Shown here one piece after another: positions 1-64,000 of a DNA stretch of 64,000 nucleotides (positions are counted from its first letter, which is position 1; the number at the start of each line of letters is the position of its first letter). This DNA is from Planctomycetota bacterium (lineage in GTDB: Bacteria > Planctomycetota > Planctomycetia > Gemmatales > Gemmataceae). The position numbers were made by a program, and so were the translations under genes. The DNA is taken from the NCBI GenBank assembly GCA_016191165.1, contig JACPPF010000040.1, forward strand, positions 1 through 64,000, read 5' to 3'. Below the pieces are notes generated by a model, which did no database searches, was not told the origin of the DNA, and was given only the letters and a program-made list of their open reading frames with translations.

Positions 1-182
1 CAACTTCGCTCCGAGGCGTTTTATCCCCGCTCTCTCCTTCGGTATTACTTTACAAGATGTGCCGAATCGCGCGGTCCACCGCTCGCGCGGTGGCCCGGCC
101 CAACGCGCGTTTTTGGGCCGTTATCAGAGCGTTGCTGACACCCGATTCTGTTCCCAAAATGTTCCCAAAATCCAGGGGCAAC

Positions 183-216
183 AAAAAAAGGGTTTACGTC
201 CGTTTGACGTAAACCC
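183..216 (-). terminator. Rho-independent terminator of tRNA-Leu
   Basis: On the minus strand an 11-bp perfect stem (GGGTTTACGTC paired with GACGTAAACCC, 5-base loop) is followed directly by a run of seven T. It lies 13 bases beyond the 3' end of the tRNA-Leu gene and so ends that transcript. Confidence 0.9.
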
Positions 217-229
217 TTATCCACAAATG

Positions 230-314
230 TGCCGGAGACAGGACTTGAACCTGCACTCCCATTACAGGAACCAGGCCCTCAACCTGGCGCGTCTGCCAAT
301 TCCGCCACTCCGGC
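230..314 (-). tRNA. tRNA-Leu (anticodon GAG)
   Basis: The minus strand folds as a class II tRNA of 85 nt. The acceptor stem is GCCGGAG paired with CTCCGGC, with discriminator A. The anticodon stem-loop is CCAGG-TTGAGGG-CCTGG, which gives anticodon GAG. A long variable arm follows, and the T arm contains GGTTCAAGTCC. No CCA is encoded. A strong terminator lies just downstream. No integrase is visible in the short flank that remains, although tRNA-Leu genes are common integration sites. Confidence 0.95.
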
Positions 315-626
315 TATTACTTCTGGCGTTCGATCTTTTCGGATCGCTTTCCAACCTCCTGAACCTGGTTCACGGTCCCCGACGGGCTTGTTTTTGGCTG
401 AATCGAAATCAGCACCCCGAAGGCGTGTCTTGGTGCAATTGGTCGGAGAGTAACTGCATTCTATGCACGGCACGGCGCTTCGCCTACCTGAAAAACGGGA
501 GAAAACAACGGTAACCGCGGCCGTGAAAGGATCCAGCAAGTTCATAGGAATGGCATCGCCCACGGGCTGACCCGGCACGGTGGGGCGGGTGGATCGACGC
601 GCACGAAGGGAAACGCAATCGTCTGG
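315..626. other. Intergenic region without a recognisable gene
   Basis: About 310 bases lie between tRNA-Leu and the DUF1501 gene. Open frames here are short, overlap on both strands and resemble no family I know. The tRNA promoter should lie in the left part (minus strand), but I see no convincing -35/-10 pair. Confidence 0.4.
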
Positions 627-1955
627 CTACGCACACAACTCACGCACCGGACGAGCGTCCTCGGGAAGGATGGTCGTCGGCCGATCGAAAACATCGCGGA
701 CGATGGTGTGCGGGTCAATGCCGAGGTTGTGATAGAGCGTGGCGAGGATGTTGCGATAATGAATTGGATTCTGCGTGGCATAAGCGCCGATCCGGTCGGT
801 GGCTCCGAGTAGCTGGCCCGTCGGCATGCCGCCGCCGGCCATCAAGACGGTGTTGACGGGGGCCCAGTGATCGCGGCCCACGTCGCGGTTGATCCGCGGC
901 GTACGGCCGAATTCGCCCCAGACAATGACGCTGACATCGCGGTCGAGCCCGCGTTGATGCAGGTCCTCGACCAAGGCGGAAATACCACAATCGTAGACGG
1001 GAAGGTTGCCGCGCAGGTGGCGGAAGTTCCCCCCGTGCGTATCCCAGAAACCGTAGGCGACACTGACGCAGCGAACGCCGGCCTCGACGAGTCGGCGTGC
1101 CATCAACAGTTGATCATTCCAGAGGGGGGCGCCGTCACCTTGATGCCGGGACGATCCGAAGCCGTAGCGAGCGCGGATCGACGGCGATTCCTTGGTCAGA
1201 TCGAGCGCATCGACCAGGCGATTGGACGTCAGCACCTCGAAGGCCTGGCGATAGGAAATGTCCATCCGTTCGAGTGGCCGCCGGTCGAGGGAGCGGCGAA
1301 TCCGATCGACCGATTCTAGCAACGCCCGGCGGCTACGAAACTCGCTTTGCGTCAACTCGGCCAGGCGCATCAGATTGATCTGATCGTTCTCGACCTTGGC
1401 CCCGGCATGACTTGGGCCTGCGAATCCAGGGCCCGGGATGTTGTACGGCCGATGCTGCATGGTGGGGAACAGATCGACATACGCCGGGATCACCGGCGAC
1501 GTGCGGCCGAGGACGCGCGAGACGACCGAGCCTGCGTTGGGCCGCCCTTCGCGCTGCGTGATGCCCATCCCGTAGCCCGTGGTCGTTTGAAAGCTCGAAT
1601 GCTCGTCACGAAGACCAACGAGGGACCGCACGACGGAAATCTTGTCCATCATGCCCGCCAGGCGAGGCAGAAACTCGGAGATACGGATGCCGTTGACGTT
1701 GGTCGCGATCGGGCTGAACTCACCGCGAATCTCGGCGGGAGCATCTGGTTTCATGTCGAAGGTGTCGTGATGCGACATGCCGCCAGAGAGGTATACCATG
1801 ATGACGGCCTTGTGCGACCGCGAGCCGGCTTGCTGTTCGGCTTGAAGCAGAGTTGGTAGGCTCAGACCGCCCATGGCCAGGGCGCCGATTTGAAGGAAAG
1901 ATCGGCGCGAAACGCCGTCGCAAAACTTTCCCTGACCACCGATTAGACTCAACAT
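627..1955 (-). CDS. DUF1501 domain-containing secreted protein
   Basis: Product of 442 aa in the DUF1501 family, an alkaline-phosphatase/sulfatase-like fold expanded in planctomycetes; its reaction is not established. The N-terminus has a Tat-like signal (SRRSFLQIGALAMGGLSLP, about residues 14-33). The family block WGEFGRTPRINRDVGRDHW lies near residue 345. I chose ATG at 1955 because GGGGGGG sits 6 bases upstream and because the paralogue at 11681 starts the same way (MLTFTG... against MLSLIG...). An in-frame ATG at 2000 is the alternative. Family members are usually paired with DUF1549/DUF1553 proteins, but this copy stands alone. Confidence 0.9.
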   Translation of the reverse strand: MLSLIGGQGKFCDGVSRRSFLQIGALAMGGLSLPTLLQAEQQAGSRSHKAVIMVYLSGGMSHHDTFDMKPDAPAEIRGEFSPIATNVNGIRISEFLPRLAGMMDKISVVRSLVGLRDEHSSFQTTTGYGMGITQREGRPNAGSVVSRVLGRTSPVIPAYVDLFPTMQHRPYNIPGPGFAGPSHAGAKVENDQINLMRLAELTQSEFRSRRALLESVDRIRRSLDRRPLERMDISYRQAFEVLTSNRLVDALDLTKESPSIRARYGFGSSRHQGDGAPLWNDQLLMARRLVEAGVRCVSVAYGFWDTHGGNFRHLRGNLPVYDCGISALVEDLHQRGLDRDVSVIVWGEFGRTPRINRDVGRDHWAPVNTVLMAGGGMPTGQLLGATDRIGAYATQNPIHYRNILATLYHNLGIDPHTIVRDVFDRPTTILPEDARPVRELCA

Positions 1956-2037
1956 CGTCGCCCCCCCACAAAACGTGATTCTTGTTGGCAGGATAGTCAT
2001 TTCATCAGATTCGGCCAGGAAAGCAAGATCAATTGCC

Positions 2038-2100
2038 GTAGGTCAGGCTTTCCAACCTGACCGTCTCGCGGCGGCTGTCAGGCAAGAATGCCTGACCTAC
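2038..2100. repeat. Palindromic intergenic repeat (GTAGGTCAGGC family)
   Basis: An inverted repeat begins GTAGGTCAGGCTTTCC and ends GCCTGACCTAC. The same element, with better-preserved arms, occurs at 58672-58724. It lies between two minus-strand genes. Confidence 0.8.
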
Positions 2101-2129
2101 TTCAAACTGTAACACTACGCATTTGAACG

Positions 2130-3266
2130 TTACCGTCGCACGGGCGCAAGGGAGTTGGCGCCCGCGTCCGTCCAGCGCAAGCCGGGGCTGGTCGGTAGCA
2201 CGTCGATCTCAAGTTTCTGATGGGGCTGGCGGTTTCCTTGCATGACCTTGATCAAGCCGCCCAATTCGATGATGTGACTCAGGTACTGTTTCTGCCGCGC
2301 GACCAGCACCCACTCGGACGTGTAATGCCCGACCGCCCGTTCGTCGAGGCCATCGTGAATGCGCAAGTGGGCAAGGCCAAGGTCCTGGGTGGTTGACGCC
2401 ACCAATTTCGCCAAATCGAAATCCCGGCTCGAAGTGTGAACGCAGACCACGCCATCCTCAGTCAACGCTTCAAGATAACCTTTCCAGGCTTCCCTGGTGA
2501 GCAGGTTCTTGGAAGGCAGTCCGGGATGGCCTCGTGAGGTGTCCACGATCAACAGGTGATAGAAATTCTTGGGCGATTCTTTCTCAAAGGTTTGCCGTTC
2601 GGGTCCGGCGAAAAGTCGAACGTGGGCGCCACGGGTCTTGGCGTCCTCGATGTAGGTGAATTTTCTTGCTGAGGGATTATTCTCCAGCGAAAGGCGGACG
2701 ATGCCCGGATTGCTTTCGTAGAAGTCGAGGAATTGATAGGGCCGTGCGTATGCGGCCAGCGTCCCGTTGTTCATCATGATGACGCCGACTGGCGGTTGGG
2801 ACCAAACCGAGTTGAGCACGGACCACGGACCTGTAGTCGGACACAAGGCCGCGCCGCCGACCAGGGTGGCCGGGAGCCGGGAGTCCGCATTCGGCCAGTT
2901 TTGATTGCGCACGGACATGGAATCCAGTTTGCTGAACGCCATGCCGACGGGGCCGTCGCGGTGATAATAGGAGGTCGGCAAGCGCGACCAGTTCGCCACC
3001 TGGTCGCCAGCCATTTTCTTTTTGCCGCTGTATTGGGAACCGTGGTCGATGCCGTCGATCAAGAGCTGACGAAGTTGGCGCCCATCTGGTTCGTTGTGGT
3101 CTTTGATTTCGATCGACTCGCCCCAGGCGGCGGCTTTCATTTCGCGAAACGGGTTGACTCCCGCGACGAGATAACGATACGCCAGGCCCGCGACGATCAC
3201 GACCAGGCACACCGCTGAAAAGCCAACGCAGGCGGCGACATACAAGAGGGTTTTGCGGATACTCAT
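2130..3266 (-). CDS. Spermidine synthase-like protein with N-terminal membrane anchor
   Basis: Product of 378 aa. Residues about 5-30 form one hydrophobic helix (signal anchor). The rest resembles the spermidine synthase-like methyltransferase-fold domain: ESIEIKDH, LIDGIDHGSQY, a segment around RPYQFLDFYESNPGIVRLS, LLIVDTSRGHPGLPSKNLLT and EDGVVCVHTSSRDFDL. The VDTS segment stands where polyamine synthases carry their Asp. The start ATG at 3266 gives MSIRKTLL; the frame is open further upstream, but that extension looks non-coding (rich in Ala, Arg, Pro and Ser). In planctomycetes such proteins are often anchored and need not make polyamines. speA lies 16 kb away and is not in the same operon, so the substrate is unknown. 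Confidence 0.75.
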   Translation of the reverse strand: MSIRKTLLYVAACVGFSAVCLVVIVAGLAYRYLVAGVNPFREMKAAAWGESIEIKDHNEPDGRQLRQLLIDGIDHGSQYSGKKKMAGDQVANWSRLPTSYYHRDGPVGMAFSKLDSMSVRNQNWPNADSRLPATLVGGAALCPTTGPWSVLNSVWSQPPVGVIMMNNGTLAAYARPYQFLDFYESNPGIVRLSLENNPSARKFTYIEDAKTRGAHVRLFAGPERQTFEKESPKNFYHLLIVDTSRGHPGLPSKNLLTREAWKGYLEALTEDGVVCVHTSSRDFDLAKLVASTTQDLGLAHLRIHDGLDERAVGHYTSEWVLVARQKQYLSHIIELGGLIKVMQGNRQPHQKLEIDVLPTSPGLRWTDAGANSLAPVRR

Positions 3267-3493
3267 GGCAGCGACTCCCGGCAATCTCCGTCGGTTCTCC
3301 CACGGTTTTCTTATTGAGAGTTGCGAAGGCTGCGGAAACTTTGCGGTTTGTTCGTATACGGACCACGCCGACTTCGCATTTTGCCGAATGTTACGATGGC
3401 GCGAGTGCGCGCAGATGTCGATGCAACACGGGGAGCGGCGGATTCGCCGCGCACCCGTCGAGAAACCTCGTGGGCTGGGACAAGGAGGTTCAC

Positions 3494-4891
3494 ATGAGGC
3501 GCGCTTTCGTGTTTTTGTTGTCGGTGGGATGGCTTTTCGCAATGGCGTCGGTCGGGCATGGGCAATATCCCTATCCGTATCCCTACCCGTATGCACCGAT
3601 GCCAATGCCGTATCCGCCGCAGTACGGACAGCCAATGCCGGCGTATCAGCCCAGTCCGATGATGGCTCCGCCCATGTACTACGCGCCGGCGCCGATGATG
3701 TTGCCGTATCCAAATCCAGCGCAAAAGGTGATGGTGCTGGGACCGCTGACCAACCAGCCGGCGTACCTCGGGCCGCGCTCGGCAAGGGTTGCGCCAGCAA
3801 ACAACAACAACGCGGCGGCGATTCGACAGGCTCAGGTGGAAGTGAAAACCGCGCCGGTGGTTTCCAAGGACCAGTTGCCCCCCGATGCTTGTGGACCCGA
3901 CTGTGAGGAGGCGTGCGGCCCCGGCATGAATTGCAACATGCCGCGCTGGGCCTGGCCGATCCGTGGGCGCGGGCATTTCATCGCCGAGATGGGCGGGTAT
4001 CTGTTGGTGCCGTTCTCCGACACGCGCTCCGCGTTCAGCACCACCACCGGCGGCGTCACGACCGCGGCCAACTTCCCGACGCGCTACGATTATGGTCCAC
4101 GGGCCTCGGTGGGCTACGTCGCCCACACAGGCTGGGGCGGCCGGGTCAACTACTGGTATCTGCAAGGCACGTCGAGCATCGCCGCGGGCAACTTTCCGGG
4201 CTCCGGTACGACCATCACCACGCCGCTGGCGGCGCCATTCCTCATCAACTCGCCGGGAACGTCCTTGAACGCTGGCGTTGGCGTGGATAACTTTCTTTTC
4301 AACGAACGCCTGCGCCTCCACGTCGCCGATGCGGAAGTCGTGCGGGAGTGCAGTTTCCTGGACACCAACTACCTGTTCAGTTTTGGCGGCCGATATGTGG
4401 ACATGACGCAGAGCTACACGGCGAGTCGCGTCAACCCGGGCGGCGTTAACGCTGGCACGGCCGTCGCCCTCGATAACGAAAGCCTCAACAGCTCCTCGTT
4501 CTTCCATGGCTGGGGGCCCACCGCCATGCTGGAATTCGTACACCCCCTGGTGTGCGGCTTCTCCGCCTACGGCAACGTGCGCGGGTCCGTGCTCTTCGGC
4601 GTGGAACGCTTTGGCCAAAACTACTCGCTCGCCAATCGAACGACGAGCCCTGCCGGCGTGGTGAACTTCACCAACACGAATCTCAGCGCCAACGTCTACG
4701 ACAATCGGCTGGTTCCGATTTTGGAGCCGGAAGTCGGCCTGCAATTTGGCTTCCGCACGGGTCGCCGCTGCTACTGGTTCGGCCGGGTCGGCGCCGTCTA
4801 TCAACGCTGGTGGAACGTCGGCACGCCGACGACGGCAAACGGCTACCTGAGCTTCGTCGGCGGCACGGCGCGCATTGGCCTGGCCTATTGA
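3494..4891 (+). CDS. Outer-membrane beta-barrel protein (Lpg1974/BBP7-like)
   Basis: Product of 465 aa with a cleavable signal peptide (about residues 1-22, ending GHGQ). A low-complexity Tyr/Pro/Met region follows (YPYPYPYPYAPMPMPYPP, about residues 24-75), then a short Cys-containing segment. From about residue 160 to the end the alternating aromatic/polar pattern is that of a barrel: YGPRASVGYVAHTGWGGRVN, YLFSFGGRYVDM, GLQFGFRTGRRCYW, terminal ARIGLAY. The last residue is aromatic, as usual for outer-membrane barrels. The start ATG follows AAGGAGG with good spacing. The family is widespread in planctomycetes and is predicted to be a pore or structural porin; I infer the function from topology only. 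Confidence 0.75.
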   Translation: MRRAFVFLLSVGWLFAMASVGHGQYPYPYPYPYAPMPMPYPPQYGQPMPAYQPSPMMAPPMYYAPAPMMLPYPNPAQKVMVLGPLTNQPAYLGPRSARVAPANNNNAAAIRQAQVEVKTAPVVSKDQLPPDACGPDCEEACGPGMNCNMPRWAWPIRGRGHFIAEMGGYLLVPFSDTRSAFSTTTGGVTTAANFPTRYDYGPRASVGYVAHTGWGGRVNYWYLQGTSSIAAGNFPGSGTTITTPLAAPFLINSPGTSLNAGVGVDNFLFNERLRLHVADAEVVRECSFLDTNYLFSFGGRYVDMTQSYTASRVNPGGVNAGTAVALDNESLNSSSFFHGWGPTAMLEFVHPLVCGFSAYGNVRGSVLFGVERFGQNYSLANRTTSPAGVVNFTNTNLSANVYDNRLVPILEPEVGLQFGFRTGRRCYWFGRVGAVYQRWWNVGTPTTANGYLSFVGGTARIGLAY

Positions 4892-4901
4892 AAGTTCCAC
4901 G

Positions 4902-4923
4902 CCCGCAGCCGAAAGGCTGCGGG
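4902..4923. repeat. Small palindromic hairpin between convergent genes
   Basis: CCCGCAGCC-GAAA-GGCTGCGGG forms a 9-bp perfect stem, 10 bases after the stop of the barrel gene and just before the stop of the opposite gene. Near-identical hairpins occur at 28415-28436 and 28515-28536. It could act as a bidirectional terminator but has no T run. Confidence 0.7.
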
Positions 4924-4936
4924 ATGCGCCATCGGG

Positions 4937-7630
4937 TCACAGAATCCCGCGCTCAAAATTGGCATCCTGCGTGCCGCGGATCGTTCTGCCGGCGCGAATC
5001 TGCCGCCAGCGTTCGCGGACGACCTGCGGGTCATACGGACGATACGTGAAGTCCGCTCGCAACGAGATCGCCCCCATCCGTTTCAACGCGCCGAGCCGGC
5101 TGGACAGGCAGAATGGTTCCTGGTTCAGCACGATGGTGCGGCAATGATAATCAAGCGCCGTCACACGCTCGCCGTGACTGGAAATCATTTCCATGCTCTC
5201 GAACCGGCAATTCGCCTTGCCCGGGCAGCCGCCGATCAGGTTCGCATAGGCGCACGACTCAGCCAAGAACTGCGGCGTGTCTTGATAGACGATCAAGACC
5301 GCCCGGGCTCCGAATTCCGTCCATAGCGATCGCGCGTTGGCGAATCCATCCTCCGGCGACAGCGCGAACCGCGTCGCACCCATGTCGAGAACCTGCTGCG
5401 CCGCCAGCCGATTGATGACGTAGACCGACCAGTCAGTTGCCAGGTCGATCCCGGCGCCTGGCTCTTGCGGATTCACGCCCAGGTAATGCCACGCCGACAA
5501 GTTGGCCGCCTCCCATTTGCGCCAGCCGTCGGCTTGAAATTGCCGGATCTTGTGAACCAGGCCTTTTTCCTCCCAGGCGCGCGTCAGCGCCGGCAGCGCC
5601 AGGCGAATCCGCTCCCGGCCCAGGTGTTCGGCGAGCGCGTCGAGCTTTTCGCGCAGCGCCGCGGGATGGTCGCGCGCGATATCGACAACGACTTCATCCA
5701 CACCTTGATAGTCGTCGTTTGCCAGCGCATCAAGGAACTCAACGCGATCGACCTTGATCGACCACGCGAAGCCATCCGAACCTGAAGCGTAAGCGAAAGT
5801 TGGCATCACTTTACTCTTCGCCAACGCTTCGGGCTCGGAAACGCGCGTCTGAACCGTGGCGACTTCCCGGGCGCGTTTGACCTTGATTTTCTCGTCAAGC
5901 TCGGCCACCACGTCGCGCCGCAATTGATTGAGTTGCGACAAGGGCACGAAACCGTTCGCCGCGTTGCTCCACGTCAAAGACGCGAGCTGAAATCGGCTCT
6001 GCCCGAGTCGAGCGAAACAGCCGCGGACGGCATTTTCCATGGCTGGCAGGTCGTTGGCGGGCGCAAACGGCCCGGCGACCTCGCGCTCCACGCTCACGCC
6101 GTCCGCGGTCGCCGTCACGCGCAGCCGGTCGCCCGTCAGCGTTGCCTCGATGTGCAACGGCTTGCGATCGTGCCAAAGCGCCGGTTTGGGCCGGGCGTGG
6201 CGGTACCTCTGCTTCACGGCCTGCGACGACGAACAATACACGGGCGCCCCGACGGGAATCTGCGGAGCATCCATCGGCAACGCGACTTCCACCAGGGCGA
6301 GCGTGGGAGTTTCGATGACGTTGCGTTGATTTGAGTCCGCCAGCCAGAGGTGATCGACGGCGAAGCCGAAGGGTTTGCCAAGGATGGGCAGGTCGATCTG
6401 TAAACCATCGTGCCGCTGCAAGGGACGCGCTGCGCGAAACCGCAAACGCGAGCCCGATGGGGTCGAGAGAACCGCTTGCACTTTCCCGATGAGCGCGCCG
6501 CGATGGCCCACGGTGTCGCGGTCGGCGACCTCCTTGTCCTTGTGCGATTGCACGAACAGGCGGGTCCACGGCCTTGAGAATACGGTCTGCAGGTCGGCCT
6601 CCACCAGCGGGCGTTCGTCCGGTTTCAGCGTGCCGTCGAGCAGCTTGCGGTAATAGTCGGTCGTTGTCGCCACGTAAAGCGGACTCTTCTTGCGTCCTTC
6701 AATCTTGAAACACGACACGCCCGTGGCACGCAGCGCGGGCAGGTGGTCCGGCAGCGCCAGATCCTTCATCGAAAACGGAAAACCCCGGCGTGGATCACGC
6801 TTCACCGCGCTGCCGTCGCGCAGCGTCATGGGGGCGTCGGCCACGTCGTACGAATCACGGCAAGAATAGGCGCACTTCCCCCGATTGCCGCTGCGACCCA
6901 GCGTCTGTGAGCTGAATAAGCACAAACCGCTATAGGCATAGCAGAGCGCGCCGTGGATGAAGACCTCGGTCTCGACGCCAGCCGCCGCCGTGATGTCGTT
7001 TACTTCCTCAAACGTCAATTCGCGCGCGAGGACCACGCGCGAAAACCCGAGGTCTTTGAGGGTCTCCGCGCCGGCGCGATTGTGGACCGCCATCTGCGTG
7101 CTGCCGTGCAATTCCAGTTGCGGAAAGAATTGCCGCACCGCCCGATAGACGCCCAGGTCCTGGACGATCACCGCATCGACGCCGAGGTCCACGAGCGACG
7201 CCAGCGTGTCGATCAACTCGGCCAGCTCATCCTGCCGGATCAGCGTGTTGATCGTGACGAACACGCGCCGGCGTGGTTGCAGCGCATGGGCATACGCGGT
7301 GATCTCATCCAGTTCGTCCAGCGTGAAGTTTTCCGCCTCCGCGCGGGCGGAGAATTTCTTCAAGCCCAGATAGATGGCGTCGGCGCCGAAATGAAAAGCC
7401 GCGAAGCCCGCATCCAGCCCGCCGGCCGGCGCCAGGAGCTCGACCGGGCGATCCGGTCGTTCCGCCGGCGCGGTAAACGAAATCTCCGCCTCGCCCGGGC
7501 CATACGCGCCCTGCGGCGCCAGCGGCTCCGGCCCGTCCGCCGCCAACAAGCCGACGGGCGTCAGCCCTTCCCAGGCCGGTTCGGAAATCAAAGGCAACCT
7601 GATCTTGTCGGACACGTTGTGACACCGCAT
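4937..7630 (-). CDS. U32 family peptidase / RlhA-like protein with DUF3656
   Basis: Product of 897 aa. An N-terminal extension of about 60 aa precedes the U32 barrel, which starts at RPVELLAPAGGLDAGFAAFH. The signature EVFIHGALCYAYSGLCLFSS lies at about residues 225-245, followed by further Cys (KCAYSC). A DUF3656-type collagenase-associated segment is central, and a second U32-like half is C-terminal (GGCPGKANCRFESMEM). U32 proteins such as RlhA and TrhP hydroxylate 23S rRNA or tRNA and use a 4Fe-4S cluster held by conserved Cys; others have been called collagenase-like proteases. The size and domain order fit the long RlhA-like form. ATG at 7630 is the only good upstream start, but no clear Shine-Dalgarno precedes it. 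Near residue 605 the coding sequence contains a 17-base stretch that recurs in an intergenic region (39201-39217). Confidence 0.85.
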   Translation of the reverse strand: MRCHNVSDKIRLPLISEPAWEGLTPVGLLAADGPEPLAPQGAYGPGEAEISFTAPAERPDRPVELLAPAGGLDAGFAAFHFGADAIYLGLKKFSARAEAENFTLDELDEITAYAHALQPRRRVFVTINTLIRQDELAELIDTLASLVDLGVDAVIVQDLGVYRAVRQFFPQLELHGSTQMAVHNRAGAETLKDLGFSRVVLARELTFEEVNDITAAAGVETEVFIHGALCYAYSGLCLFSSQTLGRSGNRGKCAYSCRDSYDVADAPMTLRDGSAVKRDPRRGFPFSMKDLALPDHLPALRATGVSCFKIEGRKKSPLYVATTTDYYRKLLDGTLKPDERPLVEADLQTVFSRPWTRLFVQSHKDKEVADRDTVGHRGALIGKVQAVLSTPSGSRLRFRAARPLQRHDGLQIDLPILGKPFGFAVDHLWLADSNQRNVIETPTLALVEVALPMDAPQIPVGAPVYCSSSQAVKQRYRHARPKPALWHDRKPLHIEATLTGDRLRVTATADGVSVEREVAGPFAPANDLPAMENAVRGCFARLGQSRFQLASLTWSNAANGFVPLSQLNQLRRDVVAELDEKIKVKRAREVATVQTRVSEPEALAKSKVMPTFAYASGSDGFAWSIKVDRVEFLDALANDDYQGVDEVVVDIARDHPAALREKLDALAEHLGRERIRLALPALTRAWEEKGLVHKIRQFQADGWRKWEAANLSAWHYLGVNPQEPGAGIDLATDWSVYVINRLAAQQVLDMGATRFALSPEDGFANARSLWTEFGARAVLIVYQDTPQFLAESCAYANLIGGCPGKANCRFESMEMISSHGERVTALDYHCRTIVLNQEPFCLSSRLGALKRMGAISLRADFTYRPYDPQVVRERWRQIRAGRTIRGTQDANFERGIL

Positions 7631-7801
7631 TTCGTTCGGGGCGAGGCTTGCTTGTCTCGTCGATGATTCAAGAGATTATCATATCAGAGTTGGTTCAACG
7701 TGCAGGTCGGGCTCACGGATGGCGGGCGCCCCATTGACACGGAGATTTCCGATTGGATGGCGCGCGGGCATGAAGAAACGGTAGGTCAGCCGGACGTCGC
7801 G

Positions 7802-8626
7802 CTATTCCGTGCGACGTAGCAAGCGCGCCATCATCATGGCTCTGTCCAGGAAATCCTTGTAATCGCGCGCATGCAAAAGACGGTTGTCCCGGAACACGAT
7901 CAAGTCGCCGCGGTACGCCTCCATCGCCAGGGTCGGGTCTTCCAGGCACAGTTCCAGCAATTCGTCTGAATCGAACCGAGCCGCTATGTCGCTGGGCCGC
8001 ATCCCCGCAAGCACGAATGCTTTGTTGAATTGTTTCGCGTCTGGCACCTCGATCGATTTGCCGCCGAACATTTCCGAGAACCGATCCAGCCAGCCGCGCG
8101 GCGACAGAACAAAATTTGGCGCCCCCTCGACGGCGTCGTGCAGCACCACGACCGTCTGGGTGTAGGCGCTCGAATATTGACCGAAGCCGACCTGGTAAGA
8201 GTAGTCCATCAGGGTGAAAGCGCGTTTCTTGTATTTCCCCTGGATGAAGTTGGCGGCCGAGGAGGTGTTACCCTCCGAAAAAACTTGGATCTGATCGAGG
8301 AAGCCAAAAAGCTCCACTTCGGGCGTGTACACGAAAGAATATTGGTTCTCGACCGCGAACTGTGCGATCGCCCAGGAGCGGGCGTAGCGTGAGCGATCGA
8401 GCATCATCAGAATCGTGCCGCCCAGCCCGATCACGGGCAAGAAAACAGCCGTCACCCCGAAGACGGTGAACATCGGCTGGATGTGCTTGAGCGCAATGCC
8501 CAGTCCGCAGGGCACGGCAAAGCCACAGGGCATCAGGGCGATGAAAACGCCCAGGAGGATGCCGGTCAAAAGCCGGCGCCGGCGAATCCCGGCCACTTCG
8601 GATGCGGTGCGATTGTGAAAATCCAC
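7802..8626 (-). CDS. Hypothetical membrane protein (DUF3137-like)
   Basis: Product of 274 aa with no certain family. Two hydrophobic helices near the N-terminus (about residues 21-45 and 50-75: LLTGILLGVFIALMPCGF, and FGVTAVFLPVIGLGGTIL) are followed by a soluble domain of about 190 aa. The soluble part (FTLMDYSYQVGFG, VVLHDAVEGAPNFVLSPRG, GDLIVFRDNRLLHARDYKDF) resembles the C-terminal domain of DUF3137 proteins, by eye only. The start is GTG at 8626, preceded by a weak AGG. Confidence 0.6.
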   Translation of the reverse strand: MDFHNRTASEVAGIRRRRLLTGILLGVFIALMPCGFAVPCGLGIALKHIQPMFTVFGVTAVFLPVIGLGGTILMMLDRSRYARSWAIAQFAVENQYSFVYTPEVELFGFLDQIQVFSEGNTSSAANFIQGKYKKRAFTLMDYSYQVGFGQYSSAYTQTVVVLHDAVEGAPNFVLSPRGWLDRFSEMFGGKSIEVPDAKQFNKAFVLAGMRPSDIAARFDSDELLELCLEDPTLAMEAYRGDLIVFRDNRLLHARDYKDFLDRAMMMARLLRRTE

Positions 8627-8738
8627 GCTTGTACCTGGGTCGGCGCCCCCGGGGAGATTGGATCTGCTTGGCGGATAAGCGAGACACGCTTGCGGCGGAG
8701 ATTTGATTCCGTCGCAGGCGCGTCCGCCCAGCGAGTCG

Positions 8739-11291
8739 TTACTTGGTGATCACGAGCGTCACCTTGGTTTCGTGGACGATGGGGATCGTATCGTTGAACA
8801 TCGCGGTGGCCCGGATAATGACGCTTTGGTTGCTGCCGACTTTGGCCTGGTCGGACGCGGTCACCGTGAGCGTCGTTTCGTCTTGATCGGTTTTAATGGT
8901 CGCCTGTTTGGCGCTGACGTTCTTGAAGTTCGGCGGCAGGATCAGCTCGACCTTGAACGACGCGGACAGGTCGTAAAGGCGGGCGGCGCGCACGGTGATG
9001 TCGACGCTCTTGCCGACTTTGACCTTGATGTTGGTGGCGCCGGCGACCGCGAGCTTGGCAAGTTGTTTGGGAATGACCGTGACGGACACGGGCATGGATA
9101 CCTGCACGACGTCAAGCGGAGCGATTTTGAGTTTCACCTTTGGGTTGATGGGCGCGGTCTGCCCGCGCAGGAAAATCGTGTAGTTGCCTGGCGCCAGAGC
9201 AATGCCCTTCTTCCCCTTTGCGTCAAGCGTGGCGGTGCCGCCCGGTTGGCCGGGCGTCAGTGAGATCGGAATTGAGGCTAGCCCGCTCGGTCCGCCAATG
9301 GCGACCACGCTGACGTTCCCTTTGAAGCCGGGGCCGGGAACGAGCTTGACCGGAATCGAAATCTTGTCGCCTTGTTTTACGGTGATGTTCTTGGCGACGA
9401 CACTCAGGGTGTAGGGCGCCTGGTCGCGGATGGCGACGACGAGCTCGCGGTCGAGCCGGGTTAGCGCCGGGGTATTGGGTTGCGGCACTGCCCAGATCAT
9501 GGTGGCGCTGCGGACTTCACGTGTCACCCGCTTGCCCTTGACCGTTGCCGTGCCCGTAATGGTGATGCCGCCGGTCCAGGGCTTGGCGCTGGGCTCCGCG
9601 AAAATCACGGCGACGGCTTGTTTCAGATTGCCCGAGATGGTCTGCGGCGGCACGATTAGTCCGGGCGGCAGGTTTTCGCCGGCGAGGCGAATTTCGTCAT
9701 TGAACCCGCCCAGGCGCCACACGTAAAGATTGAAGGCGACGCCGCCCGCCTTGTGGACGGTCGCAGCATCCGGAAACTGCGGTGCTATCGGCATGGCGAC
9801 GAGGCGGAAGTCAGGCTCCTCCAGGCGCACCGTCACCGTATAGGTGTGCCTCGGGCCATGCTGGGTGAATGCATCGCGGCTCGACACCAGGAGGTAAAAG
9901 GTCCCGTCCGCCGGCGCCACGAAGCGATAGCCCTGCGGGTCGTCGTTGCGCGTGTAGAACTGCGGGCTTAGAATTTCAGGATTGTCATCCTGCTCAACGA
10001 TCAACCCGGTTTCGCTTCGTATCTGAAAGAAAAGATCGACCGGCGATCCGAGCCGATCGCCGAAGGCGTCGATATGGAAGATCTGCCCCTTCTTCGCGGT
10101 GAAGGCGTACCAGTCGCGGTCGCCTTTCTTTTCGATACGGCCGGCGATGGTACAGGGAACGCTTATTTTTTGTGCTTTGGCCTGCGTGTCATTGTCGCCG
10201 TCGTCGAGGACGACGGAGCCGATGGCGTACGTCAGCAACACGGTGTTGGAGGCGCCGGCCGGCGTCTTGAGCTGATAGCCCAAACCATCGAGCATCGAAC
10301 CGGAAGGCGATATCTGCCCGGCAAAGGCCAGGCGCTGTAACGCCTTCGGATCCTTGATTCCCTTGATAGTGACAACGACCTTTTCCAGAACCCGATCGTT
10401 GACCGAGGAGGCGGGATCAAGTTTTCCGCCGGGAAGATTGCGGCCATAGACGGCGACCTGGGTGTCCTTGCCCGCCTCGATCACCGATGGAAACACGGCG
10501 TCGATCCACGGCCCAGAGGTGACGTTAAGGCGATAGAAATGATCGATGCCCCCCTGAGTATAGGAAAAGCAGCAGACGCGGACGAAGTATTCGTCGTCCT
10601 CGGGGGCGATGAAATCGAGAATCGCGTCGTTGCCGTTGTAGCCGCGGTTGCTGCGCAGGTAGGTTTCGGTGGAACTGTAGACCTGGAGAAAAACCGGTAA
10701 CTTACTGTCAATGCTGGTGGTCAGGCAGGAGCAGACGATGCGTTGGCCCTTCTTCGCCGTGAAGGAGTAGTAATCCACATCCGTGGGAACGGAGATCACT
10801 CCGCTGACGCTGGAGTTCACGTCAATCTTTTGAGCCTTCGGAACGTCGTCGTTGGGTTCCTGCTCGGAATATTCTTTTTGATCGCTGACGACAAACGCGC
10901 GCGGATTGCTGACACCGCCCTTGGTTACGATGCGCACATCCTGAATGCCCGGCGGTGCATTGGCGGGCAGAGTAACCTTGAAACGTTGGGTGGTCAACGC
11001 CCCGGGCGGTTTGGTCATCCCCTTCTTGGCTTTCCCTTTGACCATCTTGGGCGGCAGCACGGTTGTCTCGCTGCCGATGGGCTCGACCTTCACGCCGGGG
11101 AAATTGAAGTGAACGCCTTCCACGTCACCCAGGCTGGCGCCAGCCACGCGCAGTTCAAAGGTACTACCCGCCTGCCCGCCAATGGGCATCAAGTGCGTGA
11201 TACGCGGTGACTGCGGCGCCTGAGCTTGCGCCGACACGAACCACACCGACAACGCCGAAAGTGCAGATGCAAAACAACGAAACGTGTTCAT
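8739..11291 (-). CDS. Secreted PPC-domain protein
   Basis: Product of 850 aa. A signal peptide (MNTFRCFASALSALSVWFVS, cut after about AQAQA) is followed by an IPT/TIG-like segment (LMPIGGQAGSTFELRVAGA). Two bacterial pre-peptidase C-terminal (PPC) domains come next: the first starts near EQEPNDDVPKAQKIDV (about residues 165-275), the second near DNDTQAKAQKISVP (about 360-470). Both contain the typical DVDYYSFTAKKGQ / DRDWYAFTAKKGQ core. The C-terminal 350 aa are beta-rich and Ig-like. ATG at 11291 is preceded by GGGGGGA at good spacing; upstream in-frame codons lack a ribosome site. No enzymatic domain is seen, so a cell-surface binding role is likely. It stands divergent to the DUF1501-DUF1549 pair, a common planctomycete grouping. 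Confidence 0.85.
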   Translation of the reverse strand: MNTFRCFASALSALSVWFVSAQAQAPQSPRITHLMPIGGQAGSTFELRVAGASLGDVEGVHFNFPGVKVEPIGSETTVLPPKMVKGKAKKGMTKPPGALTTQRFKVTLPANAPPGIQDVRIVTKGGVSNPRAFVVSDQKEYSEQEPNDDVPKAQKIDVNSSVSGVISVPTDVDYYSFTAKKGQRIVCSCLTTSIDSKLPVFLQVYSSTETYLRSNRGYNGNDAILDFIAPEDDEYFVRVCCFSYTQGGIDHFYRLNVTSGPWIDAVFPSVIEAGKDTQVAVYGRNLPGGKLDPASSVNDRVLEKVVVTIKGIKDPKALQRLAFAGQISPSGSMLDGLGYQLKTPAGASNTVLLTYAIGSVVLDDGDNDTQAKAQKISVPCTIAGRIEKKGDRDWYAFTAKKGQIFHIDAFGDRLGSPVDLFFQIRSETGLIVEQDDNPEILSPQFYTRNDDPQGYRFVAPADGTFYLLVSSRDAFTQHGPRHTYTVTVRLEEPDFRLVAMPIAPQFPDAATVHKAGGVAFNLYVWRLGGFNDEIRLAGENLPPGLIVPPQTISGNLKQAVAVIFAEPSAKPWTGGITITGTATVKGKRVTREVRSATMIWAVPQPNTPALTRLDRELVVAIRDQAPYTLSVVAKNITVKQGDKISIPVKLVPGPGFKGNVSVVAIGGPSGLASIPISLTPGQPGGTATLDAKGKKGIALAPGNYTIFLRGQTAPINPKVKLKIAPLDVVQVSMPVSVTVIPKQLAKLAVAGATNIKVKVGKSVDITVRAARLYDLSASFKVELILPPNFKNVSAKQATIKTDQDETTLTVTASDQAKVGSNQSVIIRATAMFNDTIPIVHETKVTLVITK

Positions 11292-11421
11292 CGCAAATCC
11301 CCCCAAGAAAACCAGGGCGAGCCGGCAACTACCTTCCCAGGTTAACCGATAGGGAATTGATTGGGAAAAGAAAATGTCCAATAGACGGAGAAATTTTGGC
11401 GTGGTTCACATGAAGTCATGG

Positions 11422-11494
11422 CGAGCCGCCGGGCGTGTCCCGGCGGTGAACCACGCCGGCGGGGATGCACCGCCGGGACAAGCCCGGCGGCTCG
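11422..11494. repeat. Long inverted repeat in the divergent intergenic region
   Basis: Arms of about 27 bases (starting CGAGCCGCCGGGCGTGTCCC, closing with GGGACAAGCCCGGCGGCTCG) flank a 19-base centre. It sits in the 390-base gap between the divergent PPC and DUF1501 genes. I see nothing else definite in that gap except the G-rich ribosome sites at each end. Confidence 0.8.
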
Positions 11495-11680
11495 CTGTCT
11501 GTCAGTCAGGAAAAATCGCTATACCTTCGCCAGGTTACGAGAGCGCCGCACTTCAACAGGCATTTCCAAAATTCTGTGTATTTTTTCATTTTCTACATTG
11601 CCATGCGCTGATTTTGCGGGTAGGATCGGGGTTGCAGGGTTGAAAACCTGTACACACCTTTTCAATTGGGGGGAATCGCA

Positions 11681-12964
11681 ATGTTGACCTTCACGGGAGC
11701 CAAGCAGGCGTTTTGCGACGGTTTGAACCGGCGCAATTTTCTCAAGATCGGCGCGTTTGGCGCCGGCCTGACCTTGGCCGACATGCTGCGCCTGCAGGCG
11801 CAGGCGAGCAACACACCGGGACGGACCGCGCCGTCGCGTCCGAAATCCGCCATCATGATCTACCTGCCTGGCGGTCCGACGCACATGGACACCTACGACC
11901 TCAAGCCGGACGCTCCGGCTGAGTTCCGCGGCGAGTTCACGCCGATCCAGACCAATGTCACCGGCGTGCAAATCTCTCCGCTCTTCCCGCTGCAAGCGCG
12001 GATGTTCGACAAATTCGCGGTCATTCGTTCGATCGTGACCGTCAACGAACACTCCGACAGCCTCGTGATGACGGGCAAAAGCTCGCGCGACAACATGACC
12101 GCCAATCATCCATCGTTTGGCTCGGTCGTTTCCCGCGTTCGTTCCGGCCAGGCTCATTCCGCTCCGGCGTTCGTGAGCTTGCGCGGCATGTCGCGCGGCA
12201 CCGAGCCGGGCTTCCTCGGCATTCAGCATCGTCCGTTCGCCACGAACGGCCCCGGCATTCAGAACCTCCGCCAGCTGACCACCGTGGACGAATCCCGCCT
12301 CAATGATCGTCGCGCGATGTTGCAGAGCTTCGACAGTCTGAACCGCGAAGTCGATGCCAATGCCGCGGGTCTTGACACGTTCACCACGCGGGCATTCGAC
12401 ATGGTCGCATCAGGCGGCGTTCGCAACGCGCTCGATCTGAACCGCGAAGAACAGCAATCGCGCACGCGTTATCGCGGCGTGGAACAGTTCCTCACCGCGC
12501 GCCGGCTCATCGAAGCGGGCGTCGGATGCGTCACGATGTCCTACGGCGGTTGGGACACGCACGGCCAAAACTTCCAGGCGATGCGCCGCCAGTTGCCGAA
12601 CCTTGACAAGGGCCTGTCGCTGCTCGTCGGGGATTTGCATCAGCGCGGTTTGCTGAATGACACCGTCGTGGTTGTCTGGGGTGAATTCGGCCGCACGCCG
12701 CGTATCAATCGCAACGCTGGCCGCGATCATTGGCCTGCGGTTATGTCGGCCCTGGTCGCTGGTGGTGGTCTGCGCGTCGGTCAAGCCGTGGGTTCCAGCA
12801 CCTCGCGCGGCGAACGCCCACAGGATCGTCCGTTGACCGCTCCGCAGGTCCTCGCCACGCTCTACCGGGCGATTGGCATCGACCCCGCAATGACTTTCAA
12901 CAACGGGACGGGCCGGCCGATCCACATCGTGGATGACCGCAATCCGATCACCGAGCTACTGTAA
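11681..12964 (+). CDS. DUF1501 domain-containing secreted protein
   Basis: Product of 427 aa and a paralogue of the protein at 627-1955 (same N-terminal layout, FCDGLNRRNFLKIGAFGAGL Tat-like signal; the block WGEFGRTPRINRNAGRDHW near residue 332). The start ATG is at 11681, behind GGGGGGAA. The family is exported and of unknown activity, with a phosphatase/sulfatase-type fold. The next gene downstream (13198) is a DUF1549/DUF1553 protein on the same strand. This pairing recurs across planctomycetes and suggests a joint extracellular function, possibly in polysaccharide handling (inference from context). Confidence 0.92.
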   Translation: MLTFTGAKQAFCDGLNRRNFLKIGAFGAGLTLADMLRLQAQASNTPGRTAPSRPKSAIMIYLPGGPTHMDTYDLKPDAPAEFRGEFTPIQTNVTGVQISPLFPLQARMFDKFAVIRSIVTVNEHSDSLVMTGKSSRDNMTANHPSFGSVVSRVRSGQAHSAPAFVSLRGMSRGTEPGFLGIQHRPFATNGPGIQNLRQLTTVDESRLNDRRAMLQSFDSLNREVDANAAGLDTFTTRAFDMVASGGVRNALDLNREEQQSRTRYRGVEQFLTARRLIEAGVGCVTMSYGGWDTHGQNFQAMRRQLPNLDKGLSLLVGDLHQRGLLNDTVVVVWGEFGRTPRINRNAGRDHWPAVMSALVAGGGLRVGQAVGSSTSRGERPQDRPLTAPQVLATLYRAIGIDPAMTFNNGTGRPIHIVDDRNPITELL

Positions 12965-12973
12965 CGGTAAGGG

Positions 12974-13028
12974 TTGTTTGGCCGAGGGTGGATGGACTCA
13001 AACAGAACCTTTGCCTTCGGCCAAACAA
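12974..13028 (+). other. Stem-loop between DUF1501 and DUF1549 genes
   Basis: TTGTTTGGCCGA pairs with TCGGCCAAACAA across a loop of about 31 bases, a few bases after the DUF1501 stop. There is no T run, so it could be an RNA-processing or stability hairpin, or a partial terminator, between the two genes. Confidence 0.5.
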
Positions 13029-13197
13029 GGTCTGGGATCGGGAATCTGGGAACCGAATCGGTGCTTCCCGCGGTTCCCGATCCCATTTTGATTTTGATAA
13101 ACGTCGCCGCCTCGATTTCCCCCGGCGCGCGAAACCGCAAGCGAAATGCCCTGCCTCCCTCCTTCCGCAAGGCCTCACATTCAACAAGGATACCTCC

Positions 13198-15720
13198 ATG
13201 CGAAAACTTCTGCTAGGATTGGCCCTCGGCTTGGCCCTCGCGGTGCCAGCCGCAGCCCAGAACGAGCCGGCCAAAAAGAAGGCCAGCGATGCCATCACCC
13301 TGCCGACTCCCGCCCAAATCAAACAACTGACCGCCGACCCGGTGGAGTTCAAACTCGTCGGCGAAGACGATGCCCGGCAACTCGTATTGACTGGCGTCCT
13401 GGATGCGGGCGGCTTGCAGGATCTCACCGGCAACGTGCAGTACGAAGTTGGCGACGCCAAGGTTGTGCGCGTCACCTCCGCTGGCCGAGTCATGCCGCTT
13501 GCCAATGGGTCCACCACCATCACCGCTCGCTATGGCGATAAGTCCACCACGATCAAGGTTGCTGCCACCTCGATGGATGAAGTGATTCCGATCAGCTTCG
13601 CCAACCACATCGTACCGATCTTCACCAAGCTCGGCTGCAATAGTGGCGGATGTCACGGCAAATCCGGCGGGCAGAATGGCTTCGCCCTTTCGCTCCTCGG
13701 CTTCGTTCCCGAACTCGACTATCGAGCCCTGGTGAAGGAAAACCGCGGCCGGCGCATTCTGCCCTCCTCCCCCGACAACAGCCTGCTGCTCCTGAAGGCC
13801 GCGGGAATCATGGCTCATGCCGGCGGCAAGCGCATGGAGCTCGGCTCCGACGAATTCAAGCTCATCCGCCGCTGGATCGCATCCGGCACTCCCTACTCGG
13901 ATGGCAAGGATCTCGAAGTCAAAAAGATCACCGTCCATCCGGAACAGCGGATCATCTCCCGCAACAATCGCCAGCAGTTCAGCGTCCACGCGCACTACTC
14001 GGACGGCAGCATCGCCGATGTGACTCAGCGGGCGCAATACGAGAGCAACGATCCGGATATTTCCGTAGTTGACGCGACCGGCTTGGTGCGCGCGCTGGAT
14101 ATGTCGGGCGAAGCCGCCATCATGGCTCGCTATCAAGGTCAAGTCGCGACCTTCCGCGCGACGGTGCCCCTGGGCGTCAAGATTCCCAGCTACGCCTTCG
14201 AGGAGAAAACGGTCGTCGATCGCTTCACGAAAAAGAAATGGCAAGAGCTCGGCATCGTTCCGTCGAACCTGAGCAGCGATGAGGTGTTCGTACGCCGGGT
14301 TTATCACGACATCACGGGAACCCTGCCGACGCCGAAACAAGTCAGCGCGTTCCTGGCCGACAAGAACCCCAACAAGCGCGACAAGTTAATCGACCACCTC
14401 GTCGAAACGCCGGAATACAGCTACTACTTCGCCAATCGCTGGGCGGATGTGTTGCGCGTCCGGCGTGGCAACCAGGCGGTCCGGGCGTTCGGGAATTTCG
14501 CGTTTCATAACTGGATTCGCGAGAGCATCGCCAATGACAAGCCTTACGATCAGTTCGCTCGCGAAATCCTGGCAGCCATCGGCGATGAGTCGAAGGCCCC
14601 GCCTACCGTCTGGTTCCGCGACCTCCGCCAGCCCGAGCAGTTCGTCGATGACGCCTGCCAGCTCTTTTTGGGTGTCCGCGTCGCCTGCGCTCAATGTCAC
14701 CACCATCCGTATGAAAAGTGGAGCCAGGACGATTACTACGGCATGGCCGCCTTCTTTGGTATGATTGGCCGCAAGGCGGCTCCGAACTTGGGGCTCGTCA
14801 TCCAAAATCAGAATCAGGCCCGCCAGATCATTTTCAACAAGGGGACGGGCAACGTCATTAACAAGCGCACCGGCAAGCCCGCCATCATGCGTGCTCTCGA
14901 TTCGGATCCCGTCGAGCTTTCCGCCGGCGAAGATCCCCGCCATCGCCTCGTGGACTGGATGGTCGATGCCAAGAACCCGTTCTTTGCCCGGGCCGTCGCC
15001 AATCGCTACTGGGCCCATTTCTTCGGCAAGGGTCTCGTTGATCCCGTCGATGACATGCGCGTCACCAATCCGCCTTCTAATCCGGAATTGCTTGACGCCC
15101 TGGCTCAGGAATTGATCAAGAGTAAATTTAGCCTCAAGCACCTGGTCAAGGTCATGGTCAAGAGCCGGACGTACCAGTTGTCCGCATTGCCGAACGAATT
15201 CAACAAGGCCGACAAGAAGTCGTTCGCGCGTTATTATCCGCGTCGCATGACGGCGGAGGTTCTCTATGATGCCGTGTCGCAGGTGACCGCCAGCCCGGCG
15301 ACATTCGCTGGACTGCCGACCGACAAGTACGCGCCGAACCGCGCCCTGATGCTTCCGGACGAGGCGTTCGCGTCGTACTTCCTCGACGTGTTCGGCCGAC
15401 CGCAGCGCATCAGCGCTTGCGAATGTGAGCGTGTGTCCGAGGCCAACCTGGCTCAGGTTTTACATCTGCTCAATTCGCAGGAGATCCAGGGTAAACTGAC
15501 ACGTGCAGGAGGCCGGGCGGCCCAGCTGGCCAAGGATCCGCGTTCCGATACCGACAAGGTCAATGAGTTGTTCGTGTGGGCCTTCGGCCGGCGCGCGACC
15601 CAGGGGCAAATGGATGTTGCCCTCGCGAACATCGAACGCAATGCCAAGAATCGCCAGCTGGCCTACGAGAATATCATCTGGGCCCTCATTAACACCAAAG
15701 AGTTCATTCTCGTCCAATAG
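13198..15720 (+). CDS. DUF1549/DUF1553 (PSCyt2/PSD1) secreted protein
   Basis: Product of 840 aa. A signal peptide (MRKLLLGLALGLALAVPAAA) is followed by a Big-like beta domain and a planctomycete cytochrome-C-type segment with CNSGGCHG near residue 148 and HAGGKRMELG. A second Big-like stretch follows, then DUF1549 (about residues 335-545, with VFVRRVYHDITGTLPTPKQV and CAQCHHHPYEKW) and DUF1553 (about 580-835, with HRLVDWMVDAKNPFFARAVA and NRYWAHFFGKGLVDPVDDMR). ATG at 13198 follows AAGGA by seven bases. The first CxxxxCH and the CAQCHHHP motif could bind haem or metal; function is unproven. A strong terminator follows, so the DUF1501-DUF1549 pair ends here. Confidence 0.92.
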   Translation: MRKLLLGLALGLALAVPAAAQNEPAKKKASDAITLPTPAQIKQLTADPVEFKLVGEDDARQLVLTGVLDAGGLQDLTGNVQYEVGDAKVVRVTSAGRVMPLANGSTTITARYGDKSTTIKVAATSMDEVIPISFANHIVPIFTKLGCNSGGCHGKSGGQNGFALSLLGFVPELDYRALVKENRGRRILPSSPDNSLLLLKAAGIMAHAGGKRMELGSDEFKLIRRWIASGTPYSDGKDLEVKKITVHPEQRIISRNNRQQFSVHAHYSDGSIADVTQRAQYESNDPDISVVDATGLVRALDMSGEAAIMARYQGQVATFRATVPLGVKIPSYAFEEKTVVDRFTKKKWQELGIVPSNLSSDEVFVRRVYHDITGTLPTPKQVSAFLADKNPNKRDKLIDHLVETPEYSYYFANRWADVLRVRRGNQAVRAFGNFAFHNWIRESIANDKPYDQFAREILAAIGDESKAPPTVWFRDLRQPEQFVDDACQLFLGVRVACAQCHHHPYEKWSQDDYYGMAAFFGMIGRKAAPNLGLVIQNQNQARQIIFNKGTGNVINKRTGKPAIMRALDSDPVELSAGEDPRHRLVDWMVDAKNPFFARAVANRYWAHFFGKGLVDPVDDMRVTNPPSNPELLDALAQELIKSKFSLKHLVKVMVKSRTYQLSALPNEFNKADKKSFARYYPRRMTAEVLYDAVSQVTASPATFAGLPTDKYAPNRALMLPDEAFASYFLDVFGRPQRISACECERVSEANLAQVLHLLNSQEIQGKLTRAGGRAAQLAKDPRSDTDKVNELFVWAFGRRATQGQMDVALANIERNAKNRQLAYENIIWALINTKEFILVQ

Positions 15721-15756
15721 ACCCGGCTCGCAAACAGGTTTGACCGCCCCACCAAA

Positions 15757-15797
15757 CGAACGCCAGGCTGAATGCAGCTTGGCGTTCGTTTTTTCTT
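15757..15797 (+). terminator. Rho-independent terminator after DUF1549/DUF1553 gene
   Basis: CGAACGCCA pairs with TGGCGTTCG, with an inner GCTG/CAGC pairing, followed by a run of six T. It begins 37 bases after the stop codon. Confidence 0.9.
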
Positions 15798-15981
15798 GCT
15801 ATCGGCGTCAAATTCGATTAAAAAGAGTCCAGGCAAAAACGATATTTGGGCAGAATCGTCGAATACAATGTAACCGGCCAGGAAGATCACGTCGCTCACC
15901 AGCGCGACGTGCAAGCGAGGTATTTTTGTTCTTCCTCGCGTGGGATACGGACTGGTGTCAGTTCCGTCTTGGGAGTACGCC

Positions 15982-17241
15982 ATGGCTGAATTGTGGTTTT
16001 ACACCAATGAAGGCAAACAGATGGATGGCGTGTCGATCAAGGAATTGAAACGCCTGGTCGGCGATGGCGTCCTGAAGCCGACCGACATGGTGTGGAAGGA
16101 AGGCATGCCGCGCTGGATTCGCGCCAGTTCGATCAAGGAATTGTTCCCCGATCCGGCGTCGGACCTGGACCGATTCTTCACGGGCGCCGGCGAGTCCGCC
16201 AATAAGGACGCGAGTGGCGAAAGCCACGTATCCACGGGAAAAAGTACTGCCAGTCCGTCCCCTGCGCCTGCCAAGCCAGCGCAGACGCGGGAAGCCGAGC
16301 CTGAACCGGAACCGCGCGAACGCAAAAGGCGCCGGTCCAGCAGCGCCAACGATGACAACGGCCGCCGATCGCATGCCGATGGCGGCGGCACGTCGAGCAT
16401 GGGAATCATCATCGCCCTGGTCCTGGGCGGGGGCGTGTTGCTTGTCGCGCTGGTCGTCGGCGTCATCATCTTGATCTTCGCTTTCCAGCCGCCTGCGAAC
16501 GTCCCAAACAACAATCAACGCGATGGCCTGGTCAAGAACGATGATGTGAAGATCATTCCTGGCCAGGATCCGGCGCCGTTTACTCTCACACTCCAGGGGC
16601 GCGGCCAGGATTCGCGGATGGTCAATCTGCGGCGAGGCGCGACCTATCAAATCAGCGTGCGCAGCCAATGGCAAGGCGGCGGGCGGCCTGATGTCGATCT
16701 TTTCGTCTTCAACCGCTTTGGCGCCATGCTGGGCGCCGATACCAGCATCGGTCCCGACTCCAACCTGACATTGATCCCACGCGACGACGGCCAACATCGA
16801 ATCGAAGTCAGAAACCTCGACGCCTTCATCCGTGTGCAGGCCACGGTCACGATTCAAGTGACCAAGGACGCGCCGGGCGCCAAGAACGACAAGCCGCCGG
16901 AGGTCAAGGAACCTCCCTTGCCCGCCGGCGTTCTCGAAGGCGCCAACGTGACGGACACGCCCAAATCCATCTTTCGCGGCCGAACCCAGGAGATGCGTTT
17001 TCGCGTCAAGGGTGGGCACGCCGCCAAGATCACCGCCACGGTCCTGGAGCCAACCGCCAACCCGGGCATCACCGTGTCGGTCGTCCGCGCCAATGGCGTT
17101 GTGGTCGTCAATCCCACGGGCCCGGCTCGTAGCGTGACCGTCAATTTCAATTTGCCGGCGACCGAGATTGTCACGGTGCGAATCAACAATGTCAGTCAGC
17201 GCAGCACGCGCTGCTCGGTGAGCTACAACGTTAGCCCTTGA
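15982..17241 (+). CDS. GYF_2 domain membrane protein with PPC-like extracellular domains
   Basis: Product of 419 aa. A GYF_2 (DUF4339) domain occupies about residues 2-56 (WFYTNEGKQMDGVSIKELKR, then MVWKEGMPRWIRAS). A Ser/Pro and charged linker follows, then one membrane helix (about residues 138-168, MGIIIALVLGGGVLLVALVV). Two beta-rich domains like PPC domains are C-terminal (about 190-290 and 315-419). GYF_2 domains are thought to bind proline-rich peptides. The layout suggests a cytoplasmic GYF domain and an outside C-terminus. It is followed 118 bases later by a shorter paralogue. An in-frame ATG 42 bases upstream is less likely. Confidence 0.8.
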   Translation: MAELWFYTNEGKQMDGVSIKELKRLVGDGVLKPTDMVWKEGMPRWIRASSIKELFPDPASDLDRFFTGAGESANKDASGESHVSTGKSTASPSPAPAKPAQTREAEPEPEPRERKRRRSSSANDDNGRRSHADGGGTSSMGIIIALVLGGGVLLVALVVGVIILIFAFQPPANVPNNNQRDGLVKNDDVKIIPGQDPAPFTLTLQGRGQDSRMVNLRRGATYQISVRSQWQGGGRPDVDLFVFNRFGAMLGADTSIGPDSNLTLIPRDDGQHRIEVRNLDAFIRVQATVTIQVTKDAPGAKNDKPPEVKEPPLPAGVLEGANVTDTPKSIFRGRTQEMRFRVKGGHAAKITATVLEPTANPGITVSVVRANGVVVVNPTGPARSVTVNFNLPATEIVTVRINNVSQRSTRCSVSYNVSP

Positions 17242-17359
17242 ACCGTATCGACTCCGCGCGCAGGGGCACATCCGAACCTTGGCGCCAGCGAAGGGCCGGA
17301 TGGCGCCTCTCGCCGGGGCGCACGGCGCAGACGAGGCCCATCCAGCCAGAGGTTACGCC

Positions 17360-18145
17360 ATGGCGACTGAATGGTATTACACGACCAACAAGCAGCAAAT
17401 GGGCCCCGTGACCTGGACCGAGTTGCGCGAACTCGCCGAGGGGGGCATCCTGAAGACCAACGACATGGTCTGGTCCGAGGGCATGGACGAATGGGTCAAG
17501 GCGATCAACCAACAAGGGCTCTTCGCGGATGGCGATGTGGACACGAGGGTCATGCCGAAGAAGAAGGCATCCTACGCGGAGCCGAAGCCACCGCCAGGGC
17601 GGCGTTCCCGCCGCGCCGAGGAAGAAGATGACGAGGATGGGGACGAGGATGAACGCCAGACCAAGAAAAAGAAACGGCAAAAGTCCGAAGAGCAGGCCAA
17701 GATGGCGGTCGGGGTCAAAGTGGGCCTCATCCTGGGGGGCATTTTTCTCCTCTTGCTCCTGGGGGGCGGCTGTGTTGTCGGCATGATCTGGGTATCGTTC
17801 CGCGGCGACGCGGCGCCCAAGGCGGGGCCAGGCCAGCAAACCTATGTCGTCACCAACCTCAATCGGGGCAACGTCAGCGATCGCCGATTCAACTTCACGC
17901 AGGGTCGCCGGGTAATCATCACGGTCAACAATACCGATCTTCAGTTTGCCAATACCGACGTCGATCTGCACGTGTTCCGCGGCAATGAGGCGCGGCCGTT
18001 TATCGTCGATGTGGATGTGCCGGCGCAAACGCGAAATTGTCGGGTTGAGTTCGTGGTGCCCGCGAATGATTCGTACAAGGTGCGCGTCCACAACGTGGGG
18101 CCTGGCGTGGCGCGGCGCTGCGAGGTCACCATAGAGGAACGCTAA
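17360..18145 (+). CDS. GYF_2 domain membrane protein (tandem paralogue)
   Basis: Product of 261 aa, repeating the plan of the upstream gene: GYF_2 domain at about residues 4-55 (EWYYTTNKQQMGPVTWTELR), a strongly charged linker (runs of Glu/Asp then Lys/Arg, about 75-118), one membrane helix (about 120-150, VGLILGGIFLLLLLGGGCVV) and a single beta domain to the end. The start ATG at 17360 is preceded by AGAGGTT. The two genes look like a tandem duplication in which this copy has one outer domain instead of two. Confidence 0.8.
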   Translation: MATEWYYTTNKQQMGPVTWTELRELAEGGILKTNDMVWSEGMDEWVKAINQQGLFADGDVDTRVMPKKKASYAEPKPPPGRRSRRAEEEDDEDGDEDERQTKKKKRQKSEEQAKMAVGVKVGLILGGIFLLLLLGGGCVVGMIWVSFRGDAAPKAGPGQQTYVVTNLNRGNVSDRRFNFTQGRRVIITVNNTDLQFANTDVDLHVFRGNEARPFIVDVDVPAQTRNCRVEFVVPANDSYKVRVHNVGPGVARRCEVTIEER

Positions 18146-18218
18146 CGACGCGCTTCGCCGCACCGACGATGCGCGTGGTTCCCATGCTGCTGGGCAAGCC
18201 CCCCGCTCCCCGTGCGAA

Positions 18219-18905
18219 TTATTTGCGAAGCTTCTCGTCCTTGAGCCGCTCGTCCAGCCAGCGGCGATTCTCATCGGAGAGCCGCGTGGCGGGGTCGGCC
18301 GTGTAATCAATCAGTTTGAAGAAGTCAGCCTGATCGTAGGCGCGGGCGACCGCGGCTTGCAGGTCGAGCACCGTGTCGCGGTCGTCCGAGGCGAGCGGCA
18401 CGCGGAAGCGCGGCAGGCGCTTGGGCAGCGTTGCCGAATAAACCTCGTACCGATCCGGGTGCGTCCACCGGGTTACGACCACGGCATAGTCCCAAGTGGG
18501 CGCGGAGTCCTTGGCGCATTCGATCAGCGATTGCCCTTGCAGCACCAGGTCGACTTCCACGACGTTGGCGTTCATTCTGCGGACCTCCTCGCGACGCTCC
18601 AGGTAAACGCGGCGGCCATCGCCGGTGATCTTGTTGCCGGGGCTGATGACCTCCAGAAGCGTGATGAGCCGGCCGTCGGCGCGCTGGCGCACCTCGATGA
18701 ACGCCTCCTTGTGCTCGTCTCGGCGGATCGACGTGAAGAGCGCTTCCTCGCTGGTGTAGATCCGCTCGCCCACGCGGGCGCGGTAGCGGTCCATCAGCCC
18801 TGGTAGCAGCATTTGGTAGAGCGCATGGACCAGGAGAGGCTGAAACGTCGGCCACCTTTTTTCTTCTTCCAGATACGGATCCATGCCCGGAAACGGACTC
18901 GCCAT
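18219..18905 (-). CDS. DUF4058 family protein
   Basis: Product of 228 aa. It begins MASPFPGMDPYLEEEKRWPT, the hallmark N-terminus of DUF4058, a family of unknown function common in cyanobacteria and planctomycetes. Further conserved parts are YRARVGERIYTSEEA, LITLLEVISPGNKITGDGR and VEVDLVLQG; the E...D/E-V-D-L arrangement is reminiscent of a PD-(D/E)XK-like core, but I cannot confirm that. ATG at 18905 follows GGGGGAGAA. Two in-frame codons upstream lack a ribosome site. Confidence 0.88.
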   Translation of the reverse strand: MASPFPGMDPYLEEEKRWPTFQPLLVHALYQMLLPGLMDRYRARVGERIYTSEEALFTSIRRDEHKEAFIEVRQRADGRLITLLEVISPGNKITGDGRRVYLERREEVRRMNANVVEVDLVLQGQSLIECAKDSAPTWDYAVVVTRWTHPDRYEVYSATLPKRLPRFRVPLASDDRDTVLDLQAAVARAYDQADFFKLIDYTADPATRLSDENRRWLDERLKDEKLRK

Positions 18906-19321
18906 AGCGGATTCTCCCCCGGTTGTCTTCTTTCGCTCGAACCGCCACTTAGAAATATAGGCTTGGGTCTTCCCCACGGACATCCCTGCCTCATGTTTCA
19001 CCTCGCCATCTTCGACCGTTCTTGCGAGGCGGACACGTGCACGACGGAGGCCTTTTTTTCCATGCGGTTCAGGCCCTATGAGTCGCGCGATCCCATTCGT
19101 TTATACCGTTTCCGGGGGCCCACTTTCAAGGGCCGCTTATTTCTTTTCCATGCCGGTCCGAAATTGGCTTGACACGACCGAAGTCAAGTAATACTGAGTG
19201 AATATTCCATCAACAAAATGGAATACGATCGCGACGCCAGACTTCTTCATTCTAACGGAGAAGGCAAGTCCGGAAAACAGGCGCTGGCTTTCGTTTCCTT
19301 CACCCACGGGACGTATTTCTG
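18906..19321. other. Divergent intergenic region upstream of speA
   Basis: About 415 bases without a convincing gene. TTGACA at 19169-19174 is a consensus -35 element. A TAATACT-like -10 lies 14-15 bases further on, which is shorter than ideal, so a speA promoter here is possible but not firm. No riboswitch fold is evident. Confidence 0.35.
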
Positions 19322-21229
19322 ATGGAACTGATCGATCAGTGGAAAACACAGGATTCCCTGGACGTCTACGAAATCAACTACTGGGGCAAGGGCTATTTCG
19401 GTGTCAACGGCCTGGGGCATGTCACCGTCCATCCCAACAAACGGCCCGAAGAAGCCATTGATCTCAAGCAACTCATTGACCAGTTGCAAGATCGCGGCAT
19501 CCAGCTGCCGATCCTCCTTCGCTTTACCGACATCCTCCGCCATCGCGTCGGTGAAATCCACGAGGCGTTCAAGAACGCGATCAACGAGTACAACTACCGC
19601 GGCGATTATGTCTGCGTTTACCCCATCAAGGTTAACCAGCAACGGCACGTCGTCGAGGAAATCCTCGACTTCGGCCGTCCCTATGGCTTCGGCCTCGAGG
19701 CTGGCTCGAAACCCGAATTGCTCGCGGTCCTCGCCCTGACCAACGGCGGCGAAACGCCGATCATCTGTAACGGTTTCAAGGACGACGAGTTCATCAAGAT
19801 GACCGTGCTGGCGCGCAAGATGGGCAAGAACGTCATCCCCGTCGTCGAGAAATTCAGCGAGCTGGAGCTAATCGTTCGCTATGCCGAAGATCTCAACGTT
19901 CGCCCGGTCATGGGCGTGCGCATCAAGCTTGGCGCCCGCGGCGCGGGGCGCTGGCGCAACAGTGCGGGCTTTCGCTCCAAGTTCGGCCTCACCCTGACCG
20001 AGGCTCTTGAAGCGTTCGATTACCTCAAACAACGCGGCATGGAGGACTGCCTACAGCTCGTTCACTTCCATCTTGGGAGTCAGATCACCAATATCCGCAA
20101 CATCAAGAGCGCCCTGACCGAGGCGTCGCGCGTCTATTGTGAACTACACCGCGTCGGCGCCGGCGTGCGCTATCTCGATGTCGGCGGCGGCCTGGGGATC
20201 GACTACGACGGCTCGCAGACCGATTTTGAATCGTCCGTCAATTACACGCTGCAAGAATACGCCAACGACGTTGTCTTCCGCATCAAAAGCGTTTGCGATG
20301 AATGCGAGGTTCCCTACCCGACCATCATTTCCGAATCGGGCCGGGCCGTGGTCGCCTATCATAGTATGCTGGTTTTCGACGTGCTCGGCGTATCCAACTT
20401 CGACCGCTATACGATCCCGCCCGAGATCCCCGCGGATGCGCCGCAGCAGGTCTCCGATCTTTTTTCGATCTATCGCGATCTGTCGAAAAAGAACATGCTC
20501 GAAGGCTACCACGATTCCGTGCAGGCCATGGACGATTCGCTCAACATGTTCAACCTGGGTCACATCACGATCGAACAGCGAGCCTTGATTGAGCGTCTGT
20601 TCTGGGCTGTGTGCGGCAAGATTTTGAAAATGATGCAAGATCTGGACTACGCTCCGGAGGAGCTGCAAGGCCTGTCGTCGATGCTGTCCGACACGTATTT
20701 CTGCAATTTCTCGGTCTTCCAGTCGATGCCCGACAGCTGGGCGATCAAGCAGCTCTTTCCGATCATGCCGATCCATCGTCTGAACGAACCGCCGACGCGC
20801 CGCGCGGTGCTGGGAGACATCACCTGCGACTCGGACGGCAAGATCGACCAGTTCATCGACCTGCGCGACGTACGCCAGACGCTCGAGTTACACCCCTTCA
20901 ACGGCCAGCCCTATTACCTCGGCGCGTTCCTGCTCGGCGCCTACCAGGAAATCCTGGGCGACCTGCACAATCTGTTCGGCGACACCAACGCGGTCCACGT
21001 TCGCATGGACGAAAACGGCGAGATCGTGCTCGATGGCGTCGTCAAGGGCGACACCGTCCGCGAAGTGCTCGCCTACGTGCAATACAACGCCGACGAATTG
21101 CTCAACCAACTCCGCAAGGACGTTGAACGAGCCGTGCGCGGCAACATGATCACCATTCAGGAATCACGGCAACTCTTGCGCTTCTACGAGTCGGGGCTGG
21201 ATGGGTATACTTACCTGGAAGAGCCGTGA
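19322..21229 (+). CDS. speA: Biosynthetic arginine decarboxylase
   Basis: Product of 635 aa, close to the length of the E. coli enzyme (about 658 aa). It is a PLP-dependent group IV decarboxylase that converts arginine to agmatine for polyamine synthesis. The N-terminus [19 protein letters not shown] and the block [15 protein letters not shown] (PLP lysine about residue 103) are typical of SpeA. Also visible are [11 protein letters not shown], the glycine-rich [12 protein letters not shown], and [14 protein letters not shown]. The start ATG follows a weak GGGA. The next gene, pyrD, begins 68 bases later on the same strand, perhaps co-transcribed. No agmatinase or agmatine deiminase gene is in the window. 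Confidence 0.95.
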
Positions 21230-21297
21230 TCCTGGTGTGCGTTGAGCGCTCGCGCGGCGCCATGCAGGCGCTGAACCGGAATGCCAGATGGGAAACC

Positions 21298-22206
21298 ATG
21301 ACCGACCTCACCGTCACGCTCGGCCGGCTACGCCTGCAAAACCCAATCCTCGTCGCGTCGGGCACCTTTGGCTATGCGCGCGAAATGGCGGGCGTGGTCG
21401 ATTTCGCAAAGCTTGGCGGGGTCATTCCCAAGACCGTCACCGCCCGGCCTCGCATCGGGAACAAGCCGCCGCGCACGGTTGAAACGGCGTCCGGCATGCT
21501 CAACGCCATCGGGCTGGATAATGACGGCATCGATCACTTCATCGCTCATCACCTCCCCTACTTGCGCGCGTTGCCGACCGCGATCATCGCCAACATCGCG
21601 GGTAAAACCGCCGACGAGTTTGTCGAGATGGCTGCCAGGATCGGGAAGGAAGCGGGTGTCGCGGGTTTGGAGTTGAACCTATCCTGTCCGAACGTCTCGG
21701 GCGGCGCCGATTTCGCAACCGATCCTGAGGTGACGCGGCGCATCGTTGCGGATGTGAAGAACACATGCCCCCTGCCGATCATTGCCAAGTTGACGCCGAA
21801 CGTGACGAACGTCGTGCCGATCGCCCAGGCCGCCGCGGACGCGGGGGCGGACGCGGTGTCCCTCGTCAATACGTTTGTTGGCATGGCGATTGACTGGCGC
21901 AAACGCAAACCGATCCTGGGCAACGTCACCGGAGGCTTGAGCGGCCCCGCCATCAAGCCGCTGGCGCTGCGTCTTGTCTGGCAAGTCGCCCGCAACGTCC
22001 GCATTCCGATCATCGGCGTCGGCGGCATCGCCAACGTGAATGACGTGATGGAATACCTCGTCGCGGGCGCGTCGGCCGTGCAAGTAGGCACGGCCAACTT
22101 CTTCGATCCAACTGTCTCCGCACGCCTTGTCGATCAACTCCACGCGATCTGCGCTGAACTTGGCGTCGGCTCGATCGCCGAGATTGTGGGTTCGCTGCAA
22201 ACGTAA
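21298..22206 (+). CDS. pyrD: Dihydroorotate dehydrogenase (class 1)
   Basis: Product of 302 aa. It oxidises dihydroorotate to orotate in pyrimidine synthesis. The FMN-barrel motifs are clear: [32 protein letters not shown] (catalytic Cys near residue 131, as in class 1), [24 protein letters not shown] and [15 protein letters not shown]. Length and Cys point to cytosolic class 1 (1B-like), which usually needs the PyrK subunit; no pyrK is adjacent. The start is ATG at 21298; upstream in-frame codons are possible, but the protein aligns from [16 protein letters not shown]. Confidence 0.93.
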
Positions 22207-22351
22207 TTGGCAAATGTTCCGTGACCCATGACGGTCCGATCGATCTCGTCCTCGATTCCCAGGATTCCTGGTGGCTTCGCGCGTTCCCAAAAGGGGTGCA
22301 TGTGACGGGTGGTAAGACCCCTGGTACTCCCATGCGAACCACGCAGCCGGG

Positions 22352-24655
22352 TCAGGCCGCCCGGTCGACCGGCTGGTCCTCGGCCGCATCGTAGACGGCT
22401 TTTGCCAGCGTATCGACTTCGTCTTGCATTCGCAGGCGCTGATGGTCGGCCTGGCGTTGTATCATCTCCAGGTCGGCAATCCGCTCCTCAAGCTGGTTGG
22501 TCCGGGCACGAAGTTCAGCGTGTCGTTGATCGAGTTGAGCGCGTTCCTCGGTCAGCCTGGATTCGCCCTCCGTCAGTTGTCCAAGCCCCTCAACCAATTC
22601 GGCGCGAGCGGGATCGAGCTTGGCCAACTCTTTCCGAACGTACTCGCGTTCCTCTTTGGCGGCCCGGATCAGGCTGGCGTTTAGCGTCAGCCAGCGGCGA
22701 CGCAAACGCTCCACGCGGCGCTGCGCTGACGGGTCCTTGGCCCGAAAGAATATCTCCTGGCGGTACTGCTCCACCATGAGCGACTTCTCCGCCAGGCCGC
22801 GTTTTTCGACGTCGAGATCCTGGCTTTTTTCGAACCACTTCAGGCGTTCCGCCTGGGCCTCCTTGCGCACCTGTAAAAGTTGAGCGCGGCTCGCGCGCAA
22901 ATCCTGCACTTCCTGCTGCCGACTGCGATTCCACCGTTGGCGGATATTCGTCAGTTCGGCGAATTGTTCAAGGAGAACCGTCTCTTTGCGGGCCAGGGCG
23001 GCGAATTTGGCCTGGTAGTCCTTCTCGAATCCCTCCGCATGGGTTTTCATCTGGGCGCGGGCGATCATGAGCTCCTGGCGCATCTCCTCGAGGTCGCGCT
23101 GGCGCTGCACCAGGAAATGATCCGTCGCGTCGGCCTGGCGCCGGCGCTCGGCAAGTTTGGTTTCCACCCCATGCAGGTGCTGGGCGAGGCCTTCCAACTC
23201 GGCGGCCGCCTGCTCGCGCTGATCCTGCCAGGCCTGCTGAACCTCGGCCAGGCGCGCGTATTGTTCAAGCAAATGAACGCGCTGGTCGGCCAACTCCGTG
23301 GCCAACCGCTCCAGTTCCTCGACGCGCTGGCTGGTCCAATCGACCTCGACCGGCGCAGGGTTTTCCGTCGTCGCAGGTGAATCGTCCAGAACTTCGACGG
23401 CGCTTTCAATCGGCGCTTCCTCGTGCTGGTCCATCGACTCGGTCTGCGTGGCTTCGGACACAACGGGCAGCCCGGTGCGCAGCCAGGCCTCGTTGCGTGC
23501 GATGGCTTCCTGCTGCTCCTCGATTCGTTTCCGCTGGTGGGCGATGCGATTGTTCAGGCCATGCAACTCGGTGCGGAAGGTTTCGACTTGTCGCTCCCAG
23601 GCAGCCTTTTCTTGCTGGACAACCTGGCGGGCCTGCTGGGCCTTTAGCTCCGCATCCGCGATTTCCCGGGAGCGTGTTTTCAGGGCCATCATTTCCAGGG
23701 AACGCCGGCGGCGCCAGGCTTCCTGATCCCGCTTCAGGGCGGTACGTCCGTCCTGCAATTGGCGTGTGCTCAATTCGCGTTCGGTGTTGAAGCGAAGAAA
23801 CTCTTGCTCCAGGGCCTGTTCCTGGACGCGCAGGAGTTCGCGCTCATCGTGATAGGTGTTCGCCTCGGACTGGATACGCCTGGCCACCTTTTGGTATTTT
23901 TCCTTTTCAGCCGCCCACTGCTTGCGCCAGCGAACTCGCAAGCGCTGGTAAACCTGGTCGATGCGCTGACGGTCTTGAGCAATCTTTTGCCTTTCGCGGT
24001 CCAGTTCCTGCCGCGCCTCGAGCGTTTCCCGCTCGAAACTCGCCCGGTGCTTTTCGTGCTCATTTTTTTCCTTTCGCAACGCTTCCCGCTCGGCCTTGGT
24101 GTATTCCCCCCAAACCTGGACCTGACGTTGCTTTTCGGCGAGATGAGCGGCCAGCTGGGATTCTTGATGGTGCAGATCGTGGCGGCGTTTTTCAAGCCGG
24201 GCCTCTTCTTCTTCGAGGGCAATCTGCTGAGCAGCGATGGCGGCAGCCTGAATGCGAAGGGATTCGCGAAGTTCATCCGTGGGCGGCTCGTGGTTTGCCG
24301 AGCCCACGTTTGTCGGCGCGGAAAGCTCGACGCGGAATTGAAACGGGCCGACCTTGACAACGTCCCCCGATTTGAGCAGCGAGTTCTCGATTCGCTCGCC
24401 GTTAAGCCAGGTCCCCTGCTCGCTGTTCAGATCGCGCAGATGCAGACCGTCCGGGCCATGCACCAGGACACAGTGAAGGGCGTCCACGCCGTTTACGTTC
24501 AATCGAATGTCGCAGCCTTCGCCCCGGCCGATGAACGTCGTGGGAACGCCCAACGGCCGGCGCGTACCGGCCTGCCGGCTGTTCTGCAGCACAAGTTCGC
24601 CTGCCGACGCCGATGTTGCCGCGCCCGATGGCTTGTGCAGATTGGCCGCTTCCAT
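22352..24655 (-). CDS. FHA domain protein with very long coiled coil
   Basis: Product of 767 aa. An FHA phosphothreonine-binding domain occupies about residues 38-112 (TTFIGRGEGCDIRLNVNGVD, LNSEQGTWLNGERIEN). Almost all the rest (about 140-760) is highly charged heptad sequence rich in Glu, Gln, Arg and Lys, with only short interruptions around residues 395-440, so it should form one of the longest coiled coils of the window. No signal peptide or membrane helix is seen. It is likely a cytoplasmic scaffold that reads Ser/Thr kinase output, since planctomycetes have many such kinases; this role is inference. ATG at 24655 is preceded by GAGGG; an in-frame upstream extension is unlikely. Confidence 0.85.
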   Translation of the reverse strand: MEAANLHKPSGAATSASAGELVLQNSRQAGTRRPLGVPTTFIGRGEGCDIRLNVNGVDALHCVLVHGPDGLHLRDLNSEQGTWLNGERIENSLLKSGDVVKVGPFQFRVELSAPTNVGSANHEPPTDELRESLRIQAAAIAAQQIALEEEEARLEKRRHDLHHQESQLAAHLAEKQRQVQVWGEYTKAEREALRKEKNEHEKHRASFERETLEARQELDRERQKIAQDRQRIDQVYQRLRVRWRKQWAAEKEKYQKVARRIQSEANTYHDERELLRVQEQALEQEFLRFNTERELSTRQLQDGRTALKRDQEAWRRRRSLEMMALKTRSREIADAELKAQQARQVVQQEKAAWERQVETFRTELHGLNNRIAHQRKRIEEQQEAIARNEAWLRTGLPVVSEATQTESMDQHEEAPIESAVEVLDDSPATTENPAPVEVDWTSQRVEELERLATELADQRVHLLEQYARLAEVQQAWQDQREQAAAELEGLAQHLHGVETKLAERRRQADATDHFLVQRQRDLEEMRQELMIARAQMKTHAEGFEKDYQAKFAALARKETVLLEQFAELTNIRQRWNRSRQQEVQDLRASRAQLLQVRKEAQAERLKWFEKSQDLDVEKRGLAEKSLMVEQYRQEIFFRAKDPSAQRRVERLRRRWLTLNASLIRAAKEEREYVRKELAKLDPARAELVEGLGQLTEGESRLTEERAQLDQRHAELRARTNQLEERIADLEMIQRQADHQRLRMQDEVDTLAKAVYDAAEDQPVDRAA

Positions 24656-24808
24656 GCCAATACCCTCGTTTGCCGATAATCTCGTGATTCGCCTTTCTTT
24701 ATCGGCCCGGCAATGCTTTCCAGTTGAACGAGGGAATCCGATTGGTAAAGCTGGCAAAGTTGTTCCAGACATCTTGTCCGGCTGGGCAGATTGGGGAAGA
24801 TGGCCCAG

Positions 24809-24862
24809 CGAGCCTGAGCGCCAGAAGGGCCGTTTGGCGCCCTTCGCTGGCGTTCAGGCTCG
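24809..24862. repeat. Inverted repeat between minus-strand genes
   Basis: Arms of about 22 bases (CGAGCCTGAGCGCCAGAAGG... and ...CGCTGGCGTTCAGGCTCG) with an 8-base centre. It lies just downstream of the DUF1501 stop (24876, minus strand) and may stabilise or end that transcript. Confidence 0.75.
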
Positions 24863-24875
24863 GAGGGATTGCAAA

Positions 24876-26270
24876 TCAAGACAGGCTGGGGATGGGAGGG
24901 ATTTCACCCAGGCGAGCGATGGCGCCCAGGGCGGGTTGCAAGCGAACCTGGCCCACGTCGAAGGCGGTGTGCAGGATGGTGGAGATCAGGTTGGTCGTGT
25001 TATACGGGGTGTCGGCGGGCTCACCGCCATCGCGGTTGGAACGGCCGATGACACGTCCGCCCGCTGTGCCGCCGCCGTACATCATCAGCGGCGCCAGACG
25101 CGCCCAGTGATCGCGCCCCGCGTTGCGGTTGATCCGCGGCGTTCGGCCCATTTCGCCGCTGCACACGAGCAGGATCTTGTCATCCAGCCCGCGGGCTTCC
25201 AGGTCGGTGATGAAGGCGGCCACGGCGTGATCGAACGAACGGCCCACGGCGGCCATGCCATCGACGACGTTGAGGTTATTGCCGTCGGCATGGAAGTCCC
25301 ACACGCCTTCATAGTCGGCATGAATGGTGACGAAACCGCAGCCCGCCTCGCACAGGCGGCGCGCCATCAACAACAGTTTGCCAAGCGACTTCGCCTGGCC
25401 CGTGTAGTAGCCGCGCCGACCGCGATTGACCTGGCTCCAGTTGTCGCTCGCCACGAATCGGCTCGTGTCGTAAGCGGCGACCAGGCGGGGGTCCTCGCGC
25501 GACAGGTCGAGCGCGTCGGCGACGCGCCCGCTCAGCAGCACCTCGGTTGCCTGACGTTGATGGTGATCGTGCGTTTGATACTCGCGTTCGTTCTGGAAGA
25601 TTCGCTGAAGACCGCCGAGTTGGCCGGCCAGTTCGCGGCGATTCTGAAAACGGTCCGGCGGCAGATTGAGCCGAAGGTTATTCAAAAGCTGCCCGTTGCC
25701 GCCCGGCACGAACGGCGCGTAGCTCGAACCGAGCCCGCCGGTGGCCGCCATGTCGCCGCGCCCGGAACCGCGCGTGACATCGGGACACACCGCCTGCGGA
25801 AAGAGCAGAGCGTTGGTCGGCATGGCTGTCTGGGGATGGTTGGCGCCGGCGACGCGAGAAACCAGGCAGCCGATGTTCGCGTTGAGCGAGGCCGGGCTGA
25901 CGATGGGGATGATGTTGTGCCCCGCGTTGTTCGTTTGATACGATCGTACGACCGTCAACTTATGGGCGAGCCGAGCCAGCTGCTGCATCGTGTCGCCAAA
26001 GTAAACGCCAGGCAACGTCGTCTGCGTGATGCCCGTCATCGTGCGCATGCTTTCGGGCGCCGTCGGCTTGGGGTCGAACGTCTCAAACTGCGGAGGCCCG
26101 CCCTGCTGAAACAGGAAGATCACCGACTTGCCGGTCACGAGATTCGACTGCGCCGCGGTCGCCCTCGCGGCCATCAGTGATGACAAAGACAGCCCACCCA
26201 GCGCCAGCGCGCCTGCGCGTAGCAATTCCCGGCGAGTCAGGAGGGGATTCGTATCGTTGATTGTCAGCAT
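24876..26270 (-). CDS. DUF1501 domain-containing secreted protein
   Basis: Product of 464 aa, the third DUF1501 member of the window and the most divergent. The Tat-like signal is TRRELLRAGALALGGLSLSS (about residues 12-31, twin Arg). The family block reads SGEMGRTPRINRNAGRDHW near residue 372, against WGEFGRTP in the two others. It has an insert with DHHQRQATEVLLSGRVADAL. It starts with ATG at 26270. No DUF1549 partner is adjacent; the neighbours are an FHA protein and mutM. Confidence 0.9.
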   Translation of the reverse strand: MLTINDTNPLLTRRELLRAGALALGGLSLSSLMAARATAAQSNLVTGKSVIFLFQQGGPPQFETFDPKPTAPESMRTMTGITQTTLPGVYFGDTMQQLARLAHKLTVVRSYQTNNAGHNIIPIVSPASLNANIGCLVSRVAGANHPQTAMPTNALLFPQAVCPDVTRGSGRGDMAATGGLGSSYAPFVPGGNGQLLNNLRLNLPPDRFQNRRELAGQLGGLQRIFQNEREYQTHDHHQRQATEVLLSGRVADALDLSREDPRLVAAYDTSRFVASDNWSQVNRGRRGYYTGQAKSLGKLLLMARRLCEAGCGFVTIHADYEGVWDFHADGNNLNVVDGMAAVGRSFDHAVAAFITDLEARGLDDKILLVCSGEMGRTPRINRNAGRDHWARLAPLMMYGGGTAGGRVIGRSNRDGGEPADTPYNTTNLISTILHTAFDVGQVRLQPALGAIARLGEIPPIPSLS

Positions 26271-26478
26271 GATCGTTACTTCTGGCAGGAGGTTCGGGTG
26301 GCGTTGGCGCGAAGCATCGACGCAACGCTGGGGTAGGTATTAAACACAAGTATACCAGAACGGTTTCGCGGCGGTAACGAGGAAAATGGATTTTTTCGGC
26401 GTAGGTTTTTCCCTGGGCACAGCTGGACCGCCAACCGTTTTGGATCAATAATGGAGCCACGACCTGCCGGACAAAACC

Positions 26479-27375
26479 ATGCCCGAGTTGCCCGACATCG
26501 TTGTCTATCTCGATTGCCTCGAACCGCGCGTGCTCGGGCAACCGCTGCAGCGCGTGCGACTGGCGAATCCGTTTCTGCTGCGCAGCTTCGACCCGCCCAT
26601 CGGCGAAACCGCAGGGCGCACGGTAATTGGCCTGCGTCGGATGGGCAAACGCATCGTGTTGACGCTGGAAGGCGACCTTTTCCTGGTCCTACACTTGATG
26701 ATCGCGGGCCGATTGTACTGGAAAGGCCCAGGCGCCAAACCGCCCGGCAAGATCGGGCTGGCGGCGTTTGATTTTCCGACCGGTACGCTCATCCTCACCG
26801 AGGCGGGGAGCAAACGCCGCGCATCTTTGCACCTTGTGCGTGGGGAATCCGACCTCGCGAAACACAACCCCGGCGGCCTGGAGGTACTTGACGCATCCGA
26901 GGCCCAATTCCATGCCGCGCTCACGCGCGAAAACCACACGCTCAAACGCGCACTCACCGACCCGCGCATCTTCAGCGGCATCGGCAATGCCTACTCTGAT
27001 GAGATCCTGCATCGCGCTCATCTGTCGCCGCTGACGTTGACACAAAGCCTTCCACCCGAGGTGATCACGCGTCTTTTCACGGCGTTGCGTGAAACGCTGA
27101 CAAACTGGCTAACCCGCCTGCGCACCGAGGTCGGCGAAGGATTCCCCGAAAAGGTGACCGCCCTTCGCACGGACTTCGCGGTCCACGGGCGATTCGGCCT
27201 GCCATGTCCTGCGTGCAACACCAGGGTACAGCGCATCATCTACGCGGAAAACGAAACCAACTATTGCCCGCGTTGCCAGACCAACGGCAAGATTCTCGCC
27301 GATCGCTCCCTGTCGCGACTGCTCAAGGACGATTGGCCACGCACGGTTGAGGACCTCGAAGGGGAGACAAAGTAG
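26479..27375 (+). CDS. mutM: Formamidopyrimidine-DNA glycosylase (Fpg/Nei family)
   Basis: Product of 298 aa. It excises oxidised purines from DNA. The mature N-terminus MPELPD gives the catalytic Pro2 and Glu3. The conserved Lys lies in RRMGKRIVL (about residue 57). The H2TH region is present ([20 protein letters not shown]). A C-terminal zinc finger has CPAC near residue 240 and CPRC near 263. ATG at 26479 is fixed by the N-terminal motif. The stop is only 11 bases from the convergent argC stop. Confidence 0.93.
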
Positions 27376-27386
27376 GCCAGCATCAA

Positions 27387-28400
27387 TCACAGCAACCCCG
27401 CCTTCTCGTCATACCCAAGCATCCGATTGAAATTCTGCACCGCCACCCCGCTCGCGCCGCGCACCAGGTTGTCCTCCGCGACCAGCACAACGATGCGGCC
27501 GCGCACAACGCGAACGGTCATGTCGATGAAGTTCGTGTAGGCGCTGTCCTTGGTTGCGGGAATCCGCGAAGTCACCCGCACGAAGGGTGCGTTCGCATAG
27601 TAAACGCGGTAAAGATCGAGCAGTTGCGCCTCCGTAAAGGCGCGGTACGGCGTGGCGTAAATCGTCGTGAAGATGCCGCGGTCCATCGGGATCAGGTGCG
27701 GCGTGAAAATCACTTCCACGGGTTCGCCGGCAATGTCCGTCAACGCTTGTTCAATCTCCGGCGTATGGCGATGCTGGCCAACGTTGTAGGCGGCAACGCT
27801 TTCGTTGCACTCGGGGAAGTGGGTCGTCAATTTCGGCGTGCGGCCCGCGCCGGAAACGCCGGATTTTGAATCGATGATGATGTCCGTCACGTTGATGTAC
27901 TTTCCAGCAACCAGCGGCGCCAGGCCGAGGATGCCGGTCTGTGGATAGCAACCAGGGTTGGCGACGAGACGGGCGTTCTTGATCTCGTCGCCATAGATTT
28001 CGGGCAGGCCGTAGACCGCGGCCGCCAGATTGGCGAGGTCGTGATGGCTTTCGCCATACCACTGGGCGTACACGTTCGGATCCCGCAGGCGATAGTCGGC
28101 ACTAAGGTCGATTATGCGGATGTTTCGCTGCAAAAGGGGCGAGATCGCGTCCATGCTGGCCCCATGCGGCAAGCAGCCGAAGACGCATTCGACGCCCCTG
28201 GCGAGTAGCCGCTCGACGTCGAACAGCTCCATGCGCGAGGTGATCCGTCCCGCGAGGCTCGGGTGCGACTCTGCCACGTGCGGCATCTTTTCATCGCGCG
28301 ACGTGACGGCAACGATCTCGGCGTGCGGGTGTCGCAGCAAGATCTTGATCAGTTCAACGGCGGTATAGCCCGTGCCGCCGAGGATAGCGATTTTGGTCAT
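27387..28400 (-). CDS. argC: N-acetyl-gamma-glutamyl-phosphate reductase
   Basis: Product of 337 aa. It carries out the NADPH-dependent third step of arginine synthesis. The N-terminus KIAILGGTGYTAVELIKIL is the dinucleotide-binding loop. The catalytic Cys is in VANPGCYPQTGILGL (about residue 151). DSKSGVSGAGRTPK and TPHLIPMDRGIFTTIYA are also conserved. The start is ATG at 28400; a TTG four codons upstream is possible. Other arg genes are absent from the window, apart from arginine-consuming speA 6 kb away. Confidence 0.95.
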   Translation of the reverse strand: MTKIAILGGTGYTAVELIKILLRHPHAEIVAVTSRDEKMPHVAESHPSLAGRITSRMELFDVERLLARGVECVFGCLPHGASMDAISPLLQRNIRIIDLSADYRLRDPNVYAQWYGESHHDLANLAAAVYGLPEIYGDEIKNARLVANPGCYPQTGILGLAPLVAGKYINVTDIIIDSKSGVSGAGRTPKLTTHFPECNESVAAYNVGQHRHTPEIEQALTDIAGEPVEVIFTPHLIPMDRGIFTTIYATPYRAFTEAQLLDLYRVYYANAPFVRVTSRIPATKDSAYTNFIDMTVRVVRGRIVVLVAEDNLVRGASGVAVQNFNRMLGYDEKAGLL

Positions 28401-28414
28401 GATCTGTCTCAACG

Positions 28415-28436
28415 CCCACAGCCGAACGGCTGTGGG
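28415..28436. repeat. Palindromic hairpin in argC 5' region
   Basis: CCCACAGCCG-AA-CGGCTGTGGG, a 10-bp perfect stem and the same family as 4902-4923 and 28515-28536. Here it lies 15 bases upstream of the argC start and would be in its leader RNA. Confidence 0.7.
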
Positions 28437-28514
28437 ATTTTGTTGTGCAACCTACAAAACCTCGTCTTTTCACTGTACATTGAACTTCATTCTTTGACCA
28501 TTGCACGCCGCTAT

Positions 28515-28536
28515 CCCGCAGCCATTCGGCTGCGGG
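28515..28536. repeat. Palindromic hairpin in amidase 5' region
   Basis: CCCGCAGCC-ATTC-GGCTGCGGG, a 9-bp stem placed 13 bases before the amidase start. Together with 28415-28436 it frames the 148-base divergent promoter region of argC and the amidase. Confidence 0.7.
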
Positions 28537-28548
28537 CGTGAGAGGAAT

Positions 28549-29871
28549 ATGATCCACACCATTCATGAGGCCGCGGAGGCGATCAAGGGACGCCGTGTTT
28601 CTCCCGTTGATCTTGTCGAGCAATGCTTTCAGGCCATCGACAAGTGGGAAAAGCACGTCCACGCCTGGGTATTCATCGATCGTGAATACGCCCTGGCCGA
28701 GGCCAAACGGCTGACCGCCGAACTGGCGAAGAATCGCTATCGCGGGCCGCTGCACGGCATCCCCATCGGCGTCAAAGACATCTACGACGTCTTCGATTGG
28801 CCCACCGCGTGCGGCTCAAAGCTGTGGGCGAACAGCATCGCCCGGCAAGACGCGGCCGTGGTCGCCTCGCTGCGCGAGGCCGGCGTAATATTCCTCGGCA
28901 AGACGGTGACGACCCAATGGGCCAGCTTCGATCCGCCGGTGACGAAAAACCCGTGGAACCTGAAGCATACACCCGGCGGCTCGAGCAGCGGCTCGGCGGC
29001 GGCGGTTGCGACGGGTATGTGCCTTGGCGCCCTGGGTTCACAGACCGGTGGGTCAATCACCCGGCCCGCATCGTTCTGTGGCATCGCAGGATGCAAACCG
29101 ACCTATGGATTGCTTCCGCTCGATGGCATCATGCCGCTCGCGCATTCGATGGATCATCCGGGGCCGATGGCGCACGATGTGATGGACCTGGCTCTTCTGT
29201 TGCGGGGCATCGCAGGGACTCATCACTCGCCCAAGAACTATGTGGAAAAGGCAGCGATCGCGTCAAGCCGCCCTCGGTTTGGTCGGCTGCGTCAACTTTT
29301 CGAGGAGCGCGCCGCCGAGTCGAGTCGCGAAATGATGGACGAAATCATGCACCGTTTTGCCGAGGACGGCGCCGAGATCGCGGAAGTCGCCCTGCCCGCA
29401 ACCTTCTCGGACATCATCCAGCGTCATCGCACGGTGATGGCCGTCGAGGCGGCGCAATATCACGAGGCTCGTTTTCGCCGTCACCCGGAAGACTACGGCC
29501 CGTGCATCACGCAACTTCTGGAGGAAGGCCTGGCCTGCCCGGCACCGGAGTATGCCCGCACGAAGGAACATCAGAACGAGCTGATTACCGCGATGTGGAG
29601 CGTCTTCGTCAACGGATTGGTACTTGTCTGCCCCGCCACCACGGGCCCCGCTCCGCTCGCGGACACGACCGGCGATCCCGCGTTCAACTCGCCGTGGAGC
29701 TATACGGGCTTGCCAACGATTTCGATCCAGACCGGCTATTACGCGGACGGGTTGCCGCTGGCGATTCAACTTGTCGCGGGGCCGAATCGCGAGGATTTGC
29801 TGTTCAGCGTCGCCGCGTGGTGCGAGAAGCGGCTTGCGATGCCGCCGCTGCATCCGCCGGAACCGGGCTAA
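28549..29871 (+). CDS. Amidase (GatA/amidase signature family)
   Basis: Product of 440 aa. The Ser-cisSer-Lys triad of the amidase signature family is visible: Lys in IPIGVKDIYD (about residue 75), Ser in TPGGSSSGSAAAVATG (about 143-158) and Ser in LGSQTGGSITRPASFCGIAG (about 163-182). GatA proteins are usually near 480 aa and sit with gatB/gatC; those are absent here, so a free amidase with unknown substrate is more likely. ATG follows AGAGGAA. A glycosyltransferase gene starts 54 bases downstream on the same strand. Confidence 0.85.
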   Translation: MIHTIHEAAEAIKGRRVSPVDLVEQCFQAIDKWEKHVHAWVFIDREYALAEAKRLTAELAKNRYRGPLHGIPIGVKDIYDVFDWPTACGSKLWANSIARQDAAVVASLREAGVIFLGKTVTTQWASFDPPVTKNPWNLKHTPGGSSSGSAAAVATGMCLGALGSQTGGSITRPASFCGIAGCKPTYGLLPLDGIMPLAHSMDHPGPMAHDVMDLALLLRGIAGTHHSPKNYVEKAAIASSRPRFGRLRQLFEERAAESSREMMDEIMHRFAEDGAEIAEVALPATFSDIIQRHRTVMAVEAAQYHEARFRRHPEDYGPCITQLLEEGLACPAPEYARTKEHQNELITAMWSVFVNGLVLVCPATTGPAPLADTTGDPAFNSPWSYTGLPTISIQTGYYADGLPLAIQLVAGPNREDLLFSVAAWCEKRLAMPPLHPPEPG

Positions 29872-29924
29872 GGAAAATCCCCACCAATCGCCGCGCCCAT
29901 GGTGGGGCTTGGAAAACTCCTCTC

Positions 29925-31043
29925 ATGCGTGTCGTCCATCTGATGGCCTCGCCTTTTTACGGCGGCCCCGAACGGCAGATGCTCGGTCTCGCCCGGCATT
30001 TGCCCGGCGATGTCGTGAGTGCCTTCCTTTCTTTCCCGGAGCGTGGCCTGGCGCAGGCCTTCCTCACCGAGGCACGCCGACATGGTTTCCAGGCGAAGGC
30101 GCTTCAGCACAACACGCCGCGCGTTCTGGCGTGCATCGGCGAAATCGCGGCGGAACTGCGCGATTCAAAAGCCGACCTCCTGTGTACAAGCGGGTACAAG
30201 CCGGACCTGATCGGCTGGCGGGCGGCGCGGCGCGTCGGCATTCCGGTGGTGTCGGTATCGCACGGCTGGACCGGGGCGACCTGGAAAGTTCGCCTCTACG
30301 AGGCGCTCGACCGCTGGGTGCTGCGCCGGCTCGACGCGGTGGTATGCGTCTCGCAAGCCCAGGCCGACAAGGTGCGCGCCGCCGGCGTGCCGGATACGAA
30401 AATTAACGTAATCCGCAACGCGATCGGTTCGGAAGCCTTTGTCGAGCCCAATCCAGAAGTCCGTGCGGAGATGGCGGCGTGGTTCAGCTATCCCCCGCAA
30501 TGGATTGTCGGCGCGGCCGGGCGCCTCAGTCCGGAAAAGGGATTCGATGTCTTGCTCAAATCGGCCGCCGTGGTATGCGAGGCCTATCCGAAGGCCGGTT
30601 TCATTCTCTTTGGCGACGGCCCCTTGCGGGCGAATCTGGAGCGTCAAGCGGCGGAATGGAAACTGCATGGCCGATTTATCTTCGCCGGATTCCGTACCGA
30701 CCTTGCGAAGTTCTTGCCGAACCTCGATCTGGGGGTCATGTCGTCGTTCACGGAAGGCCTGCCGGTGGCGCTCCTGGAAACGGCGGCAGCGGGGGTGCCG
30801 AGCGTTGCCACGTCGGTGGGCGGAATTCCCGAGGTGATCGCGGACGGGACCACAGGACTGCTGGTTCCCGCGGGCGATGCCGGCGCACTGGCGCGAAGCA
30901 TCGTCGAGTTGTTGCGCGATGACGCGCGCCGCCGCACGCTGGGCGAAGCCGCCCGCGCATCGGCGCGCCGCGATTTCTCGTTCGAGACGATGAGTAGCCA
31001 GTATCACACGCTTTTCAAACGTTTGACCCAAGCCCAGGGGTGA
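29925..31043 (+). CDS. Glycosyltransferase family 4 protein
   Basis: Product of 372 aa with the GT-B fold. The N-terminal half begins MRVVHLMASPFYGGPERQML. The C-terminal half carries AAGRLSPEKGFDVLL, LFGDGPLRANLE, VMSSFTEGLPVALLETAAAG and GIPEVIADGTTGLLVPAGD, the GT4 nucleotide-sugar-binding region. It likely transfers a sugar to a surface glycan. It is followed after 50 bases by a GT2 gene. The frame extends open far upstream across the amidase, but that part is only a shadow of the amidase gene. Confidence 0.9.
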   Translation: MRVVHLMASPFYGGPERQMLGLARHLPGDVVSAFLSFPERGLAQAFLTEARRHGFQAKALQHNTPRVLACIGEIAAELRDSKADLLCTSGYKPDLIGWRAARRVGIPVVSVSHGWTGATWKVRLYEALDRWVLRRLDAVVCVSQAQADKVRAAGVPDTKINVIRNAIGSEAFVEPNPEVRAEMAAWFSYPPQWIVGAAGRLSPEKGFDVLLKSAAVVCEAYPKAGFILFGDGPLRANLERQAAEWKLHGRFIFAGFRTDLAKFLPNLDLGVMSSFTEGLPVALLETAAAGVPSVATSVGGIPEVIADGTTGLLVPAGDAGALARSIVELLRDDARRRTLGEAARASARRDFSFETMSSQYHTLFKRLTQAQG

Positions 31044-31093
31044 GCGCAGCGAACCCCTGGGATCGTTTTCCCCCCTCCCGTACAATACACACC

Positions 31094-32248
31094 ATGTCTC
31101 CGCTCGAATGGCTCTTCTGGCTTTGCCTCGCGCAGGTCGCGTATACCTATTTTGGCTATCCGATCATTCTCGCAGTCTTGAGCCGGGTGCTGGGGCGCGA
31201 TCGGCAAATCGGCGCGCCGTCTTTTTCAGTCGCCTTTTTGCTGCCCGTTCACAACGAGGAACAAAACCTCGCCCGCCGGCTCGATGAGTTGACGCGCTTG
31301 ATCGAGCTCGCGAGGGTGTCCGGCGAGGTCATCGTCATCACCGATGGCTCCACCGACCGCTCCGCCGAGATCGCCCGTAGTTACGCCGATCGCGGGGTGC
31401 GCGTGCTAGAATTGCTGGAAAAACAGGGCAAGGCCGCCGCCCTCAGCGCTGGCGCGGCGCTGGCGCAAAGCGATCTGCTGATCTTCGCCGACGCGAGGCA
31501 GCGCTGGGCGGACGATGCCCTGACGCGCCTGATCGAGAATTTCGCCGATCCTACCGTCGGCGCCGTCAGCGGCGATCTCGTCCTGGAAAGCGCGCCCGGC
31601 GTGCTGGCAGGCGTTGGGCTTTACTGGCGCTTCGAGAAATGGCTGCGCAAGCAAGAAAGCCGGCTTGGTTCGCAGGTGGGTGTCACCGGCGCCATCAGCG
31701 CGGTTCGCCGTTCCCTCTTTCATCCGATCCCGCCGGGCACGCTGCTCGACGATGTCTTTTGGCCCATGCACGTCGTCCTGCAAGGCTTTCGCGTCGTTCA
31801 CGATGAGCGGGCGCTGGCGTTCGATCGGCTGCCCGATAATCCGCGCGACGAGTTTCGTCGCAAGGTCCGTACGCTGGCGGGGAATTTTCAGATGTTGACG
31901 TTGGTGCCGATGCGCGCGTTTCTTCCTATCGTCAATCGCGTCTGGTGCCAATGGATCTCGCACAAGCTCTTGCGCCTGGCGGCGCCGTGGGCGCTTATCG
32001 GAATGTTGGCAGGCAGTTTGTTTCTGCCGTGGGATGAGTTCGCGCTCGTCTTCTGGGGGCAGGTGGCCTGTTATGCTCTGGGGCTTCTGGGGGTGATTCC
32101 CGCGCTCGGGTCGCGCATGCGCTTGCTGGGGGCGGGGGCGTCGTTCTTGGTTCTGAACGCCGCGGCCTGGCTGGCGTTCTGGGTGTGGATCAGCGGGCGC
32201 GCGGGGCGGTCCTGGCACAAGGTGCAATATCAAGCGCCGACCGATTAA
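31094..32248 (+). CDS. Glycosyltransferase family 2 membrane protein
   Basis: Product of 384 aa. One N-terminal membrane helix precedes a GT-A domain (VAFLLPVHNEEQNLARRLDE, VIVITDGSTDRSAEIA, DLLIFADARQRWADDAL). The segment VGVTGAISAVRRSLFHPIPP and the LDDVFWP region are typical of processive GT2 enzymes such as poly-N-acetylglucosamine synthases. Three or four C-terminal membrane helices lie at about residues 295-365. No good ribosome site precedes ATG 31094; TACAAT lies just upstream (31081-31086). It pairs with the GT4 gene, suggesting a shared polysaccharide pathway. Confidence 0.88.
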   Translation: MSPLEWLFWLCLAQVAYTYFGYPIILAVLSRVLGRDRQIGAPSFSVAFLLPVHNEEQNLARRLDELTRLIELARVSGEVIVITDGSTDRSAEIARSYADRGVRVLELLEKQGKAAALSAGAALAQSDLLIFADARQRWADDALTRLIENFADPTVGAVSGDLVLESAPGVLAGVGLYWRFEKWLRKQESRLGSQVGVTGAISAVRRSLFHPIPPGTLLDDVFWPMHVVLQGFRVVHDERALAFDRLPDNPRDEFRRKVRTLAGNFQMLTLVPMRAFLPIVNRVWCQWISHKLLRLAAPWALIGMLAGSLFLPWDEFALVFWGQVACYALGLLGVIPALGSRMRLLGAGASFLVLNAAAWLAFWVWISGRAGRSWHKVQYQAPTD

Positions 32249-32290
32249 CGCCCGCGCGGCGCCAGGCGAGCGCTAAACGAAGACCGGGCA

Positions 32291-32884
32291 TTAGCGCCCC
32301 GGACTCTCTTTCTCCAGCGGCGTTACCCACAAATACACCCGGTGCTCGCGGCTGCCGTCCGACGGGCGGAAATTGATCTCCCGCTTGGGCCTGACGCCTT
32401 CCATGTTGAAATCGTGCGACACGATTCGGCACCCTGGCTTCAGCTTGTCAAGCTGCGGGATCAACTTCACGTTGAGCCGGGGCAGCAGATAAAGGGTGAC
32501 GACGTCCGCCTTGGACAGATCCAGCTCGAAGATGTCTTGCTGCTTGATGGTGACGAGGTTTTCGACGCGATTCTTCTTGACGTTTTCGAGCGATTCGCGC
32601 ACGCGCACCGGGTTGATGTCGAAGCCCCAGGCCCGGCTGCCGAACTTCTTCGCGGCGGTCACCGGAATGCGTCCATCGCCGCAGCCGAGGTCGTAGACGA
32701 TTTCGCCGGGGCGCACGTCGGCGAGTTCAAACATCTTGTCCACCACCTCCTGCGGGGTGGGGACGTAGATGACGTCGGGCTCACGCTGGGCCGGCTTGTC
32801 CTGGGAATACGCGGGGACCAGGACGACCAGTGCAGCCAGGACCAACACAGGGACGCACGGTGCAAGAAGGATAGCGCGTTTCAT
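32291..32884 (-). CDS. Exported class I SAM-dependent methyltransferase-like protein
   Basis: Product of 197 aa. A signal peptide or anchor (about residues 1-27) is followed by PTPQEVVDKMFELADVRPGE and methyltransferase motif I, IVYDLGCGDGRIPVTAAKK. Then come FDINPVRVRESLEN and DVVTLYLLPRLNVKLIPQLD. This compact fold is found in many planctomycete and proteobacterial proteins with a leader peptide; the target is unknown. ATG at 32884 follows GGAGAA. An export signal on a SAM-dependent enzyme is odd but typical of this subfamily. Confidence 0.82.
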   Translation of the reverse strand: MKRAILLAPCVPVLVLAALVVLVPAYSQDKPAQREPDVIYVPTPQEVVDKMFELADVRPGEIVYDLGCGDGRIPVTAAKKFGSRAWGFDINPVRVRESLENVKKNRVENLVTIKQQDIFELDLSKADVVTLYLLPRLNVKLIPQLDKLKPGCRIVSHDFNMEGVRPKREINFRPSDGSREHRVYLWVTPLEKESPGR

Positions 32885-32900
32885 GGTAGTTCTCCGGGCG

Positions 32901-34418
32901 TCAATCTCTTGGCTTGAAACGATCATCCGGCGCCGGCTTCGGGTCAGCGAGCGGATAGGACGTCTCGGTCATTTTAACTTCAGGTTGCCCGCCGCCCAGC
33001 CCGGAAAGCCAATATAGTGGCAAACCCAGGAAGAGCGGGATGAAGCCGAGGAGGGAGATCCAGCCGGCGTAATTGATCGCTGACACGAAGCCGAACAGGC
33101 ACATGCCGCAAAAGATGATTGGCAGAATTGGATACCAGGGCGCCTTCAGTTCAAACGGCCGGACAATGTGCGGGTCGCGTGCGCGCAGAGCAAACATGGA
33201 GAAACCGGTGAGCAGGAAAAAGATCCAGAAGACGGGTGCGCCGCCGGCATAGAGGGTATTGAAGCCGCCGAAGTATTGTCCCCAGGGGATGTTTCGGATG
33301 CCCAATTGTTCAAGCGCGTCGTTGATGCCGTTTCGTCCCGTATCGGTGCCAACGACGAGAATCATCGAGATACTCACCGCTCCCTGGGCCAGCAGAGACC
33401 AGATGGGCGCCTTGAGCGTGGCGTTCCAGTGGCCCAGCAGTGCGAACACGCGATGCTCAGCGCCCAGCGAGAGATAGACGCGCGAGCCCGTGAAGATCAA
33501 CCCGTTGATGGCGCCCAGCGCTGACGCCATGACCAGGATCGCGATGAGTTTCCCGCCGAATGGGCCGAATGCTTTTGTCATCACGTCCGCCGCAATGGTC
33601 GGGCGAAACTTGGTGGCATCCTCGAACCCCAGGCTAAGGATATAGGCGAAATTCACTAGCAGGTAGATGACGGTGATGCCGACGGTGCCAAGCAGGAGCG
33701 CCTTGGTGATATTGCGGCGATCGCGCAGGTCGGCGGCGACGAAGGCGGCATCGTTCCAGCCGCCATAGGCGTAGAGGACGAGGATGATGGCAAGGGGTAT
33801 TCCCGGCGCCGTGGGACCAACCGTATGGCCGCCGACCGAAAAGGCGTCGGACGCCGGCGCCCATAACGCGGCCAGGACGATAAGTACCATGCCGACCATT
33901 TTCAGAATCACCAGGCCATTCTGAACCCATTTGCCGAGCACGACGCCGAAAAAGTTCATGATCGTCAGCACGGCCACCGCGCCGACGCCGGCCTGGACTG
34001 CGAAAAGGTCTCGTTCCGCGTCGTCGGTGATGCCGAGCAAACCCGCGGAGTATTTGCCGAACACAAACGCCATCGCCCCGGTGCTGGTGGAAAGCACGAC
34101 GGCAAGTTGAGCCCAGCCGAACAAGAAACCGATGCAGCGATCGAAGCCGCGGCTAAGGTAAACGTAATCGCCGCCATAACGGGGATAGGTGGTGGCAAGC
34201 TCGGCGTAACACAGCGCGCCAATGAACGACAAGACACCGCAGAAAAGCCAAACGCCCAGACCGGCCCAGGGCGTCGCCACGTTGCCGAAAATCGTCGGCG
34301 GCGTTTCAAAGATGCTGGCCCCGATGACAATGCCGACGATGATGCTGACCGTGTCCCAAAGGCTGAGTTGCCCGTGTCCAGGGCCGCTGGCTTGATTTCC
34401 CGACGTCGATTCGCTCAT
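32901..34418 (-). CDS. APC family amino-acid permease
   Basis: Product of 505 aa with about twelve membrane helices. The first helix motif is SLWDTVSIIVGIVIGASIFE, typical of APC permeases (G-I-G-x-G-I-F region). Also visible are CYAELATTYPRYGGDYVYLS and LYAYGGWNDAAFVAADLRD. It is close to LAT/serine-threonine exchanger-like members. The substrate cannot be told from sequence. ATG at 34418 has GGAG 11 bases upstream. Confidence 0.9.
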   Translation of the reverse strand: MSESTSGNQASGPGHGQLSLWDTVSIIVGIVIGASIFETPPTIFGNVATPWAGLGVWLFCGVLSFIGALCYAELATTYPRYGGDYVYLSRGFDRCIGFLFGWAQLAVVLSTSTGAMAFVFGKYSAGLLGITDDAERDLFAVQAGVGAVAVLTIMNFFGVVLGKWVQNGLVILKMVGMVLIVLAALWAPASDAFSVGGHTVGPTAPGIPLAIILVLYAYGGWNDAAFVAADLRDRRNITKALLLGTVGITVIYLLVNFAYILSLGFEDATKFRPTIAADVMTKAFGPFGGKLIAILVMASALGAINGLIFTGSRVYLSLGAEHRVFALLGHWNATLKAPIWSLLAQGAVSISMILVVGTDTGRNGINDALEQLGIRNIPWGQYFGGFNTLYAGGAPVFWIFFLLTGFSMFALRARDPHIVRPFELKAPWYPILPIIFCGMCLFGFVSAINYAGWISLLGFIPLFLGLPLYWLSGLGGGQPEVKMTETSYPLADPKPAPDDRFKPRD

Positions 34419-34557
34419 CGCGGTGATGCTCCGACTAAAAATGCGCGCAGGGACAGCGGTTCTTTTTAAGCGGAAACGCCTGTGATTGCCAATCAATTCG
34501 TGGGATTTTATGGGCGGCGCCGGCGCCGCGCTCCCCTTCGGGTCGCGGCAAAACAAG

Positions 34558-35745
34558 TTACACTTCGCGGATGCCGGTCTCGCTCGATTGCCCGTGGGCG
34601 GGCGGAGTGCCGTTGGCCGAGTCCCCCGGGCCAGGGAAAGGCAACAGGGGCGATGTCGGCGGTTCGTCGTCCTTGAAATCGGTCGAGCTCATCAAGTCGG
34701 CCCACACGCGCCAGCCCGGCACGTGATGCAACACCGCCTTGATCCCCGCCATGATCGGCATCGCCAGGAACAACCCGGTCGGTCCCCACACCAGCGGCCA
34801 AAACAAACACGCCAGCATCACCGTGGTCGCGTTCAGGTCCATATTTCGGCCCATGAGCAACGGCACGATCAGCCAGCCCTCGACCAAGATCACGACCCAG
34901 TAGAGGATCATGATGACAATCGGCACAGCAGGGTGCTCGGTCGAAATGAACGCGTCCAGAAACGGCGGCACCGCCGCGAGGACCGGGCCAAAGTAGGGGA
35001 TGTAGTTGAGAATAGCGAGCAAGATCGCCCAGGTCCACGCCTGGCTCAGCCCGAACATCTGGAAGATCACCCCCATCACCACGGCCAGACCGAGGTTGAC
35101 AATCGTGCGCCAGACCAGGTACGTGCGCACCTGCATGGCCATTTCCAGTAAGACCTCTGTGGCTTTCGCCTGCACTTCCGGACTGGGACCGAAGATGGCC
35201 GCGAAACGGCGCGCCAGCATCTTGCCCTCTAGCAGCACGAAGAAGGTGGTGAACAAGATCAGAATCACCTGCCAGGCCCAGTTGGCGCTGTACATGCTTA
35301 TCTCGCGGAGGATGCTCGGTGCCCAGGTATTCAGGTATTGAAAAACCTGAATCTCGCGAATGGCAACGGGATTCCGGGGAAAGCTTTCCTCATCCAGAGG
35401 CACGGGACTGACTTTTTCCAGGTTATTGCGCAATTTCTTGTAGGTGTCGATGATCTTGGCCTCGTCCGACATGCGGGTAACGACCCGAAGGACGGAGCCG
35501 GAAAAGACGAAGAAGATCAGCAGATTGAAAAGAACCAGAGTCAAGATGACGACGACGCAGGCCGCAGACCACTGAATCTTGGTTTTCTCCTGGAGCCAGG
35601 CCGCCGCTGGACCGAGTACGGTCGCCAGCAGGAGCGCCACCAGGAGCGGGACAACGACCGCCTCCGCCAGGCGCAACGCGATAACGCCCGCCAGAAGGAG
35701 GCCTATGCTGATGCCGATTCGCCCGGCCGTTGTTAACGGAAACAT
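34558..35745 (-). CDS. AI-2E family transporter (PerM-like)
   Basis: Product of 395 aa with about eight helices in the AI-2E exporter (UPF0118/PerM) arrangement. An N-terminal pair of helices is followed by a periplasmic or cytosolic domain of about 100 aa, then the conserved LAILNYIPYFGPVLAAVPPF and the C-terminal VWGPTGLFLAMPIMAGIKAV. Such proteins export autoinducer-2 or act as cation/solute transporters; specificity is unknown. ATG follows GGAGGTTCC. Confidence 0.9.
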   Translation of the reverse strand: MFPLTTAGRIGISIGLLLAGVIALRLAEAVVVPLLVALLLATVLGPAAAWLQEKTKIQWSAACVVVILTLVLFNLLIFFVFSGSVLRVVTRMSDEAKIIDTYKKLRNNLEKVSPVPLDEESFPRNPVAIREIQVFQYLNTWAPSILREISMYSANWAWQVILILFTTFFVLLEGKMLARRFAAIFGPSPEVQAKATEVLLEMAMQVRTYLVWRTIVNLGLAVVMGVIFQMFGLSQAWTWAILLAILNYIPYFGPVLAAVPPFLDAFISTEHPAVPIVIMILYWVVILVEGWLIVPLLMGRNMDLNATTVMLACLFWPLVWGPTGLFLAMPIMAGIKAVLHHVPGWRVWADLMSSTDFKDDEPPTSPLLPFPGPGDSANGTPPAHGQSSETGIREV

Positions 35746-35795
35746 GGAACCTCCAGCCGCTTGCGGCTTGGTGTTCGCGCCACGCCGCGCGAGCG

Positions 35796-36662
35796 CTAGA
35801 CCGCATGTTGTAGTATCGCCGCGCGCAGCGTGTTGTGCAACAGCATTGTGATGGTCATGGGGCCAATTCCGCCTGGAACGGGCGTGATGGCGGACGCAAT
35901 TTCCTTAACGCCGTCAAAATCGACGTCGCCGACGAGCTTGCCGTCGGGCGTGCGGTTGATGCCGACATCGACGACGACGGCGCCTGGCCGGATCATGTCC
36001 TTTTTCAAGAACCGCGCCTGCCCGATGGCCACGACGACGATGTCGGCTTGTTTGGTCAGCGCGGCGATGTCGGGCGTTTTGCTATGGCACACGGTGACGG
36101 TCGCGTTGCCGCCTTCGCCTTTTTGCATCAGCAAAAGCGCGAGCGGCTTTCCCACGATGTTGCTACGGCCCACGATGACCACGTGCTGGCCCTCGACGCG
36201 AATATTGTTCCGTACCAGGATTTGCTGTACGCCAAAAGGCGTACAGGGGAGGAAGCGCGGCGTGCCGGCGGTCAGGAGGCCGAGGCTTTGCGGGCCGAAG
36301 CCGTCCACGTCCTTGAGCGGGGCGACCGCGTCGATGATCGCGCTTTCGTCGATGCCTATGGGCAAGGGAAGTTGGACCAGAATGCCGCTCACTTGCGGGT
36401 CGGTGTTGAGCTGCGCGATCAGGTGCAGCAAATCGGGTTGCGTGGTGTCCGCCGGAAGCTGGTGTAGCCAGCTCTGGATGCCGGCTTGATCGCAAGCCTT
36501 GCGTTTGTTGCGCACGTAAACCTGGCTGGCGGGATTATCGCCAACGAGCACCGCGGCGAGCCCAGGCCGAATGCCGAGCGTTTCGGTCAGCTCGGCGACC
36601 TGGGCGGCGATTTCGCCTTGCATAGTTTGCGCCAGGAGTTTGCCATCGAGTATTTGCGTCAT
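35796..36662 (-). CDS. folD: Bifunctional methylenetetrahydrofolate dehydrogenase/cyclohydrolase
   Basis: Product of 288 aa that interconverts 5,10-methylene- and 10-formyl-tetrahydrofolate. The active lysine is in YVRNKRKACDQAGI. GILVQLPLPIGIDESAIIDA and VVIVGRSNIVGKPLALLLMQ are the family signatures, and TPVPGGIGPMTITMLLHNTL closes the protein. At the end of the first signature it has VDGFGP where VDGFHP is commoner. The intergenic stretch before the AI-2E gene carries a repeat of the GCTTGCGGCTTGG type. Confidence 0.95.
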   Translation of the reverse strand: MTQILDGKLLAQTMQGEIAAQVAELTETLGIRPGLAAVLVGDNPASQVYVRNKRKACDQAGIQSWLHQLPADTTQPDLLHLIAQLNTDPQVSGILVQLPLPIGIDESAIIDAVAPLKDVDGFGPQSLGLLTAGTPRFLPCTPFGVQQILVRNNIRVEGQHVVIVGRSNIVGKPLALLLMQKGEGGNATVTVCHSKTPDIAALTKQADIVVVAIGQARFLKKDMIRPGAVVVDVGINRTPDGKLVGDVDFDGVKEIASAITPVPGGIGPMTITMLLHNTLRAAILQHAV

Positions 36663-36862
36663 TTTCGCCCTTGTGTAACCGCGGGTTCGACCTCGTTTAG
36701 CCGCTGGCCTTTGGCCAGCGGCGCGCTTCGCCCTATAGCGGTTTTATACCGATTCGCGCTTCCGCCGGGGAACTTTGTGGCATACAATAGCGTCAAAGCA
36801 ACGCCCCGTTGTGCAGCCTGCTGGTCTGCGCCCAGAGTGGAGAAAAACGCGAGGGAGCGTCG

Positions 36863-39184
36863 ATGTCGCAAGTCGTACAGGCCCGTTGTCCGCATTGCAA
36901 AAACGTGCTGCGCATCCCGTCGGCATGGTTGACGCAGGCGATGCGTTGCAAGCATTGCCAGAAGACGTTCCAGGCGAAGTCGGCTGCGGACGCAAAATCG
37001 GCTCAAATGCCGGTCGCCGTTACGAAGCCCGCAAACCTTGCTGCGGCGATTGCGCCGGCGGCGCCGGTCGCGGCTCTCAGACCGGCGCCCGTGGCCGTCG
37101 CAATTGCGCCCGCTCCCAGTTATGCGCCCCCTCCTTCGGATAACCTTTTTGGCTTTGATCTTCAAGAGCCGGCCGAGCCATTGCCCGAATCAAACTTTCG
37201 CCGCAGGCGGAACAAGGGCATGCTCCTGTTGGTTACCATGATGCTGTTCCTCCTGACCCTGGGGGGCGCCGGCGCCGGGTTCGTTATCTACAAGGCAATG
37301 AACACTGGCCCAGGCAAGGACGCGAACCCGTCGGCTGAGGGCGCGGACAAATCGGGCGACGCAAAACCGGCCGTCGTCACGATCAAGAAAAAAGAAAAGC
37401 AGTTCGTAAGTGCGGACAAGGTAGCCCCGCCCGTCACCGATGATGGGCCCAAGCAGGTTACCCCCCCGCCCAAGAAAAAGCCCCGCAAGGAACTCAAAAA
37501 AAAGATCACCAAGAAGGATCCCGGCGTCACACCCAAGAAAAAGTTTTTCGCCAGCGATCCGTTTCCGCGCCGCGCTCTCTTGATCACCGTCAACAACTAC
37601 CTGATGTTCAGCACGGTTCAATATGGCGACGATCAGGATTCGGTCAAGAATGGCTACCCCGGCAGCAGCACCGCCGTTCTGCGCGATCGCCTGACCCGGC
37701 CCCCCATGAATTTCCCGGCCACGCAAGTTTATGAACTCAGCGACGGCGTCCCCCTCTACAGCAAAACAGCCCGGCCGCATTCCACGCAGAAATCGGTGCT
37801 CGAGACCACCATTCAGGATTTCCTGGACACGTCGCGGGACCAGGATCGCATCCTCATCGTGTTCGCCGGCCACGGGGCTCACATCGACGGGGCGTCGTAC
37901 CTTGTGCCGATCGATGGAAACATGCGCCGACCCGAATCGCTGCTGCCTCTGAAGTGGGTGTATGACAAGCTGGCGAAATGCCGGGCGCAGCAAAAGGTGC
38001 TGGTGCTCGACGTGTTCCGCTATTCTCCAAGCCGCGGGTTTGAACTGCCCAGTCCGGGCGAAGGCGAAAAGGGCACCATGCCGGAAGGGTTCGACAAGGA
38101 CTTGCTAAATCCACCGCCGGGCGTGCAAGTCTGGAGTTCGTGCGTTAAGGATCAATGCGCGGTGGAGCTGGAGCGCGGCAGTGCCTTCATGCAGGCGCTT
38201 TGCCATGCGTTGCAGGGGAGTCTGGAGATGACCGGCATCTCCGTGCCGACGGAACCTCTGCCAATCGAATCGCTCGTCGGCAAGGTCAACAAACGGCTGC
38301 AAGAACTGGTGGCAGTGGAAAAGGAAACGCAGACGTCCCGGCTGACGGGCAAGCCGTCGGCCACGGAAATCGCCTTCAATCGGGAGGAACCGCTGCCGCC
38401 GCGTTTCGACTTGAAGCCGCCGACCGCGGGCGGGGCCAAGGCCGCGCCAAGTGCGTTTGTAAGCAGTTTGCTGGACGAACTGTCGATCATCCCCGTCGTT
38501 CGCCAAACCCGAGTCGGCGACAAGAATCTTCTGCGCGCCGACAACTTCTCCTTCCCGGCCGACAAGCTCATGGCCTACAAGGCCGACGGCTACCAGAACC
38601 TGACCGAACTGGAAAAGAAGTACACCGACAATCCCGAGGCTTTCGCCAAGGATTTTCCGCTTCGCGCCGCCTATTTCGACGCGCTCGACGCCCTGAGAAA
38701 AAGTGCAAAGCTGAAAATGCGCGAAATCCTTGCGAGCCCGATCGATCCCAAACGCAAGGCCGCGTTCTTGCTGGAACAGGATCCGATCGGCCGATCGATC
38801 TTCGACCTCAAGACCGCGTTGGCGAGCATCAACGATGCGGCCGAAAAACGCAAGATGGAAAACTCGATGCGCTGGCAGGCGAATTTCGATTACATCCAGG
38901 CGCGGCTCCAGTCGCGGCTCGTCTACCTGTTTGAATACAGCTACAAGCTGGGCCAAATTCGCGCGGACGCCTTGCCCGAGCTTGGTCCCGGGCAAACCGG
39001 GTGGCGCATCGGCACCAACCGCAAGATCACCGTCACCGAACCCGAAGCCAGGGCTTATGTCAAGGACATCAAGAAGCTTTGGAAACGCATTCAGGATCAA
39101 TATCCCGACACCCCCTGGGACGTACTGGCCCAGCGTGAAAGCATGATCTCGCTCGGTCTATCCTGGCGTCCCAAGAGCGATTGA
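36863..39184 (+). CDS. Caspase-fold protein with zinc ribbon and membrane helix
   Basis: Product of 773 aa. An N-terminal zinc ribbon (CPHCKNVLRIPSAWLTQAMR, then CKHC) is followed by an Ala/Pro linker, one membrane helix (about residues 119-140, MLLLVTMMLFLLTLGGAGAG), a Lys-rich linker and a caspase/metacaspase domain starting RRALLITVNNYL. The catalytic His is in IVFAGHGAHIDGASYLVPID (His about 337). In caspases the second strand ends in a catalytic Cys, but here it reads KVLVLDVFRYSPSRG with Phe385 (TTC codon at 38015-38017). Thus it looks like a pseudo-caspase unless another Cys takes over (WSSCVKDQC follows). The C-terminal 270 aa are helical. ATG follows GAGGGAG. Confidence 0.82.
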   Translation: MSQVVQARCPHCKNVLRIPSAWLTQAMRCKHCQKTFQAKSAADAKSAQMPVAVTKPANLAAAIAPAAPVAALRPAPVAVAIAPAPSYAPPPSDNLFGFDLQEPAEPLPESNFRRRRNKGMLLLVTMMLFLLTLGGAGAGFVIYKAMNTGPGKDANPSAEGADKSGDAKPAVVTIKKKEKQFVSADKVAPPVTDDGPKQVTPPPKKKPRKELKKKITKKDPGVTPKKKFFASDPFPRRALLITVNNYLMFSTVQYGDDQDSVKNGYPGSSTAVLRDRLTRPPMNFPATQVYELSDGVPLYSKTARPHSTQKSVLETTIQDFLDTSRDQDRILIVFAGHGAHIDGASYLVPIDGNMRRPESLLPLKWVYDKLAKCRAQQKVLVLDVFRYSPSRGFELPSPGEGEKGTMPEGFDKDLLNPPPGVQVWSSCVKDQCAVELERGSAFMQALCHALQGSLEMTGISVPTEPLPIESLVGKVNKRLQELVAVEKETQTSRLTGKPSATEIAFNREEPLPPRFDLKPPTAGGAKAAPSAFVSSLLDELSIIPVVRQTRVGDKNLLRADNFSFPADKLMAYKADGYQNLTELEKKYTDNPEAFAKDFPLRAAYFDALDALRKSAKLKMREILASPIDPKRKAAFLLEQDPIGRSIFDLKTALASINDAAEKRKMENSMRWQANFDYIQARLQSRLVYLFEYSYKLGQIRADALPELGPGQTGWRIGTNRKITVTEPEARAYVKDIKKLWKRIQDQYPDTPWDVLAQRESMISLGLSWRPKSD

Positions 39185-39242
39185 CCTTGCCATTTCTGAG
39201 CCTGAAGCGTAAGCGAATCAAAAGTCGCTAACGGTTTGTCAA

Positions 39243-39309
39243 CACCACCCCCCGGCGCAAGCCGGGGGGTGACGCCGCTTCATCCCCCGGCTTGCGCCGG
39301 GGGCTGGTG
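39243..39309. repeat. Double palindrome (GGCGCAAGCC family)
   Basis: Two adjacent hairpins, CCCCCCGGCGCAAGCCGGGGG and CCCCCGGCTTGCGCCGGGGG, are inverted copies of one another. The same core appears at 50409-50433 (AGCGCAAGCT). Confidence 0.8.
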
Positions 39310-39346
39310 GCATGATGTTGAGCGGCGCTCATCGGGGAAATGATGC

Positions 39347-39940
39347 ATGGCGGACGTATTCCTCACCAATCGGCAATGCCGGCAAGGCGGTACGCCCGGC
39401 GTGTGCGTGGTGTGTGGCAAAAAGCCGACCACACCGGTGAAGAATCGCTTCCGCGTTTTCTCCCACGCAACCGCGCAACACAAGGTTTACCTCGTCAAGG
39501 AAGCCTGGGTGCCGATGTGTCAGGAGCATCGCAACCATTTCTATCGGCCCGTGTGGTTCGCACTGGGAGCGTTCGCGCTTTTTGGGATCGGCGCCTTCGT
39601 CGTCTTCGCGCTCTCCGCGGGAGGCATGTGGCTGATCAATTCGCCACTCGTCTTTTGTGGCACGGTGCCGCTGGCCTTGCTCCTTTTTGCTGGCGTCGTC
39701 GGTCTGGTCATCTTTGGCATGCGCGGGCAGGTCGCGGCGACCGGACTCAACAACCAGGGCATGTACCTGGCCAACGTCAGCGACGAGTATCGGGATGCCG
39801 TGGAAGCCTTGCAGCAAGAAGAGGAGGACGAAGATGAGGAGGACGACGACGACCGCCCGCGCAAACGGCGCCGGCGCCGCGCCGAAGACGATGACGACGA
39901 TGATGAGGACGACAGGCCCCGCCCCCGCGGCCGCCGCTGA
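39347..39940 (+). CDS. Hypothetical zinc-binding membrane protein
   Basis: Product of 197 aa with no known family. An N-terminal cytosolic part has CVVCGKKPTTP and MCQEH, which could bind one zinc. Two hydrophobic helices (about residues 66-90 and 100-122) follow, then a tail of alternating acidic (EEEDEDEEDDDD) and basic (RKRRRRR) runs. The charged tail and zinc-ribbon plan recur in the membrane protein at 47407. The start is ATG at 39347 with weak upstream purines. Confidence 0.65.
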   Translation: MADVFLTNRQCRQGGTPGVCVVCGKKPTTPVKNRFRVFSHATAQHKVYLVKEAWVPMCQEHRNHFYRPVWFALGAFALFGIGAFVVFALSAGGMWLINSPLVFCGTVPLALLLFAGVVGLVIFGMRGQVAATGLNNQGMYLANVSDEYRDAVEALQQEEEDEDEEDDDDRPRKRRRRRAEDDDDDDEDDRPRPRGRR

Positions 39941-39943
39941 TGT

Positions 39944-40312
39944 TCACTCGCGAATCCACCACCTCCAGCCGACCGCCGTGCCCAGCAAGATGCCAAGCTG
40001 GTCGAATCCGACATCCGTCAACGAACCGCCGCGATGGCAGTACGGCTCCAGGGCGGCCTGAAGCAACTCCGACGCAGTCGCATGCCCCATCAGGAACAGC
40101 ATCATCAGCCAGCGATGCCGCGACGCAACGACCACCCATCCAGAAAAGGCTGTCAAACCCGCATAGGCGGCGACGTGAAGAGTCTTGGCAAAAAGGTATT
40201 TGTTGGTGGATAGGATCGCGCCCGCCGGCAGATGGCCCGGGTCGGGCACGGGAACCTCCAGCGCCAACGTCCAGGCGACGACGAATAAAGACCATACCTG
40301 CCAGCGCGTCAC
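39944..40312 (-). CDS. VanZ-like family protein
   Basis: Product of 122 aa if started at GTG 40312, which is preceded by AAGGA at suitable spacing. About four helices, with FAKTLHVAAYAGLTAFSGW, ATASELLQAALEPYCHRGGS and LTDVGFDQLGILLG, the latter two typical of VanZ-like proteins. The family includes the teicoplanin-resistance VanZ, but most members have unknown roles. The stop lies 3 bases from the stop of the convergent gene. A longer open frame upstream crosses a repeat and is not believed. Confidence 0.75.
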   Translation of the reverse strand: MTRWQVWSLFVVAWTLALEVPVPDPGHLPAGAILSTNKYLFAKTLHVAAYAGLTAFSGWVVVASRHRWLMMLFLMGHATASELLQAALEPYCHRGGSLTDVGFDQLGILLGTAVGWRWWIRE

Positions 40313-40615
40313 GACAGCATCCTTTCGTTCGATTGCCCCGATTGTATGGATTGAACGCCCCTTGCGGCTTGGCGTTCGCAGGACGCCTCGTGAACGCAAA
40401 GCCGCAGGCAGTAAAGGCCGAAAACTCTCGCCGTGCGGAAAAGTCACGAAGCGCCGACCCACTTCGGGCAAAATCCGTCAAATTCCCATCAAGTTGATTT
40501 CCCCTATCCCCTGTTATCGGGCAAATTTACCACAACGACATTCGTCAACGCAAGCGGTCTGCCTGGACAACATCGCGCCGTGCGCTGGTCCGTGCCCGAA
40601 GAGGAGAATGCTACC
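40313..40615. other. Divergent intergenic region with repeat
   Basis: About 300 bases between the vanZ-like gene and the YTV gene. The left part holds an imperfect inverted repeat (TTGCGGCTTGGCGTTCGC with GAACGCAAAGCCGCAGG) of the family also seen near 35760 and 46920. A weak TTGATT lies near 40494. No gene is recognised. Confidence 0.45.
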
Positions 40616-42646
40616 ATGAAACTGCCATTCGGTCTGCCGCTGATCGCGGCTATCCTGGGAATCGGGCTGGCGGGCCAAACCGCCCTGGCAACGCACTGCG
40701 GCGCGTGCGCCTATCCCCGCGGCCTGCGCACGTCGCACCGGTCGTGCATGCCGAGCGTCCAGTACAAAGTCTGCTACCAGACCGTCTGGGAGGACCGCGT
40801 GTGCGTGAAGTATCGGCCCGTCTATCAGACGACGATGAAGGAATGCCGTTACACGACGTGTCACCCCGTTTACGAACGCCACGTCAAGGAAGAGCGTTAC
40901 ACCGTTTGCAAGCCGGTGTGGGAAACACACCACGTGACGCAGAAGTACACGGTATGCCGGCCGGTATACGAACGGCACGTCAAGGAGCATCGCTATTGCG
41001 TGATGAAGCCGACCTACCAGCACTACCAAGAGCCGTGCTACTACACGACCTACCGCACCGTGCGCGAACAGCACGTGAAGGAACATCGCTACACGGTGTG
41101 CAAGCAGGTGGTTCAACACTACCAAGTGCCGGTCAAGTGGACGACCTACAAGCCCGAATACACCCGGCACGTGAAAGAAGAGTGTTACACCGTCTGCAAG
41201 CAGAAGATCGAGGAATATCAGGTGCCGGTCAAGTGGACGACGTTCCGCAAGGAATTCACGCAGCACGTTAAGGAACATCGCTACTGCGTCATGAAGCCGA
41301 CCTACCAGGACTACCAGGTGCCGGTGAAGTGGACGACCTGCAAGCCGGTTTACGAGAAGCACGTGAAAGAAGTGCCCTATACCGTCTACCATCGCAAGAT
41401 GGAGAATTACCAGGTCCCCGTGAAGTACGTCACGCATCGGCCGGTTTACACCAAGCACGAAGTGGATGTGCCGGTTGTGACCTGCACGACCGTGATGGAA
41501 CCGCGTGAGAAGATCGTCAAGACGATCAAATGCGAACCGGTGATGTTCGAGAAGCAGATCAAGGTCCAGACGGGCGAATGGAAGACGGAGAAGTGCTACA
41601 TCCCCGGGCCGATCGTGCATCGCACCTACCGTGAGCCGGGTTGCTGGTCTTTCGACCCCTGCACCTGCTGCTCGCGTTACTGCCCCGGGCCGCTGGTGAC
41701 CTGCAAGGTGCAGATGCCGGGCCGCTGGATTTGCAAGAATATCTATTGCCCGCGTGAAGAGATTCGCACGATCAAGTGCTGCCGGATGGTGGCCAAGGAG
41801 CATTGCGAGGTCGTCCGCTACACGGTGTGCAAGGTGGTCCCGGTGCACTCGACGCGCAAGTGCTGCTACACGAGCTGCAAGATGGTTTGCGAAGAGCACT
41901 GCAAGATGGTGAACTGCCAGCGCTGCGTGATGGTTCCGGAGCACCGGGTTCACAAGTGCTGCTACACGACTTGCCGCATGATCCGCGAGGAGCATTGCAA
42001 GATGGTAACGTGCCGCAAGTGCGTGATGGTGCCGGAGGAGAAGGTATGCCGCATCCCGTACACGACGTGCCGGCTGATCCCGCAGGAGCATTGCAAGATG
42101 GTGACGTGCCGGAAGTGCGTCCTGGTGCCGGAGCAGCGGATTCGTCGCATCCCGTACACGACCTGCCGGATGATTCCGCAAGAGCATTGCAAGATGGTGC
42201 AGTGCAAGAAGTGCATCCTGGTGCCCGAAGAGAAGGTGTGCCGCGTCCCGTACACGGTGTGCAAGGTGATCCCGACGCAGCACTGCAAGATGGTGAAGAA
42301 GACGCGTTGCGTGATGGTTCCGGAGCACAAGGTTTGCCGGATTCCGTACACAACCTGCCGGATGGTGCCGGAGGAGAAGTGCTGCGTGATCGCGGTGAAG
42401 AAGTGTAGGATGGTGACGGAGGAGCGGGTGCGTTGCGTGCCGTACACGACCTGCCGGATGGTGACGAAGGAGCACGTGAAATGCGTGCCGCACACGACCT
42501 GCCGGATGGAGCCTTACTGCCAGGTGCAGAAGATCTGCCGGCGGATTCCGATCTGCGTGCCGATCTGCAATGATCCGTGTGTCACCGCGCCGTCGATGTC
42601 AGTGCCATTCTCGGGCCCGCTGCCGTCGGTGATCGAGACGAAGTAA
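40616..42646 (+). CDS. YTV-type cysteine-rich repeat protein, secreted
   Basis: Product of 676 aa with a signal peptide (MKLPFGLPLIAAILGIGLAG) and then almost only repeats. The N-terminal half has about a dozen units of 20-24 aa on the pattern Y-T-V-C-K-P-x-Y-x-x-H-V-K-E (for example ERYTVCKPVWETHHVTQKYT). A Cys-rich hinge (CTCCSRYCPGPLVTCKVQMP) follows. The second half repeats I-P-Y-T-T-C-R-M-I-P-Q-E-H-C-K-M-V-x-C-x-K-C. This matches the YTV motif first described from planctomycete genomes. Heavy Cys content in an exported protein suggests extensive disulphides and a wall or envelope role, which is inference. ATG follows GAGGAGAATGCTACC; a strong terminator ends the gene. Confidence 0.88.
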   Translation: MKLPFGLPLIAAILGIGLAGQTALATHCGACAYPRGLRTSHRSCMPSVQYKVCYQTVWEDRVCVKYRPVYQTTMKECRYTTCHPVYERHVKEERYTVCKPVWETHHVTQKYTVCRPVYERHVKEHRYCVMKPTYQHYQEPCYYTTYRTVREQHVKEHRYTVCKQVVQHYQVPVKWTTYKPEYTRHVKEECYTVCKQKIEEYQVPVKWTTFRKEFTQHVKEHRYCVMKPTYQDYQVPVKWTTCKPVYEKHVKEVPYTVYHRKMENYQVPVKYVTHRPVYTKHEVDVPVVTCTTVMEPREKIVKTIKCEPVMFEKQIKVQTGEWKTEKCYIPGPIVHRTYREPGCWSFDPCTCCSRYCPGPLVTCKVQMPGRWICKNIYCPREEIRTIKCCRMVAKEHCEVVRYTVCKVVPVHSTRKCCYTSCKMVCEEHCKMVNCQRCVMVPEHRVHKCCYTTCRMIREEHCKMVTCRKCVMVPEEKVCRIPYTTCRLIPQEHCKMVTCRKCVLVPEQRIRRIPYTTCRMIPQEHCKMVQCKKCILVPEEKVCRVPYTVCKVIPTQHCKMVKKTRCVMVPEHKVCRIPYTTCRMVPEEKCCVIAVKKCRMVTEERVRCVPYTTCRMVTKEHVKCVPHTTCRMEPYCQVQKICRRIPICVPICNDPCVTAPSMSVPFSGPLPSVIETK

Positions 42647-42653
42647 CAACAAG

Positions 42654-42688
42654 GCAACCCGCATGAGAACCATGCGGGTTGCGTTCTT
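42654..42688 (+). terminator. Rho-independent terminator of the YTV gene
   Basis: GCAACCCGCATG pairs perfectly with CATGCGGGTTGC around a 5-base loop, followed by GTTCTTT. It starts 8 bases after the stop. Confidence 0.9.
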
Positions 42689-42735
42689 TGGACGATATCC
42701 CTTTGCACGCTGCGGAGAATCGGCGCCGTGGCAAG

Positions 42736-43521
42736 TTAACTCCTCCGCAAATCGGTCAACGTCAGATACAATCGCCCCAGGTGATGCCAGGCGCTGGATG
42801 ACGGAAGTTTCGCGACGGCGGCGGACAGGTGCTTCTTCGCGGCAATCAGGTCGTTGCTGAACAGGGCCGCCATGCCGCGATTGAACAACACCGGGACCGA
42901 GTCGCCAAGAGAGTCCCAGAGGCGGCGTGCATCGTCGGCCCGGCCTTGATGCCAGGCGAGAGCGGCCTTTTCATTTTCCCAGGCCTCGCGCCACTCGGCG
43001 GGAATCTCGGCGTCGTGACTGAACACGAATTTTTCCGCCTCCTCGAAATGCCGGGCAAGACGCAAAGCGCCGGCGGCGAGCAGCATCTCCGGGAATTTCT
43101 TCTTTTCGGCGATCTGGTTGGCCCAGGGCAACAAATCGTCCGCAGGCGCCGGCCGGCCTGGGGTCGGGCGGACTTCCGCCAGATTGGGCAGCGTCAGGAC
43201 CGCATGGAAATTTCGCATCAACTGCGGAAAGTTGCCGACCGCGAACGCGATGGCGACGATCGATTCGTGCCCCGCCACCAGCTGCGCCCAGTGCGGCGGC
43301 GCTTTCATTCGCGCAGGCGCCGATTGGCCACAATAGGCCAGCGCGGTGAGCGATTCGTCCCATGCCAGCTTCGGATCAAGCGGTTGCACCGGCCCAACCT
43401 CGTAGGGCATCACCTCGCCATCAACCGTCGCAATACCGGCGGCCCGGGTTTCAGCCTGCCTGGAAAGAAATCCGGCGATCAAGTCGCCTAACTTTGGCTG
43501 AACGAATGTATCGTTGGACAT
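42736..43521 (-). CDS. Hypothetical protein with TPR-like C-terminus
   Basis: Product of 261 aa and mainly helical. The N-terminal half has an unrecognised segment (VMPYEVGPVQPLDPKLAWDE). The C-terminal part (about residues 145-255, LLAAGALRLARHFEEAEKFV and LFNRGMAALFSNDLIAAKKH) resembles two to three tetratricopeptide repeats. No signal or membrane segment. ATG at 43521 follows GGGAGAAACACC. The role is unknown. Confidence 0.65.
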   Translation of the reverse strand: MSNDTFVQPKLGDLIAGFLSRQAETRAAGIATVDGEVMPYEVGPVQPLDPKLAWDESLTALAYCGQSAPARMKAPPHWAQLVAGHESIVAIAFAVGNFPQLMRNFHAVLTLPNLAEVRPTPGRPAPADDLLPWANQIAEKKKFPEMLLAAGALRLARHFEEAEKFVFSHDAEIPAEWREAWENEKAALAWHQGRADDARRLWDSLGDSVPVLFNRGMAALFSNDLIAAKKHLSAAVAKLPSSSAWHHLGRLYLTLTDLRRS

Positions 43522-43624
43522 GGTGTTTCTCCCGTGCGAACGCCGTGGTATGGATTCTTCCCACGCAATGGACGCGGTGGGACCGGAGACTTGCGCGGAA
43601 TATTTGCTCGGGGCCGAATCCGGG

Positions 43625-44572
43625 CTATATCTCGAAGCTGGCCGGCTTCGCCTGGCGGGCTTCGGGCCCCTTGATTCGCAACGATGGCTTCTCCAGCGTG
43701 ACCACGGTATACGGTTCGACGCCGTGGGTGAGCCAGACGCTGGAGCCGATGACCGCGTGATGCCCGACGACGGTGTCGCCGCCCAGGATGGTGGCGTTGG
43801 CGTAGACGACGACGTCGTCTTCCAAAGTCGGGTGGCGTTTCATGCCGCGAATGATATTGCCGGCCGCGTCGCGCGGGAAGCTCAGGGCGCCGAGCGTCAC
43901 GCCCTGATACAGCTTGACGTTCTTGCCGATGTCGCACGTTTCGCCGATGACGACGCCCGTGCCGTGATCGATGAAGAAGCCGGGGCCGATGCGAGCGCCG
44001 GGGTGGATGTCGATGCCGGTCTTGGAATGGGCATGTTCCGTCATCATGCGCGGGATCAACGGCACGCCCAGGAGCAGCAGTTCATGAGCGATGCGGTAGA
44101 CGGCAATCGCTTCGAGACCCGGATAGCAGAACACGATCTCGTGATGACTTTTGGCGGCGGGGTCGCCCAGGAATGCCGACTCCGCGTCCTGTTCCAGCAC
44201 GTTTCGCATGTCTGGAAGTTTTCGCAGGAGTTCGATCGTCTTCTGTTGCGCCAGCGCCTCGAAGTCAAGCGGGTTTGCGTGCGGATCGCAGTCGTGCCGC
44301 ATCGCCCGGGCGATTTGCTGGGTGAGCTTGTCGTGCAGGCCATCGACCAGGTCGCCGACGTGGTATTCGACGTTGCCCATGTGCAAGTTCTGCCGCCGCG
44401 CGAAACCGGGGAACAGGATCTCCGCCAGGTCGCACAGGACTTCGATCACCGCCTCGCGCCCCGGCAGCGGGCGATGGCCGAGGTGGTTGATGTGCCGGCA
44501 TTCCACATAGGTGGCGACAATCGCCTCGGTGATCTCGGACAAGCCTTCCTTCAAGCGCAAATCGGTAGCCAT
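43625..44572 (-). CDS. cysE: Serine O-acetyltransferase (EpsC/CysE type)
   Basis: Product of 315 aa. It acetylates L-serine for cysteine synthesis. A helical N-terminal domain is followed by a left-handed beta helix with the hexapeptide pattern around [20 protein letters not shown] and [40 protein letters not shown] and KPSLRIKG complete the family pattern. At 315 aa it is of the longer EpsC-like type. ATG at 44572 follows AGGGGTT. A second in-frame start nine codons upstream is less likely. A cysteine synthase gene is not in the window. Confidence 0.92.
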
Positions 44573-44964
44573 GGCTGGAACCCCTGTCAGTAAAAGCACG
44601 TTTTGAAAAATGCAAAATGCGCGAGGCGACCACCCAGCGAGGAACGATTACCCGGCGGTCGCCGATTGACAGGTACAGCGGCAGATTTGAAAGCGCTGGC
44701 ACATTTCTTGATTCCACTCCACCAACTTCAAGACAGGCGAGCGGCCGCCCTGAAAACTCCGCAAGGGCATACCGGCCTGACACCCTATTTTACCGCGACC
44801 GGGCCGATCCGTCAACGAAGCCACGGTTAGTAGAATCGGCAAAATCGGCGCCGGGATTGAACGATCTTGGCGCGGCGATGCCATGGGAATTCACGCCGTC
44901 CCCGGGTTCGCCTTGCCGTCGAAGGTGAGTTCCGGCGTGCCGATGAGCCCGTCAAACCTGGTCA
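44573..44964. other. Intergenic region without a recognisable gene
   Basis: About 390 bases between cysE and a minus-strand small gene. Open frames are short and have no coding character. No repeat as clear as the others was seen. Confidence 0.35.
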
Positions 44965-45279
44965 TTACGTTGTGTTCGACAAGAGCTTGGCCACGTTCAC
45001 GAAAACGATCGGCAAGTCATCGTGAACGCCGTAGGTTACCACCAGCGGGATCATGATCGCCTGGTAGACAACGAGTTTGAGTGCGGGCAATCGGTAGAGC
45101 CTTTCGCCGAAGCCACGGGGATCTTTGCGTAAACGATCATTGAGATTCCTTAACACCTGCAAGAAGACCTCTCCTTTCCCTTGCTTCATGAGTTCCTCAT
45201 GAAACCGCTCCAGGTCCGGTTTCACGGTCCCCACCATGACAACCTTGAATTCCGTTTGCCCGTTGCTTTCGCTGTTCAT
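44965..45279 (-). CDS. Small protein, possibly RelE-like toxin
   Basis: Product of 104 aa. Its C-terminal half (LPALKLVVYQAIMIPLVVTY, then GVHDDLPIVFVNVAKLL) has the strand pattern of RelE/ParE-type toxins, in which a final beta strand follows a Y-x-V-D-D/E turn. The N-terminal half is a charged helix (DLERFHEELMKQGKGEVFLQ). I do not recognise the family by sequence. It overlaps the gene before it by an ATGA, so the two are co-translated. A toxin role is inferred from fold pattern and gene layout only. Confidence 0.5.
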   Translation of the reverse strand: MNSESNGQTEFKVVMVGTVKPDLERFHEELMKQGKGEVFLQVLRNLNDRLRKDPRGFGERLYRLPALKLVVYQAIMIPLVVTYGVHDDLPIVFVNVAKLLSNTT

Positions 45280-45491
45280 GGCGCCACTCGTCCATTGTGT
45301 TCGTCCTGTTTCTGTTGCAAGTGGTGAATAAACACCTCCATTGGCACGCCCTCGTCAATCTCGGTGAACTTTTGCAAATCCTCCGCGGTAAAGGCCGCCC
45401 GCGCCAACGCGTGCGCCTCCTTCAGTTGCTCGGATGATAATGGGGCCAGTTCCGGCCATTGCCTGGCATGGTTAAGCGGGATAATTTCCAT
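45276..45491 (-). CDS. Small protein upstream of RelE-like partner
   Basis: Product of 71 aa starting MEIIPLNHARQWPELAPLSS, acidic and helical. Its stop overlaps the start of the next gene (ATGA). The arrangement of a small acidic first protein and a RelE-like second protein resembles type II antitoxin-toxin pairs. No DNA-binding motif is evident. The open frame extends upstream of 45491, but that part is low-complexity and lacks a ribosome site. Confidence 0.5.
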   Translation of the reverse strand: MEIIPLNHARQWPELAPLSSEQLKEAHALARAAFTAEDLQKFTEIDEGVPMEVFIHHLQQKQDEHNGRVAP

Positions 45492-45570
45492 GGCTGATCT
45501 CCAAAGGTGCTCGAACACCAGAATTGTACCCGATGGCCAGGCGCGAGGACACGCGAAACGCGGTTGTGTA

Positions 45571-46827
45571 TTACACCCCCGCCAGGTTCCCCGCCGCGTC
45601 AAACGTCAACTCATACGGCCCTTTTAGCACGTCGAACTTCGTCATCGGCGTCAGGTCGTTCATGCACGGCTCGGACACCTCGACCTCGGCAAGCATCAAC
45701 GTATTCTTGATGTGCATGATGCGCGCCTGATGTGGGTCGCGGCTGCCGATGATCGCGAGGGCGGTGTCCAGCACTTCGCGGTCGGTGTCGTAGTGAACGC
45801 TGATGTTGGCGCCTTCGGGATAGCCGGCGGTCGTGCAGTTGATGCGTGTGGCGTTGTAGTCCATTCCCTTCACAAGGCGCGTCGTGCAGAAGTCGGCGAA
45901 GCCGATACCGCAGGCGTTGCCGTGCGTGTGCTCGGACAACCCGCGGATGAAGATGAAACGCATTTCGGGCTGGTTGGCAATGGTGTCGCTGCGCAGCGCG
46001 CGTTTGCGGCCAACGACGTTGGTGTCCATGCCGCTGCCCGAAACGTCCTTGCCGATCTCATCGATGATTAACAGGTCGGCTTCATGGAATGGTAAACGCC
46101 CGAGCCATTCCTTGGCCTTCACCAGGAGACGTTCCTCGACGGGTTCGAAATCGGCGGGCAGGCACGCTTCGAGGTGGGCGGTTTCGTCGTAGCCATTTTC
46201 GACGGTACAAAGGCCAAAGGCGATGGGGGCCTTGGCGCGCATATGCCGGCCGACGGCGCGGACAACCGGGTCGTAGGGTTGCTCCAGAAGAACGCGGTGA
46301 TAGTGAGCTGCGCCGTGGCGTTTGCCCAGGCCGATCATCATCATCTTCATCAGGCCGCTCTCGACCGGGCCGTGGTAGCTCGTGTGCGGCTTGACGCGTG
46401 CGACCACGCCGATGTGATCGGCCTGCGAGGCGTTCTTGTCGAGAAAGACCGGCCAGCCCTCCGGCGTGCTGCCCAGGTTGACGACTTCCATCGACGAGCG
46501 GATCGGCGCGCCGACGAATTCCTCGGTAATGCCGTAGCTGTGCAGGACCTCGGTTTGCCCCTCAGCCACCGCGCCGCCGTGGCTGCCCATTGACGGAACC
46601 AGGTAGGGTTTGGCGCCCAGGTCGCGCAGATGCTGCACGACGCTTTTGAGTATGAGCGGGATGTTGGCAATGCCGCGACTGCCGGCGGTAAGCGCCACCG
46701 TCTGCCCCGGCTTGATCTTGCTTTGCAAGTTGAGCTTGCCAAGCGTGTCGCGAATGGCGGCGGGGATGTTCTCAACGCGCGGCCGCGGGAAGTTTTGACG
46801 CAGACGAAACATGCGGGGGTAGGTCAT
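45571..46827 (-). CDS. LarA-superfamily (DUF2088) nickel-pincer isomerase-like protein
   Basis: Product of 418 aa. It shares the LarA plan: an N-terminal DUF2088-like domain with VPSMGSHGGAVAEGQTEVLH (first His) and VKPHTSYHGPVESGLMKMMM (second His and Lys region). In LarA equivalent residues hold the nickel-pincer nucleotide. The protein is close to what databases call the group 22 isomerases, of unknown substrate. ATG at 46827 is chosen because the conserved part begins nearby; there is no good ribosome site. A second superfamily member is at 54882. No larB, larC or larE is seen. Confidence 0.8.
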   Translation of the reverse strand: MTYPRMFRLRQNFPRPRVENIPAAIRDTLGKLNLQSKIKPGQTVALTAGSRGIANIPLILKSVVQHLRDLGAKPYLVPSMGSHGGAVAEGQTEVLHSYGITEEFVGAPIRSSMEVVNLGSTPEGWPVFLDKNASQADHIGVVARVKPHTSYHGPVESGLMKMMMIGLGKRHGAAHYHRVLLEQPYDPVVRAVGRHMRAKAPIAFGLCTVENGYDETAHLEACLPADFEPVEERLLVKAKEWLGRLPFHEADLLIIDEIGKDVSGSGMDTNVVGRKRALRSDTIANQPEMRFIFIRGLSEHTHGNACGIGFADFCTTRLVKGMDYNATRINCTTAGYPEGANISVHYDTDREVLDTALAIIGSRDPHQARIMHIKNTLMLAEVEVSEPCMNDLTPMTKFDVLKGPYELTFDAAGNLAGV

Positions 46828-46919
46828 GGTGGGACTCGATTCGTGGCATGGGTATTTGGTCGTCAGCGCTATATGGTATCCGATGGCAAGCCGAAATGAA
46901 AGGGTTTGGAGATTAGCCA

Positions 46920-46972
46920 CTTGCGTTTAGCGTTCGCTCGGCGCTACCCGGACGCTAAGCCGCAAGCGGCGG
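46920..46972. repeat. Inverted repeat (CTTGCG-TTTAGCGTTCGC family)
   Basis: CTTGCGTTTAGCGTTCGCTC is followed by GGACGCTAAGCCGCAAG. Similar units with AGCG(C/T)TCGC and GGCGCC cores lie near 21240, 32250, 35760, 40360, 48280 and 53530, always between genes. Confidence 0.7.
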
Positions 46973-46981
46973 GAGACAACG

Positions 46982-47587
46982 ATGAAACTCGACCACATCA
47001 CCTACACCGGCCCGGCCATCGACGACGAGGCGACCCTTGCCAGGTTGCCCAGGCCGCTGGCGGACCATTTAACCCAGATCAACGGCTACATCCAGTTTCA
47101 CGGCGGGCTTCACGTGCGAGGCGCCTGCCTGGCGCCTGCCTGGCATTCGTTGCGCGACGCCTGGGAAGGCGAGACCGCTTTTCATCAACTTTATCCCGAT
47201 GTGAAGCCGAGTGACGTCCCGTTTGCCGAGGATTGTCTGGGCGATCAGTTCCTCCTTCGCGGCGGACAAGTCTGGCGCCTGTTCGCGGAAACAGGTGAAC
47301 TCGAATCGCTCGAGGTAAACTTCAAGGAATTCTTGCAAGAGGTGGCCAAGGACGCGGTCGAGTTTCTCGGCTTCCATCCTCTCATGGAGTATGAAAAGGA
47401 CGGCGGTCAGCTCAAGCCCGGACAGCTGCTGGCCGCATATCCGCCGTTCTGCACCGAGGAGGCCGAGGACGGCGTGACCGTGTCCGCCGTTCCCACCGAC
47501 GAGCGCCGGCGTTTCCTCGCGGATTTCGCGGCGAAAGTCAACGACTTGCCCGACGATGGGCAGATCGACGTCAACGTCAAGGACTGA
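46982..47587 (+). CDS. SMI1/KNR4 (SUKH)-like protein
   Basis: Product of 201 aa. The central part (LPRPLADHLTQINGYIQFHG, FAEDCLGDQFLLRGGQVWRL, ETGELESLEVNFKEFLQEVA) follows the SUKH pattern of SMI1/KNR4-like proteins, in which an aspartate-rich D-x-x-G-D-x-F-L motif precedes the last strand. SUKH proteins are often immunity proteins to secreted toxins, but many stand alone in planctomycetes. The last 181 bases overlap the end of the opposite gene (47407-48252). The start ATG at 46982 sits within GGAGACAACG. Confidence 0.6.
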   Translation: MKLDHITYTGPAIDDEATLARLPRPLADHLTQINGYIQFHGGLHVRGACLAPAWHSLRDAWEGETAFHQLYPDVKPSDVPFAEDCLGDQFLLRGGQVWRLFAETGELESLEVNFKEFLQEVAKDAVEFLGFHPLMEYEKDGGQLKPGQLLAAYPPFCTEEAEDGVTVSAVPTDERRRFLADFAAKVNDLPDDGQIDVNVKD

Positions 47588-48252
47588 CCCTGGAGCCGAC
47601 CGTCCAGCCTTCGCTGCAACGGCGATTGATGTTGCCTCGCCATTTTGGCCGGCGCCCGCTTCGAGGGCGGCGTCTTGATCTCAACCCGTTCGTTGGCCGG
47701 GCGATTGCCCTTCACGGTCTGAATCACGCCAAAAACCAGCGCATGAAACGGCAACGCGCAGACGAACGAAAAACAAACCACCATTCCATAAACCTGCATC
47801 AAGAATGCCGGCCTCGTTTCGCCCCAGTGGGTGACCAAATAGTAAAGCGAATAAAAAGGCAGGAACAAACATAACAGCAGCTCCATCGGACTGTCGTTGA
47901 AGGCAATGATCAGGAACATCGCGCCGCCGATTATCATGAGCGCACAGCCATAAATCACCGGCACGAGATACAGCACCGGGTGGATACAACTCGCGAGCAC
48001 GGCGACCACCGTCAAGCCGAGGATGACCTTCAGGGAGTTGTCCAGCCGCATCGCCATGGAGAGATACGGCGTGAAGAAATTCTTCGAGCGTTTCTTTTTC
48101 TTCTTCTTGGGTCGAACCGGCTCATCGTCGTCGTCGTCCGGCTCATCGAGACGAATCTTGTACCCGCAGGACCCACAGCGCACGGTGGCGCGGTCCTCGT
48201 CCACGGGGAGTTTGACTTTCTTATCGCATTCAGGACACCGGATGGTGGCCAT
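47407..48252 (-). CDS. Zinc-ribbon membrane protein with overlapping C-terminus
   Basis: Product of 281 aa. The N-terminus is a zinc ribbon (ATIRCPECDKKVKLPVDEDR, VRCGSCG). An acidic then Lys-rich linker follows, with four hydrophobic helices (about residues 75-185). From about residue 221 to the end the sequence is antisense to the SUKH-like gene and reads SLTLTSICPSSGKSLTFAAK, low-complexity and unlike the rest. The natural stop has probably been lost, or the real protein ends near residue 215. ATG follows GGGAGG. Function unknown. Confidence 0.7.
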   Translation of the reverse strand: MATIRCPECDKKVKLPVDEDRATVRCGSCGYKIRLDEPDDDDDEPVRPKKKKKKRSKNFFTPYLSMAMRLDNSLKVILGLTVVAVLASCIHPVLYLVPVIYGCALMIIGGAMFLIIAFNDSPMELLLCLFLPFYSLYYLVTHWGETRPAFLMQVYGMVVCFSFVCALPFHALVFGVIQTVKGNRPANERVEIKTPPSKRAPAKMARQHQSPLQRRLDGRLQGQSLTLTSICPSSGKSLTFAAKSARKRRRSSVGTADTVTPSSASSVQNGGYAASSCPGLS

Positions 48253-48359
48253 CTTCTTTTCCTCCCTTTCCGTGGCTCAGCCTCGGCTGCGGCCGCTTGC
48301 GGCGTGGCGTTGGGGGATGCGCCACGGGAAAGCTACACTGCAAGCGGCGAACTGGTCAA

Positions 48360-50258
48360 CTAAACTGTCGCGCTGCCCAGAAGCAATTCATTGAGGCGCT
48401 GAGCAAACGCCAATGGGTCCTTCACCTTGGACCCTTCAAGAATCACCGCCTGATCGTACAACAGGCGAGCGCGTTTTTCCAGGCGGGGATCGTTTTTGTC
48501 GTCCGCAAGCATTTTCTCCAGCGCCTGGACGAGAGGATGATCCGGGTTGACCTCAAGGATGCGCTTGGCGACCGGCATCGGCCTGTCGCGCTGCATTCGC
48601 TGCATAAGCCGTTCCATGCTCGCGCTCAGCGCGTGCTCGTCAGCCACCAGGCAGACCGCGCTTTCCTTCAGGCGATTGGTGAGCCGGGCGTCAGCGATGT
48701 CCGCCAGTTTCTCCTTGAAATAATCGCACAAGGGCTGAAAGCGAGCCTTCACTTCATCGCTCACTGCCCCGGTTTCCACGCCCGCCTTGTCGATCGCCTT
48801 GAGGTGCTTGCCCTTGTACTCGTGCAGCGAATCGACCACGAACTCGTCGGCCGGGTCGGTCAGGAATAACACCTCCCACCCCTTCGCCTTGAAACTCTCC
48901 AGCAGCGGCGATTGCTCCAGCACCTCGCGGCTCTCGCCGGCCAGATAATAGACGTCGGTCTGATCGCCCGGCATCCGTTCGGCATAATCCGCAAAGGAGG
49001 TCAACTTCCCGGCATCCGTCTTCGTCGACTCAAAGAGCAACAGTTCCGCCAGCTTTTTCTTGTTCTCGAAATCCTGGTAGGCGCCCTCGCGCAGAAAGAC
49101 GCCCAGTTCGCGGTAGAAATCGACGTACTTCTCGAAGTCATTCCTCTTCATCTCTTCAAGCGTGTTGAGCACCTTGCTGGTAAGATTCGATTTGATCTTC
49201 TCCAGCGGCGCGCTCTGCTGCAAAATCTCGCGAGACACGTTCAAAGGCAACGTCGGTGAATCGACCACGCCGCGCACGAAGCGCAAGTAAGGCGGCAGGA
49301 GCGTCTCGCAATCGTCGAGGATGAACACGCGCTGGATGTACAGGTGCAGGCCCTTCTTCGACTCGCCCCACATCATGTCGAATGGTTTCTTCGCCGGCAC
49401 GTAGAGCAACGCCTTGAACTCGATCTGCCCCTCGGCCTTGTAATGAATGGTGCGCGCCGGCGGGTTCATGTCGTGAGCAAGATGCTTGTAGAACTCGGTG
49501 TATTCCTCCTCGCTGATCTCGTTCTTGTTTCGCAGCCAGATCGCCTTACGGGCGTTGAGCACGTCCTCGACGGTCGTGCCGTCGTTCTCGATGTCCATCA
49601 CAATCGGGTGTTCGACGAAGTCGGAGTATTTCTTGACGAGTTGATGTAGCCGATTTTGGTTGAGGAAATCCTTGCAGTCGTCGCGCAGGTGCAGGATGAC
49701 GTCGGTGCCGCGCGTCGGCTTGGTGCAAGGCTCGATTGTGAAATCGCCCTGGCCTTCGGACACCCATTTCACGCCGGTCGTCCCCCTCAGCCCCGGCCCC
49801 TCTCCCGAAGCGGGGAGAGGCGAGGTCTCTGCCATGCGCGAGACGACCTTGACGCGATCAGCAACCATGAATGAGGCGTAGAAGCCGACGCCGAACTGAC
49901 CGATGAGTTCGGGCCGATCCTTGGCATCGGCAGCCCGGAGGCTGTCAAGAAACTCGCGCGTGCCGGAGCGAGCGATCGTGCCGAGGTGTTCGACGATGGT
50001 CTCGCGTGACATGCCGACGCCGTTATCCGAGATGGTCAGCGTGCCTTCCGCCGCGTTGGGTATCAGCTTGATCTTCCAGTCGCTGTTGTCTTCAAGAACG
50101 CTGGCATCGGTCAGACCCTGAAATCGTACGCGATCAATGGCATCCGACGCGTTGCTTATCAGCTCGCGCAGGAAGATGTCCTTGTGCGAATAAAGCGAGT
50201 GAATGATCAGATTCAGTAGTTGCTTGAGTTCGGTCTTGAACTGCATGGTCTCGGCCAT
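48360..50258 (-). CDS. htpG: Molecular chaperone HtpG (Hsp90)
   Basis: Product of 632 aa (E. coli 624). It is an ATP-dependent cytoplasmic chaperone. The GHKL ATPase part has FLRELISNASDAIDRVRFQG, DNGVGMSRE, and QFGVGFYASFMVADRV. The middle domain has YIQRVFILDDCETLLPPYLR and RGVVDSPTLPLNVSREILQQ. The C-terminal dimer domain is complete. An extra 12-14 residues (TSPLPASGEGPGLRG, about 143-157) are encoded by a palindromic repeat and are absent from other HtpG proteins that I know. ATG follows GGGAGG. Confidence 0.95.
   Translation of the reverse strand: MAETMQFKTELKQLLNLIIHSLYSHKDIFLRELISNASDAIDRVRFQGLTDASVLEDNSDWKIKLIPNAAEGTLTISDNGVGMSRETIVEHLGTIARSGTREFLDSLRAADAKDRPELIGQFGVGFYASFMVADRVKVVSRMAETSPLPASGEGPGLRGTTGVKWVSEGQGDFTIEPCTKPTRGTDVILHLRDDCKDFLNQNRLHQLVKKYSDFVEHPIVMDIENDGTTVEDVLNARKAIWLRNKNEISEEEYTEFYKHLAHDMNPPARTIHYKAEGQIEFKALLYVPAKKPFDMMWGESKKGLHLYIQRVFILDDCETLLPPYLRFVRGVVDSPTLPLNVSREILQQSAPLEKIKSNLTSKVLNTLEEMKRNDFEKYVDFYRELGVFLREGAYQDFENKKKLAELLLFESTKTDAGKLTSFADYAERMPGDQTDVYYLAGESREVLEQSPLLESFKAKGWEVLFLTDPADEFVVDSLHEYKGKHLKAIDKAGVETGAVSDEVKARFQPLCDYFKEKLADIADARLTNRLKESAVCLVADEHALSASMERLMQRMQRDRPMPVAKRILEVNPDHPLVQALEKMLADDKNDPRLEKRARLLYDQAVILEGSKVKDPLAFAQRLNELLLGSATV
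49781..49823. repeat. Palindromic repeat inside htpG
   Basis: CCTCTCCC-GAAGCG-GGGAGAGG with flanking CCCCTCAGCCCCGGCC. This resembles a dispersed intergenic repeat of many genomes (CTCTCCC...GGCCGGGGTGAGGGG type). Here it lies inside the coding frame, with no stop codon in the reading direction. Confidence 0.8.
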
Positions 50259-50381
50259 TTGTCTTCCTCCCGGTGGTTGGCTTTTTGTGATATTTTACGT
50301 TTCGGGAAAGGAAAGTCTGCTGCCCAGGGTCGCCACGCCGACGCAACATGCCGCACGCGGAAGGGGTTGCCTCGTTTCGCC

Positions 50382-50505
50382 GCAATCCCGTTCGTCAAAG
50401 AGCACTTTACCAGCCCCCAGCGCAAGCTGGGGGGTTGGGAGGTGGCCCCCCCCGCGCGTGCGCGTGGGGCTGGTATCGCTCTGCTTGACGAACGGTATTG
50501 CGTTT
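50382..50505. repeat. Nested inverted repeats upstream of htpG
   Basis: Outer arms of about 22 bases (CGTTCGTCAAAGAGC near 50389 and its partner GCTCTGCTTGACGAACG near 50496) enclose two hairpins of the AGCGCAAGCT family. The element sits between htpG and a broken gene. Confidence 0.75.
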
Positions 50506-50538
50506 CGCGGCGGAGGAGCGCTGTTCACATCGTCCGAA

Positions 50539-50893
50539 TCACGGAGTGCCAATGCAAAAAAGGTAACGGCTGCCCTTTACGAAGATGCGTCCGTTCGCCA
50601 CGGCCCGGAAATTCCGTCGGCGCGACGCCCGGCGGCCAGTAGGACACCGTGACGAAAACCCGGTCACCCCAGACGATTGGGCTCGATTGGTTCTGGTCGC
50701 GGCGAATCTTGTCCGGCTGGTCGAAAAGCGAGGCCTTCCAGAGAACGTTCTTTTGCTCCTTGCCGCCCCAGACCAGCGGCAGATTCCTTTCGTCGCACTG
50801 CCCCATGCCAGTAGGCCCACGCCAGCCGGGCCAGTGTTCGCCGGCTGGGGCCAGACTTGTGCCAAGCATCAAAAGCAAAAGGGAGTATCGCAT
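50539..50893 (-). pseudogene. Remnant of a PQQ-binding beta-propeller gene
   Basis: From 50893 the frame reads MRYSLLLLMLGTSLAPAGEH, then WPGWRGPTGMGQC and SPIVWGDRVFVTVSYWPPGV, the typical N-terminus of planctomycete PQQ-like beta-propeller (outer membrane PQQ-repeat) proteins. After about residue 95 the frame shifts to one that reads AVANGRIFVKGSRYLFCIGT and a stop, the usual C-terminal end of the same family. Several hundred internal residues are missing. It is a decayed gene with an internal deletion and a frameshift, not a short functional protein. Confidence 0.85.
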
Positions 50894-51048
50894 GGGTTTA
50901 CGGGTTTACTCGGCGCCCCATCCGGGCTGGAGGCCCCTCGAACTTGGTTTTTCTTCGCTGACGCTTCTGACTCGGAAACATTCGCGCTTCCAAAAAGCCG
51001 CAGCTTCGTTTATAGTAGCAAAAGTCAAATCAACCCAAGGGAGCGGCC

Positions 51049-51543
51049 ATGATTTTCGGCGAGGACGCGGGCGAGGGCGTTGGCTTTGCCACGGCGCGCG
51101 GGCGGGATTGGCCCAGCGTGCGGCAATTCAACGTGTTTCTGGCCAATCGGTTGGGGGCATTATTGAACGTCGCCAAGCGATTCGAGACCACGGACAATCG
51201 CATCATCGCCCTTTCGGTAGTCGATTCCACCGACTGCGCCATCGTGCGCCTCGTCGTCAGCGATCCCGAGCGGGCGTATGAGATTTTCGAGCAGGGCAAT
51301 CTGCCTTTCACCGAAAGCGATTTGCTCGTCGTCACGCTGCCCGACGGCCCGCAGCCGCTCCTGCAAATTTGCAAGGCCCTCCTCGGCGCCGAAATCAGCA
51401 TTCACTATGCCTATCCCCTAATGGCGGGGCGGGCAGCGGTCGCCTTGCACGTCGAGGACATCGAGACCGCGTCGCAGCATCTTCAGCAAATGGGCTTCAC
51501 CCTGCTTTCAGAGAACGACCTTAACGAACAACAGGCCGGCTGA
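51049..51543 (+). CDS. ACT domain-containing protein
   Basis: Product of 164 aa. Two ACT-like repeats are visible: FNVFLANRLGALLNVAKRFE with SVVDSTDCAIVRLVVSDP, and PLLQICKALLGAEISIHYAY with GRAAVALHVEDIETASQHLQ. ACT domains bind amino acids and regulate metabolism. No catalytic domain is attached, so it may be a small regulatory subunit or a free sensor. ATG follows AAGGGAGCGGCC. Confidence 0.85.
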   Translation: MIFGEDAGEGVGFATARGRDWPSVRQFNVFLANRLGALLNVAKRFETTDNRIIALSVVDSTDCAIVRLVVSDPERAYEIFEQGNLPFTESDLLVVTLPDGPQPLLQICKALLGAEISIHYAYPLMAGRAAVALHVEDIETASQHLQQMGFTLLSENDLNEQQAG

Positions 51544-51567
51544 ACTGCATTGCCGATGAACACTGGT

Positions 51568-52251
51568 TCACCGCGGACGATCCGTGATGCCGGTGTCCGG
51601 GCGACCCGGTGTTGACCCCGGGTAGTCGTCGTCATCTTCGTAGCCGGAACGAGGTTTTTCCTCTGCCTCCTCCGGCGGGGCGGCCGCGGCGGCGAACGCG
51701 GCGCGGGCGCTGCCCGATAGCAGCAGCCAAACGATCAGCCCGGTGATCGTCAATTGCACGACGATCGTGATGATCAGAACGACACCAGTCAACCCCTGCG
51801 AGAACGCTCCGGCATCGAACGGGGCGCCTTGCGGGAGCGGATTCTCCTCGAAGAACCGTTTCTGTAACGGCAACACGACAATCAGATTGTAGGCGTGTCC
51901 CGCGAACGACACCATCAGCTTCACCAGCGTCAACCCCATGGCGCCATACCGCCCGATGCCGCTCAGCGAAAACAGGCTGATCCCTGTCGCCAGTTGGCCG
52001 ATGCCCAAAAGGACGTCGATGCCCATCAGAGTGAAAATCACGGGGTAATAGCCCGGCGCTTCCTTGGCGATGAACCGCGCCGGCGCCGCCGGGTCCTCCG
52101 CGGGCAGCTTGCCTTTTTGCGGCGGCATTGCGTTGAGGATCGCCATGCCGCCAGCGCCGCAAATGCCGCCCAGTAAAGACCAGGTTCCAAACAAGATCAA
52201 CAGCACCGCCGCGATAATCACCGTCGCGGGCCGTTTTGGTTTCTGGGTCAT
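51568..52251 (-). CDS. Hypothetical four-helix membrane protein
   Basis: Product of 227 aa with four hydrophobic segments (about residues 9-30, 68-90, 97-125, 150-180; LLILFGTWSLLGGICGAGG and VVLIITIVVQLTITGLIVWL). The C-terminal tail is acidic and Pro/Asp-rich. No family is recognised. ATG follows AGGGAGA. Confidence 0.6.
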   Translation of the reverse strand: MTQKPKRPATVIIAAVLLILFGTWSLLGGICGAGGMAILNAMPPQKGKLPAEDPAAPARFIAKEAPGYYPVIFTLMGIDVLLGIGQLATGISLFSLSGIGRYGAMGLTLVKLMVSFAGHAYNLIVVLPLQKRFFEENPLPQGAPFDAGAFSQGLTGVVLIITIVVQLTITGLIVWLLLSGSARAAFAAAAAPPEEAEEKPRSGYEDDDDYPGSTPGRPDTGITDRPR

Positions 52252-52371
52252 GGTGCATCTCCCTGGAGGTTTTCAACGCGAGCTTACTTGACCTGTCCGC
52301 CTTTTGCAAGGGTGCAAAGAAAAAAGGCCCCGCGGTTTTTTTGGAAAATCAGCTTTGTCCTCGGAGCGGAT

Positions 52372-53493
52372 TCAGTCGGCCATCGCCAGGCGTTCGCGAA
52401 TCGGTGGATGATCGTAAAAGAGCAGTGCGACCAGCGGATGTGGGTCCGGGTCGCTCTTGTTTATCCGGGCCAGCTTGGTGAATGCCGAACGATACGCATC
52501 CTTGTTGTGCGTGTGGTCCAACGCGTAGCGGTCGCACTGGCGTTCGTGGAAGCGGCTCAACGCGTTGAGCAGCGGGCTTAAGGTCAAGCCGAAGACAGCC
52601 AGAACGAACAACACAAGGGGCAGCGCCGCAGGATCGTCGAAGCCGGCGTAGCCAAGCATTTGCGCGCTTGCCATGAGCACTTGATGCACAAGCCAAAACC
52701 CCGCGAGCGAGATGAACACGTTCAGGACGATCGCCTTGAGCAGATGGCGGTGCACATGATGCCCGACCTCGTGCGCGAAGACGACCTCGATCTCCTCCGG
52801 CGTGAATTGCGCGAGCAGCGTATCGCCGAGCAAGACGCGGCGCGTGTTGCCCAGGCCGGCGAGGGCGGCGTTCGCTTTTTTTGTTTCGTCGCTCAGGTGG
52901 AGCTGGTAGATGCCCTCGATCGTGAGAGTCGTCCCTTCGGTCAACTTCTTCAATCGATCCAGCAAATTCGCGTCATCCAGGCGCGTCACCTTGTAGAAAA
53001 TCGGCAAGATAACAACTGGCAGCAATCGGCCCAGCACGATCGTGACGCCGAGCCAGCCGGCCGTCGCCCAGAGCCACCACCATTCGCCCGTGACCCAAAG
53101 AACCCAGTACAGGCCGAACACCAGCAATAGGCCAAGCACGCCGCCAACGAGGTAGCCCTTGATGCGTTTCCAGCACCAGCCCGCGAAAGTTTGATTGCTG
53201 AGTTGATTGCGATGTTCGAGTAGGAAGCCGGAATAGAAGTCGAGCGGCAAGGTGAGCAATTCCAGCGTGATGCCGAGGGTCGCGGCCGATGCCAGCAGCC
53301 GCAGGGCCGCATTGGCGCCGACCAGCGCGGTGTATTGTTCACCGAGGCAACCCCCGAGAACGATGGCGAGCAAGGCCAACCAGCCGAGGCTGAGGACCGA
53401 GCTGATGAAAACGACGGCGATTTTTTGCCTCTGGTAGCGCTTGACCTCCGGCGCGGCGGTTTCGAGTTCGAGCGATGGTGTATCGGTGGCCAT
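52372..53493 (-). CDS. M48 family metalloprotease
   Basis: Product of 373 aa with several membrane helices. The zinc motif HEVGHH lies in VVFAHEVGHHVHRHLLKAIV, and the third ligand region is SRFHERQCDRYALDHT. It resembles the CAAX-type or HtpX-like integral-membrane M48 peptidases that process or degrade membrane proteins. ATG follows AAAGGAAG. A second, unlinked M48 gene is at 57085. Confidence 0.88.
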   Translation of the reverse strand: MATDTPSLELETAAPEVKRYQRQKIAVVFISSVLSLGWLALLAIVLGGCLGEQYTALVGANAALRLLASAATLGITLELLTLPLDFYSGFLLEHRNQLSNQTFAGWCWKRIKGYLVGGVLGLLLVFGLYWVLWVTGEWWWLWATAGWLGVTIVLGRLLPVVILPIFYKVTRLDDANLLDRLKKLTEGTTLTIEGIYQLHLSDETKKANAALAGLGNTRRVLLGDTLLAQFTPEEIEVVFAHEVGHHVHRHLLKAIVLNVFISLAGFWLVHQVLMASAQMLGYAGFDDPAALPLVLFVLAVFGLTLSPLLNALSRFHERQCDRYALDHTHNKDAYRSAFTKLARINKSDPDPHPLVALLFYDHPPIRERLAMAD

Positions 53494-53610
53494 GATGCTT
53501 CCTTTGTGGGATAATGTAAGGATCAGCGATTGATTCGTTTAGCGCCCGCGTGGCGCCCATGCAATGCAAGACGTGAATCGGCAGCACCACCCCCCAAAAT
53601 GCGGTAGCTT

Positions 53611-53934
53611 GTGGCCAAGAAACAGCCATTCACCCTGGAGTTCGCGCCGATCGTGCATGAGCACCTGAGCGCCATCGATGCAAAATACGATTCGTTGATT
53701 CGCAGGAAGATTGACGAGCAACTGAAGCATGAGCCCGACGTGGAAACCCGCAACCGCAAGCCCGTGCGGCCGCCAGCGGCATTCCAGGCGGAATGGGAAC
53801 TGCGATTTGGCCCGAAAAATCGATTCCGCGTGTTCTACAGGATCGATGACAAGAATCGAAAAGTAGAAATCGTTGCTATCGGAGAGAAAGAGCGTAACCG
53901 CCTGTTCATCGGCGGAGAGGAGATTGAACCATGA
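53611..53934 (+). CDS. Type II toxin of the RelE/ParE family
   Basis: Product of 107 aa starting with GTG. The fold signature is FTLEFAPIVHEHLSAIDAKY, then RFRVFYRIDDKNRKVEIVAI, typical of RelE/ParE ribonuclease or gyrase-type toxins. It overlaps the next gene by ATGA. The toxin gene comes first, unlike most type II pairs. The predicted partner is the Phd-like protein that follows. Confidence 0.82.
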   Translation: MAKKQPFTLEFAPIVHEHLSAIDAKYDSLIRRKIDEQLKHEPDVETRNRKPVRPPAAFQAEWELRFGPKNRFRVFYRIDDKNRKVEIVAIGEKERNRLFIGGEEIEP

Positions 53935-54242
53935 AGACCGCTTCGGCCGCGAAAATGGCGGCACAATTCGCCGATTATCTGGAAGCTAGCCAGGAACAGC
54001 CGGTTCTGATCACGCGCAACGGCAAGCCCGTCGCGCTTCTGATGGCGGTGCACGACAAGGTCGAAGCGGAACAGCTTGCGGTCCGGCATGCGCGGACGCT
54101 CCGTTCGGTTTTCGAGGAAGCTCACGAGCAACTGCAACGAGGCGAGGGGATTCCGCACGACGAATTCTGGAGGCAGGTCGAGCAATCAAGGCGCTCCAAA
54201 CGTTCGTCGGCTGTGGGGAAGAAATCGGCCTCGGGCACGTGA
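53931..54242 (+). CDS. Type II antitoxin of the Phd/YefM family
   Basis: Product of 103 aa. The N-terminus MKTASAAKMAAQFADYLEAS and the segment EQPVLITRNGKPVALLMAVH are the Phd/YefM hallmark, a DNA-binding and toxin-binding antitoxin. The C-terminal half is helical and would mask the toxin. It overlaps the toxin gene, so production is coupled. Confidence 0.82.
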   Translation: MKTASAAKMAAQFADYLEASQEQPVLITRNGKPVALLMAVHDKVEAEQLAVRHARTLRSVFEEAHEQLQRGEGIPHDEFWRQVEQSRRSKRSSAVGKKSASGT

Positions 54243-54291
54243 GACTGGCGTAGAATCGTCTGCAGGATGCGGAGGAGGCAAGTGCGAAACG

Positions 54292-54861
54292 GTGTCAATA
54301 GTAAAGGAAGCGTCGCCGAAATTCCGTGTCGATTGCCCATGCGGCGATCATGTTCTCGTTTCGGAGGGCGCTGCAGGCGCTACCTTCATGTGTTCGTGCG
54401 GCAAGCCGATCCAAATCCCTTCGTCGATTCAATTGAGAAAAGACGCGGGCCTTAAGCCGATCGTTCCACCCGAGGAAGTGATCGAAAGACTGATAAACGC
54501 GGGCACAATTCCGGGCAACGGGACCTGCACGTATTGCGGCGACGAAACCCCCTCGCTGCTCTGGGTACATGCCGAATGCGAAAGAGCGTTCCAACATCGC
54601 GGTCCCGGTCGGTTTTGGTCCATGGTTCTCTTCATTGTGTCCGCAGTCTTTACACCCATCCGAGTTTGGGTTTCTGAGTCCCATGATGAGCGGCTATTCG
54701 GTCGAGACAAGGTTTATTCCTTGCCGATTTACGTTTGCGAAAAATGTAAATCTGTCCCTATGGACACCGCGAGTTTGAAGCGGTGCATGTGTAAGGTCCC
54801 CGAATACCGAGATTTGCTGGAAAAATTCCCAAACGCCGTTGTCAACGTCACCAAGTCCTAG
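54292..54861 (+). CDS. Hypothetical zinc-binding protein
   Basis: Product of about 189 aa; the start is uncertain (GTG at 54292 is a guess and GGAGGAGG lies 16 bases upstream). It has CPCGDHVLVSEGAAGATFMC with CSCGKP just beyond (about residues 12-36), CTYCGDE (about 74-80) and C-terminal CEKCKSV and CMCKV. The CPCG...CxCG block is common in Gemmata-group hypothetical proteins. One moderately hydrophobic stretch (FWSMVLFIVSAVFTPIRVWV) may be a membrane helix. Function unknown. Confidence 0.6.
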   Translation: MSIVKEASPKFRVDCPCGDHVLVSEGAAGATFMCSCGKPIQIPSSIQLRKDAGLKPIVPPEEVIERLINAGTIPGNGTCTYCGDETPSLLWVHAECERAFQHRGPGRFWSMVLFIVSAVFTPIRVWVSESHDERLFGRDKVYSLPIYVCEKCKSVPMDTASLKRCMCKVPEYRDLLEKFPNAVVNVTKS

Positions 54862-54881
54862 CCGAGTAAGACGGAGTACCT

Positions 54882-56156
54882 ATGCGCATCAAACTCGATT
54901 ACGGCCGCACCGGCCTCGATGTCGAATTGCCCGACAAAAACCTCGTTGGCCCGCTGCACATCCGCGACGCGGAGCCGCTCGCCAATCCGGGGCAGGCGAT
55001 CGCCGACGCGATCGACAACCCGATCGGCACGCCGCCGCTCGCGCAGCTCGCGAAGGGCAAGAAAAGTGCGTGTATCCTCATCTGCGACTTCACCCGGCCC
55101 GTGCCGAACAAGCTGATCCTGCCCCCGCTATTGCGCATCCTTGAAGAGCAAGGCATCGACCGGGAGGAAATCTTGATTCTCAACGCCACCGGCCTGCATC
55201 GGCCCAATCAAGGCGCCGAGCTTGAGGAGATGGTCGGCAGCGACATTGTCAAGCATTATCGCATCGAGAACCATTTCGGCAAAAGGCTCAGCGATCACGA
55301 GTACCTCGGCACCACGCCCAACGGCGTTCCCGCGTACATCGACAAGCGATACGTTCATGCCGACCTGAAGATCACCACCGGCCTGATCGAGCCGCACCTG
55401 ATGGCCGGCTATTCCGGCGGTCGCAAGGTGATCTGCCCCGGCATCGCCGCGCTGGAGACCGTGAAAATCTGGCACGGGCCGAAGTTTCTGGAGCATCCCA
55501 GGGCCGACTGCGGCTTTGTTGACGGCAATCCCGTTCACGAAGAAAATACCCGCATTGCGAAGATGGCGGGCTGCGATTTCATCGTCAACGTCTGCATCGA
55601 CGGCCAACGCCGCGTCACCTGGGTCGGGGCCGGCCATATGGAGAAGGCCTGGCACGAGGGAGTTCGCTTCGTGGAAGGCGTCGTGCGCGTGCCGGTGCCG
55701 GAGCCAATGGATATCGTCGTCACCTCGAGCGCCGGCTACCCGCTCGATGCGACCTGGTATCAAGCGATCAAGGGCCTGACCGGCTGCCTGCCAATCGTCA
55801 AGCAGGGTGGCACCATCGTCCTCGCGGCAAGTCTCAGCGAGGGCATCGGCTCGCCCGAGTTTCAGCATCTCATCGCCGACAATCCCGACTTGCCAGCGTT
55901 CATTCAGCGCATCCTCGGCAACGACTACTTTGTCATGGACCAATGGCAGTTGGAGGAGTTCGTCAAGGTTTTCAAACGCTGCAAGGTGAAGGTCGTGACG
56001 CAGGGCCTTGACGCGGAGACGTTGAGAAAATGCCACGTCGAGGCGGCGCCAAGCGTCGAGCAAGCGGTCGCGGATTGCCTGAAGGATTACGGGCCCGCGG
56101 CGAAAATCGCGGTGATTCCGAAGGGGCCGTACGTGTTGCCTTATTTGGCATGTTAG
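54882..56156 (+). CDS. larA: Nickel-dependent lactate racemase LarA
   Basis: Product of 424 aa. It racemises lactate with a nickel-pincer nucleotide. The DUF2088 part has [13 protein letters not shown] and [20 protein letters not shown] (the first His). [18 protein letters not shown] gives the second His and the Lys that binds the cofactor. The C-terminal domain has [20 protein letters not shown]. It follows the zinc-binding gene by 20 bases with GGAG before ATG. larBCE maturation genes are not in the window, so they would lie elsewhere or the substrate may differ. Confidence 0.88.
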
Positions 56157-56199
56157 CCGCGAGCCCCAAACGGGTTCGAGCCTGTCGGCCAAACGCATG

Positions 56200-56251
56200 T
56201 TCGCGATTTGCGAATTTTTGCCTTGACAAGTTCGCAAAACGCGAATGTAAT
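56200..56251 (+). promoter_or_regulatory. higBA promoter with two operator palindromes
   Basis: TTGACA at 56223-56228 and TGTAAT at 56246-56251 are separated by 17 bases, a near-consensus sigma70 promoter. TTCGC-N5-GCGAA occurs twice: 56200-56214, just upstream of the -35, and 56231-56245, filling the spacer. Their centres are 31 bases apart (three helical turns). A repressor bound there would block RNA polymerase; HigA is the obvious candidate, which is inference. Confidence 0.85.
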
Positions 56252-56280
56252 GCATTGTTGGCTTAAGAAAGGAGAACAAA

Positions 56281-56325
56281 ATGAAACAATTTATTTATCA
56301 TCGAGCGGAGGAGGGATGCACATAA
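56281..56325 (+). CDS. Leader ORF of higBA (14 aa)
   Basis: Directly behind AAAGGAGAACAAA is an ATG that opens MKQFIYHRAEEGCT and stops at TAA 56323-56325. It has the best ribosome site of the locus and overlaps the higB start (ATG 56316) by ten bases in another frame. The higB start has AGGAGG only two bases before it, too close for normal use, so leader translation may couple to or gate higB translation. A non-functional origin cannot be excluded. Confidence 0.55.
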   Translation: MKQFIYHRAEEGCT

Positions 56326-56690
56326 GATCCAAGAAAGCGCTTCGTGATTTTTGGGAGAACCCGAGGAATTCTGAAGCAGAAAAACCTTTGCTGGAATGGT
56401 ATCATGTTGTGAGAAAATCGCGGTGGAATACCTTTGCTGAAGTCAGGCAGACCTTTAATTCCGCCGATCAATATGGCAGAAAGACGATTTTCAACATCGG
56501 AGGAAACAAATACAGGCTAATAGCCGTAATCGATTTCGAGTTGCACATCCTGTATGTCCGAGCCGTATTGACGCACAAAGAGTACGACAAGGCGCAGTGG
56601 AAGAAAGACATATTTGGCGATGATTGGAAACCTATTTTGGGACAAAAGAAAGAAAATGAATACGCGAACAAGAAAAGGAAAACCACGTGA
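56316..56690 (+). CDS. higB: Type II toxin HigB (mRNA interferase)
   Basis: Product of 124 aa of the HigB branch of the RelE fold: MHIRSKKALRDFWENPRNSE at the start, then FNIGGNKYRLIAVIDFELHI and VRAVLTHKEYDKAQWKKDI, which are the strand and H-x-E-Y-D-K motifs of the family. Its C-terminus runs on with Lys/Asn codons and overlaps higA by 35 bases. Base composition is clearly more AT-rich than the neighbours, which suggests transfer. Confidence 0.9.
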   Translation: MHIRSKKALRDFWENPRNSEAEKPLLEWYHVVRKSRWNTFAEVRQTFNSADQYGRKTIFNIGGNKYRLIAVIDFELHILYVRAVLTHKEYDKAQWKKDIFGDDWKPILGQKKENEYANKKRKTT

Positions 56691-57075
56691 TCGATACCTT
56701 GAATTGATTCGTCAATTCCCGTTGCGGCCGATTCGCGACGACGCGGCGTTGGATGAAGCAATTGCGGTAATCAACTCGTTGCTGGACAAGGAGCGATTGA
56801 GTGCTGGCGAAAAGGACTATTTTGACGTCCTTGGTGACCTGATTGAGAAATATGAAGACGCTAACATCATCTTCGAACCGCAGCCGCCGTCAGCGATTTT
56901 GAGGCATTTGATGGAAGCCAAAGGCGTTACGCAAGCCCAGATCGCGAAGGATTGTCGCATTGCGGAATCGACAATATCCGAAGTCCTTAACTCCGTGCGC
57001 AAGTTAAACCGCAACCATATCGCCAAGTTGTCCGTGTATTTTCACGTTGAGCCGGGGGTGTTTTTCGCCGAATGA
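56656..57075 (+). CDS. higA: Antitoxin HigA, HTH Xre-type
   Basis: Product of 139 aa. The N-terminal half is helical (DAALDEAIAVINSLLDKERL). The C-terminal half is a helix-turn-helix of the HigA/Xre type: LRHLMEAKGVTQAQIAKDCR, then AESTISEVLNSVRKLNRNHI, and HVEPGVFF at the end. It probably binds HigB and the TTCGC-N5-GCGAA operators. The start ATG at 56656 lies within the higB coding region; the two are co-transcribed. The stop is 9 bases from the convergent M48 gene. Confidence 0.9.
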   Translation: MNTRTRKGKPRDRYLELIRQFPLRPIRDDAALDEAIAVINSLLDKERLSAGEKDYFDVLGDLIEKYEDANIIFEPQPPSAILRHLMEAKGVTQAQIAKDCRIAESTISEVLNSVRKLNRNHIAKLSVYFHVEPGVFFAE

Positions 57076-57084
57076 CGGGTGGCA

Positions 57085-58602
57085 TCAAAACTCCTTGAGC
57101 AACTCCCAGACCCGGTGGGCGCCGAACCAAAAAGAGAGAAAGCCCAGGGCCAGGAAAAACGACCACTTGAGCAGCGCAATGCTGCGGTGAAACTGCGTGA
57201 CGCGCAGGGGATTGTCGCGCATCGCGAGCAGGAAATCGACGCGCTGGGCGATGGTCGGATGCTGCCACGACAGCAGCCAGTTGCCTGCGCGATCGCGGGG
57301 GATGCCGTTGATGGCCGCCACTTTTTCCAGGGCGTTGATGAACACGTCGGTCGAGACCGCGGTTGACCCGAACAAATCCGCCTGCCGCTCGCATCGCCGC
57401 GATACGAAGCCGAAGCACAGCAGCGTATAGCCGCCCAGGATTGCCAGTTTCCCGAAACTGCTGAAGGTATTCAACGTCTGTTTGATCTCATCTCGGCTCT
57501 CGCCCAGGAACTCAAATCCCCTGAGCCAAGAAATGATTTCGTCCTGCCTTACGAAACCCTTGAGCAGTTCCCAGAAGACACTCAGGAGCAAAAAGCTGGT
57601 CAGAAAAAACGCCAGGTAGAAAAGCAGATGATGATGTTTGACATGCCCGACCTCGTGGCCGAACACCGATTCGATTTCTTCGGGAGTCAACTCGTCAATG
57701 AGCCGATCGGTGAGGATGACATATCGAATCGATGGCACAAATCCGGTGACCAGAGCGTTGGCCATCAGATTGCGCGTATTCCAGACGAGTATGTTGCTAA
57801 ATCGAAAACGCAAACGATGCGCCGCACTTTCGAGCCGATCGCGCAGTGGGCCAGGGGGCAACGGCTTCAGGCCGAGGAAAATCCGCAGCAGCCAGGGCAT
57901 TAAGATCAACGCCATGCCGATGATCGCCAACATCATTAGCGCAGGTACGTCGCTGTCCTCATCGGCGCCCGCGAACGCGATGTACAGGACCTGCAGCAAC
58001 ACCATGAGCGCCATCGGCGCCACGACGAGGAAGAACTGATGCCGAATCTGCATGAGCAAGAAATTGGCCTTCGAGATGAAAACGTCGTCCGTGTGACCCA
58101 GCTCATAGGCGGGTTTCTCAACGCCATAGAATCGCTCCCAGGACGCGACCAGGCTCAGGAAGAACGGCAGAATCAGGACGACATGAAAGCCAGGTAGATT
58201 GTCGCGCGAATGCAGCCAGGCCGGGACGTAGACGACCCAGCCGTCGGCCAGAACTTTACCCCAGCCGAGCAGGTATAGAGCGATGAGGTAACCCGCGATG
58301 AGAGCGATGAAATGCCTGCGCCGCCACCGGACATAGCTGCGTAGGATTGCCCCGCGCCGTTCCGGGTGCTGCCGCATCTGCCAGGCCAGCGTTCTTGCGA
58401 TCAGCCCCGCCGACAGCCAGGAAGTTACGACCAGCGTGCCCACCAGAATGGCGCACCCGGCGGAATCGGGCCAGGAAAATGGTTTCGGCCAACTCGGCTG
58501 CAAACAGATCAGTGAAAACAGCAATAAGTAGATAAACGGCATCAGCCACGTTGCCTTGCGGCATGTCTCCGGGTCGTTTGGGCCATCGTGATTCTCTTGC
58601 AT
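57085..58602 (-). CDS. M48 family metalloprotease, large membrane form
   Basis: Product of 505 aa with about ten hydrophobic segments. HEVGHVKHHHLL (near residue 313) is the zinc motif, and RRCERQADLFGS carries the third ligand. The long N-terminal membrane part (about 290 aa) before the catalytic core makes it larger than HtpX. Substrates are unknown; related enzymes survey membrane protein quality. ATG at 58602 has no strong ribosome site. Confidence 0.85.
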   Translation of the reverse strand: MQENHDGPNDPETCRKATWLMPFIYLLLFSLICLQPSWPKPFSWPDSAGCAILVGTLVVTSWLSAGLIARTLAWQMRQHPERRGAILRSYVRWRRRHFIALIAGYLIALYLLGWGKVLADGWVVYVPAWLHSRDNLPGFHVVLILPFFLSLVASWERFYGVEKPAYELGHTDDVFISKANFLLMQIRHQFFLVVAPMALMVLLQVLYIAFAGADEDSDVPALMMLAIIGMALILMPWLLRIFLGLKPLPPGPLRDRLESAAHRLRFRFSNILVWNTRNLMANALVTGFVPSIRYVILTDRLIDELTPEEIESVFGHEVGHVKHHHLLFYLAFFLTSFLLLSVFWELLKGFVRQDEIISWLRGFEFLGESRDEIKQTLNTFSSFGKLAILGGYTLLCFGFVSRRCERQADLFGSTAVSTDVFINALEKVAAINGIPRDRAGNWLLSWQHPTIAQRVDFLLAMRDNPLRVTQFHRSIALLKWSFFLALGFLSFWFGAHRVWELLKEF

Positions 58603-58671
58603 TCTACGTCAAGCCGCTGTGCCGGGGAAGCAACCTGTCCAGGTTGAGCGTTAGAGTGCCCAAGACAATGA

Positions 58672-58724
58672 AAGTAGGTCAGGCTTTCCGGCCTGACGGT
58701 CAGGCTGGAAAGCCTGACCTACTT
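58672..58724. repeat. Palindromic intergenic repeat (GTAGGTCAGGC family)
   Basis: AAGTAGGTCAGGCTTTCC and GGAAAGCCTGACCTACTT form perfect 18-base arms. Second copy of the element at 2038-2100. Confidence 0.85.
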
Positions 58725-58823
58725 CATTTCTTTAGACCCTCTTAGTCAAACGCCCAGGCGACAGATGCCAAATAAGCACATCCCCCCGAGTCCGGCCGGC
58801 GGCAAATTCTTGCCCGCGCGCTC

Positions 58824-58851
58824 TTGAATTCACCCCTGCCTGGTTTATAAT
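58824..58851 (+). promoter_or_regulatory. Promoter of tRNA-Gly
   Basis: TTGAAT and TATAAT are separated by 16 bases, 28 bases upstream of the tRNA. A strong sigma70-type promoter. Confidence 0.75.
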
Positions 58852-58879
58852 CCATCATCAGGCCTTTGCCGGGCCAGTT

Positions 58880-58951
58880 GCGGGTGTAGCTCAGTGGTAG
58901 AGCGTCACGTTGCCAACGTGAATGTCGTGGGTTCGAGCCCCATCACCCGCT
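58880..58951 (+). tRNA. tRNA-Gly (anticodon GCC)
   Basis: Acceptor stem GCGGGTG/CACCCGC with discriminator T; D arm with AGCTCAGTGGTAGAGC; anticodon stem-loop TCACG-TTGCCAA-CGTGA giving anticodon GCC; T arm with GGTTCGAGCCC. Length 72 nt, no encoded CCA. The trigger factor gene starts about 100 bases downstream. Confidence 0.96.
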
Positions 58952-59048
58952 TTTTGGTTACTAGCCCGCAGCGTCAGACAGGGGCGTGTTCCCTTGCCGG
59001 CGCCGCGGGCTAGTTCAACTTTCTTGACATTACCTGGAGCCAGTCATC

Positions 59049-60584
59049 ATGTCGGACGGAACAGAAACCACCCCGGAAGCCCCCGCGGAAATCAATCCCG
59101 AAATGGCGACCGAGCCCATCACCGAGGCGGTCGAAACCGGCAATGCCGAGGCTGAGAAGACCGAGGAAAAGAAGAAGCTCAAGCAGACCGTTGAGGTCAA
59201 GGATGTTGGCCCTTGCAAAAAGCACATCAAGGTCGCGGTGGATCGCGCCGACGTCGATGAAAGCATCGACAAGAAATACAAGGAACTGGTCGGCGATTCC
59301 TGGATTCCGGGCTTCCGTCCCGGCAAGGCGCCGCGCCAGGTCGTCGTCCGCAAATTCAAGAAAGACGTCAATGATCGCGTCAAGGGGGAGCTTTTGCTCG
59401 CCAGCCTTGAGCAACTTGCCGAGGAATTCGACGTCGCTCCCTTGAGCCCGCCGAACCTCAACACCGACAAGATTGAAATCCCGGACAAGGGCGATTTCAT
59501 CTACGAGTTCGAGGTCGAGGTCCGCCCCGCGTTCGACCTTCCCGAGTACAAGGGCCTCAAGATCAAGAAGCCCGTCCGTGAATTCACCGAGGCCGATGTC
59601 GATGAGGAACAGACGCGCGTCCTTTCCAACGAAGGCCAGCTCGTGCCCAAGGATGGACCCGCCGACAAGGGCGACTTCGTGATCGTCGATATGGAGACCA
59701 CCTTCAATAACGACAAGATCGGCGACGCGAAAGAAATCACGCTCCGCATCGAAGACACCCTTTCTTTCAAGGACGGCGTGGCCAGCAAATTTGGCGCGGA
59801 GATGGCCGGCGTCAAGGCAGGCGAAAAACGCACGGTGGAAATCTCGATGACCGACGCCGTCGCCAATCCGGGTCTGCGCGGGCAGACCGTCCAGGCCACC
59901 CTGGAGGTCAAGGACGTCAAACGGCTGCGCCTGCCCGACCTCGACGAAGGTTTCCTTGAACGCCACGAATGCAGGACGGTCGATCAGTTCCGCGAACAAC
60001 TCCGCGTCATCCTTGAGCATCGCCTGCGCTACCATCAACGTCAATCGGCCCGCGAGCAGGTTTTGAGCCTCATCGCGGCGTCCGCAAACTGGGAGTTGCC
60101 TCAGGATTTGCTGCAAAGGCAAGCCCGCAAGACGCTGGCGCGCAAGGTCATGGAAATGCGCGAGGCCGGCATCCGCGAGGACGAAATCCGCGCTCGCCAG
60201 CGCCTGCTGGAACGGGATGTCCTTACCAGCACCGCCCTGGCGATGAAGGAGCATTTCGTCCTGCAAAAAATCGCCGAGAAGGAAAAACTGGACCTCGAAC
60301 CCGCCGAGATCGACGCCGAGGTTGAACGAATTGCCGACGAATACAACGAAACGCCGCGCCGAATTCGCGCTCAGCTTGAGCGTGACGATCTCATGGAAAC
60401 GCTGGGCGCCCAGTTGATCGAACGCAAGGCCCTCGACTTGATTCTGGACAGCGCCGAGTACGAGGAAATCCCCTTCGGCAAAGAAGCCGGCATGGCAACC
60501 GTCGATGCCCAGGCTGTTCGCGGCGAAATGCACGATCCGACAGCCGTTCCGCCCAGTGCGGCCACCGAGGAAACGCAGGGCTGA
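59049..60584 (+). CDS. tig: Trigger factor
   Basis: Product of 511 aa, longer than most (E. coli 432) because of an acidic N-terminal extension of about 45 aa (MSDGTETTPEAPAEINPEMA) before the ribosome-binding domain. The ribosome-docking signature is WIPGFRPGKAPRQVV (about residues 84-98). The middle FKBP-like prolyl isomerase domain is around PADKGDFVIVDMETTFNNDK (about 214-233) and the C-terminal helical chaperone cradle runs to the end. The usual clpP-clpX genes do not follow. ATG has GGAG eleven bases before. Confidence 0.94.
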   Translation: MSDGTETTPEAPAEINPEMATEPITEAVETGNAEAEKTEEKKKLKQTVEVKDVGPCKKHIKVAVDRADVDESIDKKYKELVGDSWIPGFRPGKAPRQVVVRKFKKDVNDRVKGELLLASLEQLAEEFDVAPLSPPNLNTDKIEIPDKGDFIYEFEVEVRPAFDLPEYKGLKIKKPVREFTEADVDEEQTRVLSNEGQLVPKDGPADKGDFVIVDMETTFNNDKIGDAKEITLRIEDTLSFKDGVASKFGAEMAGVKAGEKRTVEISMTDAVANPGLRGQTVQATLEVKDVKRLRLPDLDEGFLERHECRTVDQFREQLRVILEHRLRYHQRQSAREQVLSLIAASANWELPQDLLQRQARKTLARKVMEMREAGIREDEIRARQRLLERDVLTSTALAMKEHFVLQKIAEKEKLDLEPAEIDAEVERIADEYNETPRRIRAQLERDDLMETLGAQLIERKALDLILDSAEYEEIPFGKEAGMATVDAQAVRGEMHDPTAVPPSAATEETQG

Positions 60585-60615
60585 TTGGATTGGTTACACG
60601 TTCGTGAGTTCGCCT

Positions 60616-60676
60616 TTCGTAGTGCGGGCTTTGGCTCGCAGTTCGGCAAAACACGGGTCATGGCCCGCACCACGAA
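60616..60676. repeat. Inverted repeat after trigger factor gene
   Basis: TTCGTAGTGCGGGC and GCCCGCACCACGAA (one mismatch) flank a 33-base centre; an internal GCGGGCTTTGGCTCGC hairpin is present. It may end the tig transcript. Confidence 0.7.
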
Positions 60677-60801
60677 AAAGACTCCCCTGTTGAAAGACAT
60701 TTCATATTTCCTTTTTGCAAATTCCGCCCTTGCATTTCCCGCCCCTCCCGTTATGATTTTTTTCACTTCCGGCTTTATTCAACCAACGGGGTCTCGCTCC
60801 C

Positions 60802-62175
60802 ATGTGTGCAACGATCCTCCGAAACCTTGGCATCGTCATCCTGATTCTGGGCTTGTGGACCGGCAATCTGGTATCCAGGGCCAGCGCCCAGGACACGTCA
60901 GCGCCCAAAAAAATTGCGGCCCCGTTCGCCATCGATCACAAAAGGCCGCTCGACGCCAAGGAGAAGGTGGTCAGCGAGGCCGACGCCTACACCCAGCTCC
61001 GCGTCGAGTTCACGGGCATCAAGGGAGATCGCGTTCCGGGCTACCTCTATCTCCCCAAGCGCAAGGGCGTCACGCCGCCGTTCCCGGCAGTTCTTCTGCA
61101 ATACGGCTCCGGTGGGAATAAGACCAGCAACTACATCGTCGAGATCGGCAAGCAGTTTGCCGTTCGCGGCTTTGCCGTCCTTACCATCGATTCCGCGGGC
61201 TGCGGTGAGCGCAAGAACGACACCAAATCGCGAGGCATCTTCGGGCTCGCCAGCACCGAAACCATCATGCACTACTGCGGCGACTACAGTCGGGCGGTGG
61301 ATTTTCTTGCCGCACGCAAGGACATTGACAGGAATCGCCTCGGCTACGTTGGCATCAGCTGGGGCGCCATCACCGGCATCACCTTTGTCGCCTACGATTC
61401 GCGCATCAAGGTCATGGGTTCCATGGTCGGCGGCGGTAACTTCCTCGGCCTGTATACCGCCAAGGCGGCCGAGAAAATCGCCAGGCAGGGATCCAAGTCG
61501 AGCGACCCCGTCTACCACATCGCGCGTATTGCCCCGCGGCCGTTGCTGTTGCTCAACGTCACCAAGGACCAGATGATCCAGCGTTTCTGGGCCGAATCGC
61601 TCCACAAGGCCGCCGGCGCGGGAGCGAAGGTCGTTTGGATCGATACCGATCATTACTTCAAGACCGTCGACCGCGCCAAGGTCTGCGAATCCGTGATCGA
61701 CTTCCTTGCCGAGAATCTGCAAAAAAAACCGGCGTCACACGCTGGCCTGGCCAAGCTCGCCAGGCTGGCCGGCACGTGGGTCGCGCTCGACAAGGCCGGT
61801 AAACCGACCAAACAGATCGTGTCAGTGTTCAAGGTCACGGCCGCTGGCAGCGCGGTCCACGAAACCATCTTTCCTGGAACCCCTCACGAAATGGTGACGC
61901 TTTATCATCTACAGGGCAAGGACCTGGTGTTGACGCATTATTGCGCGGCCAAGAATCAGCCGCGCATGAAGGCTGACCCAAAGGCGCCCGCCAACACGCT
62001 GGCATTCAGATTCGTCGACGGCGCCAACATCGATCCGAAAAAAGACATGCACATGCACGAAGGCTCGATCACTTTTCTGAACAACGACACCATCGAATGG
62101 ACCTGGCAGGGCTGGGCCAACGGCAAACCCGCCGCGGAGCACCGCGTATCGATGAAGCTGCGGCGGAGGAAGTGA
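60802..62175 (+). CDS. Secreted alpha/beta hydrolase (dienelactone hydrolase-like)
   Basis: Product of 457 aa. A signal peptide (about residues 1-29) is followed by an alpha/beta hydrolase domain: YLYLPKRKGVTPPFPAVLLQ, nucleophile elbow YVGISWGAITGI (Ser about 186), and the His in DTDHYFKTVDRAK (about 283). A beta-rich C-terminal domain of about 125 aa (LARLAGTWVALDKAGKPTKQ and EGSITFLNNDTIEWTWQGWA) resembles lipocalin-type hydrolase tails. The substrate is unknown; acetyl-xylan-esterase-like enzymes look similar. Confidence 0.82.
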   Translation: MCATILRNLGIVILILGLWTGNLVSRASAQDTSAPKKIAAPFAIDHKRPLDAKEKVVSEADAYTQLRVEFTGIKGDRVPGYLYLPKRKGVTPPFPAVLLQYGSGGNKTSNYIVEIGKQFAVRGFAVLTIDSAGCGERKNDTKSRGIFGLASTETIMHYCGDYSRAVDFLAARKDIDRNRLGYVGISWGAITGITFVAYDSRIKVMGSMVGGGNFLGLYTAKAAEKIARQGSKSSDPVYHIARIAPRPLLLLNVTKDQMIQRFWAESLHKAAGAGAKVVWIDTDHYFKTVDRAKVCESVIDFLAENLQKKPASHAGLAKLARLAGTWVALDKAGKPTKQIVSVFKVTAAGSAVHETIFPGTPHEMVTLYHLQGKDLVLTHYCAAKNQPRMKADPKAPANTLAFRFVDGANIDPKKDMHMHEGSITFLNNDTIEWTWQGWANGKPAAEHRVSMKLRRRK

Positions 62176-62219
62176 GCGGGCCCGTTCCCTTGCGTTACCC
62201 GCGCCGGTGTTGCGTTTGT

Positions 62220-62349
62220 TTCTCGCCAAGACGCAAAGGACGCAAAGAAAGACAAGAGAACGGAGGAACGAGGAGCACAAACCGAGAGGGATAATTACGG
62301 GCGGTTTCCTCTCTTGAATTCCTTTGCGTCCTTTGCGCCTTTGCGAGAA
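62220..62349. mobile_element. MITE-like element with 28-base terminal inverted repeats
   Basis: The left end TTCTCGCCAAGACGCAAAGG... and the right end (read inverted) TTCTCGCAAAGGCGCAAAGG... match at 25 of 28 positions. The 130-base unit has no coding capacity. Such CGCAAAGGACGCAAAG-type repeats are found in many unrelated genomes. Confidence 0.7.
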
Positions 62350-62372
62350 CTCAAGTCCAGGAATCGACAATC

Positions 62373-62570
62373 ATGGCCAGCGACTCCCCAAGCAGCTCGC
62401 CGCCCGCGAGTCCGCCCTCGCGCAAGCGGCAATGGTGGTTGTTCGGTTTACTCTTGATCGTGGCCATCGTGTTAGGTTGGCTCAACCTGGATGCGTGGGT
62501 CGAAAAGCGTGATTTGCCCAAAGGAAAATCGCTCGAAGCTCCCGGGGCACTGTCGTTTGACGGGTCGTGA
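62373..62570 (+). CDS. Small single-helix membrane protein
   Basis: Product of 65 aa: a Ser/Pro-rich head, a basic patch (SRKRQWW) and one membrane helix (LFGLLLIVAIVLGWLNLDAW), then a short polar tail. No family is recognised. It lies behind the MITE-like element and lacks a strong ribosome site. Confidence 0.45.
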   Translation: MASDSPSSSPPASPPSRKRQWWLFGLLLIVAIVLGWLNLDAWVEKRDLPKGKSLEAPGALSFDGS

Positions 62571-62603
62571 TACCCAACAAGCGGTGGGCATCTCGAAAGG
62601 ATG

Positions 62604-62630
62604 AAAACCCCGATTTTTCTGGGGTTTCTT
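62604..62630 (+). terminator. Possible terminator after the small membrane gene
   Basis: AAAACCCC-GATTTTTCT-GGGGTTTCTT, an 8-bp stem with a weak T tract. Confidence 0.5.
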
Positions 62631-62994
62631 GCGACGGAAGGGCGAGATACCCACGAAACCGGGGTGCCACCTGCGCAAAACTGAACTCGCGGGTTCATTA
62701 ACTCCGACCTCCTGAGCGTGAAGGCAGCCCAGGCCAAGTTCGTGCTGATGTGTTGCCGGGTTTTGTTTGTGAATCACTTTGGGACGGCGCGGTTCAGCAA
62801 GGGGCGACAGTTCGCAAGAAAAGGGAGAGCTTCCATGCGGGGTATCTTCCGGTGCGCGGGCTTGGTGGGCAGAGGGGTGGGTGGCCGACGAATCGTTGCC
62901 AGTTTTCTCGAAAATTCCGTTGACAACGGTTGTGCTACCTTGGTAGGCTCAATGTGTGGTTGTTGGCACACCCACTCACGTCACTTTTTCGCAT
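62631..62994 (+). promoter_or_regulatory. Intergenic region with promoter of the giant secreted protein
   Basis: About 360 bases without a recognised gene. TTGACA at 62920-62925 is a consensus -35; TAGGCT 18 bases later is a weak -10 candidate. The first well-placed ATG downstream is at 63007. Confidence 0.45.
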
Positions 62995-63049
62995 GGAGCG
63001 AGCCCAATGTTCCGATCCAAGACCTGGTTAGGTTTAATTTTGTACATTA

Positions 63050-63058
63050 GGGGGGGGG
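63050..63058 (+). repeat. Nine-G homopolymer near the start of the giant secreted protein
   Basis: A run of nine G lies between a good start (ATG 63007 behind GGAG) and the frame of the downstream protein. With nine G the ATG frame stops at 63100-63102. With eight it would continue into the LEVLEDRTTPA frame. Confidence 0.8.
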
Positions 63059-63076
63059 CAGCGGCATTCGCCACTT

Positions 63077-64000
63077 GTGAAACGACGGCCCCTTTTCCTT
63101 GAGGTGCTCGAAGATCGCACCACGCCTGCCTTTTTCAACTGGACTGGAACGGCTGGCGATAACCTGTGGGGCACGCCCGGCAACTGGGATCAGAACGCCT
63201 TGCCGACGATCAGCGATGACGTGAGCATTTCTCAAGCGAATACTGACATTCTCGTGAATCAGGCCGGGGCTGTGCGCTCCGTGTCGATGATGAGTTCGGT
63301 CAACCTGATCGTGAACAATTCGTTGACCATCGATCAAAGTGCCAATATCTCCGGACAGCTGATCGTGGCCGGCACGCTGACCGCGAATGCGAACGCCTCG
63401 CTTTGGCCGTCGGGCGGCATCGTCGTCAGCGGCGCCATCAACCTGGAAATCGGCAGCCAGCTGACGGTGATGAGCGGCAGCTCCATCCTACGCGACGGCG
63501 CAGCCATCGCGGGCGCTGGTACCGTCTCGCTCGGCATGGGCAACCTCACCGTCGAGGGCACCGCGACGTTCCACAATTTCAACATGACCGGCGGCAACCT
63601 CCTCGGCCCCGGCATGCTCACCATCACCGGAACGATGAACTGGGAAGGTGGAAACCTCGCCAACACCCCTTACGCAGGCACGCTCGACATCACCGACACC
63701 GGCGCCCTCAACATCACCGGCTACGGCACGAAAAGCATCCAGGGCTGGACCGTCAACATCGACGGCGATGGCAACTGGACCCAGGGCGACGTGGGCAACG
63801 AAGCCAGTATGGTCAACATCAGTACGACCGGCGAGTTCAACATCTCGGTTTCCTTCGGCACCTGGCGCGACACCTACCAGGATGGGCTGTCCACCATCAA
63901 CAACGCGGGCACGATCAATTCCACAGGCGGCATGGTGGGGATGCCGGTGGTGCTAAAGGTGGCCCTTTTATCATCGGGAACAATCGATGTGGCTGGCGGA
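63077..64000 (+). CDS. Large secreted protein with planctomycete LEVLEDRTTPA signal, 5' part
   Basis: The frame is open to the window end (308 codons seen). It begins VKRRPLFLEVLEDRTTPAFF, matching the planctomycete LExLEDRxTPA-type N-terminal export signal. From about residue 20 it is a beta-helix-like repeat protein rich in Gly, Asn, Thr and Ser (for example GQLIVAGTLTANANASLWPS and NLTVEGTATFHNFNMTGGNL), as in huge surface or adhesin-like proteins. The nearest in-frame start is GTG 63077, but ATG 63007 with a good GGAG site would be natural if one G were missing from the nine-G run; then the product would start MFRSKTWLGLILYIRGGQRH. The gene therefore is frameshifted, phase-variable, or carries a sequencing error. 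Confidence 0.75.
   Translation, partial: MKRRPLFLEVLEDRTTPAFFNWTGTAGDNLWGTPGNWDQNALPTISDDVSISQANTDILVNQAGAVRSVSMMSSVNLIVNNSLTIDQSANISGQLIVAGTLTANANASLWPSGGIVVSGAINLEIGSQLTVMSGSSILRDGAAIAGAGTVSLGMGNLTVEGTATFHNFNMTGGNLLGPGMLTITGTMNWEGGNLANTPYAGTLDITDTGALNITGYGTKSIQGWTVNIDGDGNWTQGDVGNEASMVNISTTGEFNISVSFGTWRDTYQDGLSTINNAGTINSTGGMVGMPVVLKVALLSSGTIDVAGG

Follow-up and report, generated by a model that had tools for sequence, protein, structure and literature searches.

Gene content of the higBA locus

The window, as we call the whole 64-kb stretch of DNA analyzed here, carries a higBA locus. Judged by sequence comparison, and jointly with autorepression by HigA at two upstream palindromes (O1 and O2, described below), it is very likely a toxin-first type II toxin–antitoxin (TA) operon of the HigB_toxin/long-HigA kind, of the E. 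coli K-12 higBA type. Its genes are as follows.

56316–56690, + strand: higB, HigB_toxin (PF09907), 124 aa, predicted ribosome-dependent mRNA interferase
56656–57075, + strand: higA antitoxin, 139 aa, C-terminal helix-turn-helix (HTH), start within higB

The higB product matches PF09907 with E 2e-29 (102 bits against a cut-off of 27), and the HigB profile matches the E. coli HigB structures 5ifg/5ycl (profile E about 1e-18). The annotated start agrees with the MHxIS start of homologues. We did not take an upstream in-frame ATG (56250) as the start codon of higB, since it shares bases with the −10 box and the homologues begin at MHxIS. The downstream gene, higA, overlaps higB by 35 nt and has almost no Shine-Dalgarno (SD) sequence of its own (−3.9 kcal/mol with the anti-SD). 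Its product contains an HTH_3 domain (Xre-type HTH; E 3.5e-6, residues 82–134) and aligns to E. coli HigA 5ifg across residues 66–137. Against the TIGR02607 (antidote_HigA) equivalog it scores 22.8 bits, below the curated cut-off of 47.7, and it is not placed in that subfamily, its match being the long E. coli K-12 HigA. Toxicity of HigB and its neutralization by HigA are predicted for this pair.

A second type II pair lies about 2 kb upstream, also toxin-first, with a ParE-like toxin (PF05016; 53611–53934) followed by a Phd/YefM antitoxin (PF02604; 53931–54242).

HigB homologues were collected from 95 same-family genomes, of which 27 gave a match, as well as from 392 genomes of the phylum and 80 GTDB contigs of many phyla, giving a comparison set of 135 higBA loci with distinct upstream DNA, the window locus included. 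The HigB proteins of the nearest relatives are about 50–61% identical to that of the window, and none closer was found in the sampled genomes and contigs. A single-sequence HigB search of the GTDB contigs and viral contigs returned no relatives, unlike profile-based and whole-genome searches.

Palindromes in the higBA promoter

Four elements upstream of higB make up the putative promoter and its candidate operators.

56200–56214, no strand: O2, promoter-distal palindrome TTCGC-GATTT-GCGAA (TTCGCGATTTGCGAA), probable second HigA site and near-inverted copy of O1 at 31-bp spacing
56223–56228, + strand: −35 element TTGACA, assigned from sequence and from a TTGAC-like hexamer at a fixed offset from the palindrome center in homologues
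56231–56245, no strand: O1, palindrome TTCGC-AAAAC-GCGAA (TTCGCAAAACGCGAA), probable main HigA operator, assigned from conserved position and helix/operator covariation
56246–56251, + strand: −10 element TGTAAT (5/6 to TATAAT), assigned from sequence; relatives have GATAAT/GATACT in the same place

The preliminary description had reported TTCGC-N5-GCGAA twice, 31 bases apart, and both copies are present at that distance (between start positions). The window contains no other match to the motif (0.32 matches expected in 64 kb). It had also stated that one copy fills the 17-base spacer between TTGACA and TGTAAT; the placement and the spacer length (17 bp, 56229–56245) are correct, and O1 takes up 15 of the 17 bases. 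The family consensus is a more perfect palindrome than either copy. An automated promoter scan made no call at TTGACA-17-TGTAAT, because it requires an A at position 2 of the −10 element. The one exact copy of O2 elsewhere in the genome, on contig C70, was considered as a second operon and rejected, as it sits inside an unrelated coding gene.

Based on the compared upstream sequences, the promoter-spacer palindrome is a hallmark of the family, and its place is kept across the family and the phylum. Homologous loci carry the same palindrome in the same promoter register, the closest of them with the promoter sequence TTGACA-TCTTCGCAATTTGCGAA-GATAAT or a near match to it. When the palindromes were restricted to those with 7/8 or more symmetric pairs, TTGACA-like hexamers located 14–16 bp before the center numbered 25, against about 2.5 per comparable draw with random centers. 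Of the 122 loci to which an operator could be assigned, 20 have a second copy of the palindrome (2.9 expected by chance, all spacings together), and in 12 of these 20 it is 29–32 bp away.

These paired copies bear on a different reading of the window, namely that O1 is the only operator and O2 serves the upstream lactate-racemase-like gene as its intrinsic terminator. O2 could form a stem of seven pairs (three of them G-C) followed by TTTTTG, 43 nt past the end of the larA-like gene, with a weak terminator score. Terminator-like matches, however, occur at chance level (3 found vs. 1.9 per shuffle), the 29–32 bp arrangement recurs at other loci, some of them without a T-run, and 14 of 15 bases of O2 agree with the reverse complement of O1. 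We regard O2 as a terminator only as unlikely, and take it as a probable second HigA site.

Covariation of the HigA recognition helix and the operator

The letters of the palindrome change with the protein predicted to bind it. In the HigA recognition helix, X denotes the residue four positions N-terminal to the Ser of S-E-V-L. Where X is Glu, operator position −7 is T (23/23 loci); where it is Gln, the same position is A (34/34 loci). The residue after X follows the inner bases, with Ser mostly paired with CGC and Gly mostly with CTC/CCC, and all 24 loci with a Gln-Gly helix have ATCTC. We take X and the next residue to correspond to Gln28 and Gln29 of the 434 repressor, two residues that read bases directly.

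Operator distance also correlates with helix distance in partial Mantel tests, both given HigB distance (r 0.55) and given the N-terminal part of HigA (r 0.39), with 0 of 2000 permutations reaching the observed value in either case. Only one or two independent Glu/Gln contrasts could be counted on a HigA tree that excluded the helix, concordant where counted, so shared ancestry carries much of the Glu/Gln count and the covariation is consistent, not statistically proven once ancestry is removed.

The same pattern speaks to whether the palindromes might be targets of a regulator other than HigA. In favor of such a regulator, the operator is assigned to HigA at the window locus from sequence, and TTCGC-N5-GCGAA has 41 other perfect matches in the genome. 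Many of those matches, on the other hand, are GC-rich (TTCGCC..GGCGAA), and the palindrome changes with the HigA helix locus by locus and across phyla, which makes another regulator extremely unlikely.

A second, diverged higBA occurs in the same genome (locus L002, contig C72), with a HigB 42% identical to that of the window. Its palindrome (GGTTACATAATGTAAAC) and its HigA helix both differ from those of the window locus, so cross-repression between the two systems looks unlikely.

The Gln-Gly HigA class, with 24 loci from many phyla (L038, L072, L075, L079, L080, L083, L094, L096, L098, L103, L104, L108, L112, L119, L122, L125–L127, L129, L130, L134, L138, L141, L142), has the higB start codon 17–21 bp from the operator center in 23 of 24 cases (mode 19). 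With the −10 element at its usual place, this distance puts the predicted transcription start on or beside the higB start codon, and from this spacing the higB mRNA of the class is predicted to be leaderless.

A short ORF overlapping the higB start

Two further features concern translation of higB.

56281–56325 (ATG to TAA), + strand: 14-codon leader ORF (MKQFIYHRAEEGCT) with SD AAAGGAG, not conserved and probably incidental
56307–56311, + strand: higB SD GGAGG, 4 nt before the ATG, −9.5 kcal/mol with the anti-SD

The 14-codon ORF overlapping the higB start is present as first described. It crosses the higB ATG (56316) in a different reading frame and stops 10 nt inside the gene (ATGCACATAA). 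The preliminary description went on to propose a translational gate on toxin production. Under this reading, ribosomes would have to read the leader and then re-initiate at higB, thereby setting toxin output. A seven-nucleotide SD at good spacing (6 nt) and an end just inside higB, a layout that permits coupling, favor this. So does precedent: the toxins of the type I TA systems hok/mok and ldrD/ldrX are coupled to short overlapping leader ORFs (PMC8167048), and iraD is translationally coupled to a short overlapping ORF (PMC5574718). The type I systems resemble the window in having a small ORF over the toxin start; they differ in being controlled by antisense RNA (PMC8167048). The window ORF, by contrast, lacks conservation, and higB has an accessible SD of its own.

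Two premises of the gate did not hold on recalculation. The leader had been credited with the best ribosome site of the locus, yet AAAGGAG pairs with the anti-SD at −9.0 kcal/mol and the higB GGAGG at −9.5 kcal/mol, with pairings closer than 3 nt to the ATG left out (a standard anti-SD was assumed; the 16S 3′ end was not found in the assembly). The higB SD, said to be only two bases from its ATG, can be read as GGAGG at either 4 nt or 1 nt from it, and the 4-nt register is usable. It is also mostly unpaired in the predicted fold (z −1.7). With a site this strong and this open, there is no obvious structure for the leader to open.

Conservation in close homologues had been set beforehand as a first test that could refute the gate, and the leader ORF is not conserved. 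An ATG leader with an SD of at least 6 across the higB start was found in 0 of the 134 other distinct loci, and no comparable short ORF overlaps the start in the two same-genus loci most like that of the window. Start-crossing leaders are as frequent as expected from shuffled versions of the window leader, both with an SD of at least 4 (15/135 loci, 11%, vs. 13%) and with an SD of at least 6 (2/135, 1.5%, vs. 1.7%). A degenerate search of viral contigs for the first eight codons of the leader peptide gave no match. In the Glu-type class, leader length varies widely, with 18–207 bp from operator center to ATG. Finally, the start of higA lies within higB and has hardly any SD, so any gate on higB would act on higA too, and limiting the toxin would starve the antitoxin.

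We consider the gate quite improbable, and the leader ORF is probably background. A version confined to this locus, with loading at AAAGGAG, translation of 14 codons, and re-initiation 7 nt back at higB, is very doubtful; in it, the AAA second codon would be a possible cleavage target of free HigB. If true, such cleavage would provide post-transcriptional feedback on a type II toxin. We infer that the leader has no function at the window locus.

Another out-of-frame ORF was seen at a Planktothrix higB (locus L121), 55 bp before the assigned start, and it ends 29 nt inside the assigned gene. Its first residues, MHIISKSKLKPFWTKYPNN, are those of a HigB N-terminus, pointing to a frameshift or to partial duplication of the start.

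Comparison with characterized systems

Autorepression through an antitoxin site inside the operon's own promoter is a known design, and the window layout matches the mapped operator of V. cholerae higBA2. There, a HigA2 dimer binds TGTACGC-N5-GCGTACA, and the footprint begins after the −35 element and runs over the −10 element (PMC11006873). Both systems have an N5-centered inverted repeat in the promoter; V. cholerae has a single operator, in contrast to the two palindromes of the window (PMC11006873). The likeness is one of operator layout, and HigA2 neutralizes HigB2 via a disordered N-terminus (PMC11006873).

E. coli K-12 higBA (ygjNM; 5ifg, 6kml) shares the toxin-first order, the PF09907 toxin, and a long HigA with a C-terminal HTH. 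It also has two palindromes upstream of higB (GTTGCCAATCTGGCAAC and ATTGCCAATTTGTCAAC, 29 bp apart), although these are nearer the higB start than those of the window. Half-site (GTTGCC vs. TTCGC) and recognition helix (Lys-Ser vs. Glu-Ser) both differ.

The P. aeruginosa higBA promoter likewise contains palindromes bound by HigA dimers, two of which cooperate; these TTAAC-GTTAA palindromes lie in one 28-bp site with the dimers on opposite faces, unlike the two window sites 31 bp apart (PMC6987408). In A. baumannii, HigA2 represses its own promoter, more strongly with HigB2 (PMC5906591).

Proposed autorepression of higBA

The gene identities, the geometry of promoter and palindromes, their conserved position, the covariation, and the non-conservation of the leader are read from sequence. 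On this basis HigA very probably binds and represses the window promoter, a reading well supported by comparison. The autorepression through the palindrome suggested in the preliminary description is supported by its conserved promoter place and by half-site letters that vary with the HigA helix.

As we picture it, a HigA dimer, alone or with HigB, would sit on O1 between the −35 and −10 elements and block RNA polymerase. A second dimer would occupy O2, 31 bp upstream; this distance is about three helical turns, so the two dimers fit on the same face of the DNA and would probably bind cooperatively. Degradation of HigA would lift repression and supply fresh HigB and HigA. Translation of the toxin gene would start from its own GGAGG site, and that of higA presumably by coupling from within higB, and the 14-codon leader ORF would be an incidental feature of this one locus.

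The striking promoter palindrome would then be the normal autorepression operator of its family, set beside a leader ORF that is background. Across many loci, two recognition-helix residues of HigA appear largely sufficient to tell the operator half-site. Such a helix-to-half-site code would offer a simple, testable way to predict HigA operators and cross-talk between higBA systems.
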